The translations under genes and the position numbers were made by a program. Of a DNA stretch of 43,399 nt, positions 1 through 43,399 are shown one piece after another (positions within the stretch are counted from its first letter, which is position 1; the number at the start of each line of letters is the position of its first letter). The notes under the pieces were generated by a model that was not told the DNA's origin, made no database searches, and worked only from the letters and a program-made list of their open reading frames with translations. Source of the DNA: Spirosoma sp. (lineage in GTDB: Bacteria > Bacteroidota > Bacteroidia > Cytophagales > Spirosomataceae); assembly GCA_014377625.1 (NCBI GenBank), contig JACMPG010000317.1, positions 1 through 43,399 on the forward strand, read 5' to 3'.

Positions 1-908
1 AGCGCCTGGAACAGGGCGAGGTCGGCGCCGACCTTGATCTGAAGAAACTCATCGGCCAGGTCGACGCCCTTGCCGACAACGCCGGCCGGGGTCTGCGGGT
101 CGCGAAAGTTGAACAGCCCGGCTTCGGGCAGCGGATTGACGGCGACGATCTTGCCGCCGTTGCTCTTGCAATCGGCCAGCGCCGAGAGCATGCGGGGGTG
201 GTTGGTACCGGGATTCTGGCCGACGACGAAGATCAGTTCGGCGTTGTGGATGTCCTCGAGCGAGACGGTTCCCTTGCCGATGCCGATCGTGGGGTTGAGC
301 GCCGAGCCGCTGGATTCGTGGCACATGTTCGAGCAATCGGGCATGTTGTTGGTGCCAAACATGCGCACGAACAACTGGTACAGAAAAGCGGCTTCGTTGC
401 TGGTTCGGCCCGAGGTATAGAAAATGGCTTCGTCGGGCGAGGCAAGCGCGTTCAGTTCATCAGCAATGAGTTGAAAAGCGTCTGCCCATTCAATGGGTTC
501 GTAGTGAGTTGCTCCGGGTTGCAGCCGCATTGGTTTAGTGAGTCGCCCCTGCTGACCGAGCCACAGATCCGTTTTCTGGAGCAGTTCGGTCACGCTGTAC
601 CGCTGAAACAGCACCGGCGAGGCCGTGTGTTTGGTCATAACTTCGTCGGCCACGGCTTTCGCTCCGCTCTCGCAATATTCGGCAATGCTGGAGCGGTCAT
701 GGTCGGGATCGGGCCAGGCGCAGGACGGGCAGTCGAAGCCATCTTTCTGATTCAGGTTGACCAGAGCCGTCCAGCCGCGCACGGGGCCGGTACCCTCCAG
801 CACGTGCTGAAACGATTTGATAACCGCCGTAACGCCAGCAGCTTCGGCTTTCGGCTCACCAACGGTAAGCTGGCCGGTGAGTTCTTCGGGAGGGGTGTTC
901 GTGGTCAT
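1..908 (-). CDS. FdhF/YdeP-like molybdopterin oxidoreductase (alpha subunit), N-terminal part, truncated by window edge
   Basis: Reverse-strand reading from ATG at 908: MTTNTPPEELTGQLTVGEPKAEAAGV...DGFDCPSCAWPDPDHDR...FYTSGRTSNEAAFLYQLFVRMFGTNNMPDCSNMCHESSG...FVVGQNPGTNHPRML. Open through base 1, so missing from the ORF track. fdhD lies nearby. Confidence 0.85.
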   Translation of the reverse strand, partial: MTTNTPPEELTGQLTVGEPKAEAAGVTAVIKSFQHVLEGTGPVRGWTALVNLNQKDGFDCPSCAWPDPDHDRSSIAEYCESGAKAVADEVMTKHTASPVLFQRYSVTELLQKTDLWLGQQGRLTKPMRLQPGATHYEPIEWADAFQLIADELNALASPDEAIFYTSGRTSNEAAFLYQLFVRMFGTNNMPDCSNMCHESSGSALNPTIGIGKGTVSLEDIHNAELIFVVGQNPGTNHPRMLSALADCKSNGGKIVAVNPLPEAGLFNFRDPQTPAGVVGKGVDLADEFLQIKVGADLALFQA

Positions 909-1996
909 AGGAGTAGTTTAAGCGTATGTTGTATGGCGTCATTGCTATGGGCGAAGTAATAGCAAGGTACGCCCATAGCGTCGATTCGGTTCAGGATGGT
1001 GCGGGTCTTCGGCTGATTTTCGGTGTGTACCTGCCGGATGTAAACTACCCGGATTTGCCGGGTAAACTGCTCTACTACCGACGCGTAAATGCTGGGGTCT
1101 TCCTGCGTATCGTCGCCGAGAAGGATAAACTGCTGGTTTGGATACGTTTGCAATATCCAGATAATACGATCAAACTTGGTACGGTGCTTTCCCTGCCCGG
1201 TTTTGAGCAGTTCCCGAAACTGTTTGAGCGGGCTCAGCAGATAGACGCCGGTGGGCAGATTATTCTTTTCCGAAAAGTCGAGGATATAGTTGTAAAGGTT
1301 CCATTCACTGCTCGACACGTAAAAGAAGGCATTACTGGCTGAAACGGTAGCGTCGGTGCCGTTGCGCGTTTCGGCCAGCAGCTGGTAGTGCGCCACTACC
1401 CCCTCGAACGGCTGGCGGCTGTGGGCATTGCGCGTAAACAGCACCCGCAACCGTTTGGCAAGATTGGCCGAGTGCGAAATCAGAAACGTATCGTCAATGT
1501 CCGAAATACAGGCCAGCGTGGTTGAGTGCGGCACCAGTACCTGCCCGTTTCCCTCGGCCAAAATCGTTTCGGGCGTGATCGTCTGCGACATCAGATCGGC
1601 CCGTACAGGGTGCCAGCCCGGCGGCAGGGAGACATTCAGCGGCATCGTAACCCAGAAATAACCGGCGGTATCGGTCATCGTCTCGATAGATTCCTGGCCG
1701 CAACAAACCCGCACCCGAGCCTGAACGTAAGGGCGGACCGCAAAGAGCCGAATTAAACTGAATAAATTGACTAACAACCCATTCCGATACTTCCTGCGCG
1801 GAAAGGCACTCCGCCTGAAGACTGTGCCGTGTACTATGATCTGTTCGGCATTGCCAAACCCCCGATATACCTTTACCGTAGGCTGATTGGTAAGCCGCAG
1901 TTGTGTTAATAAATAGCGACGCAGCTTACCCTTAATGCTTAGATTTTGTTTAATGGGCAGTTTGTCTCGAACAGCGTTCATTGAGCGAGTGGACAT
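905..1996 (-). CDS. App1-family (DUF2183) phosphatase domain protein
   Basis: HAD-like DxDDT-type motif CISDIDDTFL, followed by FYVSSSEWNLYNYILDF and ILLGDDTQEDPSIY, typical of the App1/DUF2183 phosphatidate phosphatase family. The true start may be the Met at 1981. Confidence 0.8.
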   Translation of the reverse strand: MSTRSMNAVRDKLPIKQNLSIKGKLRRYLLTQLRLTNQPTVKVYRGFGNAEQIIVHGTVFRRSAFPRRKYRNGLLVNLFSLIRLFAVRPYVQARVRVCCGQESIETMTDTAGYFWVTMPLNVSLPPGWHPVRADLMSQTITPETILAEGNGQVLVPHSTTLACISDIDDTFLISHSANLAKRLRVLFTRNAHSRQPFEGVVAHYQLLAETRNGTDATVSASNAFFYVSSSEWNLYNYILDFSEKNNLPTGVYLLSPLKQFRELLKTGQGKHRTKFDRIIWILQTYPNQQFILLGDDTQEDPSIYASVVEQFTRQIRVVYIRQVHTENQPKTRTILNRIDAMGVPCYYFAHSNDAIQHTLKLLL

Positions 1997-2888
1997 GTAT
2001 CTTAATAACCCTCAAACGAACAGGAAGTTGCTATTTTTATTCGCCATCAACCCCGTATCGGGCGGGCACGACAAATCGGGCATGGAAAACGCCATTCGTA
2101 ATTTCTTCACCAACTCGCCCCACGAAGCCCGCTTATTCCACCTCAACGGCAAAACCGATGAGGAGACGCTGACTCAACAGATTAATCAGTACCAGCCCGA
2201 CCGGGTGGTAGCGGTGGGGGGTGATGGCACCCTTAAGCTCGTGGCTACGCACCTGCTCAACACCCCAGTCGCGCTGGGCATCGTACCGGCGGGGTCGGCC
2301 AACGGCATGGCGCGTGAACTGAACATACCCACCGATCTGACGGCCTGTTTACAACTGCTGGTAGACGGAACCCCCTCGCCCATCGACGTAATTGCCATTA
2401 ATGAAACCGATATATGTCTGCACCTGAGCGACATTGGTCTGAACGCCCACGTTGTGAAATACTACCAGCAAAATAACTGGCGCGGCATGTTCGGCTACCT
2501 GCGGGCCGTATTGCGGGCTATGCGCAAACGCCGGCTGCTGCGCATTGACGTAACCCTCGACGATACCTGCGTACAGCGGACCGCGCTCATGGTGGTACTG
2601 GCCAACGCCCGGATGTATGGCACTGGTGCCGTCATCAACCCCGACGGTAACCCGGCAGACGGGCAGTTTGAGGTCGTCATTTTCCGTCGACTTACGGGCC
2701 TGGAAATCCTGAAACTCTTCTGGCACTACAAACCCTTCAATCCGAAAAATATCGAGATTCACTCGGCCACCTCCGTCAGCATCGAAAGCCGCCAGGCCGC
2801 TTATTTTCAGGTCGATGGCGAATACCGGGGCCGGGTCAACAAAATTACTGCCCGCATCCGCCCCGGTGCGTTGCAGGTGATTCGGTAA
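1995..2888 (+). CDS. diacylglycerol kinase / YegS-BmrU family lipid kinase
   Basis: DAGK catalytic motifs NPVSGG, VAVGGDGTLK and LGIVPAGSANGMARELNIP. Start moved from 1935 to 1995 (MYLNNPQTN) to reduce overlap with the divergent gene. Confidence 0.85.
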   Translation: MYLNNPQTNRKLLFLFAINPVSGGHDKSGMENAIRNFFTNSPHEARLFHLNGKTDEETLTQQINQYQPDRVVAVGGDGTLKLVATHLLNTPVALGIVPAGSANGMARELNIPTDLTACLQLLVDGTPSPIDVIAINETDICLHLSDIGLNAHVVKYYQQNNWRGMFGYLRAVLRAMRKRRLLRIDVTLDDTCVQRTALMVVLANARMYGTGAVINPDGNPADGQFEVVIFRRLTGLEILKLFWHYKPFNPKNIEIHSATSVSIESRQAAYFQVDGEYRGRVNKITARIRPGALQVIR

Positions 2889-2917
2889 TAACAGGTAGCT
2901 GACTCGGGCGGATGCCA

Positions 2918-3742
2918 CTAATACAAATTGTACCGGCCATTGCGGACGAAACCGGCAAGGATAATGCGGGCTTCGTGGGCCATTTTCACGGCTAAACTGG
3001 AAGGGGCCCCCACGGCAATTAAGAGCGGAATACCGGCCCGCCAGCTTTTCTGTACCAGTTCAACGCCGATGCGCCCGCTCAGAAAAACGCCGTGCTGACT
3101 CAACGGCAACCAGCCCTGCCAGAAAGCCGCCCCAATGAGTTTATCCAGCGCGTTGTGCCGTCCAATGTCCTCGCGCACCAGCAGAATCCTGCCGGTAGCA
3201 TCGAACAGCGCGGCTGCGTGAATACCACCGGTATGGGCAAAAGCCGTTTGCGCCCCCCGGACGCGCTCCGGTAGGGCATGAATTAGTTCGGGAGCGACGG
3301 TAAAATCAGATGTGAGTGGTCCGGTCGTTTGCGCCATTGCTGCTTCGATACTAGTCTTACCGCACAGCCCGCAACTCGATGTTGTAAACGTATTGCGCTC
3401 CAGCTGCGCCCAGTCAACGGCTACGTCGGGATGGAGTTCAACCCGGATTACGTTGCCCGCTTTCTGCGCATCTTCTACGCAATGACGACACGACAGCACG
3501 TCGGCGGGTTGTTGAATGATGCCTTCGGTGAACAGAAAACCAGTGGCCAGTTCCTCGTCGTGCCGCCCGGTGGCATCGCCAGGGGTGCGCATCGTGACGG
3601 ATACGGTCCGCTGTTGCCGGTCGGTGGCGGGGCCGAAGCCCAGCCGAATTTCGAGCGGTTCTTCTATGGCCAGCAGATCAGGCAATTCGGTAGTATCGTC
3701 GCCGGTAACGCGCTGGATGGTAACGGGCGCAACGAAGGCCAT
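2918..3742 (-). CDS. fdhD: formate dehydrogenase accessory sulfurtransferase FdhD
   Basis: EEPLEIR, ELATGFLFTEGII, TSSCGLCGKTSIEA, HTGGIHAAALFD, REDIGRHNALDKLIG. Confidence 0.93.
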   Translation of the reverse strand: MAFVAPVTIQRVTGDDTTELPDLLAIEEPLEIRLGFGPATDRQQRTVSVTMRTPGDATGRHDEELATGFLFTEGIIQQPADVLSCRHCVEDAQKAGNVIRVELHPDVAVDWAQLERNTFTTSSCGLCGKTSIEAAMAQTTGPLTSDFTVAPELIHALPERVRGAQTAFAHTGGIHAAALFDATGRILLVREDIGRHNALDKLIGAAFWQGWLPLSQHGVFLSGRIGVELVQKSWRAGIPLLIAVGAPSSLAVKMAHEARIILAGFVRNGRYNLY

Positions 3743-3859
3743 GTTGGTGTTCAGTTTACAGTTTACGGTTGCGGTCGGAATGCCGCATCACCCGCGTTCC
3801 GGCTGACACGGCTGTTCGGGATATGAGTGGCACCGGCCACAAAAGTCCCGAATAGCTGC

Positions 3860-6427
3860 TTAAAAATTAAGCGAGAGCGCAGCTTTGACGGTAAACTTAT
3901 CAACGGGCTGACCACTGGGATAGCTCAGATACGTAAGCCGGTGAATGGCCTGGATGCGCAGTATCTTGAAAATATTTTCGATACCGTATCCCAGTTCAAG
4001 GTATGGTACGGCTCCGTTGAGCGACCCAAAACGCACCGAACGCTCCCCGTTAGTCCCGGTGCGAACAGCTTCGAAAGCCTTGTTCTTCGCTGACATATTA
4101 CCCCAGAGTGCGTCGGCATTGGCCACTAACCGCCAGTTGAGCCGCCGAATAAGAGGAAGTCGGTTGAACAGAAACCCCTCAAACCGGTGCTGCATATGAA
4201 TGGCCACGAACTGATCACTCACGAATTCGTAAAACTGCATCCGGTTAAACGTATTAGGCGTGAGCAGAAACGTGGGGTTGCCAATATGCGGGAACAGCAA
4301 CGGCACCGGCACCGCATCAGGGGTATAGCCTGCGGTAAGCAGGTATGCCATCCGGCCCAGTGTACCCACCCGCAGCGACTGTTGCGCGCGGAGTGTGATG
4401 CGGTTGTAGCTGTACGTGCCGCCCATGCCGGTACTGCCATGAGTGTAGCGAATGGTCAGCACCGGGGCCCGCCTGGTGCCAAGCGTAATACGTTCGTTAC
4501 CATCCATGATGTATTTCTCCTTCCGGGCCAGCCGGGCCTCAATAGACCAGTATGCGTCGATTAGGTCGGACTGTATCGGCGACTGATCCCCCAGTTGCGG
4601 TTCGGTACGGTAATGGTAGGGAAAGAGAGGGTCAAAGGTCCGGGTGCCGAGTGTGCCCGTCAGCATAACGCCCCGGACGGGTTCGGTGCGAAAGAAAATC
4701 TCCTGCTGATTTGTCTTGTAGCCCCCCCGGTATTTACCAAAGCGGGTGAGGGTGTAAAACATCCGGTTGCCGCCTACCAGCTCGGGTGTGATGCCGAGCC
4801 GTTCCAGATCATACGATGTTTTGATACCCAGAATCGTCCAGTGCTGACGGGAGAAGATATAATCGGCTTCAAGACCGTACTTCATCTGCCGATCCAGCGT
4901 ACCGTAGGCCATATATCCCCGCAACACGATGTGTCGGCTGAAATCATCGTTGGTTCGAAACCCCAGCCGTACCCGCAGGCCCTCCACGCTGTTGGCTGCC
5001 AGCAGATACGGATAAGGTCCAATATCGAACCCACCCACTTTATAAAACCCGGTGATGGCAATCTGCCCGATAAATTCGGCGGTTTTCACGGCTGGAATGT
5101 CCCGTAGCTGGGCAATCATTTTCTCGGCTTTCCGGTCGTTCTGACTCAGCGACGGTGAGCCAGCCAGATCGGCCCGGGCATTACTCCAGAAGGCATCGTT
5201 TGTCGTAGCTACGGTATCGCTCAGTTCAATGGGCTGCTCGTAGAATGCCACCGGGCGCGGCTTATTGATAATAAAGTTGCTGCTACTCATGCTCAGTTCG
5301 GCCCGCATCCCCAGCGAGTTTTTGCCCACTGCGGTCAGGTCAGCCATCAGCGTAATACCCACCGGCAGCCAACCCATTGGAGCACTGCCCCCGGCCGTTG
5401 TATCCATCACCGGCTCCAGCTCCTGCGAAATCATCAGCCGCCGAACGTAGTTAAGATTGGCGCGGGGGCCAATATGGGTTTCAATCTGCGTGAGCGCGTA
5501 GGTCGTGGTATCAATCCAGGCTTTGCCCACAAAAGCGAGGTCTTCGGGTCGTTTGGGGTCAAACTGAATCTCGTAGCAAACCCGGTTGCCAATCAGCAGC
5601 GTATCGGCCAGGTAAAATTCGTACCAGTTCTTCCAATTGTCGCCAATGGGTGAGGCAAAGTCTTTGCCCAGAATAGGAATGTAGTTATCATAAAAATTCT
5701 GATTGACTAAACTCGTACCACCCAATAGCTGCGAACTCAGGCCTGCATCGTCAACGGCCACGCCCCGGATGCGGGTTTTACGAATATCTTCGCGTTTCTG
5801 CTTCGGGCTGGACCGGAAGTAATACCGTGATACCGACTCCGAGAACAGCAGCGGAAGCAGCCGGTTACCTTCGTCGTCAAGGATGGAGTCGCCCCGGCTC
5901 ATGCCTTCTTTAACCCGTTTCATGAGCGGGTTGCTACCCATCTTAGCTGATACGTGACTGAGCGCAATCTGGGTTTTGGTGTAGGTATCGCTTTCGTAGG
6001 CCGACAGGCGACTGCGGTCATTACTACTCCGGTTTTTGCGTAATTCCCGCAGGACTCGGAACGCCGGATTCTCGCCCGCGTGTACTACTACTTCCTGCAA
6101 TGACTGCCCGGTTGGCACGAGCTTGAAGTCGATGGCCTGCGATTCCCGTTCGACGTCGATGAACCGCCGTAGCGTGGCATAACCCATCGAACTAACGGCC
6201 ATTGAATCGGTCAGACGACTAACGACTAACTTATACAGGCCGTTTTCGTCAGCCACGGTCCCTGACTGTTTACCAATCAGGGCCACACTGGCAAACGGCA
6301 CCGGCTCGCCCGTGCGGGCATTGGTTACCAGACCCGTCACCGTATAGGTCGTCTGCGCCCGCGCCAGCCGGGGCAGAATTACAAAGGCAAGAGCCAAAAA
6401 CAGAAACAGGTAAAGATTTGTTTTCAT
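3860..6427 (-). CDS. DUF5686 / carboxypeptidase-regulatory-like outer-membrane protein
   Basis: Signal peptide, then TYTVTGLVTNARTGEPVPFASVALIGKQSGTVADENGLYKL (CarboxypepD_reg-like) and a long beta-barrel C-terminus. Confidence 0.75.
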   Translation of the reverse strand: MKTNLYLFLFLALAFVILPRLARAQTTYTVTGLVTNARTGEPVPFASVALIGKQSGTVADENGLYKLVVSRLTDSMAVSSMGYATLRRFIDVERESQAIDFKLVPTGQSLQEVVVHAGENPAFRVLRELRKNRSSNDRSRLSAYESDTYTKTQIALSHVSAKMGSNPLMKRVKEGMSRGDSILDDEGNRLLPLLFSESVSRYYFRSSPKQKREDIRKTRIRGVAVDDAGLSSQLLGGTSLVNQNFYDNYIPILGKDFASPIGDNWKNWYEFYLADTLLIGNRVCYEIQFDPKRPEDLAFVGKAWIDTTTYALTQIETHIGPRANLNYVRRLMISQELEPVMDTTAGGSAPMGWLPVGITLMADLTAVGKNSLGMRAELSMSSSNFIINKPRPVAFYEQPIELSDTVATTNDAFWSNARADLAGSPSLSQNDRKAEKMIAQLRDIPAVKTAEFIGQIAITGFYKVGGFDIGPYPYLLAANSVEGLRVRLGFRTNDDFSRHIVLRGYMAYGTLDRQMKYGLEADYIFSRQHWTILGIKTSYDLERLGITPELVGGNRMFYTLTRFGKYRGGYKTNQQEIFFRTEPVRGVMLTGTLGTRTFDPLFPYHYRTEPQLGDQSPIQSDLIDAYWSIEARLARKEKYIMDGNERITLGTRRAPVLTIRYTHGSTGMGGTYSYNRITLRAQQSLRVGTLGRMAYLLTAGYTPDAVPVPLLFPHIGNPTFLLTPNTFNRMQFYEFVSDQFVAIHMQHRFEGFLFNRLPLIRRLNWRLVANADALWGNMSAKNKAFEAVRTGTNGERSVRFGSLNGAVPYLELGYGIENIFKILRIQAIHRLTYLSYPSGQPVDKFTVKAALSLNF

Positions 6428-6546
6428 CGATTAGCGTATAGCCCGTAAAAATACTTAGAAATTGCATCCCATACTGCAATACTATAGTATATCCGCTACA
6501 TGTTTAATGCAACTTTAAGGTCAATTAGAACGCTGTTTACCGGGCA

Positions 6547-7146
6547 TCAGCCAACCAGCCAGATACGATCTTCTTCGGCCCCCTGCTCAGTCCATTCTAC
6601 CCGTACCCGCTGTGACTCCAGCGTGTTCACGCGTTTGCCGGTATAATCGGGCCGGATGGGCAGGTCGCGGTTGTATCGCCGGTCAATGAGCACCAGCAAT
6701 TCCACCGAGCGGGGACGGCCAAAGGCGGTCATAGCATCGAGCGCGGCCCGCACCATTCGGCCCGTAGCCAGCACATCATCGATGAGAATGACCCGCTTTT
6801 CTTCAATCACAAACGGCACGTTGGTCGTATTAGGGCGCAGGGGCGTATCGCGCCGTCGGAAATCGTCGCGGTAGAATGTAGCATCCAGGTAACCCAGCGG
6901 CACGCCCGGCGAGTCCACGCCGGGCAGCGACTTATTTCCGGGCGAGTCTGCGCCGGGCGAGTCCACGCCGGCCCGGATGCGGTTCAGTTCACGCACGACC
7001 CGTTCGGCGAAGTAGATACCGCGCGGCTGCATACCGAGTACGACGGTATCGGCAAAATCCTGATGGTTTTCGATGAGTTGCTGGGCCAGTCGGCTCACAA
7101 CGATTTCGAGCAGAGGGCTGGCCAGAATCAGGCGTTGTTGGTTCAT
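6547..7146 (-). CDS. pyrR: PyrR-like phosphoribosyltransferase with an in-frame GVDSPG-type insertion
   Basis: PRTase motif RVILIDDVLATGRMVRAALDAM and C-terminal LVLIDRRYNRDLPIRPDYTGKRVNT. Insert AGVDSPGADSPGNKSLPGVDSPGV. Confidence 0.88.
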   Translation of the reverse strand: MNQQRLILASPLLEIVVSRLAQQLIENHQDFADTVVLGMQPRGIYFAERVVRELNRIRAGVDSPGADSPGNKSLPGVDSPGVPLGYLDATFYRDDFRRRDTPLRPNTTNVPFVIEEKRVILIDDVLATGRMVRAALDAMTAFGRPRSVELLVLIDRRYNRDLPIRPDYTGKRVNTLESQRVRVEWTEQGAEEDRIWLVG

Positions 7147-7255
7147 GGGGTGAAGTTAATGGCCAGTTGGCAGTTTGCCGTTGGGCAGGCGGCTTTTTTA
7201 ACCCGGCTGTTTGGCAGAAATTTGTTGCCTCATACTTTGGTAAAAAAACACAACG

Positions 7256-7816
7256 ATGAAATTTCTGATTGTTGGCCTGGGTAATATCGGGCCGGAATAC
7301 GCTATGACACGCCACAACGCGGGCTTTATGGTGCTCGACAGGATGGCCGCCCAATATGGCTTTGACTTCAGTATGACCCGCCTGGCCTATACCGCCAAAT
7401 GGCAGCACAAAGGCAAGCAGCTTTTTTTTATAAAGCCCACCACGTATATGAACCTGAGCGGCCGGGCGGTGCTCTATTATATGAAGCAGGAAAATATTCC
7501 GGTTACGAACCTGCTTGTCGTTACCGACGACAAAGATTTACCCTTTGGCAAGCTGCGGCTCAAGCCCAAAGGCTCGGCGGGTGGGCATAATGGATTGCGC
7601 AACATTGACGAAGTCCTGAATACCCAGGAATACGCCCGCTTACGGGTAGGAATTGGCAGTAATTTTTCGGCGGGACGGCAGGTTGATTTTGTGCTGGGGC
7701 AGTTTCCGGAGGACGAACTAATTCAATTACCGGACTACCTTGACCGGGCGGGAGACGCCATGCTGAGCTTTTGCACTATGGGCATACAAAATGCCATGAA
7801 TAATTACAACCAGTAA
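7256..7816 (+). CDS. pth: peptidyl-tRNA hydrolase
   Basis: MKFLIVGLGNIGPEYAMTRHNAGFMVLD, KPTTYMNLSGRAV, DDKDLPFGKLRLKPKGSAGGHNGLRNI. Confidence 0.95.
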   Translation: MKFLIVGLGNIGPEYAMTRHNAGFMVLDRMAAQYGFDFSMTRLAYTAKWQHKGKQLFFIKPTTYMNLSGRAVLYYMKQENIPVTNLLVVTDDKDLPFGKLRLKPKGSAGGHNGLRNIDEVLNTQEYARLRVGIGSNFSAGRQVDFVLGQFPEDELIQLPDYLDRAGDAMLSFCTMGIQNAMNNYNQ

Positions 7817-7991
7817 TTGAACATTTTAAAGAATCTTTGCATTTTTCCGAACCAGTAAAGAAATAGGTTAAGTCAAATTTTGAGCAAATATTATTTTGAT
7901 TTTACTGGTTAAGTAACCAAGATATCCATTAAATCGGTCGTTAGCCATATTTTTATCAGAATAATCTTCCGATAAGGGCCTAATAGTCGGC

Positions 7992-8021
7992 TTGCACTTT
8001 GCAACCTTCGCGGTACATTTG
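7992..8021 (+). promoter_or_regulatory. Bacteroidota-type promoter (TTG-N19-TACATTTG)
   Basis: TTG at 7992-7994, a 19-bp spacer and TACATTTG at 8014-8021, matching the known Bacteroidota -33/-7 pattern (TTTG/TAnnTTTG) upstream of the ORF at 8058. Confidence 0.55.
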
Positions 8022-8057
8022 TGCGTTCTCTAACTGAACACAAAATAGAACGAAACA

Positions 8058-8507
8058 ATGAAAACGCGTAGTATCTTTGCATCGGTAATCCTCGCAGCAG
8101 GATTGACCATTTCTCAGGCGAACGCGGCTACCACCACCAACACTGATGATAGCCCGGCCAACACCAAGCCGGCAAGTGCCATGCTTGTCAACGGAAACCA
8201 GACACAGTTCGCTGTGTACGTGGGCCACAGTCTCGGCAAGTTTGCGCAGACTACCCAATGGGTTGACTTCATGAATGTTGTCATGCTGTACAACCAAAAC
8301 CCGGCCGCTGTGCTGAAACTCAGCCCCGCCGACCGTGCCACGTTTAACGAAGCTTCGGCTGTAGTACTGAAAAAACTGGCCAGCCAGAAGGGTACTCAGG
8401 CAGCTGACTACCTGAATCAGGCCCACCGCACAACCCGGCTGATTAACTTCCTTTGGGATGTGAATCTGCCCCAGGTAGACGACCTACAAGTGACTGAAAT
8501 TCAGTAG
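8058..8507 (+). CDS. small secreted protein of unknown function
   Basis: Clear signal peptide MKTRSIFASVILAAGLTISQANA, followed by a 3' terminator hairpin. No family recognised. Confidence 0.7.
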   Translation: MKTRSIFASVILAAGLTISQANAATTTNTDDSPANTKPASAMLVNGNQTQFAVYVGHSLGKFAQTTQWVDFMNVVMLYNQNPAAVLKLSPADRATFNEASAVVLKKLASQKGTQAADYLNQAHRTTRLINFLWDVNLPQVDDLQVTEIQ

Positions 8508-8604
8508 TTTAAAATATATCCTGAAATGATTGGCATTCAGGAACAGAAAAAGAGTAAAGTTAGTTTTTCATGTAGAAAAGGTTAAGGGTTTAGGAATAGT
8601 TAGT

Positions 8605-8644
8605 ATAAGGTTCTCCGCATGATCGGGGAACCTTATCTTTTTTG
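8605..8644 (+). terminator. Rho-independent terminator for the 8058 gene
   Basis: ATAAGGTTCTCC-gcatgatc-GGGGAACCTTAT stem (one G.T pair) followed by a T-run. Confidence 0.75.
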
Positions 8645-8679
8645 TGGGTAGTACCAAAATTTCGGTTCTACTGTAACAA

Positions 8680-8715
8680 CAAAAAAGCCGCTCCTCAATT
8701 CGGGAACGGCTTTCG
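8680..8715 (-). terminator. Rho-independent terminator for the minus-strand TonB-type gene
   Basis: Minus-strand AAAGCCG...CGGCTTTTTT stem-loop downstream of the stop at 8819. Confidence 0.55.
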
Positions 8716-8818
8716 CATCTTCTTAACCTAAACTTAATTTCAATCAACGGATGAGCGAATATCCTCTCCGGCGTCAGCCCGCCTGCGCCAACCTATTCGC
8801 TCATTCACGTATTCACAA

Positions 8819-11329
8819 CTAATTCTGTCCTCCCGCCCGGCTCTGTTCGACACTGGTGGCGGACTGACGCTGGCGGGCGGCTTTCACGTCCTGATTGCCG
8901 AAGCGGTACGTGAACGTGGCCCGAATCTGGCGGCTCTCCCAACGCGAGGCTACCGAGAAGTTGATGTCCTGTACCACTGCCGTACCCCGGAATCGGTTGA
9001 GCCAGAACGGGTCGTTGATGTTGAGCTTGATGTTTCCCTTGCCGTTCATGACCTTCTTCTGGATACCGATGGTAAACCCGCCCTGGGGCCTCGACCGATA
9101 GAATCCGTACTGCGATGCCGAATTATACCAGCCCGCCAACTCTGCCGAAAGCGTTTTGCTCAGCGTGAAATTATTGGACGAGTACAGGTTATAAGCCACC
9201 AGTTTCACCCCATACGGCTGGCCGGAATAGACTGTCTGATAGTCCTGGTAGTAGCCACTAATGTTATTCTGTATTTTCCACCATTTGGCTACCTCCACCG
9301 GAAAACTCACGTTCAGGCTCAGGTTATCCAGATGGCCCAGGTTTTCAGGCGTTACGAACGTGATATTCTTTTCGGGTATCTGCCGGGGGGTTTCACGGTT
9401 GATAAAATCGGTGGTGCGGCTAAAGCCCAGCGTTGTGGTTACAGCGTCTTTGTACACGTGCGTCAGCTCAACCGAGTTAGTGTATTGCGGACGCAGAAAG
9501 GGGTTACCCTGCTGATAGGTGTACGGATCGAGGTAAAACACGAAGGGGTTCAGATTCTGGTAGTCGGGTCGGTCAATCCGGCGGCTGTATGACAGGTTTA
9601 GTACGTTAGTCGAGTCAAGTTGGCGCGACAGAAACACCGTTGGGAATAAATTCAGGTAGTTGCGGTCTACGCGCTGATTGAGGGTAACCGAGTTACCTAC
9701 TGAGTGCGTATGTTCGGCCCGCAGTCCGGTCTGGAATTTGAGTTTGCCAATCTTACCGGCGTAATTAACGTAGGCCGCGTTAATATTCTCGTCGTACAGA
9801 AAATGGTTGGAGCGGCTGGCGTCGAATAAAAACACCTTCGTTTCCTGTTGCAGCGTATCAAAAATCGTGTTGTTGTCGGCCTTCACCAGGCTGCTTTTCA
9901 GGCCCGTTTCAAACTTCGCGCCGTTTTTGAGCGGATGCACATAATCCGTTTTGAACGCCATGATACTGATAGTCGAGGGCATCCGGTTCCGCAAATCCTG
10001 ATTGGATCGGATTGACTCACCATTATCGTTGCGGTACGTGGTGCTGAGGTTAGAGAGGTTAGTACTGTTGTAGTGTACGTAGTCAACGTCGGCAGTCCAC
10101 TCCCGGCCTTTGCCATCAAAATCGTACTTGTAATTCAGGTTGCCGGTATAGTTGGTGAGCGGCTCTTTCGAGTAAGACTGCGTAATGGCCCGGCTCGTCA
10201 ATCCGTAGTTATCGTTGAAGATGAGCGTATTATTCTGCCCATCGGATTGCCAGTTGTTCACGAATCCGTTGACCATCACCCCTACCGTACTTTTCTGGCT
10301 GACGTAATAATCCAGCCCGGCCTTGTATGAATGACCCACAAACTGACTGGGCCGGTACGACTGTTGCTGGAAATAGGTCGTTTGCCCATTGAAGGGAATC
10401 GTCCGGTCAATGTCGGTAGCGTTGCCGCTCTGCCGGTTCACGTAGCTGTAATTGCCGAAGACGTTGATTTTGCTGTCGCGGTGGTTCAGGCTGAGCGAGC
10501 TGTTGAACTTGGGCAAGTCATCTCGCTGTCCGGTCAGGGTTGGAAACCAGCCGTAGCCCCCGCCGAGAATGAACGTACCGTTGGTGCCGAAGTTTTTGTT
10601 TTTCTTCATGCGGATGTTGATAATTCCCGAATTACCAGCCGCATCGTATTTGGAGCCGGGATTGGTAATAATCTCAATCGTGGCAATGTTATCAGAAGGC
10701 GTATTTTTTAGCAGATTCGACACTTCCTGCTGCGAGAGGTAGGTCTGCTTACCGTCGATATAGACGATCACACCCGATTTTCCTTTGAGTTTAATCTGGT
10801 CGTTCTGCCGGTCGATGGTCACGCCGGGTGCTTTTTCCAGCACTTCGAGGGCCGTATTGCCACTGGCCACAATGCTGTTCTCGACGTTGACAATGGTCCG
10901 GTCAACCTGCTGTTCGATGAACGGCTTTTTGGCAACCACCTGCACTTCAGCCAGATTTTTTGATTCTTCGGTCATCATCAACGTGGGCATTTCAATGGCC
11001 GGACGCGCTTCATCGACCACGAACGGTACGCTATACGTTTTTCGAAAACCGACCTGCTGGGCCAGAATCAGGTACCGCCCGGCTCCTACATTTTCGAAGG
11101 CGTATTTTCCATCGATATCACTGATGGCTCCTTTCACCATGGTTGAGTCAGCCGCTTTAAGCAGCATCATGGTCGTAAACTCCATAGGCTTACCAGCTGA
11201 AGCGTTCACCTGTCCACTTACCGTACCGCGTGGCAGGGGCTGAGCGAAGACCACTGTCATAGACAATAACAAACTGAATAACAGAAGAATAGGCTTTAAT
11301 GAAAGGGGCATTTTTAAGGAGGGCTGCAT
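8819..11329 (-). CDS. TonB-dependent-receptor-like outer-membrane beta-barrel protein (OMP_b-brl_3 type)
   Basis: CarboxypepD_reg-like N-terminus (RGTVSGQVNASAGKPMEFTTMML), plug-like region VENSIVASGNTALEVLEKAPGVTID...GVIVYIDGKQTYLS...IEIITNPGSKYDAAGNSGIINIRMKK and a barrel. Start moved from 11356 to 11329 because a TATCTTTG -7 box at 11361-11354 overlaps the upstream ATG. Confidence 0.85.
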   Translation of the reverse strand: MQPSLKMPLSLKPILLLFSLLLSMTVVFAQPLPRGTVSGQVNASAGKPMEFTTMMLLKAADSTMVKGAISDIDGKYAFENVGAGRYLILAQQVGFRKTYSVPFVVDEARPAIEMPTLMMTEESKNLAEVQVVAKKPFIEQQVDRTIVNVENSIVASGNTALEVLEKAPGVTIDRQNDQIKLKGKSGVIVYIDGKQTYLSQQEVSNLLKNTPSDNIATIEIITNPGSKYDAAGNSGIINIRMKKNKNFGTNGTFILGGGYGWFPTLTGQRDDLPKFNSSLSLNHRDSKINVFGNYSYVNRQSGNATDIDRTIPFNGQTTYFQQQSYRPSQFVGHSYKAGLDYYVSQKSTVGVMVNGFVNNWQSDGQNNTLIFNDNYGLTSRAITQSYSKEPLTNYTGNLNYKYDFDGKGREWTADVDYVHYNSTNLSNLSTTYRNDNGESIRSNQDLRNRMPSTISIMAFKTDYVHPLKNGAKFETGLKSSLVKADNNTIFDTLQQETKVFLFDASRSNHFLYDENINAAYVNYAGKIGKLKFQTGLRAEHTHSVGNSVTLNQRVDRNYLNLFPTVFLSRQLDSTNVLNLSYSRRIDRPDYQNLNPFVFYLDPYTYQQGNPFLRPQYTNSVELTHVYKDAVTTTLGFSRTTDFINRETPRQIPEKNITFVTPENLGHLDNLSLNVSFPVEVAKWWKIQNNISGYYQDYQTVYSGQPYGVKLVAYNLYSSNNFTLSKTLSAELAGWYNSASQYGFYRSRPQGGFTIGIQKKVMNGKGNIKLNINDPFWLNRFRGTAVVQDINFSVASRWESRQIRATFTYRFGNQDVKAARQRQSATSVEQSRAGGQN

Positions 11330-11353
11330 AGCATTTTCATCTTTAGTACAGGG

Positions 11354-11361
11354 CAAAGATA
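11354..11361 (-). promoter_or_regulatory. putative Bacteroidota -7 box (TATCTTTG)
   Basis: Minus-strand TATCTTTG matches TAnnTTTG just upstream of the ATG at 11329. No good -33 element seen. Confidence 0.35.
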
Positions 11362-11520
11362 GGTAGTGTGTTTTACACAGTACCTTATCTTACACGAGTG
11401 GTTTGATTGAGCGGATGAGCGGAACCAGCGTTACACTGACTGACTAATTAATTGAATTTGCGGGAGCGTTCCAGCAGAAAGAGAGGGATAAGGGATGGAA
11501 CGTTGCATTGTCTGAATCGT

Positions 11521-11618
11521 CTGAACCAAGATTTTTGCGGGATTTCAACGATTTACAGGAATTGCTGACGCCGAACGGTCCTGTCAATCGTTGAAATCCT
11601 GCAAAAATTCTGGTTCAG
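11521..11618. repeat. long imperfect inverted repeat (40-bp arms, about 4 mismatches)
   Basis: ctgaaccaagatttttgcgggatttcaacgatttacagga (11521-11560) pairs with tcctgtcaatcgttgaaatcctgcaaaaattctggttcag (11579-11618); 18-nt loop. Confidence 0.9.
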
Positions 11619-11624
11619 AATAAT

Positions 11625-12395
11625 TCAGAGCTTCACGCCCACTGCCCAGACGCTGCTGTCGGGCGTTTGACCAGCGCGGAAGGGACTGTTGGGTTCGTAG
11701 CGAACAAACAGTTTGGAGCAGCCCCGGAAACCCAGTTCGGTGGTCAGGCCCCAGCGCACGGGGTTGAGTTCAAACGCACCGTGGGTTCTGATAGTACGTC
11801 CGTTGTCCGGCTTTTGCGCCGTGTAGCTATCCAGACGGATTCCGGCGTAGGCACCGACACTAATAGAAAAGCCCGATTTGAGGGCTACGTTCACCATCAG
11901 CGGCAGGTTGAGCTGGGTCGTTACAAACTTCGATTTACGCAGGGGAATACTGGCGGTTTCGGCGGTAACCTGCCCGTTTCGGTCGGTTAGCACGGTGTTA
12001 TTCTCAAACATGAAGTTGTTCCAGGCCACTTCAGGACCGGTAACGAACCGAATTTTAGTCGTGCCGCTCGTGGCTACCGGAATACGTTTCTGCCAGGAGA
12101 GCGCTACAAACCGCGAACCGATAGGGCGCAGATCATACGCCGACGGCAGCGAATTACCGAAACCGTTCAGGCCCAGATAAACACTAAAATCAGTAGTTAC
12201 GCGATCTACTTTTTTAGTGAACTTCTCCGCGCGGGTTGCCGTACTGGCAGAATCTCCGGTGGTGATGGTAACAGTCGTTTGTCCAAACGAGGTGGCTGAC
12301 GTAGCGGCAATAAAGGCTGTAGTGAAAGCTGCGGTAAACGCAGTGGCGAGGCAATTCTGGATGGTTTTCATGGCGGTAGTCCGTTTTTTTGTCAA
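11625..12395 (-). CDS. outer-membrane beta-barrel-like exported protein, unknown function
   Basis: Signal peptide (FTTAFIAATSATSFGQ), alternating barrel-like strands and a C-terminal VWAVGVKL. Confidence 0.6.
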   Translation of the reverse strand: MTKKRTTAMKTIQNCLATAFTAAFTTAFIAATSATSFGQTTVTITTGDSASTATRAEKFTKKVDRVTTDFSVYLGLNGFGNSLPSAYDLRPIGSRFVALSWQKRIPVATSGTTKIRFVTGPEVAWNNFMFENNTVLTDRNGQVTAETASIPLRKSKFVTTQLNLPLMVNVALKSGFSISVGAYAGIRLDSYTAQKPDNGRTIRTHGAFELNPVRWGLTTELGFRGCSKLFVRYEPNSPFRAGQTPDSSVWAVGVKL

Positions 12396-12506
12396 GGTTG
12401 AAGTTGAACGGTACCGATCAGCGCTAATCGTTATTCCGTAGTTGACAGGAAGATGTCAGACTACCGGGGTTGGGTTGCACGGAGACTAAAAAAAATTCTG
12501 TCGCCT

Positions 12507-12541
12507 AAAAAAAGCGTCGGTTCGTGAACCGACGCTTTTCA
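12507..12541. terminator. bidirectional Rho-independent terminator
   Basis: aaaagcgtcggttc-gt-gaaccgacgctttt with A/T runs on both sides. Confidence 0.8.
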
Positions 12542-12569
12542 TTTTCCTGCCCCTTTTCTTCTAGGTATC

Positions 12570-13424
12570 TCACTGATAAACACGCACATAGTCAACCTCC
12601 ATGCGTTGTGGCCAGATACTCTCGTCAATACCCTTCAAACCGCCCCAGTTACCGCCCACGGCCAGGTTCAGGATTAGAAAAAACGGCTGATCGAACGGCC
12701 ATTTATCTTCGGTACCACCCAAAATCGACCGCTCTACAGTATAGTATCGGTTGTCGTCCACAAAGAAACTGATCTGCTTATCATTCCATTCGATGGCGTA
12801 GAGATGGAATTTGTTTTCTACGTCGGCTACGGTAGTTTTTCCTTCTTTCTGGGTGCCTTTCACGTGGTTATAGGCTTCAGTATGTGCGGTTCCGTGCACC
12901 ACGCCCTGATCATAGCCAACGTGTTCCATAATGTCGAGTTCACCGCAACGGGGCCAGCCAGCGGTACCAATATTATCGCCCAGCATCCAGATAGCGGGCC
13001 AGGTACCGCGTCCTTTCGGTAGTTTGGCAAAGGCTTCGATGCGGCCATATTTCCAGCTTTGCTTACCCGCCGTCAGCAGCCGGGCCGAGCTGTACCGGTT
13101 GTTCTGGACGTCTTCTTTTCGGGCTTCGATAATGAGTTTACCGTCTTCCACGCGGGCATTTTCGGCGCGTTTATCGGTATAAAACTGAAGTTCGTTATTA
13201 CCCCAGCCACTGCCACCCACATCGTATTTCCATTTGGCGGGATCAGGCAAACCTGCCTTGTCAAATTCGTCAGACCAGACTAATTTAGGAACCGCCGGTG
13301 CCGTAGTAGCACTGGTAGGTGGAGTTACCGAAACCGGTGACGGAGTAGGCGCCACTGGATTATTGCCCTTGCAGGCGAGCAGCAGGGTGAGAAAAAAGAC
13401 GGTCATTGGCGATTGAAGCTTCAT
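12570..13424 (-). CDS. GH16-family endo-beta-glucanase (laminarinase/lichenase-like) lipoprotein
   Basis: GH16 catalytic motif GELDIMEHVG, WSDEFDKAGLPDPAKWKYDVGG, GTWPAIWMLGDN and C-terminal MEVDYVRVYQ. Lipobox-like LTLLLACKG. Confidence 0.92.
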   Translation of the reverse strand: MKLQSPMTVFFLTLLLACKGNNPVAPTPSPVSVTPPTSATTAPAVPKLVWSDEFDKAGLPDPAKWKYDVGGSGWGNNELQFYTDKRAENARVEDGKLIIEARKEDVQNNRYSSARLLTAGKQSWKYGRIEAFAKLPKGRGTWPAIWMLGDNIGTAGWPRCGELDIMEHVGYDQGVVHGTAHTEAYNHVKGTQKEGKTTVADVENKFHLYAIEWNDKQISFFVDDNRYYTVERSILGGTEDKWPFDQPFFLILNLAVGGNWGGLKGIDESIWPQRMEVDYVRVYQ

Positions 13425-13534
13425 AGTTGTTCAAACACAGACAAAAAGAGAATTGTACAAAGAAAACAGAAAAAAAGACCCGGTGTACTCTCATGCCGGT
13501 GAAATTGCGGTTTCCTGTGTGTCAAGAATTTCTG

Positions 13535-14410
13535 CTACCTACCAAACGCCCAGGTCAGGAAATCCGGCATAATGCGGCTCCAGGTTTCCTGATTGTGCTG
13601 CCCACCGGGTATCTCAACATACCGGATATCTCGTTGGTGGTTGTAGCCTTTTTTCACGAGTTCGTCAATCAGGTCGGTGGTATCCTCAATAGAGTCAATG
13701 ATGCCGTTGTTGTTGCGGTCGCTGGTTTCGTCGTCGGTGCCGGTTTCAAACCAGAATTTCAGTGTTGGGCTGTACGTTCCTTTTCGGACCAGATCGTGCA
13801 TGATACGATCGGTTTCGTCCCGATAGCCATCGGCGGTGCTTTTACTGCGCCACCAGAACGACCCCGAAAAAACCCCCGCCCGCGCAAACCGCTCCGGGTG
13901 ATGAAATACCAGATCAAACGCCGATAAACCACCGAGCGAAAAACCCGCAAAGGCCGTCTGCGCCGGGTCATTACTAACACGGTAGTGCTTCTGAACGTAG
14001 GGCATCAGTTCGGTCAGTATGAAATCAGCGTAGCGTCCGGCTTTGCTGCCCCGTTTCATGTAATCGGCCTGAGCCGCCGTACCATACTCCTGAATCCGGT
14101 CGCCGGCGTGAATGGCCACCAGGATAAATGGCCGGATGGCCTGCTGGTGGTATAATGAATCGAGAACCTGTTGCAGGTGTAGGGCGGGCAAATCCTGTCC
14201 GTCATTCAGATACAGGGTAGCGTATGATGTATTGGTCGATTGATAACCGGGAGGCAGCACAACAGTCAGGCGAACGCTGCGGTTGAGCGGCACAGAAACC
14301 AGCGAATCATCGGACTGAACAGTTACGCCGGTCTGGGCATCGACGCGGGCCGGTACAAATTGGGTCATAATGAGGAAAACAGGCAATAGAAAACGGATCA
14401 CAGGATGCAA
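13535..14410 (-). CDS. Fes-like putative esterase (alpha/beta hydrolase fold, esterase D family)
   Basis: Signal peptide, TLYLNDGQDLPALHLQQVLD, nucleophile elbow TAFAGFSLGGLSAFDLVFHHPERFARAGVFSGSFWW and GGQHNQETW. Confidence 0.85.
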   Translation of the reverse strand: MHPVIRFLLPVFLIMTQFVPARVDAQTGVTVQSDDSLVSVPLNRSVRLTVVLPPGYQSTNTSYATLYLNDGQDLPALHLQQVLDSLYHQQAIRPFILVAIHAGDRIQEYGTAAQADYMKRGSKAGRYADFILTELMPYVQKHYRVSNDPAQTAFAGFSLGGLSAFDLVFHHPERFARAGVFSGSFWWRSKSTADGYRDETDRIMHDLVRKGTYSPTLKFWFETGTDDETSDRNNNGIIDSIEDTTDLIDELVKKGYNHQRDIRYVEIPGGQHNQETWSRIMPDFLTWAFGR

Positions 14411-14560
14411 AATAGAGAATTATTTTGGCACCGGCCTATCCGTCACCTGGCTTGCCACAGGGTTAATACCCGGCTGGGCGTCACGCGGCTCAAAAACTAC
14501 CGTCTGTATAGACACAAATACGGGTCGATACGGTACATTCACGGGCAACCCCACGGCCAC

Positions 14561-15937
14561 ATGCAATTCGCCTTCGTCAATTATAGTGATCTACGCCTGT
14601 TTCTGGATGGGATGCTGGCTATGATGGCCCTGTATTCGATATTGTGTTTTGTACAGCAACGCAAAACAATTTACTGGCAATACGCCCTGTACATCAGTTG
14701 CATGACGCTGACGTTCCGGCTCGATGATACCGACTATACGCAGGCAGGCTACGTACCAGGGGCCAATATTCTGGTAGTTGTTATCGAGTCAACCGCCTTT
14801 CTGCTGTACATCCGGTTTGCGATTTTACTGATGAATATTCGCCAGAATGACCCGTTCAGCTATCGGCTGCTGCGGTTCATATTCTGGTTTCTGGTAGCCG
14901 AAACTGCACTGGAAACGCTGCTCTGGGCTACAGATGTGCCGGTAGAAACCCGCACCCTTGTGTATAGTGTAGGGCGTTTTTTGATGGCAGGCGGGGCATT
15001 GGTGGTTGTGCCACGCATTCTGAAACTGCGGCAGCAGGTAGTCAAATACTTCATTGTTGGTTCGTCATGTTTCATTTTTGGATGCGTACTGGCTCTGATG
15101 CTCAACTACATACCAAATCTTTTTTTGAAGGACCCGGCTAATCCGCTCACGTTTCCCGTAACATACATACAGCTTGGCGTAACAGTTGAGGTGCTGTGCT
15201 TTACCCTCGGCATTGCCCTGCTGAACCAGCAAACCGAGCGCGACCGGCTCAATTTCCAAACCGAACTGATTAAGCAGTTTCGCGAAAACGAACGCAAACA
15301 AACGCAACTCCAGCGCATCCGCGACGACATTGCCCGCGACCTCCACGACGATCTCGGTGCTGATCTCGGCGGTATCAGCCTGCTCAGCGATGCAGCCACC
15401 CGCCAGCTTGCCGGCCAACCCGATCAGGCCCGGCTTACGCTCCGGCTCATCGGCGAGACCGCCCGCACCGTAAGCCGGACCATGCGCGAAATTGTCAGTA
15501 GCTTACGCGCAGCTGCACCCGAAGCGGCTGATTTTGGTCTGCGGCTGCGCGAAACCGCCTACACACTGTTTGAACACGCCCCCGCCGAACTGCATTTCGA
15601 TCTGCCCGACCAGCCCCCTACCCGGCTGATGACCAGCCGCCAGCAGCGGGAACTGTTTCTGATGTACAAAGAGATACTTCACAACACGCTGCGTCATGCC
15701 GATGCCCGCCATGTTTGGGTACACTGGTACCACCAGAGTCAGACTACCTGCCTGAGTGTACGTGACGACGGGCGGGGCTTCCGGCCTGAGACAATCGGGC
15801 CGGGTGGCAACGGTCTGGCCAGTCTGCACCAGCGGGCCAGCGACCTCCAGGCCACCCTCCAGATCGATACCGCACCGGGACAGGGAACCACCCTGACCGT
15901 TTGCGTACCACTCCTGACTGCTGTTCAGCCAGCCTGA
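14561..15937 (+). CDS. membrane sensor histidine kinase (HisKA_3 / NarL-LiaS type)
   Basis: Several hydrophobic helices, IRDDIARDLHDDLGADLGGISLLSD (HisKA_3 H-box) and HATPase region ADARHVWVHW...VRDDGRGF...GNGLASLHQRASDL. ORF opens at 14405; the Met at 14561 is a likelier start. Confidence 0.85.
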   Translation: MQFAFVNYSDLRLFLDGMLAMMALYSILCFVQQRKTIYWQYALYISCMTLTFRLDDTDYTQAGYVPGANILVVVIESTAFLLYIRFAILLMNIRQNDPFSYRLLRFIFWFLVAETALETLLWATDVPVETRTLVYSVGRFLMAGGALVVVPRILKLRQQVVKYFIVGSSCFIFGCVLALMLNYIPNLFLKDPANPLTFPVTYIQLGVTVEVLCFTLGIALLNQQTERDRLNFQTELIKQFRENERKQTQLQRIRDDIARDLHDDLGADLGGISLLSDAATRQLAGQPDQARLTLRLIGETARTVSRTMREIVSSLRAAAPEAADFGLRLRETAYTLFEHAPAELHFDLPDQPPTRLMTSRQQRELFLMYKEILHNTLRHADARHVWVHWYHQSQTTCLSVRDDGRGFRPETIGPGGNGLASLHQRASDLQATLQIDTAPGQGTTLTVCVPLLTAVQPA

Positions 15938-16017
15938 GATTTTGCTCCTGATCGGGCAGCGTTGTTGCGGTTCCTGACTATTTGGGCTAATTTAGCCCCG
16001 TTTATAACTACCTAAAA

Positions 16018-16130
16018 AAGTTGTTACGCAGAGATTCACGGAGAGAAAAGAGATTCGCAGAGAAGTTAAGACTCAGAAAAAAAACCTCTGCGAATCTCTT
16101 TTCTCTCCGTGAATCTCTGCGTAACAACTT
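16018..16130. repeat. perfect 45-bp inverted repeat with 23-nt loop
   Basis: aagttgttacgcagagattcacggagagaaaagagattcgcagag (16018-16062) and its exact reverse complement (16086-16130). Confidence 0.95.
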
Positions 16131-16141
16131 CAAAAACTACC

Positions 16142-16846
16142 GTGCAGGAAACGTATAGAAAATGGTATTCACACCACCTCGGCAGAGACATGGAGATGCT
16201 GGTGTATGGCAACTGGGGCTACCCCGTGCTGATGTTTCCCACCTCGATGGGTCATTATTACGAATATAAAGATTTTGGACTGACCGATTCGGTAAAGTGG
16301 TTTGTCGAGACGGGAAAAATCAAACTGTATTGCATTGACAGCATCGACAAGGACAGTTTTTATGGACGGCACCTGCACCCCGGCACCAAAATCTGGAACC
16401 AGGTTTTGTACGACAAATTTCTGCACGAAGAACTGGTACCTGGTATTCAGCGCGAATGCAACGAGCAGAAAATTGGTGTGGCGGGTGTGAGTTTCGGCGG
16501 CTACCACGCGCTTAACTTCGCCTTCAAACACCCCGAACAGGTGGGCAATATGATCTCGCTCAGCGGGGCATTCGATATCAAATCGTTCATGCGGGGGTAC
16601 TACGATCAGAACGTGTATTTCAACAACCCACCCGATTTCCTGCCCAACGACCCCAACCCCGAACTACACCACATCAACATCATACTGGGCACGACCGAAT
16701 ACGATATCTGCAAAGACGATAACTACAAGATGTCGGGTATTCTGAACAGCAAGGGCATCCGGCACACGCTCGACGTATCGCCCTGGGGCGACCATGACTG
16801 GCCCGTCTGGAAAGAGCAGTTGCCGAAGTATTTTAGCTGGCTTTGA
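16142..16846 (+). CDS. putative esterase family protein (esterase D / alpha-beta hydrolase)
   Basis: VQETYRKWYSHHLGRDMEMLVYGNWGYPVLMFPTSMGHYYE, nucleophile elbow IGVAGVSFGGYHALNFAFKHPE and C-terminal WGDHDWPVW. Proposed GTG start at 16142, since the track start at 16109 lies in the inverted repeat. Confidence 0.8.
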   Translation: MQETYRKWYSHHLGRDMEMLVYGNWGYPVLMFPTSMGHYYEYKDFGLTDSVKWFVETGKIKLYCIDSIDKDSFYGRHLHPGTKIWNQVLYDKFLHEELVPGIQRECNEQKIGVAGVSFGGYHALNFAFKHPEQVGNMISLSGAFDIKSFMRGYYDQNVYFNNPPDFLPNDPNPELHHINIILGTTEYDICKDDNYKMSGILNSKGIRHTLDVSPWGDHDWPVWKEQLPKYFSWL

Positions 16847-16966
16847 GTGCCGTTTTAGAACATCATCTTAAAACGGTGTTATGAAGTAAAGCGACTACGC
16901 AGACGCTCTTATTCATCCCGTCAATAACAACGTAACCAATCCAACGGCGTTACAGCCGCTACTCCA

Positions 16967-18088
16967 ATGAAAAAAATAGGCATTCTTTTTGGGCAGGAAA
17001 ATACCTTCCCGCAGGCATTCGTTGACCGGGTCAATGAAAAACAAAGCGAATTTCCCGCCGAATTCGTCAGCATCGACCGTGTTGAGCAGGGCGTCGCCAC
17101 CGACTATGCCGTGATCATCGACCGTATTTCGCAGGACGTACCGTTTTACAAAGCGTTCCTCAAAAATGCGGCCCTCACCGGCACCGCCGTGGTAAACAAT
17201 CCGTTCTGGTGGGCTGCTGATGAGAAGTTTTTCAACAATGCGCTGGCCGTCAAACTCGGCGTTCCAGTACCAAAAACCATTCTGCTACCGTCCAAACACC
17301 GCCCCGACGATACGAATCACAACTCGTTTCGGAACCTCAAACCTATGGACTGGGATGCCATTTTTAACGACATTGGTTTCCCGGCCTTCATGAAACCGCA
17401 CTCCGGTGGTGGCTGGAAAAGCGTTTACAAAGTTGACAACCCCGAGCAGATGTTCCGGGCATACGAAGACACGGGACAGCTGGTGATGCTCTATCAGGAA
17501 GCCATCGACTTCACCGACTATTTCCGGTGCTACTGCATTGGTGGCAAAGACATCAGAATCATGCCCTACGAACCGAGGAACCCGTTTCACCTGCGCTACG
17601 CTGCCGAAATGCAAACCACCGGCGATGCGGGCAAGAAACTGCTGGCCACCATGACCGATTACATCCTGAAACTGAATCACGGTCTGGGCTACGATTTCAA
17701 CACGGTCGAGTTTGCCGTGCGTGACGGTATCCCCATCGCCATCGACTTCTGCAACCCCGCTCCCGACGCCGACATTAACTCGGTGGGTCAGGCTAACTTT
17801 GACTGGGTCGTAGAGGCAGCCGCTAATATGGCTATCGAGCGGGCCAAACGGGTGCAGACCGGCAAAGACAACCTAACCTGGGGCACGTTTGTACGCAGTT
17901 CGGCAAACGGTACTGACCTTACGGCTTCGGCTAAAACCGAAAAAACCGCCAAAGCCAAATCTGTAGAACTGGCCGAACCGGCGGAGTTGGAAAAGCAGGC
18001 GGAAGCCGCTGCTGAGCAGAAACTATCAAAAGCGGCCAAGGAACCGAAAGCCACGGGCGAGGCAAAGCCGAAGAAAACAAAGAAATAA
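16967..18088 (+). CDS. ATP-grasp (RimK-like) domain protein with Lys/Ala/Glu-rich C-terminal tail
   Basis: ATP-grasp-like FPAFMKPHSGGGWKSVYKV and GLGYDFNTVEFAVRDGIPIAIDFCNPAPDADI. Low-complexity tail KTEKTAKAKSVELAEPAELEKQAEAAAEQKLSKAAKEPKATGEAKPKKTKK. Confidence 0.8.
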   Translation: MKKIGILFGQENTFPQAFVDRVNEKQSEFPAEFVSIDRVEQGVATDYAVIIDRISQDVPFYKAFLKNAALTGTAVVNNPFWWAADEKFFNNALAVKLGVPVPKTILLPSKHRPDDTNHNSFRNLKPMDWDAIFNDIGFPAFMKPHSGGGWKSVYKVDNPEQMFRAYEDTGQLVMLYQEAIDFTDYFRCYCIGGKDIRIMPYEPRNPFHLRYAAEMQTTGDAGKKLLATMTDYILKLNHGLGYDFNTVEFAVRDGIPIAIDFCNPAPDADINSVGQANFDWVVEAAANMAIERAKRVQTGKDNLTWGTFVRSSANGTDLTASAKTEKTAKAKSVELAEPAELEKQAEAAAEQKLSKAAKEPKATGEAKPKKTKK

Positions 18089-18106
18089 CCGTGGCCTGAA
18101 CGTATA

Positions 18107-18143
18107 AAAAATGGCTCCGTAGCAGGTACGGAGCCATTTTTTG
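18107..18143 (+). terminator. Rho-independent terminator after the ATP-grasp gene
   Basis: aaaaatggctccgta-gcagg-tacggagccattttttg. Confidence 0.85.
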
Positions 18144-18205
18144 TCTTTATCTATCGACTTTCCAACCCCAGATCTGCATCAGTGGCCAGGACTGCGCAAC
18201 ATCAG

Positions 18206-18697
18206 TTAGTAAAACAGACCCCAATCGTCAGGGGCGTCGTTGTCTTTATCGAAACTGTTGACCCAATCTACAAACAGGATGCGGAACTGCTCGATTTCCT
18301 CGCGCAGTACGTTAAGGTAGGCGGTGGCGGCCAATTTCTCGGCTTTGCAGTAGGAGGTCTGGGCGAGGAGTTCGCGGGCGTGCATTTTGATGATGACGGC
18401 GTTTTCCATCCGCAGCGTGTACAGATCCCCACCCTCGGCACCCACAATTTTTGGGGCCAGCATCATGGCGTTGGCCAGCATCTGTTCGTGCATCATCAGC
18501 ACGTCTTCTTCCTTATCAATGGTCTCAACAATAGCCTGCGTGAGCTCCATTAACTCGTTGGCCTTGCGCAAAACGGGCAGATTTTTGATACGCCGGTTCT
18601 CCGATTCCATTTCGGGGCGGGCCTCATGAGGGTCGTCGTCTTCATCGAAACCATCCCAATCCATGGAGTTGTCGTCCTCGTCGTCGTCAAAGTTCAT
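18206..18697 (-). CDS. conserved-looking acidic cytoplasmic protein of unknown function
   Basis: MNFDDDEDDNSMDWDGFDEDDDPHEARPEM... followed by a helical region. Start moved to the Met at 18697. Confidence 0.65.
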   Translation of the reverse strand: MNFDDDEDDNSMDWDGFDEDDDPHEARPEMESENRRIKNLPVLRKANELMELTQAIVETIDKEEDVLMMHEQMLANAMMLAPKIVGAEGGDLYTLRMENAVIIKMHARELLAQTSYCKAEKLAATAYLNVLREEIEQFRILFVDWVNSFDKDNDAPDDWGLFY

Positions 18698-18871
18698 CGC
18701 ACAGTGACGAAGGGGGTGAGTGTAGCCTTCGTACAGACAAAGTAAACCAAAGGTTGGGCAAAAACAAACCACTGCTCCTAAAAACTACCTCTCTTTCATC
18801 CCGAACCTAAATCGGAATAGTTAATGTAAAACCCGCTTTGTTCGTTACTTCCCGACAAGTCTGATTTTGTT

Positions 18872-20083
18872 ATGCCGTTTCGCTCACATCTGTGCCGTAT
18901 TGTTATTGGCTGTTTCGCATTGATGTCGGTTTTTTCTGCGACCACCGTACTGGCTCAGTTAACCGTTACGCTGCCTGCCGAGCGCATGGTGGTGCAGCGC
19001 GACAATAACAATCGGGCCAGCCTTCGCATAGCGGGCCGCGCCATGCAACCGCTGGATGGCGTTCAGGTAAGGGCGGTGGCGCGGGTGACCGGGCAGGGTA
19101 CCGATACAGACTGGATTTTCCTGCGTTTCAGCCCCGGCGATAGTCTGTTCACGGGTGCGCTACCCGTTCGTGGTGGCTGGTACCGGCTTGACGTGCGTGG
19201 GCTGCGGGCCGGGCAGGTAGTCGCTACCGATACCGTGCAGCGGTTCGGGGTGGGCGAGGTCTTTGCCATTGTGGGCCATTCCAACGCGCAGGGGTCCGGC
19301 TGTTATATTGACGGCACCAACTATTGCCCCAGCATTGAAGGTGCCACCGACGACCGCGTATCGGTTGTGCCAATCGATCAGACCACGCCGGCCTTTGCGC
19401 AGTACGAACAAACCGCCGACCCCCAATACCTGCCCGGTCTGGTGTTTTCTAACCTGACCGGCGCCAGCGGTATGGCTCCGTTTGGCAACATGGCCTGGTT
19501 CTGGGGCCGTATGGGCGATCTGCTCGTGCAGCAACTCAACGTACCGGTACTGTTCTACAACGCCGGATTTGGGGGTACCAACATGGAGCATAATTACAAA
19601 GCGGCCTACAACATTCCGTTCGAGCATGGCTTTTGTAACTACGACATTCGGATGCCGTTTGTGAACCTGCGCAATCTTATGGACCGCTACGTGCCCGCCA
19701 CCGGTATCCGGGCCATTCTGCTCCAGCACGGCGAAAACGACCGCGACAACCCCACCGACACCATTATCAGCCACCATTACGGCGTCATCGACAAATTACG
19801 GCAGGAATACCCCGACAAGCCCGACCTGACCTGGATCGTAGCCAAATCGTCGTTCGTCGGCAGGCCGTTCGAAAATGTCCGGCAAGCGCAGCAAACCGTC
19901 ATTGACCGGCGCGACTACCACACGCTTACCGGCCCCGACCTGGATGTGATTTCGTCCGGTATCGAGCGGCCCGATGGCATCCATTTTTCGCCCGCCGGGC
20001 AGCGCAGAGCCGCCCAATTGTGGGCCGAAACGCTTACGGATGATCGACTCCGGCGTGCTCAGCCCTACCCCGCCATTCGCTAA
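18872..20083 (+). CDS. secreted SGNH/sialate O-acetylesterase-like protein
   Basis: Signal peptide, GEVFAIVGHSNAQGSGC (block I-like), AILLQHGENDRDNP and DGIHFSPAGQRRAAQLWAE. Confidence 0.7.
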   Translation: MPFRSHLCRIVIGCFALMSVFSATTVLAQLTVTLPAERMVVQRDNNNRASLRIAGRAMQPLDGVQVRAVARVTGQGTDTDWIFLRFSPGDSLFTGALPVRGGWYRLDVRGLRAGQVVATDTVQRFGVGEVFAIVGHSNAQGSGCYIDGTNYCPSIEGATDDRVSVVPIDQTTPAFAQYEQTADPQYLPGLVFSNLTGASGMAPFGNMAWFWGRMGDLLVQQLNVPVLFYNAGFGGTNMEHNYKAAYNIPFEHGFCNYDIRMPFVNLRNLMDRYVPATGIRAILLQHGENDRDNPTDTIISHHYGVIDKLRQEYPDKPDLTWIVAKSSFVGRPFENVRQAQQTVIDRRDYHTLTGPDLDVISSGIERPDGIHFSPAGQRRAAQLWAETLTDDRLRRAQPYPAIR

Positions 20084-20155
20084 GTGCAGGTTTACCCTCT
20101 GTATTCATTTCGGAAGAAAACCCAGCTAACCAGCTTACCTAACGGGGGCAACCTG

Positions 20156-20163
20156 TATATTTG
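20156..20163 (+). promoter_or_regulatory. putative Bacteroidota -7 box (TATATTTG) for the Anbu gene
   Basis: TATATTTG 37 bp upstream of ATG 20200. TTA lies 18 bp upstream as a weak -33. It overlaps the TTG start offered by the ORF track, supporting 20200 as the start. Confidence 0.45.
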
Positions 20164-20199
20164 TCGTTACACCAGAAGGCTTGTACCCCACCCTTTCGA

Positions 20200-20943
20200 A
20201 TGACGTATTGTTTAGGAATCAAGGTCGCTTCGGGCTTAGTTGCCATTGCTGACAGACGGCTGACATCCGGCACCGACGTGTCATCGAACCGTAAAATTTC
20301 GGTTCACGAAGTCGAAAACCACTCTCTATTCGTCATGACGTCGGGGTTACGCTCAGTCCGCGACAAGGCCATTATATACTTTAATGAGGTGCTGGCCGAG
20401 CAGGACCGGTCGTTCAACAAACTCTACAAGGCCGTCAACGCCTTTGGCGAGCAGGTAAAGCGCGTGGCCCAGGAAGACAAGGCGTCTATTGTGGCCAGCG
20501 GCATGAATTTCAACCTTAACGCCATTGTGGGCGGGCAGCTTGAAAACGACGATGAACACAAGTTGTTTCTGCTCTATCCCGAAGGCAACTGGGTGGAGGT
20601 CGATCAGGGCGCACCATTCAAGATCATTGGCAATTCGGGGTTCGGCAAGCCGCTGCTGTTCCGAAATCTGAGTTACGAAAGCAGTATGCAGGACGCCCTG
20701 AAAGTTGGCTTTCTGGGTTTCGATGCCACCCGCGTTTCGGCTAATGACGTTGATTATCCGCTCGACGTGGTAATCTACCCCAAAGACAGCTTCCATATGA
20801 CCGAATACCGGCTCGATAAAGAAGACATGGAAGCCGTATCGCATCAGTGGAGCGCGTTGCTCAACAACTCCGTCCGCAAACTCCCCGCCGACTGGATGGC
20901 CCCTATTTTTGATAAGGTAAACGCAGTAAAAAGAATAGTGTAG
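20200..20943 (+). CDS. Anbu-type proteasome-like peptidase
   Basis: N-terminal MTYCLGIKVASGLVAIADRRLTSGTDV gives an N-terminal Thr after Met removal; FVMTSGLRSVRDKAI and ALKVGFLGFDATRVSANDVDYPLDVVIYPKDS match the Anbu family. Confidence 0.85.
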   Translation: MTYCLGIKVASGLVAIADRRLTSGTDVSSNRKISVHEVENHSLFVMTSGLRSVRDKAIIYFNEVLAEQDRSFNKLYKAVNAFGEQVKRVAQEDKASIVASGMNFNLNAIVGGQLENDDEHKLFLLYPEGNWVEVDQGAPFKIIGNSGFGKPLLFRNLSYESSMQDALKVGFLGFDATRVSANDVDYPLDVVIYPKDSFHMTEYRLDKEDMEAVSHQWSALLNNSVRKLPADWMAPIFDKVNAVKRIV

Positions 20944-21000
20944 AAGGGTGTAAGAGAGCATCGTAGAGTCTACATCTTTTACACTTTACACCCTTTTTTA
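20944..21000 (+). terminator. Rho-independent terminator candidate between Anbu and transglutaminase genes
   Basis: AAGGGTGTAA (20944-20953) pairs with TTACACCCTT (20986-20995), followed by Ts; nested gtagagtctac hairpin. Confidence 0.6.
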
Positions 21001-21023
21001 CCCCTTATTCCTTAAAAAAAACT

Positions 21024-21854
21024 ATGCTTCTCCACGTCCGGCACGCATCTGAATACACGTATGACGGGCCGGTAGCCCTGGGGCCTCAGACGCTGTATCT
21101 GTATCCACGCGCCTATCCGTATCAGCGGCTGCTGGACTACAAACTCGATATCGACCCGCTGCCATCACGCGTTATTCGTAACGTTGATGTGGAAGGAAAT
21201 GTGCAGCAACTGGTGTATTTCGACCACCCAACCCGGCATCTGAGTGTAGTGGCCGAGATGAAACTTCAGTCCGACGAGTTCAATTCGTTCGATTTCGTCC
21301 TGTTTCCGTTCGAAACCCAGCGGGTGCCATTCCGGTATCGAGAACCGGTGGTCGACATTCTACAGCCGTACTTAGACCGCTCCTTAGTGACGGAGCGGGT
21401 AGAAACCTGGGCACGGCAGATTGCAGCCAAAGCCAACTGGCAAACAACGATGTTCCTGACCAGTTTATCGGAAGCCATCCGGGAATTTACCTACGAGGTG
21501 CGCGAACTGGGCGCGCCCTACGCGCCCGAGCAGACGCTTACCCTGCGCAAAGGCTCCTGCCGGGACTACACCACCCTGTTCATGGCCGCCTGCCGCAGCA
21601 TGGGTATTGCGGCCCGGTTCGTGAGCGGCTACCTGTTTGGCAACCCGCAGCAGGAACACGAACTTCATGCCTGGGCCGAGGTTTATCTGCCCGGCGCGGG
21701 CTGGCGTGGCTTCGACCCTACCGAAGGCTCAATTGTGGTAAACCGGCACATTTTCCTGACCTCCACCGCCAAACCCGAACTGGCCGCGCCCATTAGCGGC
21801 ACCTTCAGCGGGCAGGCCAACTCAGTACTAAAGGCCGAGCTGGAGTTTATTTGA
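21024..21854 (+). CDS. transglutaminase-like family protein (bacterial transglutaminase-like N-terminal region plus core)
   Basis: MLLHVRHASEYTYDGPVALGPQTLYLYPR, catalytic Cys LRKGSCRDYTTLFMAACRSMGIAARFVSGYL, HAWAEVYLPGAGWRGFDPTEG (His, Asp). Confidence 0.9.
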   Translation: MLLHVRHASEYTYDGPVALGPQTLYLYPRAYPYQRLLDYKLDIDPLPSRVIRNVDVEGNVQQLVYFDHPTRHLSVVAEMKLQSDEFNSFDFVLFPFETQRVPFRYREPVVDILQPYLDRSLVTERVETWARQIAAKANWQTTMFLTSLSEAIREFTYEVRELGAPYAPEQTLTLRKGSCRDYTTLFMAACRSMGIAARFVSGYLFGNPQQEHELHAWAEVYLPGAGWRGFDPTEGSIVVNRHIFLTSTAKPELAAPISGTFSGQANSVLKAELEFI

Positions 21855-22149
21855 CAAACCCAATCGTTGGTGGCACGGAGCACCCGGCCCGGTAAAGAAG
21901 GAGAACCGCCAATTCCTTACTCTCATCTCCAGCCCGCTGAGTGTCTGACAGCGATTCGAATTCCCTCATGTTCATAGCGACTATCAACGCGAACGGGCCG
22001 TACCGATTCGTCAGCCCTACCTTATTCCCAATATTTAGCCGATGCTGACAATTGGGGACACACTCAAAGCCTTTTCTGGTCCCCCTGAGTTGATGACTGT
22101 TATACGGTTGACTGATCAATATCAGCCGCCATGGAGTCGCGGGTCATGA

Positions 22150-23781
<1,632 letters not shown>

Positions 23782-23792
23782 ACCGACCAATT

Positions 23793-24196
23793 ATGGACGA
23801 ATCCGGGATGAATCTGAACGTGTTGCTGCCATTCCGGGTCTTCCTCAACATCCGGAACGTGCGCCGTATTGTGGTAGAAACGAATGCTGGTTCCTGTGGT
23901 TTTTTGCCTCACCGGCTCGATTGTGTGGCCGCGTTGGTACCCGGTATTTTTACGTACGAAACCGATAAAGGAGCCATTCATTACGTAGCCGTAGACGAAA
24001 GTATTTTGATAAAAGCAGGGGCTGATGTATCGGTATCGGTGCGCAATGCCATTGGCGGGGCCGATCTCGGGAAACTCCGGGAATCGGTAGAAAAGAATTT
24101 ATTCAGCGGGATGCAGAGGAACAGACGGTTCGCTCGGTGATGAAGAAAATGGAAACGAACTTCATTTCCCGGATAGAAAAGCTTAAGCAGGAGTAA
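23793..24196 (+). pseudogene. atpC: frameshifted N-ATPase subunit epsilon
   Basis: Frame 1: MNLNVLLPFRVFLNIRNVRRIVVETNAGSCGFLPHRLDCVAALVPGIFTYETDKGAIHYVAVDES...KLRESVEK. The expected C-terminus EFIQRDAEEQTVRSVMKKMETNFISRIEKLKQE* continues in another frame; one extra A in the gaaaag run near 24092 restores it. Confidence 0.8.
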
Positions 24197-24202
24197 TCAT
24201 GA

Positions 24203-24775
24203 AATCGACCCGTAAAAAAGCTGGTCCATCCTTTAGCCATTACCCCGCTGGTGGGGCAGATTCTGGTAAAAGCGCAGGAAAGCCTTGAAAACGGCACCCT
24301 CACCGAATGTTACATCTTCCACAATCAACCCAAAGCAGATACCGGCTACGTAGCCGTATGTCAGCGGCTGTTACCACTGGATGCGCAATGGAAACGGGAA
24401 CTGGCCGCGTTTAGCTGGCCCACGAAAACGATTCCTCAGGTAATTGGAACACCGCAAAAGACCCTGCTGGCCCTGATTAGCGGATTTCTGTTCGTATCCT
24501 TGTTCAGAGCCTGCGCCGAGTCGCTGGCCAGCGAAAACGCCAGTCGGCTCAAGGCCATGCAGCGGGCCGAAAAAAACATTGACGAACTGCTGGACGAACT
24601 GGGGCATAAATACCACCGCACCCGTCAAAGCGCCATTGACGAGGAGCTGTTCGATGTGGTATCGGGCTTCGAAGCGTTAAAAACTGATAAGGCGAAGGGG
24701 AATAGGGCGCAGGTGGGAATGGGGGGTGGGGAGATTAAGGAGGTGTGTCACTCTGTCTGTAGTGCGTTGGATTAA
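24203..24775 (+). pseudogene. atpG: 3' fragment of F-ATPase subunit gamma (N-terminal half missing)
   Basis: Reading LVHPLAITPLVGQILVKAQESLENGTLTECYIFHNQPK...SENASRLKAMQRAEKNIDELLDELGHKYHRTRQSAIDEELFDVVSGFEAL resembles the gamma C-terminal half; no gamma N-terminal helix upstream. Confidence 0.75.
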
Positions 24776-25755
24776 TAGGCCCCTAAGAATTTGTGGCCGT
24801 TAAAATGAATAAGATGGTCTGGGTTATCGGCAATCCAAACTTCCGTTTCCCACGCAATATTCATTACCCACTTGCGAAAGTCAGTCCGGGTCAGGAATGC
24901 TGTCACAAAAATTAATTCCGCCCTACATTCTTTCAACAGCTTTTTAAGTTCATGTACCCGTATTTCAGACATCGGACCTGAACTGTGTACCGCTTCAATC
25001 AGGTACAGCCAATTGTTCTTTTCGCTGTAGGCTATTATATCTGGCAGCTCATCATGAGAAAGTTTAAAAAAGGCAAGCCGCGCCAACTCTTCTTCCTCAA
25101 TGTGCAGCATTTTGTTCGAAGTGTCACCGATGTACAGCACATGGCAATCGCTACCAAACCTCGGTAGAAATTGCTCAATGATAGCCTTTTGCAGAACGTT
25201 GTGTTCACCCAACGACAAATTGAGTGGCTTGCCGCCAGGTAACGATACCGGTATCTGCTCAATAGTCCTCTTGCGTTCAAGAAGGTCGGCAAGGGAAGGT
25301 TTGGTTGTATTGAATGCCGCGAGCGATTTGGCCCAACTTTTTGTTTTGTACTGGACAACAAGATTCTTAAAGTCAGAATGCAGGGCATACCCTCTTGTTG
25401 GGTCATTTGTAGCTGCGCTTAACTTGTCGCCACTGTTTACAATCAAGTCAGCAATTACCAAAAGTTTTAAGTCCTTCCGGCGTATATCGTCATAAGAGCC
25501 GGGAGAAATGGTTTCCTCAAAATGTTTGTTGACAAACGCAATGATTTGTCTCGTCTGCAAATGCGTAGTGTCCGAAGCCGTCGTCCAATCTTCTGTGACG
25601 TTGGCTACAGCTAAAAACGCCTGTGCCATTTTCTCGGCCCCCCGCTCGCTCTTCATACTTACTGGAATACCTACACTGTCAAGAATATCCAATGCTTCGT
25701 TTACCAGATTCTGAACCTTTGCCGATTTGGTGCTTTTGGGCATGTAATTCTTCAT
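24772..25755 (-). CDS. BsuBI/PstI-family type II restriction endonuclease
   Basis: VLYIGDTSNKMLHIEEEELARL, HDELPDIIAYSEKNNWLYLIEAVHSSGPMSEIRVHELKKLL, FVTAFLTRTDFRKW match the BsuBI/PstI REase family; adjacent to a DNA methyltransferase. Confidence 0.85.
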   Translation of the reverse strand: MKNYMPKSTKSAKVQNLVNEALDILDSVGIPVSMKSERGAEKMAQAFLAVANVTEDWTTASDTTHLQTRQIIAFVNKHFEETISPGSYDDIRRKDLKLLVIADLIVNSGDKLSAATNDPTRGYALHSDFKNLVVQYKTKSWAKSLAAFNTTKPSLADLLERKRTIEQIPVSLPGGKPLNLSLGEHNVLQKAIIEQFLPRFGSDCHVLYIGDTSNKMLHIEEEELARLAFFKLSHDELPDIIAYSEKNNWLYLIEAVHSSGPMSEIRVHELKKLLKECRAELIFVTAFLTRTDFRKWVMNIAWETEVWIADNPDHLIHFNGHKFLGAY

Positions 25756-26783
25756 GCGGGAAACAACGTAAGCACTTTGTTGGGCAAAAATTCCTTCTCA
25801 ATTATTTCCTCTGGTGAATAAAGTGGTTCAAGGTTATAGCACTCTTTCAAGGCCAAAGCAAGTTTGTAAGCCAACAGCGGGGGTACTGCATTGCCAATTT
25901 GATTGAAGCGTTGCGTTTCATTGCCTTCAAACTCAAACCAATCGGGAAAGCTCTGTAATCTTGCCGCTTCTCGGTGCAATAAACGTCTGCGTTTTCCGTC
26001 TTCCAGTTTTACTCTTTGCATATCGCCGGTTGCGCCTGCAAGGTTGCGGCAGGTTAATGTTCTTGCTGGTTTGTGGGGATATAAATCTCTTGGATTAATA
26101 CAGGCGGATGCTTTTTCGTAATTAGCAACATATCTGTCCATCGATTCAGTAAGAAATTTACTTTCTTTTGGAACGGTATGCATATAATCACCAATAGCTT
26201 GGGCCACTGTAACCTTTACCGGTGAAGGCTTAGGAAATTTAAAATCACTACGATGGCCGAAAACAAACAGCCGTTCCCTGTTTTGGGGAATGCCAAAATT
26301 GACAGCGTTCAAGAGTTTAAAATCAACAATATAACCCAGCTTTTGAAGCTCCTTAATCACGAGCTCAAAATACCATTTGTTAGCATAAAGCAAGCCCCGT
26401 ACATTTTCAAACATGCACACTTTAGGCTGTAACTGCTTTACAGCGTCAAGAAAAATAGGAAAACCGTCTCTTGAGTCGTAAATGCCTTTTTGATGCCCGC
26501 CAACACTAAATGGCTGGCAGGGTGGGCCACCAATCACGATCTGGGCCGCCGGGTAGTCAAAGCCCATACCCAACTTTACGGCATGACATTCGCCTTTCAG
26601 GTTGCGATTGTAAGTAGCCGTTGCAGCGGTGTCCATTTCATAGCCAATAGTTTTATAACCCGCAGCCTCAAAGCCTAATGACAGTCCGCCACATCCTGCA
26701 AACAGGTCAAGGACAAGTGCCTTTTCAGTTATGTTCGGGGTTAAAACACGATTTATTTCGTCAACGTACTCTATTTGCTTCAT
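25752..26783 (-). CDS. DNA (cytosine-5-)methyltransferase
   Basis: Motif I LDLFAGCGGLSLGFEAAG, motif IV GGPPCQPFSVGG, motif VI FENVRGLL, motif VIII QNRERLFVFG, motif X QIGNAVPPLLA. 4-bp ATGA overlap with the REase. Confidence 0.95.
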   Translation of the reverse strand: MKQIEYVDEINRVLTPNITEKALVLDLFAGCGGLSLGFEAAGYKTIGYEMDTAATATYNRNLKGECHAVKLGMGFDYPAAQIVIGGPPCQPFSVGGHQKGIYDSRDGFPIFLDAVKQLQPKVCMFENVRGLLYANKWYFELVIKELQKLGYIVDFKLLNAVNFGIPQNRERLFVFGHRSDFKFPKPSPVKVTVAQAIGDYMHTVPKESKFLTESMDRYVANYEKASACINPRDLYPHKPARTLTCRNLAGATGDMQRVKLEDGKRRRLLHREAARLQSFPDWFEFEGNETQRFNQIGNAVPPLLAYKLALALKECYNLEPLYSPEEIIEKEFLPNKVLTLFPA

Positions 26784-26807
26784 TACTCCAAAAATACAAA
26801 AGTCGGC

Positions 26808-26839
26808 GGTATGTCAGGGTAAATACTTCACTTATTCCC
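26808..26839. repeat. 32-bp direct repeat, copy 1
   Basis: ggtatgtcagggtaaatacttcacttattccc. Confidence 0.9.
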
Positions 26840-26877
26840 GTCGGTGCCGAACTACGAATTTATCCTGCATCATTGGG

Positions 26878-26909
26878 GGTATGTCAGGGTAAATACTTCA
26901 CTTATTCCC
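26878..26909. repeat. 32-bp direct repeat, copy 2
   Basis: Identical ggtatgtcagggtaaatacttcacttattccc, offset by 70 bp. Confidence 0.9.
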
Positions 26910-26962
26910 CTCTCCAGTGTCCTAAACGATCATAGACGGGAGAAATATAAGCAGTCGTAGCC

Positions 26963-27023
26963 ACTCCGCAACTCAGTGTTGCCAGCGAATCCGGTTGTCT
27001 TCCAGCGGTATGGCAATGCCTTC
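26963..27023. repeat. dispersed 61-bp repeat, copy A
   Basis: actccgcaactcagtgttgccagcgaatccggttgtcttccagcggtatggcaatgccttc; 59/61 identical to copy B. Confidence 0.9.
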
Positions 27024-27061
27024 GTAGAGGTGCATGATCCGGGCTGTGAAATTGCTGGTGG

Positions 27062-27122
27062 GGCGGAATGCTATTTCCCAACATCTACCGGGTCTGGCGT
27101 TGTGGGGAAATAGCATTCCGCC
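27062..27122. repeat. 18-bp perfect inverted repeat, 25-nt loop
   Basis: ggcggaatgctatttccc (27062-27079) / gggaaatagcattccgcc (27105-27122). Confidence 0.85.
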
Positions 27123-27215
27123 TGCCCGAAGTTGCACTGAAGTCAAATTGAAAAACAACTGATTAACCCGTGTTTGTCAGTACCGTTCGCGCCAAACCTA
27201 TGATGGGCGTTCGTG

Positions 27216-27629
27216 CTAAGCGGTGGCAAGATAGTCTCCAATGGTTAGTATCTGAATATCACCAAAAGGATGTAAAACCAGTAAGTCCCGGTCACCGGTC
27301 AGGATATGAGTCGCTGCGCCGTCAACCGCGAGCGAGAGAATAAAGTTGTCTTTAGCGTCCCGGCAAGCATCAGTTGTAGAACTGACCGTTACAAATACAG
27401 CCTTCTATCTCAAGCTGGCCAATAAGTCCGTGAGGGCGGTAAGGGCAAAATATTTCCTGAATTTCGGTCGCTCGGCCACTGCCACCATCTCATCCAACAG
27501 TTCCTGACTTACTAATAAGGTCAGCCTGTCCAGAGCGAAAAGCTGATCCATCCGCTCATAGTTTTTGGTCAGCAGAAAGCTGATCCACAGGTAGGTATCA
27601 ATAACAACGTTATGCTTTATTGCGGGCAT
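27216..27629 (-). pseudogene. PIN-domain toxin split by one in-frame TAG
   Basis: MPAIKHNVVIDTYLWISFLLTKNYERMDQLFALDRLTLLVSQELLDEMVAVAERPKFRKYF...LASLR*KAVFVTVSSTTDACRDAKDNFILSLAVDGAATHILTGDRDLLVLHPFGDIQILTIGDYLATA* reads as one PIN protein in a single frame with an internal TAG at 27407-27405. Confidence 0.8.
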
Positions 27630-27840
27630 AGCGTTCGGATCGGACTGCTTCTACTTCCTGAGTTATCTCGTCAAGCGATGGCGGGTTGTCAGCCGCTTTT
27701 GCCCGCAGGCGCTCAACCACTTGCAAAAAAGGGTCCGTACTGGTTTGCTTCAGCGCGATAAGGTCCATATCGGCCAGGTCTTTGAGCAGCCGGTCAGCCT
27801 TTGGATTTAATATCTCCACCTGGTAGGTCATCATGTCCAA
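27610..27840 (-). CDS. antitoxin partner of the PIN toxin
   Basis: Small ORF MDMMTYQVEILNPKADRLLKDLADMDLIALKQTSTDPFLQVVERLRAK... immediately upstream of and overlapping the PIN reading frame. Confidence 0.6.
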   Translation of the reverse strand: MDMMTYQVEILNPKADRLLKDLADMDLIALKQTSTDPFLQVVERLRAKAADNPPSLDEITQEVEAVRSERYARNKA

Positions 27841-27935
27841 ATTTACAGAAGTTTACTCAGTTTTGGTCACTTCGCCTGACGCTCAATGTTCGAGGCCTGG
27901 CGAAGTGTGGGTTGTACTGTCTGGCTGGCCCAACA

Positions 27936-27996
27936 ACTCCGCAACTCAGTGTTGCCAGCGAATCCGGTTGTCTTCCAGCGGTACGGCAATGTCTTC
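27936..27996. repeat. dispersed 61-bp repeat, copy B
   Basis: actccgcaactcagtgttgccagcgaatccggttgtcttccagcggtacggcaatgtcttc. Confidence 0.9.
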
Positions 27997-28218
27997 CTGG
28001 TGGAGCATGGTCCGATGTCGAGTCCGAACCGCTGCTGATGCCTACAGATAGCGGAGGGTACATTATCCAGTCCTGCTTCTGCAACCACGTTTGTTATGCG
28101 CTTTTTTTACGTTTCAGTATGTTTACAATCCGATTGTATACGATTTCCGATAGATTTCATTTGCGTAACTATTTAGGTCGCCCAAGCGAAGCTACCGCTC
28201 AGAACGCTGGTGAGTTGC

Positions 28219-28520
28219 TCAACTACGTTCAGCCTGTTCTTTCTCATGGTGGAGATAAAACCCGAAATACGGGCATAGTAAGCTGCTCATATATGCAATC
28301 CGCCAGTGTTGCTGATCGGCCAGCGCGAGGGGACCACAGCGGGTAGCCTGGTAAGCGCGTAATAAATAAGCGTGCACCGCCTTGGCCCATCGGCTGCCCC
28401 GCTCAATCTGGGCGGTGAGTTCCCGCAACAAATGCGCCCCGCACAGACTGTGTCGGCCCTGGCCAGCCGAAAAATACGACGACCAGCAGTCATGGACGTT
28501 CAGGTAGACTACCTCACTCG
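28219..28520 (-). mobile_element. IS66-family transposase fragment
   Basis: Minus-strand reading VYLNVHDCWSSYFSAGQGRHSLCGAHLLRELTAQIERGSRWAKAVHAYLLRAYQ resembles the IS66 TnpC DDE region (HDxWxxY...CxAHxLREL). No complete element visible. Confidence 0.7.
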
Positions 28521-28546
28521 GTCAGAATTAGCTACGTAGCCACCCA

Positions 28547-31500
28547 TCAGGCAGCCGGCAGGTACACATCAAACCGTGCGCCTTTGTTTAGCTCACCGGT
28601 AGCCGTAATAAAGCCGTTATGATTGGCAACGATTTTCTGCACAGTGGCTAACCCAATGCCGGTGCCGGTGTATTGTATTTTGCTGTGCAGACGCTGGAAA
28701 ACCTCAAATATCTTTTCGCTGTATTTAGCATCAAAGCCAATGCCGTTGTCCGTGATGGTCAGGTGGTAATAGACTTTTTCGGGCAACAGCGTTCCGTTCG
28801 CGAATTTACCCCCGGTTGTCAGTACACTCGTTATCGTGATATGAGGGGGTACGTCAGGATTGGAAAATTTAAGCGCGTTGCCAATCAGGTTTTGTAGCAG
28901 CTGGCGAAACTGAAACACAATGACAGGGGCGGTGCCGAGTCCGGTCGCGTCGATAGTGGCGTGTTTTTCGGCGATGGGTTCGCTTAGTTCGCTGACGACT
29001 TCCTGAACCAGCCCGCTCAGGTCGGTGATCTCAAATATTCGTTCTTCGGTGCTCAATTGGGAGAAAGCCAGCAAATCATGAATCAGTTGCTGCATTCGTC
29101 CGGCGGCTTTTTGGATGCGCCCGAAATAATCCCTGCCGCTGTCGGTCAGGGTTTGATGTTCTTTATCGAGGATGCGACTGGCTAAGGTTTGTATTTTGCG
29201 GAGCGGCTCCTGTAAATCGTGGCTCGATACGTAGGTGAAGGCTTCCAGCTCTTTATTCACCTGTTGCAGGGTTTCATTAGCTTTCTGTAAGTCCTGAGTT
29301 CGCTTCATCACGGCTATTTCCAGGGCTTCCTGTTGGGCTTTCTGCTCCTGAATTTCGGTGTCGGTGCTGATCCACAGGGTTTGTTGATCGTATGCGTTTT
29401 TTTGCGAGATAGCCCGGCTGAGGTGCCACTTATACCCCCCGTTCCGGTCCAGAAACCGGTGTTCCGTCTCGAGTTCTGTACCGGTGCTAATGGAATGTTG
29501 CCAGCGCTTTCTGGTTTCTTCCAAATCGTCGGGATGAATAATTTTTTCCCAGCCCCAGTCTTTCAGGTCTTCAAACGAAAGGCCGGTGTAGTTAAACCAG
29601 GTTTTATTGAAATAAGTGACGTTGCCGTAGGCATCGGCGGCCCACACTTTCTCCGGCATGGCATTGGCGATAAATTCAACGCGCTCCTGCGCCTGCCGTT
29701 CAACTCGCCGGGCTTTGGTGGCTAACGTTATATCCTCAATCGAAAGCAGAATTAACCGTTCAATATTGGTTTCGCTTCGAATTTCACGGGCATTCAACAG
29801 CATGACCCGCTCCTCAATGACTGGAAACGTATGGGTCATTTCAAAATCCGTAATCGTCGATTTTTCGGGCAGTATTTTTTCAAGCAGTACGCGCAGCTCG
29901 GCTATATTCCATTGGGCATTACCCAGTTCGTACAGGAAAGCCCCTTCGGTTTCGCCTTCCCTGACCTTGAAGGTTGTGTAAAAAGCCGCGTTCGCCGTTT
30001 TAATCCGCAGGGTAGCATCCAGCACCAGGAATGGCCCCCGCATGGTCGCAATAATGGCTTCGGCATAATTGCGGGCCGCTATTACCTGCTGATTCAACCC
30101 AGTGATTTCCTGATTGACCACCGTCAGTTCTTCATTGGTGCTTTGCAGCTCTTCTTTGCCCGTTTCCAGTTCTTCGTTCAGGCTCTGCAATTCTTCGCTG
30201 CCGCTCAGCAGCTCTTCGTTGGCACTTTGCAGTTCTTCATTGACGGCCTCCTGATCCTGGGTGATGCCGCGCATGTCTTCACGGGTCTGGGCCAGGTCCC
30301 GCTCCAACTGGGCGATCCGCAGGTCTTTGTCGTCTTTTTTCGGCTTTGTTTTGGCTTTCTGCGGGTCACTGTCGGCGGGGATGGTAGTGGGTAGAGCCGG
30401 GTGAAACAGAATCAGGTAATGCGGGTCAACCATATTGGGCAGCGGCAGGGCTTCGATGGAAATGGTCTCTAAGCTGCCGTTGACCTCCAGGGGAATATGG
30501 TCCTTGATAACCGTTACCTGCTCTTTTCTGACCTTATGCAGCAGGTTACGCAGTTCAAACGCCAGCCCGTGCTTGGCCAGGAGTAATACATTATGGGTGG
30601 GCTTGCCGGATGCCTGGGCTAAATAAGGCGCAGTGATGCCCCGAAAATGCACAATGTCCAGAGCCTCGTTGACCACTACACCCGCTGGTGAGTAATGGCT
30701 GAGAATCAACTCATCGGCTATTTTTTGAAAGTCCGTACGCAAGGTTTCGGTGGTGGGCGTAGCCCGGTTGATCGGTGGCTTGCTGCGCTGAACGGACTCG
30801 GACATAAACCGGCTGAGGCCATCCTTGCGGGTGAATAATTTACTGGTCTTAGCGGCAAGCACGAACAGGTCAGGTACATTGCCGACGGTTTCTGATTTAC
30901 CCAGCAGTAAAAAGCCAGTTGGGTTTAAGGCATAATGGAACGTGGTAAATGCCTTTTTTTGCAGGTAGGGTTCCAGATAAATCAGCACGTTGCGGCAACT
31001 GATAAAATCGAGTTTACCAAAGGGCGGGTCTTTCAGGAAATTGTGTACGGCAAACACGCACATATCCCGGATGGATTTATTGATCTGGTAGCTGCCATTG
31101 CTCCTGGTAAAGAATTCCTGCAGCCGTTGGGGCGATACGGCCTCGACTTCGTTTTTTGCATAGATACCCGTGCGGGCTTTGGCAATGGCGGGTTCGCTTA
31201 AATCGCTGGCAAAAATTTGCACCCGTTCCGGCGGCTGATTGCCTAAGAATTCTTTCAGGCACATCGCAATGGAGTACGCTTCCTGACCCGTGCTACACCC
31301 CGCCACCCAAATCCGGATGGGTTCTCCGGCGGGTTTATTTTTCAGGATGAGCGGAAAAACCGTTTCACATAAATTGTCGAATACGGGGTGGTCCCGAAAA
31401 AATGACGTGACGGGAATCAGCAGGTCCTGGTATAAAACATCCTGCTCTGGTTTATGATCCCGCAGATAGGTGAGATAGTCCGCAGGATTCTCGGTTTTGG

Positions 31501-32251
31501 TAATGGCCATTCGGCGCAGGATTCGCCGGCGAATGGTGGTTTGTTTGTAATAGGTAAAATCGGTTCCCTTCCGAACGCGCAGCACCGACAGAATTTGCTT
31601 GAACACGTCCTTTTCCGGCTCCGGTGCATCAGGATCGTCCCCGCCGTCTTCGTTCAGCATACGGATGACCTCGACCAGTTTTTTGGGTATCTCCTCGGGC
31701 GGCAACACAAAATCAACCACCCCCGCCTGTACCGCACTGTTGGGCATCCCATCGTGAGCAGCCGAGGCTTCGTCCTGGGCAAAGGTGATACCCTCATTCT
31801 CTTTGATGGCTTTTAAGCCCTTGGTACCATCACTGCCCGTACCGGACAGGACCACACCAATGGCGTGGCTTTGATGGATTTCGGCCAGCGAGGTAAAAAA
31901 AAGATCGATGGGCAGGTTGAGTTCCTTTTTGTCGGTGCCTCGGGGGCTTAGTTGCAGCACACCGTCGTTAGCCACCAGCATTTTATTACTGGGTAAGACG
32001 TAAATATGGTCCGGCTCTATTTTAACGTCATCCTGTATTTCCAGCACCGGAATATCCGTAACTTTTTGCAGCAGTTCGGGTAACAGGCTTTCGTGGGTGG
32101 GGGCCAGGTGCTGCACCAGCACAAATGCCATGCCTGATTTTTGGGGAATGGCCCGGAGCAGCTTCCGAAAAGCGTCCAGCCCACCCGCTGATGCGCCAAT
32201 CCCAATAACCGGAAACAGGTTTTTGGAAAGAATTTTTTCGTCTGCTTTCAT
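28547..32251 (-). CDS. CheB-CheR-PAS-histidine kinase fusion (chemotaxis-like multidomain sensor)
   Basis: CheB: VIGIGASAGGLDAFRKLL, VVLSGTGSDGTKGLKAIKE. CheR: IRIWVAGCSTGQEAYSIAM, DFISCRNVLIYLEPYLQ. Coiled coil EELQSANEELLSGSEELQSLNEELETGKEELQSTNEEL. PAS: VWAADAYGNVTYFNKTWFNYTGLSFEDL. HK: FTYVSSHDLQEPLRKIQ and GIGFDAKYSEKIFEVFQRLHS, GTGIGLATVQKIV. Confidence 0.95.
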   Translation of the reverse strand: MKADEKILSKNLFPVIGIGASAGGLDAFRKLLRAIPQKSGMAFVLVQHLAPTHESLLPELLQKVTDIPVLEIQDDVKIEPDHIYVLPSNKMLVANDGVLQLSPRGTDKKELNLPIDLFFTSLAEIHQSHAIGVVLSGTGSDGTKGLKAIKENEGITFAQDEASAAHDGMPNSAVQAGVVDFVLPPEEIPKKLVEVIRMLNEDGGDDPDAPEPEKDVFKQILSVLRVRKGTDFTYYKQTTIRRRILRRMAITKTENPADYLTYLRDHKPEQDVLYQDLLIPVTSFFRDHPVFDNLCETVFPLILKNKPAGEPIRIWVAGCSTGQEAYSIAMCLKEFLGNQPPERVQIFASDLSEPAIAKARTGIYAKNEVEAVSPQRLQEFFTRSNGSYQINKSIRDMCVFAVHNFLKDPPFGKLDFISCRNVLIYLEPYLQKKAFTTFHYALNPTGFLLLGKSETVGNVPDLFVLAAKTSKLFTRKDGLSRFMSESVQRSKPPINRATPTTETLRTDFQKIADELILSHYSPAGVVVNEALDIVHFRGITAPYLAQASGKPTHNVLLLAKHGLAFELRNLLHKVRKEQVTVIKDHIPLEVNGSLETISIEALPLPNMVDPHYLILFHPALPTTIPADSDPQKAKTKPKKDDKDLRIAQLERDLAQTREDMRGITQDQEAVNEELQSANEELLSGSEELQSLNEELETGKEELQSTNEELTVVNQEITGLNQQVIAARNYAEAIIATMRGPFLVLDATLRIKTANAAFYTTFKVREGETEGAFLYELGNAQWNIAELRVLLEKILPEKSTITDFEMTHTFPVIEERVMLLNAREIRSETNIERLILLSIEDITLATKARRVERQAQERVEFIANAMPEKVWAADAYGNVTYFNKTWFNYTGLSFEDLKDWGWEKIIHPDDLEETRKRWQHSISTGTELETEHRFLDRNGGYKWHLSRAISQKNAYDQQTLWISTDTEIQEQKAQQEALEIAVMKRTQDLQKANETLQQVNKELEAFTYVSSHDLQEPLRKIQTLASRILDKEHQTLTDSGRDYFGRIQKAAGRMQQLIHDLLAFSQLSTEERIFEITDLSGLVQEVVSELSEPIAEKHATIDATGLGTAPVIVFQFRQLLQNLIGNALKFSNPDVPPHITITSVLTTGGKFANGTLLPEKVYYHLTITDNGIGFDAKYSEKIFEVFQRLHSKIQYTGTGIGLATVQKIVANHNGFITATGELNKGARFDVYLPAA

Positions 32252-32269
32252 GATGAAATTAGGGTTAGG

Positions 32270-32710
32270 TTACTCCCTACGAACAACGGCCTCTGTTGCC
32301 GATGGTACACCATTCTCCGGCGTTAGCAACAAAAGTGCCTGCTGAATAACGTGTTTGAGTTGCGAAAAATCAGCCGGTTTGCGGATGCAGGTTATAGCTC
32401 CTTTTTTGTGAAGCCGGTCGGCCATATCTTTCTCGAAGGAAGTCGAGAGGATAATGACCGGAATCTGCTGTAGCCGCTGATCGGCTTTTATTTCTACCAA
32501 ACATTCGTAGCCGCCTTTGCGGGGCATATTGAGGTCCAGAAACAGGGCATCGGGCAGTAGACCGGTGTTGGTTGTGAACCAGTGCATGAGTTGCTCCCCG
32601 TTTTCTACGGTGGTCAGGTGCGTGGCAATAGGCAACTCGGCCAGGGCTTGTTTAAAAAAGAGACAATCATCGTCGTCGTCATCGGCAAGTAGCAGTTGAA
32701 GAGGCATCAT
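32270..32710 (-). CDS. single-domain response regulator (Rcp1-like receiver)
   Basis: LLLADDDDDDCLFFKQAL, phosphoacceptor FLDLNMPRKGGYECLVEIK, IPVIILSTS, CIRKPADF. Confidence 0.92.
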   Translation of the reverse strand: MMPLQLLLADDDDDDCLFFKQALAELPIATHLTTVENGEQLMHWFTTNTGLLPDALFLDLNMPRKGGYECLVEIKADQRLQQIPVIILSTSFEKDMADRLHKKGAITCIRKPADFSQLKHVIQQALLLLTPENGVPSATEAVVRRE

Positions 32711-32873
32711 CTTGGTTGGAATTGTTGAAACCTTAGTCGAAATCCCAAACCCATGTTCATTTTGAACAGGGCCGCCTGTGCGGTGCGAACGTTGACTGGT
32801 AGTGGGGCGGGAACCATGGGGTGTAATATACGGAGTTATGGCTAAATATTGACTTTGTTACCCCTAACCGCAT

Positions 32874-32953
32874 CAACGCTGCCAGCGAATCCGGCTGTCT
32901 TCCGACGACACGACTACGCCTTTGCAGGCAGGATACGGGCGGTGAAATCGCCA
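32874..32953. repeat. diverged copy C of the dispersed repeat
   Basis: caacgctgccagcgaatccggctgtcttcc at 32874-32903, then weaker similarity (gggcggtgaaatcgcc vs gggctgtgaaattgct near copy A). Confidence 0.6.
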
Positions 32954-33059
32954 GCCGGAGATCCATCAGGACAACCTCCACCAAGAAGAGACTCCCTCAC
33001 TCGGCCAGAATACTTTATAACTCCTGAGACAGGATACCATCAAAATACCGTCTTTTTAC

Positions 33060-33239
33060 AGGCCACACCTGGTTAAACTGCTCGAAGCCGGTAGCATTCC
33101 CTTCAAGAAGGTGGGTACTCACCGGCGAATTTTGGTGGAAGACGTACTACAGTATCAGGACCGACAGAAAGAAGTCCGAAACGAGCAATTACAGTTTCTG
33201 ACCGGGCAGGCTCAGGATCTCAATCTGGGCTACGAATGA
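33060..33239 (+). pseudogene. 5'-truncated excisionase/HTH-type antitoxin
   Basis: RPHLVKLLEAGSIPFKKVGTHRRILVEDVLQYQDRQKEVRNEQLQFLTGQAQDLNLGYE* is the C-terminal part of an excisionase-like helix-turn-helix antitoxin; no N-terminal part or start in frame. Confidence 0.65.
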
Positions 33240-33300
33240 TTCCGTTGGTAAGGCAGGTTGCTCTCCTGAATGCCTGTGTGCTGTATGCGGATACGTCGCT
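33236..33300 (+). pseudogene. PIN toxin 5' fragment
   Basis: ATGA-overlapping start MIPLVRQVALLNACVLYA resembles a PIN N-terminus (DACVLYP); similarity is lost where the IS30 fragment begins. Confidence 0.4.
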
Positions 33301-33420
33301 CGGACGGACGATACGAATCGGACAACTCCTGGGAATATACTCCCGGATCAGTCCGTTGGTATTCTCATTGAGTCCACGCTCCCAAACGTGATACGGATGA
33401 GCGAAATACGTGCCGTTGCG
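33300..33420 (-). mobile_element. IS30-family transposase fragment
   Basis: Minus-strand reading RNGTYFAHPYHVWERGLNENTNGLIREYIPRSCPI matches the IS30 core (FA.PY..WERG.NENTNGL.R.Y.P). Confidence 0.8.
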
Positions 33421-33855
33421 GTCAGTGGTTTGTAGGTTGCCCTTGTTTTGCCTGGTTTCGTCACCTCAAAACTATCGCACCGGCGCACCGGGGTAATCTA
33501 CTGAGCGGCTGATTTTTGTTTGTTCAGTCAGCCCATGGCAACCGCTGAAATAGACAAAATTGGGGAAAAGGTTGTATGCACTGGAAAAGCGAATTCAGGT
33601 CATCTTAGAGAGAAAGTAATTTTTCATTGGCGTTCTGATTAATTAACTCTACCTGAATTGAGGACTATCACAAATGGATGACCACGGTTAAATAACCATT
33701 AAAAATTGTAAACTTACCCCCGTAGTTCCTTAATATTAGGAATATATTTGCTCCTTATACCGTCGCGTTTTCGGACAGGGTGTAGAATGATTACCTTGAT
33801 GCATAATTTTTTTCCTTAACAATTAATTTCAACCAGTTAACCGATTAAAAATTGT

Positions 33856-36800
33856 ATGAAACAAAAACTACTGAACACCCTCAGGGGGTTACTACTCTTT
33901 TGGGGGGCCTGGGTGCTGCTGGCCGCGGCTCCAGTGTTCGCGCTCGACAGCGAGGTGACAGGCCGGGTAACGGATGAAAAAGGAGCCGAGGTAGTAGGCG
34001 CTTCCGTCACGATTAAAGGTACTACGCGTGGTACCACCACCGATGCCAGTGGTAAGTACCGTATTGCTGTTTCGGATGGTAACAGCGTACTGGTGTTTTC
34101 CTACATTGGCTACAGCAAGCAGGAGGTTACCGTAGGAAACCGGTCGGTGATCGACGTAAAACTGGAGCCGGGTAGTGCCATACTGGACGAAGTGGTCGTA
34201 ACGGCGCTGGGAGTAACCAAAGACACCCGCAAGATCGGCTACGCTGTCACCACCGTAAACGGCGACGCGCTGACCAAAGCGCGGGAGACCAACATCGGCA
34301 ACTCGCTGGTGGGCCGGGTAGCAGGTTTGACCGTGAAAGGAACCAATGGAGGTCCGGGCGGTACGGCCAAAATTCTGTTGCGGGGCGTACCCAGTATCAA
34401 CTCGCCGGGTTCACCGCTGATCATCATCAACGGCGTACCAATGGACAACACCCAGCGCGGCAGTGCCGGTGAGTGGGGTGGTTCGGACGGGGGCGACGGG
34501 CTGGGGAACATCAACCCCGACGATGTGGAAACCATGACTGTGCTGAAAGGCCAGTCGGCGTCGGCCCTGTACGGGGCACGGGCCTCTAACGGCGTAATTC
34601 TGATTACGACCAAGAAGGGCAAACGGGGCGATTTTGCGGTTGACTACAACTCCAATCTCGTTGCCGAGCAAGCCATCAATTTCACTGACTTTCAGTACGA
34701 ATATGGTCAGGGCATCGGTGGTCAGAAACCCGTAACGGCGGCAGCCTCGCAGCAAACGGCCCGCTTTAGCTGGGGTTCCAGATTAGACGGTTCGCCGGTT
34801 ATCGGAGCCGACGGCCAGCAGTACACCTACTCGGCCCAGAAAGACAACATTAAAAACTTTTACCGGACCGGTTCAACCTTTACCAATACGGTATCGGTAA
34901 CGAAAGGGGGCGAAAATGGATCCTTCCGGCTGTCGGCATCGAACCTGGCCAACAGTTCGATTCTACCTAACAGCGGGCTGGACCGTAAAACGTTTGCGCT
35001 CACCATTGACCAGAACATCACATCCAAACTCAGCATAAGCGTACTGGCCAACTACATCAGTGAAGAGGTGAAAAACAAGCCGGCACTAAGCGACGGGCCG
35101 CTAAACGCCAACAACGCGCAACTGCTGGCTACTAACATAGACCAACGCAGACTGGCACCGGGCTATGATCCTGTAACAGGCCGTGAGATTATCTTCAGCG
35201 ACGACGAGTACGTGAGCAATCCCTACTTTGTGACGAATCAGTTTGTGAACAACGTGGGCCGGAAACGGCTGATCTCGATGGTCTCTACCCGCTACGATTT
35301 CACCAACTGGATGTACGCGCAGGCCCGCTTGGGTTACGATAACGCCAGCGACCGTATTTTCAGGGTAACACCCTACGGTACGGCTTACTCGCAGGGGGCC
35401 AAGGGAGGGCTGGACGAGCTCTCGAATGCACAGCGTAGTGAGTTAAATGCAGATGCGCTACTTGGTGTCAACAAATCTGTTGGGGCCAATTTCACCATCG
35501 ATGCGTTGCTGGGTGGTAATATCCGCAAGAACAACTACGAGAAAATCAGCATTGGTGGTAGCCCGTTCGTGTTGCCGTATCTCTACAGTTTCAACAACGT
35601 GGTGAACTTCAGCCGGGGCTATGACGTAGCCAACACCGAAGTCCATTCGGGCTACTACAGCGTCGATCTGGGCTATAAGAACTTCCTGAACGTGACTACT
35701 ACGGGCCGCTACGATGCCTATTCAACGCTGCCTTCGGCCAACCGGAGCATCTTTACCCCCTCGGTCAATGCAGCTTTCGTTTTCAACGATTTCCTGAAAA
35801 TACCGAGCCTGAGTTTCGGTAAACTGCGGGCGGGCTATGCCGTGACCAGTGGCGAACCAGCCTCACCCTATGGCACCAGTGTCTATTACGGGGTGGGTAA
35901 TGCCATTAACGGTATTGCGACCGGCAATTTCAGCTCTAACCTGCCCAACCTGTTCCTGAAGCCATTTACCAAGACTGAAATTGAAGTGGGTCTGGAGCTT
36001 AAGTTTTTCGGCAATCGGCTGGGCTTAGACCTGTCGGTATATGACCAGAAGACCAACAACGAAATTCTGCCCGCCCAGTACAGTACCTCTACCGGCTTCA
36101 CCAGCGGTGTGGTGGGCACGGGTTCCATTCAGAACCGGGGTATCGAAATGCTGATTACCGGCAACCCGGTCAAGACAGCTGACCTGAACTGGAATGTGTC
36201 GTTCAACCTGACGTCGGTACGTAATAAAGTGCTACAGACCGATGCCAACAACAACCCTATTGGACTGGGGTCTAACCGGGCCACACTTGGCAACGCGACT
36301 ACAGCGTTTGTGGTGGGTGAGTCCGGTCCGCAGATCCGGGCATATGACTACAAATACAGTTCCAACGGTCAGATTGTCGTTGATGCATCGGGCCTACCAG
36401 TGCGGGGCAATCTGGTTAACCTCGGTACGGTATTGCCCACGCTATATGGTGGTCTGAACAACGACTTCGGCTACCATGGTTTTAATCTGTCATTCCTGAT
36501 CGACTACAACTACGGTAACAAAATCCTGTCGGCTACCGAGAACTACGCGTACCGCCGGGGCCTGGCACAGGAAACCCTGGTGGGCCGGGAGGGTGGTATC
36601 ACCACCGGCGTAACGGAAACCGGAGCTGCCAATACCGTAACTGCTACAGCGCAGAACTACTACACCGCACTGGCCAACAACATTACCAAAGTGAGTGTAG
36701 TTGGCGGTGATTTCATCAAGTTCCGGCAATTTACGCTTGGCTACAGCCTGCCCGCCAAACTGCTGACGGGAGTTCCGCTGATCCGGGCATTGAGCATCTC

Positions 36801-36957
36801 GCTCGTGGGTCGGAATCTGTTTTACATCACCAAGCAAGCTACGAACATCGACCCGGAGTCTACTTTTGGTGCTAACCTCCGGTACGCTGGCATCGAAGGG
36901 GCCAGTCTGCCCGCATCGCGCACCTACGGCGTTAACCTGAACATCAAGTTTAAATAA
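33856..36957 (+). CDS. SusC/RagA-family TonB-linked outer-membrane protein
   Basis: VTGRVTDEKGAEVVGASVTIKGTTRGTTTDASGKYRI, LDEVVVTALGVTKDTRKIGYAV, MTVLKGQSASALYGARASNGVILITTKKGK, C-terminal RTYGVNLNIKFK. Confidence 0.95.
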   Translation: MKQKLLNTLRGLLLFWGAWVLLAAAPVFALDSEVTGRVTDEKGAEVVGASVTIKGTTRGTTTDASGKYRIAVSDGNSVLVFSYIGYSKQEVTVGNRSVIDVKLEPGSAILDEVVVTALGVTKDTRKIGYAVTTVNGDALTKARETNIGNSLVGRVAGLTVKGTNGGPGGTAKILLRGVPSINSPGSPLIIINGVPMDNTQRGSAGEWGGSDGGDGLGNINPDDVETMTVLKGQSASALYGARASNGVILITTKKGKRGDFAVDYNSNLVAEQAINFTDFQYEYGQGIGGQKPVTAAASQQTARFSWGSRLDGSPVIGADGQQYTYSAQKDNIKNFYRTGSTFTNTVSVTKGGENGSFRLSASNLANSSILPNSGLDRKTFALTIDQNITSKLSISVLANYISEEVKNKPALSDGPLNANNAQLLATNIDQRRLAPGYDPVTGREIIFSDDEYVSNPYFVTNQFVNNVGRKRLISMVSTRYDFTNWMYAQARLGYDNASDRIFRVTPYGTAYSQGAKGGLDELSNAQRSELNADALLGVNKSVGANFTIDALLGGNIRKNNYEKISIGGSPFVLPYLYSFNNVVNFSRGYDVANTEVHSGYYSVDLGYKNFLNVTTTGRYDAYSTLPSANRSIFTPSVNAAFVFNDFLKIPSLSFGKLRAGYAVTSGEPASPYGTSVYYGVGNAINGIATGNFSSNLPNLFLKPFTKTEIEVGLELKFFGNRLGLDLSVYDQKTNNEILPAQYSTSTGFTSGVVGTGSIQNRGIEMLITGNPVKTADLNWNVSFNLTSVRNKVLQTDANNNPIGLGSNRATLGNATTAFVVGESGPQIRAYDYKYSSNGQIVVDASGLPVRGNLVNLGTVLPTLYGGLNNDFGYHGFNLSFLIDYNYGNKILSATENYAYRRGLAQETLVGREGGITTGVTETGAANTVTATAQNYYTALANNITKVSVVGGDFIKFRQFTLGYSLPAKLLTGVPLIRALSISLVGRNLFYITKQATNIDPESTFGANLRYAGIEGASLPASRTYGVNLNIKFK

Positions 36958-36967
36958 GAGACCGACC

Positions 36968-38563
36968 ATGAAAAAAACACTCATAGCGTGCGCATTCCTG
37001 ACAGGTTTCCTTCAGGTGTCGTGCACGGATAATTTCGACGCCCTCAACACGAACCCAACCCAGTCGTCGGCGGCCAATTACGACCCGAATCTGCTGTTAC
37101 CCAGCATTGAGTTTAACAGTGCCAACGCAACGGCGGGCTACAGTGGGGCGATTCTATTCCAGAGTATGTGGGTGCAGATTCTGTCATCGACCAGCTCCGG
37201 CGCGGCTACATATTACTCCAATGCCGACAAATACGTCATTTCGAGCAATACCAACGCCTACATTCAGACCCTCTGGAACAGCCAGTACAATGCCGCCAGC
37301 TACGCCTATCAGATGGAGCAGCTCACCGCAGGCAAACCAGCTTTGGCAAACCTGAACGCTATTGCCCAGCTTATGCAGGTGCAGTGCAGTGCGCTGATAA
37401 CGGATACCTACGGCGATGCACCGTACACCCAGGCTCTAAAGGCAAAAGATGGGACTACGCTGCCTGCTTACGATGCGCAGCAGGATATCTACAAGTCGAT
37501 ACTGGCCAAGCTCGAAACCGCCACGGCGGCCCTGAGCCCCACCAATCCGCTGCCTACCAACGATGCCTACGCTTACAAAGGCGACGTGACCAAGTGGAAG
37601 AAGTTTGGCTATTCGCTGATGCTGGAACTGGCTATGCGCCTGACGAAGGCAGATCCCGCAACGGCTAAAACGTACGCCGAAAAAGCAGCCGCCGGGGGCG
37701 TATTTGCCAGTGCTGATGACGACGCCTACATCATGGCCGATAACTCGAAAGGCTTTGGCAATAACAACGCAGGAGCCCTGAGTACGCTGGCCGACATCTA
37801 TTCGGTACGCTGGAGCAAAGTCCTGATCGACTACCTGAAGGCTACCAATGACCCGCGCCTGTCTATCGTGGCCGAGGTGCCACCCGCCGGGCTGATTGCC
37901 AACCAGAGCATGAGCACCGGTGGTAATACCACCCCCGCCGTGCAGATTGGCCAGCCTAACGGGTTTGACCTGAACGGTGGTGCGACCGATATCAGTAAAG
38001 CCCCCAACTACCCCGGCGGCACGGGTACCGGGGCCGATATAACGCCCCTGGGTAAATACTCGCGACCTACCACTATGTACCGCGACCGAAATGCCCCACT
38101 GTTTGTGCTGACCTACGCCGAAACCGAACTCTTACTGGCCGAAGCCGTTCAGCGTGGTTTCAACGTGCCGGGTACAGCCGCGAGCCACTACAAAAATGCG
38201 GTCGTGGCCGGCATTACGTCGCTGTCCCGCTACGGTGGGGTAGTTAATCCAACAGCGGCTGCGGCCTACGCCGATGCTAACCCGCTGGTAGCAGCCAACG
38301 CGCTCAAGCAGATCAACGAGCAGTACTGGGCTACAACGGGCTTACAGATGAATTTCGTAGCCGCCTGGAATAACTGGAAACGGTCGGGCTTTCCGGTGCT
38401 GACTCCAGTGAACTATACGGGCAACTTTGCCAGCGGCACGATTCCACGCCGGCAACCGTATCCAAACGGTGAGGCTACCCTAAACACAGCCAACTACAAC
38501 AGTGCCCTCGGTAAAGTGGCCGGTCCTAATGACTGGCTGACCCGGATGTATTGGGATAAATAA
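36968..38563 (+). CDS. SusD/RagB-family outer-membrane lipoprotein
   Basis: Lipobox FLQVSCTDNFDALNTNPTQ, helical SusD-like body, FVLTYAETELLLAEAVQRG, position after SusC. Confidence 0.9.
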   Translation: MKKTLIACAFLTGFLQVSCTDNFDALNTNPTQSSAANYDPNLLLPSIEFNSANATAGYSGAILFQSMWVQILSSTSSGAATYYSNADKYVISSNTNAYIQTLWNSQYNAASYAYQMEQLTAGKPALANLNAIAQLMQVQCSALITDTYGDAPYTQALKAKDGTTLPAYDAQQDIYKSILAKLETATAALSPTNPLPTNDAYAYKGDVTKWKKFGYSLMLELAMRLTKADPATAKTYAEKAAAGGVFASADDDAYIMADNSKGFGNNNAGALSTLADIYSVRWSKVLIDYLKATNDPRLSIVAEVPPAGLIANQSMSTGGNTTPAVQIGQPNGFDLNGGATDISKAPNYPGGTGTGADITPLGKYSRPTTMYRDRNAPLFVLTYAETELLLAEAVQRGFNVPGTAASHYKNAVVAGITSLSRYGGVVNPTAAAAYADANPLVAANALKQINEQYWATTGLQMNFVAAWNNWKRSGFPVLTPVNYTGNFASGTIPRRQPYPNGEATLNTANYNSALGKVAGPNDWLTRMYWDK

Positions 38564-38576
38564 GCTGTAAATGGTA

Positions 38577-38622
38577 AGAAAAGCCGGGGGTCAGCCATGA
38601 TCCCCGGCTTTTCTGTTTTTTT
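38577..38622 (+). terminator. Rho-independent terminator after SusD
   Basis: agaaaagccgggggtca-gcca-tgatccccggcttttct followed by gttttttt. Confidence 0.85.
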
Positions 38623-38676
38623 GCGGCAACCACTCAACTCCAGCGACTCTTCCTGCGTTAATTAATAAAGTTACCT

Positions 38677-41600
38677 ATGGATACACGGTTACATAGCTAC
38701 TTAGCAATCAGAAATTACTGCGTTGGGGCCTTGCTTGCGTCATTGTTGCTACTAATTGTGCCTGTCTGCGCTCAGTCTCCCCTGTTTCAACTGCTGCCAC
38801 CTGCGCAAACGGGCATTGATTTCGTCAATCAGATTGATGAGAACGAAAGCCTGAACGTGCTTTCCTACGAATATTTCTACAACGGCGGGGGCGTAGCCGT
38901 GGGCGACGTAAACAATGACGGCCTGCCCGATCTGTTCTTTACCGCCAACCTGAAACCCAACAAACTATACCTGAACCTCGGCAACCTGAAGTTCAAAGAC
39001 ATCACCGCCGATGCCGGAACCGATCTCGGTGGCCGCGCGGGCGGCTGGAAAACCGGCGTCAGTCTGGCCGACGTAAACGGCGACGGGCTGCTGGATATTT
39101 ACGTGTGCTACTCGGGTAAAACCGACGACGACAATCGCCGGAATCAACTGTTTATCAATCAGGGCAAGGGCGGCAGTACGGCGGTGCGCTTCGTGGATCA
39201 GGCGGCACAGTACGGGCTGGACGATCCGGGCTACAGCACCCAGGCCACCTTTTTCGACTACGACCGCGACGGTGATCTGGATATGTTTCTGCTGAGCCAC
39301 AATGTCAAAAAATACGACAACATGGAACTGGCCCGTCTGCATGACCAAACCGACGAACGGGCGGGCAATAAGCTGTTCGAGAATCAGAAGGATCGCTTTG
39401 TCGATGTATCGAAAAAAGAAGGCATTTCTCAGTACCCGCTCACGTTCGGGCTGGGTATGGTTGTGGCCGACGTCAATCAGGATGGCTGGCCCGACATTTA
39501 CGTTACCAACGACTACAACGAACCGGATTACCTGTACATCAATCAGAAGAACGGTCAGTCTGGCGGTCCGGCTTTCAAAGACGAAACCGAAGCCCGGTTC
39601 AGGCACCTCTCCCAGTTTTCGATGGGTGTCGATATTGCTGATTTCAACAACGACGGCCTGCCCGACATCATGAACCTCGATATGCTGCCCGAAGACAACC
39701 GGCGGCAGAAACTCCTGCAACTTCAGGAAAACTACGAGTCGTTCGAGCTGATGGTCCGGCAAAACCTGAACCGGCAGTACATGCGCAATATGCTGCAACT
39801 CAATAACGGCGACGGTACGTTCAGCGAAATAGCCCAAACTGCCGGGGTCTCCAATACAGACTGGAGCTGGTCTCCCCTCCTGGCCGATTTTGACAATGAC
39901 GGCTACAAGGACCTGTTCATCACCAACGGCTATCTGCGCGACTACACCAACAAAGATTTCCTGAAATACTGGGGCGATTACAAAATCAGGAAAGCCATTG
40001 ACCGCGAACCGGTGCAGCTTATGGACCTTGTTCGGGCCATGCCCGCCACGCGCCTGCCCAATTACATATACCGCAACAACCACGACCTGACTTTTGCCAA
40101 TATGCAGCAGGCGTGGGGATTGCAAACGCCCGCTATCTCGAACGGCGCGGCATACGCTGACCTCGACAATGACGGCGACCTCGAACTAATTGTCAACAAT
40201 ATAAACGAGCCAGCTTTTGTCTATCAGAATCTAAGTCGCGAGCAGCATAAAACGACTTATCTACAGCTCAGCCTAACGGCAACCGGCGGCAACCGGAACG
40301 CAGTAGGCGCGCGGGTAACGGTCTTTGGCGGGGGCAACCGGCAGTATCAGGAGCTGAACCCGGTACGGGGGTATCTGTCGAGTCAGTCCACAACCCTGCA
40401 TTTCGGGATGGGCGTGGCCACCGTTGCCGACTCAGTGCTGATTATCTGGCCCGACCAGTCGCGGCAGACGCTTACCCGCGTGCCGGTCAATCAACGGGTA
40501 TCGGTTCAGCAGGAGTCATGGGCAAAAAACCGGCAGAGCAAACCGGCACCCGCGCCCAAGGCCATCCCCGCGCTGTTTACAAACGTAGCCCCCACCCTGC
40601 CCTACACGCACGAGGGCTACGTAGAGAACGATTTCAAACGTCAGCCGCTCATGCTCTGGATGTACTCGCACACGGGGCCGGTGCTGGCCAAAGGTGACGT
40701 GAACAAAGACGGGCTGGACGATCTGTTTATCAGTGGCGATCAGCAAAAAACCGGCGGCATCTGGTTTCAGCAGCCGGGCGGTACGTTCAAAAAAGATACG
40801 CTGACCATTGGCGACGAAGCGGTTTCGGCCATTGCTGCGGCTGTTTTCTTCGATGCCAACGGCGATGGGTTTGACGATCTGTACGTGGCCAAAGGCGGCT
40901 ATTCGCTCTTTGAGGCCAACACCGCTTCACTTCAGGATGAGCTGTTTCTGAACGACGGACGCGGCCATCTGCACCCCGCACCGGGGAATTTACCCCTGCT
41001 GAATGCCAGCAGCAAAGCCTGCGTCCGCCCCGCCGATTACGACGGCGATGGCGACCTCGACCTGTTTGTGGGTGGGCGCGTAGTGCCGGGTCGTTACCCC
41101 GAAGTACCCCAGTCGTATCTGCTCGAAAACAAAGGCAACGGTCAGTTTACAGTAGTACCAACGCCCTTTTCATCGGTCGGTATGGTGACGGATGCGCAGT
41201 GGGCCGACCTGAACGACGATGGCCGCATTGACCTCGTTTTGTGTGGTGAATTTATGCCAGTGAAAGTCTTCACCAACACCAAAAGTGGCTTCGTGGATGA
41301 AACAAACCGGTATTTTACCGAACCCGCCACCGGTTTCTGGCAGTCGCTCGCCATTACCGACCTGAACGGCGACGGTAAAGCGGATATTGTGGCGGGTAAT
41401 CTTGGCACCAACACGCAAATCAGAACCTCGACGCAGCAACCCGCCGAACTGCTCTACGCCGACTTCGACAGCAACGGCTCCATTGACCCGTTCTTCTGCT
41501 TTTACGTGCAGGGCAAAACGTACCCCTTCGTAAGCCGCGATGAACTGACCGATCAGCTATTCAGTATGCGCCGGAAGTTTCCATACTATAAAGACTACGC

Positions 41601-42042
41601 CGACGCCACCGCTACCGATATTTTCTCGCCCGATGAACTGGCTCACGCTACCAAACTAACCGCTGCCGAACAGCACTCGGTCTGCTACCTCAGCAACGGC
41701 ACCGGCAAATTCAGCAAGCTGGTGCTGCCCATTCAGGCGCAGTTTGCACCCGTTACTCACATCCTGGCGCAGGACGCTGACCACGACGGCCATACAGACC
41801 TGCTGCTACTGGGCAACAAGTCAGATAACCGGCTGAAACTCGGTAGTATGGACGCCAATTACGGCTGTCTGCTGCGGGGTAACGGCAAAGGAGACTTCTC
41901 GTACGTCGGTCAGCCCGCATCTGGTTTGTCGGTACGGGGGGATGTAAAATCGGTAGTTGAGATGACCATCAACCAGACGAAACAACTTATCATCGGCGCG
42001 TTCAACCAGCCAATTCAGGTCTATAAACCACTCCAGCCATGA
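38677..42042 (+). CDS. FG-GAP/VCBS repeat protein with ASPIC/UnbV-like domain (CRTAC1-like)
   Basis: Repeated calcium-binding-like motifs GDVNNDGLPDLFF, ADVNGDGLLDIYV, FDYDRDGDLDMFL, ADFNNDGLPDIMN; NAVGARVTVFGGGNRQYQELNPVRGYLSSQSTTLHFGMG (UnbV-like). Confidence 0.92.
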   Translation: MDTRLHSYLAIRNYCVGALLASLLLLIVPVCAQSPLFQLLPPAQTGIDFVNQIDENESLNVLSYEYFYNGGGVAVGDVNNDGLPDLFFTANLKPNKLYLNLGNLKFKDITADAGTDLGGRAGGWKTGVSLADVNGDGLLDIYVCYSGKTDDDNRRNQLFINQGKGGSTAVRFVDQAAQYGLDDPGYSTQATFFDYDRDGDLDMFLLSHNVKKYDNMELARLHDQTDERAGNKLFENQKDRFVDVSKKEGISQYPLTFGLGMVVADVNQDGWPDIYVTNDYNEPDYLYINQKNGQSGGPAFKDETEARFRHLSQFSMGVDIADFNNDGLPDIMNLDMLPEDNRRQKLLQLQENYESFELMVRQNLNRQYMRNMLQLNNGDGTFSEIAQTAGVSNTDWSWSPLLADFDNDGYKDLFITNGYLRDYTNKDFLKYWGDYKIRKAIDREPVQLMDLVRAMPATRLPNYIYRNNHDLTFANMQQAWGLQTPAISNGAAYADLDNDGDLELIVNNINEPAFVYQNLSREQHKTTYLQLSLTATGGNRNAVGARVTVFGGGNRQYQELNPVRGYLSSQSTTLHFGMGVATVADSVLIIWPDQSRQTLTRVPVNQRVSVQQESWAKNRQSKPAPAPKAIPALFTNVAPTLPYTHEGYVENDFKRQPLMLWMYSHTGPVLAKGDVNKDGLDDLFISGDQQKTGGIWFQQPGGTFKKDTLTIGDEAVSAIAAAVFFDANGDGFDDLYVAKGGYSLFEANTASLQDELFLNDGRGHLHPAPGNLPLLNASSKACVRPADYDGDGDLDLFVGGRVVPGRYPEVPQSYLLENKGNGQFTVVPTPFSSVGMVTDAQWADLNDDGRIDLVLCGEFMPVKVFTNTKSGFVDETNRYFTEPATGFWQSLAITDLNGDGKADIVAGNLGTNTQIRTSTQQPAELLYADFDSNGSIDPFFCFYVQGKTYPFVSRDELTDQLFSMRRKFPYYKDYADATATDIFSPDELAHATKLTAAEQHSVCYLSNGTGKFSKLVLPIQAQFAPVTHILAQDADHDGHTDLLLLGNKSDNRLKLGSMDANYGCLLRGNGKGDFSYVGQPASGLSVRGDVKSVVEMTINQTKQLIIGAFNQPIQVYKPLQP

Positions 42043-43355
42043 CCCGACTGCTGCTGCTCTTCCTAACGCTGGCCACTGTGGCACAGGCCAAACCTGCCCC
42101 CCGCCCGGTAGAAGCATACCTGCAGCCCACCGTTTTTGCGCTGACAATGGTGATGATTCACGATGTGGCCAGCCCGCCCGCAGCCAGCCGGTTTTACGCG
42201 TATTGCTTACTGGGCGCGCACGACCTGGTCGCACAAAACGCAAAAAACATCACCTCGCCCACCCGTTTTGTACGCGATTTTGCCCCGGCTCCACTGGCCA
42301 AAACCGAAAAATACGATTACCGGCTGGCAGCTTTGTACAGCATCCTCGAAACCGGGCGTTTGCTGTTACCCTCCGGCTACCGGCTGGAAGACGATCAGAA
42401 AAAGTTACTGGCGCAGTTAAAGGAAAACGGATACAGTCAGGCCATCATCGACGCGTCGGTGCGGGTAGCACAGACCGAAGCCAGCCGGGTGATGGCCTAC
42501 GCAGCTACCGATAACTACCGGCTCCTGAGTGCCCGGACCCGCTACCGCCCTGCTAAAGGCGATGGCTACTGGTACCCCACGCCCCCCGGCTACATCGAAG
42601 CTATTGAGCCGCACTGGCGCACCATCCGGCCTATGCTGCTCGACTCCTGCAATCAGTTCAAACCCACTCCACCGGTGGCGTTCAGTAAAGACACAACCAG
42701 CGCGTTTTTTGCTCTGGCCCGCGAAGTATATGATACCGGTAACGCCCTGACCGATGAACAGCGGGCTGTGGCCGCCTACTGGGACTGCAACCCCTTCGCC
42801 ATCAACACGTCGGGGCATATGATGATCGGCTTCAAGAAAATAAGCCCCGGCGGTCACTGGCTGAACATTGCAGCCCTCGCCGTTGAGCGGGCAAAAACCC
42901 CCTTCGACCGGGCGGTGCTGGTACAGTCGGTAGCGGCCATGACACTGATGGATGCGTTTATCAGTTGCTGGGACGAGAAATACCGCAGCAACCGCATTCG
43001 CCCCGAAACCGTTATCAACCGCTACATAAATCCACGCTGGCAACCGCTCCTGCAAACGCCCCCCTTTCCTGAATATACCAGCGGCCATAGCGTAATCTCG
43101 ACCGCCGTGGCCGAGGTACTAACGTATATGCTCGGCCCTGATTTCGCATTTACTGACAATACCGAAATCATTTTCGACCTGCCCGAACGTCAGTTTACAT
43201 CGTTTCGACAGGCAGCTCAGGAAGCGGCTATTTCGCGGCTGTATGGCGGCATTCACTACCGCGACGCCATTGAAAACGGCCAAACGCAGGGGAGCGCTAT
43301 TGGTAGCTTTGTGGTGCAGAAACTCAAAAAGGCGGGTATAAAACCCGCCCCTTAG
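42039..43355 (+). CDS. vanadium-dependent haloperoxidase / PAP2-superfamily phosphatase-like protein
   Basis: Metal-site motifs KYRSNRIRPETV, PEYTSGHSVIS and SRLYGGIHYRDAIENG. 4-bp overlap with the upstream FG-GAP gene. Confidence 0.9.
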   Translation: MTRLLLLFLTLATVAQAKPAPRPVEAYLQPTVFALTMVMIHDVASPPAASRFYAYCLLGAHDLVAQNAKNITSPTRFVRDFAPAPLAKTEKYDYRLAALYSILETGRLLLPSGYRLEDDQKKLLAQLKENGYSQAIIDASVRVAQTEASRVMAYAATDNYRLLSARTRYRPAKGDGYWYPTPPGYIEAIEPHWRTIRPMLLDSCNQFKPTPPVAFSKDTTSAFFALAREVYDTGNALTDEQRAVAAYWDCNPFAINTSGHMMIGFKKISPGGHWLNIAALAVERAKTPFDRAVLVQSVAAMTLMDAFISCWDEKYRSNRIRPETVINRYINPRWQPLLQTPPFPEYTSGHSVISTAVAEVLTYMLGPDFAFTDNTEIIFDLPERQFTSFRQAAQEAAISRLYGGIHYRDAIENGQTQGSAIGSFVVQKLKKAGIKPAP

Positions 43356-43399
43356 TCCCACTACCCCGTCGGTTCGTTACGGATGAATAATGGCCCAGC

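Follow-up and report, generated by a model that had tools for sequence, protein, structure and literature searches.

An insert in the pyrR gene of a Spirosoma sp. belongs to a family of very small dispersed repeats that spans the genus. The unit of this family is a 15-bp module with the consensus GGCGARTCCACGCCG, flanked by CCSGGC and occurring singly or in tandem; its conserved part, TCCACGCCGGGC, is asymmetric and is preceded mostly by a GAA or GAG codon. We put at about even the chance that the whole explanation developed below is correct, namely, a 15-bp repeat family that spreads by enzyme-free copying, lengthens by slippage, and is filtered by the tolerance of the host proteins.

The pyrR insert and the repeat family to which it belongs

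The window (the whole 43,399-nucleotide stretch of DNA that was analyzed) contains the following features at the pyrR locus:

6547 to 7146, minus strand: pyrR open reading frame, bifunctional PyrR/uracil phosphoribosyltransferase family, 199 amino acids versus 179 in relatives
6905 to 6973, minus strand: inserted stretch, net +60 bp (4 × 15) relative to orthologues, encoding GVDSP-GADSP-GNKSLP-GVDSP
6904 to 6925, no strand assigned: perfect palindromic copy GCCCGGCGAGTCCACGCCGGGC, 8-bp arms and 6-nucleotide loop, from sequence match and fold
6908 to 6921, plus strand: unit core 1, GGCGAGTCCACGCC, read on the coding strand as GVDSP, within the perfect 22-bp palindrome
6941 to 6954, plus strand: unit core 2, diverged near-copy GGCGAGTCTGCGCC, GADSP, from sequence match
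6956 to 6969, plus strand: unit core 3, GGCGAGTCCACGCC, GVDSP, 15 bp from core 2 and in tandem register with it

The original prediction described a palindromic unit present in pyrR in about three near-copies, translated by the open reading frame as RAGVDSPGADSPGNKSLPGVDSPGV. Both observations were confirmed, with three near-copies of GGCGAGTCCACGCC in the gene. The window PyrR is 86 to 91% identical to 25 Spirosoma orthologues and matches the solved PyrR structures 1a3c, 1non, and 4p81. Between RELNR and PLGYLDATFYRDD it carries IRAGVDSPGADSPGNKSLPGVDSPGV, whereas 24 of the 25 aligned relatives (179 residues each) have the empty site RELNR-xLGxxV-PLGYLDATFYRDD. The window protein is therefore longer by 20 residues (60 bp, or four 15-bp steps), with the reading frame preserved as predicted. 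The variability of this loop, which in the sole exception among the aligned orthologues (G033) is 5 residues longer by an unrelated extension, would fit an insert that is normal for PyrR or that arose in pyrR alone by chance tandem duplication. This reading is refuted by the 179-residue form of the other relatives and by the presence of the same word at more than 100 other gene sites, and we give it virtually no credence. The pattern named beforehand as contrary to a repeat insertion, an insert conserved in distant PyrR proteins with other genomic copies absent, was not what we found.

The suggestion that the insert forms a loop agrees with an AlphaFold2 model (26-row alignment), in which residues 62 to 79 are predicted to be unstructured (pLDDT < 50) between a helix (residues 42 to 59) and a strand (residues 84 to 87). 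Because the mean pLDDT of the model was 62.6, we used its loop assignment alone. On this model, the insert lengthens the loop between the helix end at residue 59 and the strand start at residue 84, probably with neutral effect.

The palindrome proved less general than proposed. Perfect 8-bp arms are present in the copy at 6904 to 6925 and absent from the other pyrR copies; genus-wide, stems of at least 8 bp were found at 7 of 129 sites, and 107 of the 129 have only 4-bp GGCG/CGCC arms. The basic unit is not a 22-bp palindrome, as had been assumed, but the 15-bp module, and Tandem Repeats Finder detected a 15-bp period at 6938 to 6971. As DNA, the first pyrR palindrome folds into a hairpin with an 8-bp stem (−11 kcal/mol, z = −4.5, 0 of 200 shuffles as good), whereas the RNA of the 77-nucleotide pyrR stretch is unremarkable against shuffles (z = −1.2). 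An RNA hairpin function was accordingly rejected, hairpins being strong for perfect palindromes only. Elsewhere in the window (30125 to 30242) lies a tandem array unrelated to the 15-bp unit, with a 21-bp period, about 5.6 copies, and 68% matches.

Further copies were sought in the same genome, as the original prediction had proposed. The 22-mer (≤3 mismatches) occurs 19 times and its reversed pattern 0 times, and the 14-bp core GGCGARTCYACGCC has 24 exact copies versus 1 for the control, which excludes chance. Exact cores number about 200 in 33 of 36 Spirosoma genomes, versus about 9 for the reversed control; since these site counts rest on one core pattern, diverged units are undercounted. 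Arrays reach eight units (in S. utsteinense). One gene (L256; G019:C1:486810-489840) carries two units head to head, PGVDSPGESTPG, with both orientations adjacent. The fragmentation of the source assembly (G000; 378 contigs, 85% complete) might point to an assembly or adapter artifact. However, the word lies at orthologous positions in independent genomes, including the single-contig G003, G016, G018, and G032, and it appears in 15-bp steps and in two frames. These orthologous-site comparisons refute an artifact, the likelihood of which we consider negligible.

A 20-mer (≤1 mismatch) searched for in 292 genomes of the order was present in 3 of 116 genera, all three in the Spirosomataceae; frequencies outside this family were sampled only. 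Named records with the unit outside Spirosoma include Rudanella and Fibrisoma. Phage carriage was rejected, as the 20-mer was not found in IMG/VR contigs. A mobile family crossing phyla was likewise rejected: arrays in Paraburkholderia are only sporadic and often use other codons, so that dispersal seems characteristic of Spirosoma and genera close to it. The many single exact matches in Actinomadura, Nocardioides, Streptomyces, and Halobacteriales are probably chance occurrences in GC-rich DNA. Within Paraburkholderia, tandem copies of the 15-bp word lie at what is seemingly one orthologous gene junction (L119, L136, L141, and L161), where they end one open reading frame as GESTPGESS-stop and overlap the ATG of the next. 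In two further Paraburkholderia loci (L116 and L120), an orthologous hydrolase-like loop has grown with GVDSPG, GVESPG, or GVEAPG 15-bp units, from two or three to many.

Coding frames and DNA-level identity of the unit

For each of the 129 distinct sites, a codon model, itself trained on this DNA, served to score the flanks in all six frames. Among the 93 clearly coding sites, the unit is read as GESTP in 45 and, on the other strand, as GVDSP in 42, with 6 sites shared by the remaining four frames (P ≈ 2 × 10^−34 against 2/6). Of the 36 sites with a less clear assignment, nearly all are in protein tails or linkers, mostly in the same two frames. Judged from the flanks of the 129 sites, about 1 of them (L240) looks intergenic, where 17 would be expected by length and 10 by the supply of CCSGG. 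Stop codons are absent from all six frames of the unit, and the skew therefore stems from either selection or the way in which units insert. Genes contain CCSGG words in every one of the three frames (590/728/826); the supply of targets thus fails to account for the skew, a result that favors selection. The near-absence from intergenic DNA exceeds what a purely neutral, paste-anywhere process predicts. Several matches in the other four frames resemble ordinary conserved protein sequence, for example, AIHQASPRRAGSFVAVNCSAL, which we take to be a sigma-54 activator, and LWRGFAIRDG, presumably DJ-1-like. In a histidine kinase gene (L100; G011:C543:6605-9633, approximately 1485 to 1530) with a 3-unit array, the frame of the left flank is RIHAG and that of the right flank GESTP. 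Because its flanks are in different frames, the gene appears frameshifted at the insert, and the element may here have broken its host gene.

Both favored peptides are short, turn-forming, hydrophilic spacers, and the inserts add putative, harmless-looking loops to ordinary protein genes. Selection at the protein level for a Gly-x-Ser-Thr-Pro or Gly-Val-Asp-Ser-Pro linker, with DNA identity as a by-product of codon bias, would account for the use of two of six frames by spacer-like peptides, and Paraburkholderia has comparable 15-bp arrays written in other codons (GGCGTNTCGACGCCC). The choice of synonymous codons largely refutes it. A search of the 36 genomes for GGN-GAR-TCN-ACN-CCN-GG listed 150 places, of which about 128 (approximately 85%) use GGCGARTCYACGCC; with tandem copies counted once, about 100 sites have this word and 21 do not. 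Codon usage predicts approximately 1.2% for GGC-GAR-TCC-ACG-CCG. That some 85% of GESTPG sites share one word when about 1% would be expected indicates copying at the DNA level. Moreover, GVDSP is the exact reverse complement reading of the GESTP word, and orthologous loops swap between the two. We therefore regard linker selection as highly improbable.

Insertion events in orthologues and a proposed route of spread

Host genes (assigned with Pfam) include those for NuoL, NuoC, a flavin adenine dinucleotide (FAD)-dependent oxidoreductase, a ROK protein, an FGGY kinase, methylmalonyl-CoA mutase, DUF1501, and PyrR. Relative to empty orthologues, precise gains of 5 residues each were found in NuoL, the FAD-dependent oxidoreductase, ROK, and NuoC, and a gain of up to 10 residues was found in methylmalonyl-CoA mutase. 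In NuoL, LNL-PGGGW of the relatives shown becomes LNL-PGEST-PGGGW; the relatives already read CTG CCG GGC or CTG CCG GGT, so that CCGGG stands on both sides of the new DNA. In the protein IIDFPGKPGFWFENP..., the site is empty in G017 (GCA TCA GGT GAA TGG), and the same codons hold GESTP in G003 and G027 and GVDSP in G020. Another empty site, related to this one, is GGCGAATGG (G005 and G008), which has 7 bases in common with the unit start GGCGAATCC.

Between related species, a given loop can differ in the orientation of its units or in their number. Unit number ranges from 1 to 6 between orthologues, as in the KKT-GESTP loop of G003 (6 units), G027 (4), and G004 (1). Where orthologues differ in orientation at one site, separate insertions could be responsible instead of inversion. 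The DUF1501 loop, empty (SPGENP) as CCCGGCGAA in G020 and CCGGGCGAG in G007, is filled elsewhere by one or more units in either orientation (GESTP or GVDSP) or of a sister type (GNSMP, GTSMP, or GASTP). These sister units, GGC-AAC/ACC/GCG-TCC-AYG-CCG (GNSMP and GTSMP) together with GASTP, occupy the same insertion point (L438 and L442 to L445) and suggest that the family is wider and that one codon of each unit is free to vary.

We propose that the unit may spread without a transposase of its own. In this scheme, a strand that is being synthesized or has broken, and whose end is CCSGGC(GAA), would pair with the matching short sequence in an existing copy, copy 15 bp, and return (template switching); replication slippage could then generate the tandem arrays. 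Either orientation would be possible because the ends, which contain CCGG, are nearly symmetrical. Entry in 15-bp multiples never disturbs the frame, and protein tolerance would purge insertions in other frames or outside loops. Template switching by microhomology is a reading of end states in present-day sequences, and an unrecognized enzyme could give the same products. Against this route, a clear CCSGGC is missing at some empty sites, namely, that of pyrR and, in most relatives, that of the FAD-dependent oxidoreductase.

The original prediction had called the repeat REP/MITE-like, a label that does not suit a 15-bp tandem unit whose family is almost wholly intragenic and whose copies are mostly poor palindromes. 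Transposition of a miniature mobile element by an encoded enzyme (RAYT/Y1 or an unrecognized recombinase), with the 15 bp being the element or the element plus a target duplication, would nevertheless explain the precise insertions, the single consensus word, the two orientations, and the apparent CCGGG duplication at NuoL, all of which look transposition-like; Y1 transposases are also present in 29 of the 36 genomes. Against it, copy number is independent of the Y1_Tnp count (Spearman's ρ = 0.04, P = 0.81), genomes without any Y1_Tnp (G002, G018, G021, and G031) still have 5 to 8 copies, the unit is found at 0 of 30 transposase loci examined, the GTAG/CGTC tag is absent, and the copies are intragenic palindromes mostly of 4-bp stem. 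With neither correlation nor adjacency, RAYT/Y1 transposase was rejected as the mobilizer, and we judge a mobile element of any such kind unlikely.

Returning to enzyme-free copying, we advance a bolder form of it only tentatively: a transposase-free, self-spreading 15-bp word may act as natural pentapeptide insertion mutagenesis, entering CCSGGC sites genome-wide by microhomology, blind to orientation, and serving as a standing source of loops in Spirosoma, Rudanella, and Fibrisoma, with sporadic arrays in Pseudomonadota.

Comparison with known repeat systems

Literature searches for GESTPG, GVDSPG, and the 14-mers returned no matches, and those for Spirosoma repeats and in-frame minisatellite dispersal returned nothing relevant; a 15-base word at more than 100 gene sites, in either orientation and in multiples of five residues, is thus undescribed in the literature searched. 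In-frame dispersal of repeats in working genes has hitherto been reported as a Rickettsia specialty, with elements about 10 times longer. Because the Spirosoma unit is five codons long, keeps frame by length alone, and uses both strands, and because comparison of orthologues across 36 genomes reveals its gains, losses, and flips, the enzyme-free spread of very small repeats and their supply of new protein loops become directly testable in culturable environmental bacteria.

Rickettsia palindromic elements (RPEs; Ogata et al. 2000, 2002) comprise ten families of about 150 bp and, as summarized in PMC10969869, occur in frame within genes that are unrelated and mostly functional, at fold-compatible positions. 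The Spirosoma unit is likewise dispersed in frame within genes of unrelated function, but it is 15 bp (5 residues) long, tandem, present in both orientations, and found in Bacteroidota, and its 4-bp arms at 107 of 129 sites differ from the long palindrome of a 100- to 150-bp element. The cyanobacterial small dispersed repeats (SDRs) that Elhai et al. reportedly described in 2008 as "very small mobile repeated elements" are said to be about 20 to 27 bp and mostly intergenic or in RNA-gene loops. Likened by description, these are also very short and apparently mobile with no known transposase, and the Spirosoma word, too, has reached empty sites without a known enzyme; the SDRs are not, however, a 15-bp codon-multiple tandem unit.

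REPs (REP/REPIN elements and GTAG/CGTC palindromes) are 20 to 60 bp long and extragenic with a minority in open reading frames, number hundreds per genome, carry a tag, and are often RAYT linked (PMC3116915, PMC3733652). The Spirosoma unit shares with them a short, GC-rich sequence with partial dyad symmetry and departs in size, location (about 1 of 129 sites looks intergenic), copy number, and RAYT (Y1) association, and GTAG/CGTC tetranucleotides were not found in the consensus GGCGARTCCACGCCGGGCG or its flanks. Nor do gains of precisely 15 bp resemble miniature inverted-repeat transposable elements (MITEs), with their 70 to 300 bp, terminal inverted repeats of 15 to 30 bp, and parent insertion sequence. 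The palindromic amphipathic repeat coding sequence PARCEL is a domain repeat that varies in sequence and occurs mainly in membrane proteins (PMC2996958); like the Spirosoma unit it is a tandem palindromic coding repeat scattered over distant taxa, whereas ours is a near-identical 15-bp word in housekeeping genes. As in intragenic minisatellites (variable-number tandem repeats), tandem number varies among relatives, but the Spirosoma unit is also dispersed to new genes. Taken together, these comparisons place it among the very small dispersed repeats, since it works like RPEs and SDRs, its nearest counterparts, while departing from RPEs in size and palindrome and from REPs in extragenic location, tag, and RAYT link. 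Within that group, and set apart from the SDRs by description, its distinguishing mark is a 15-bp, codon-multiple unit.
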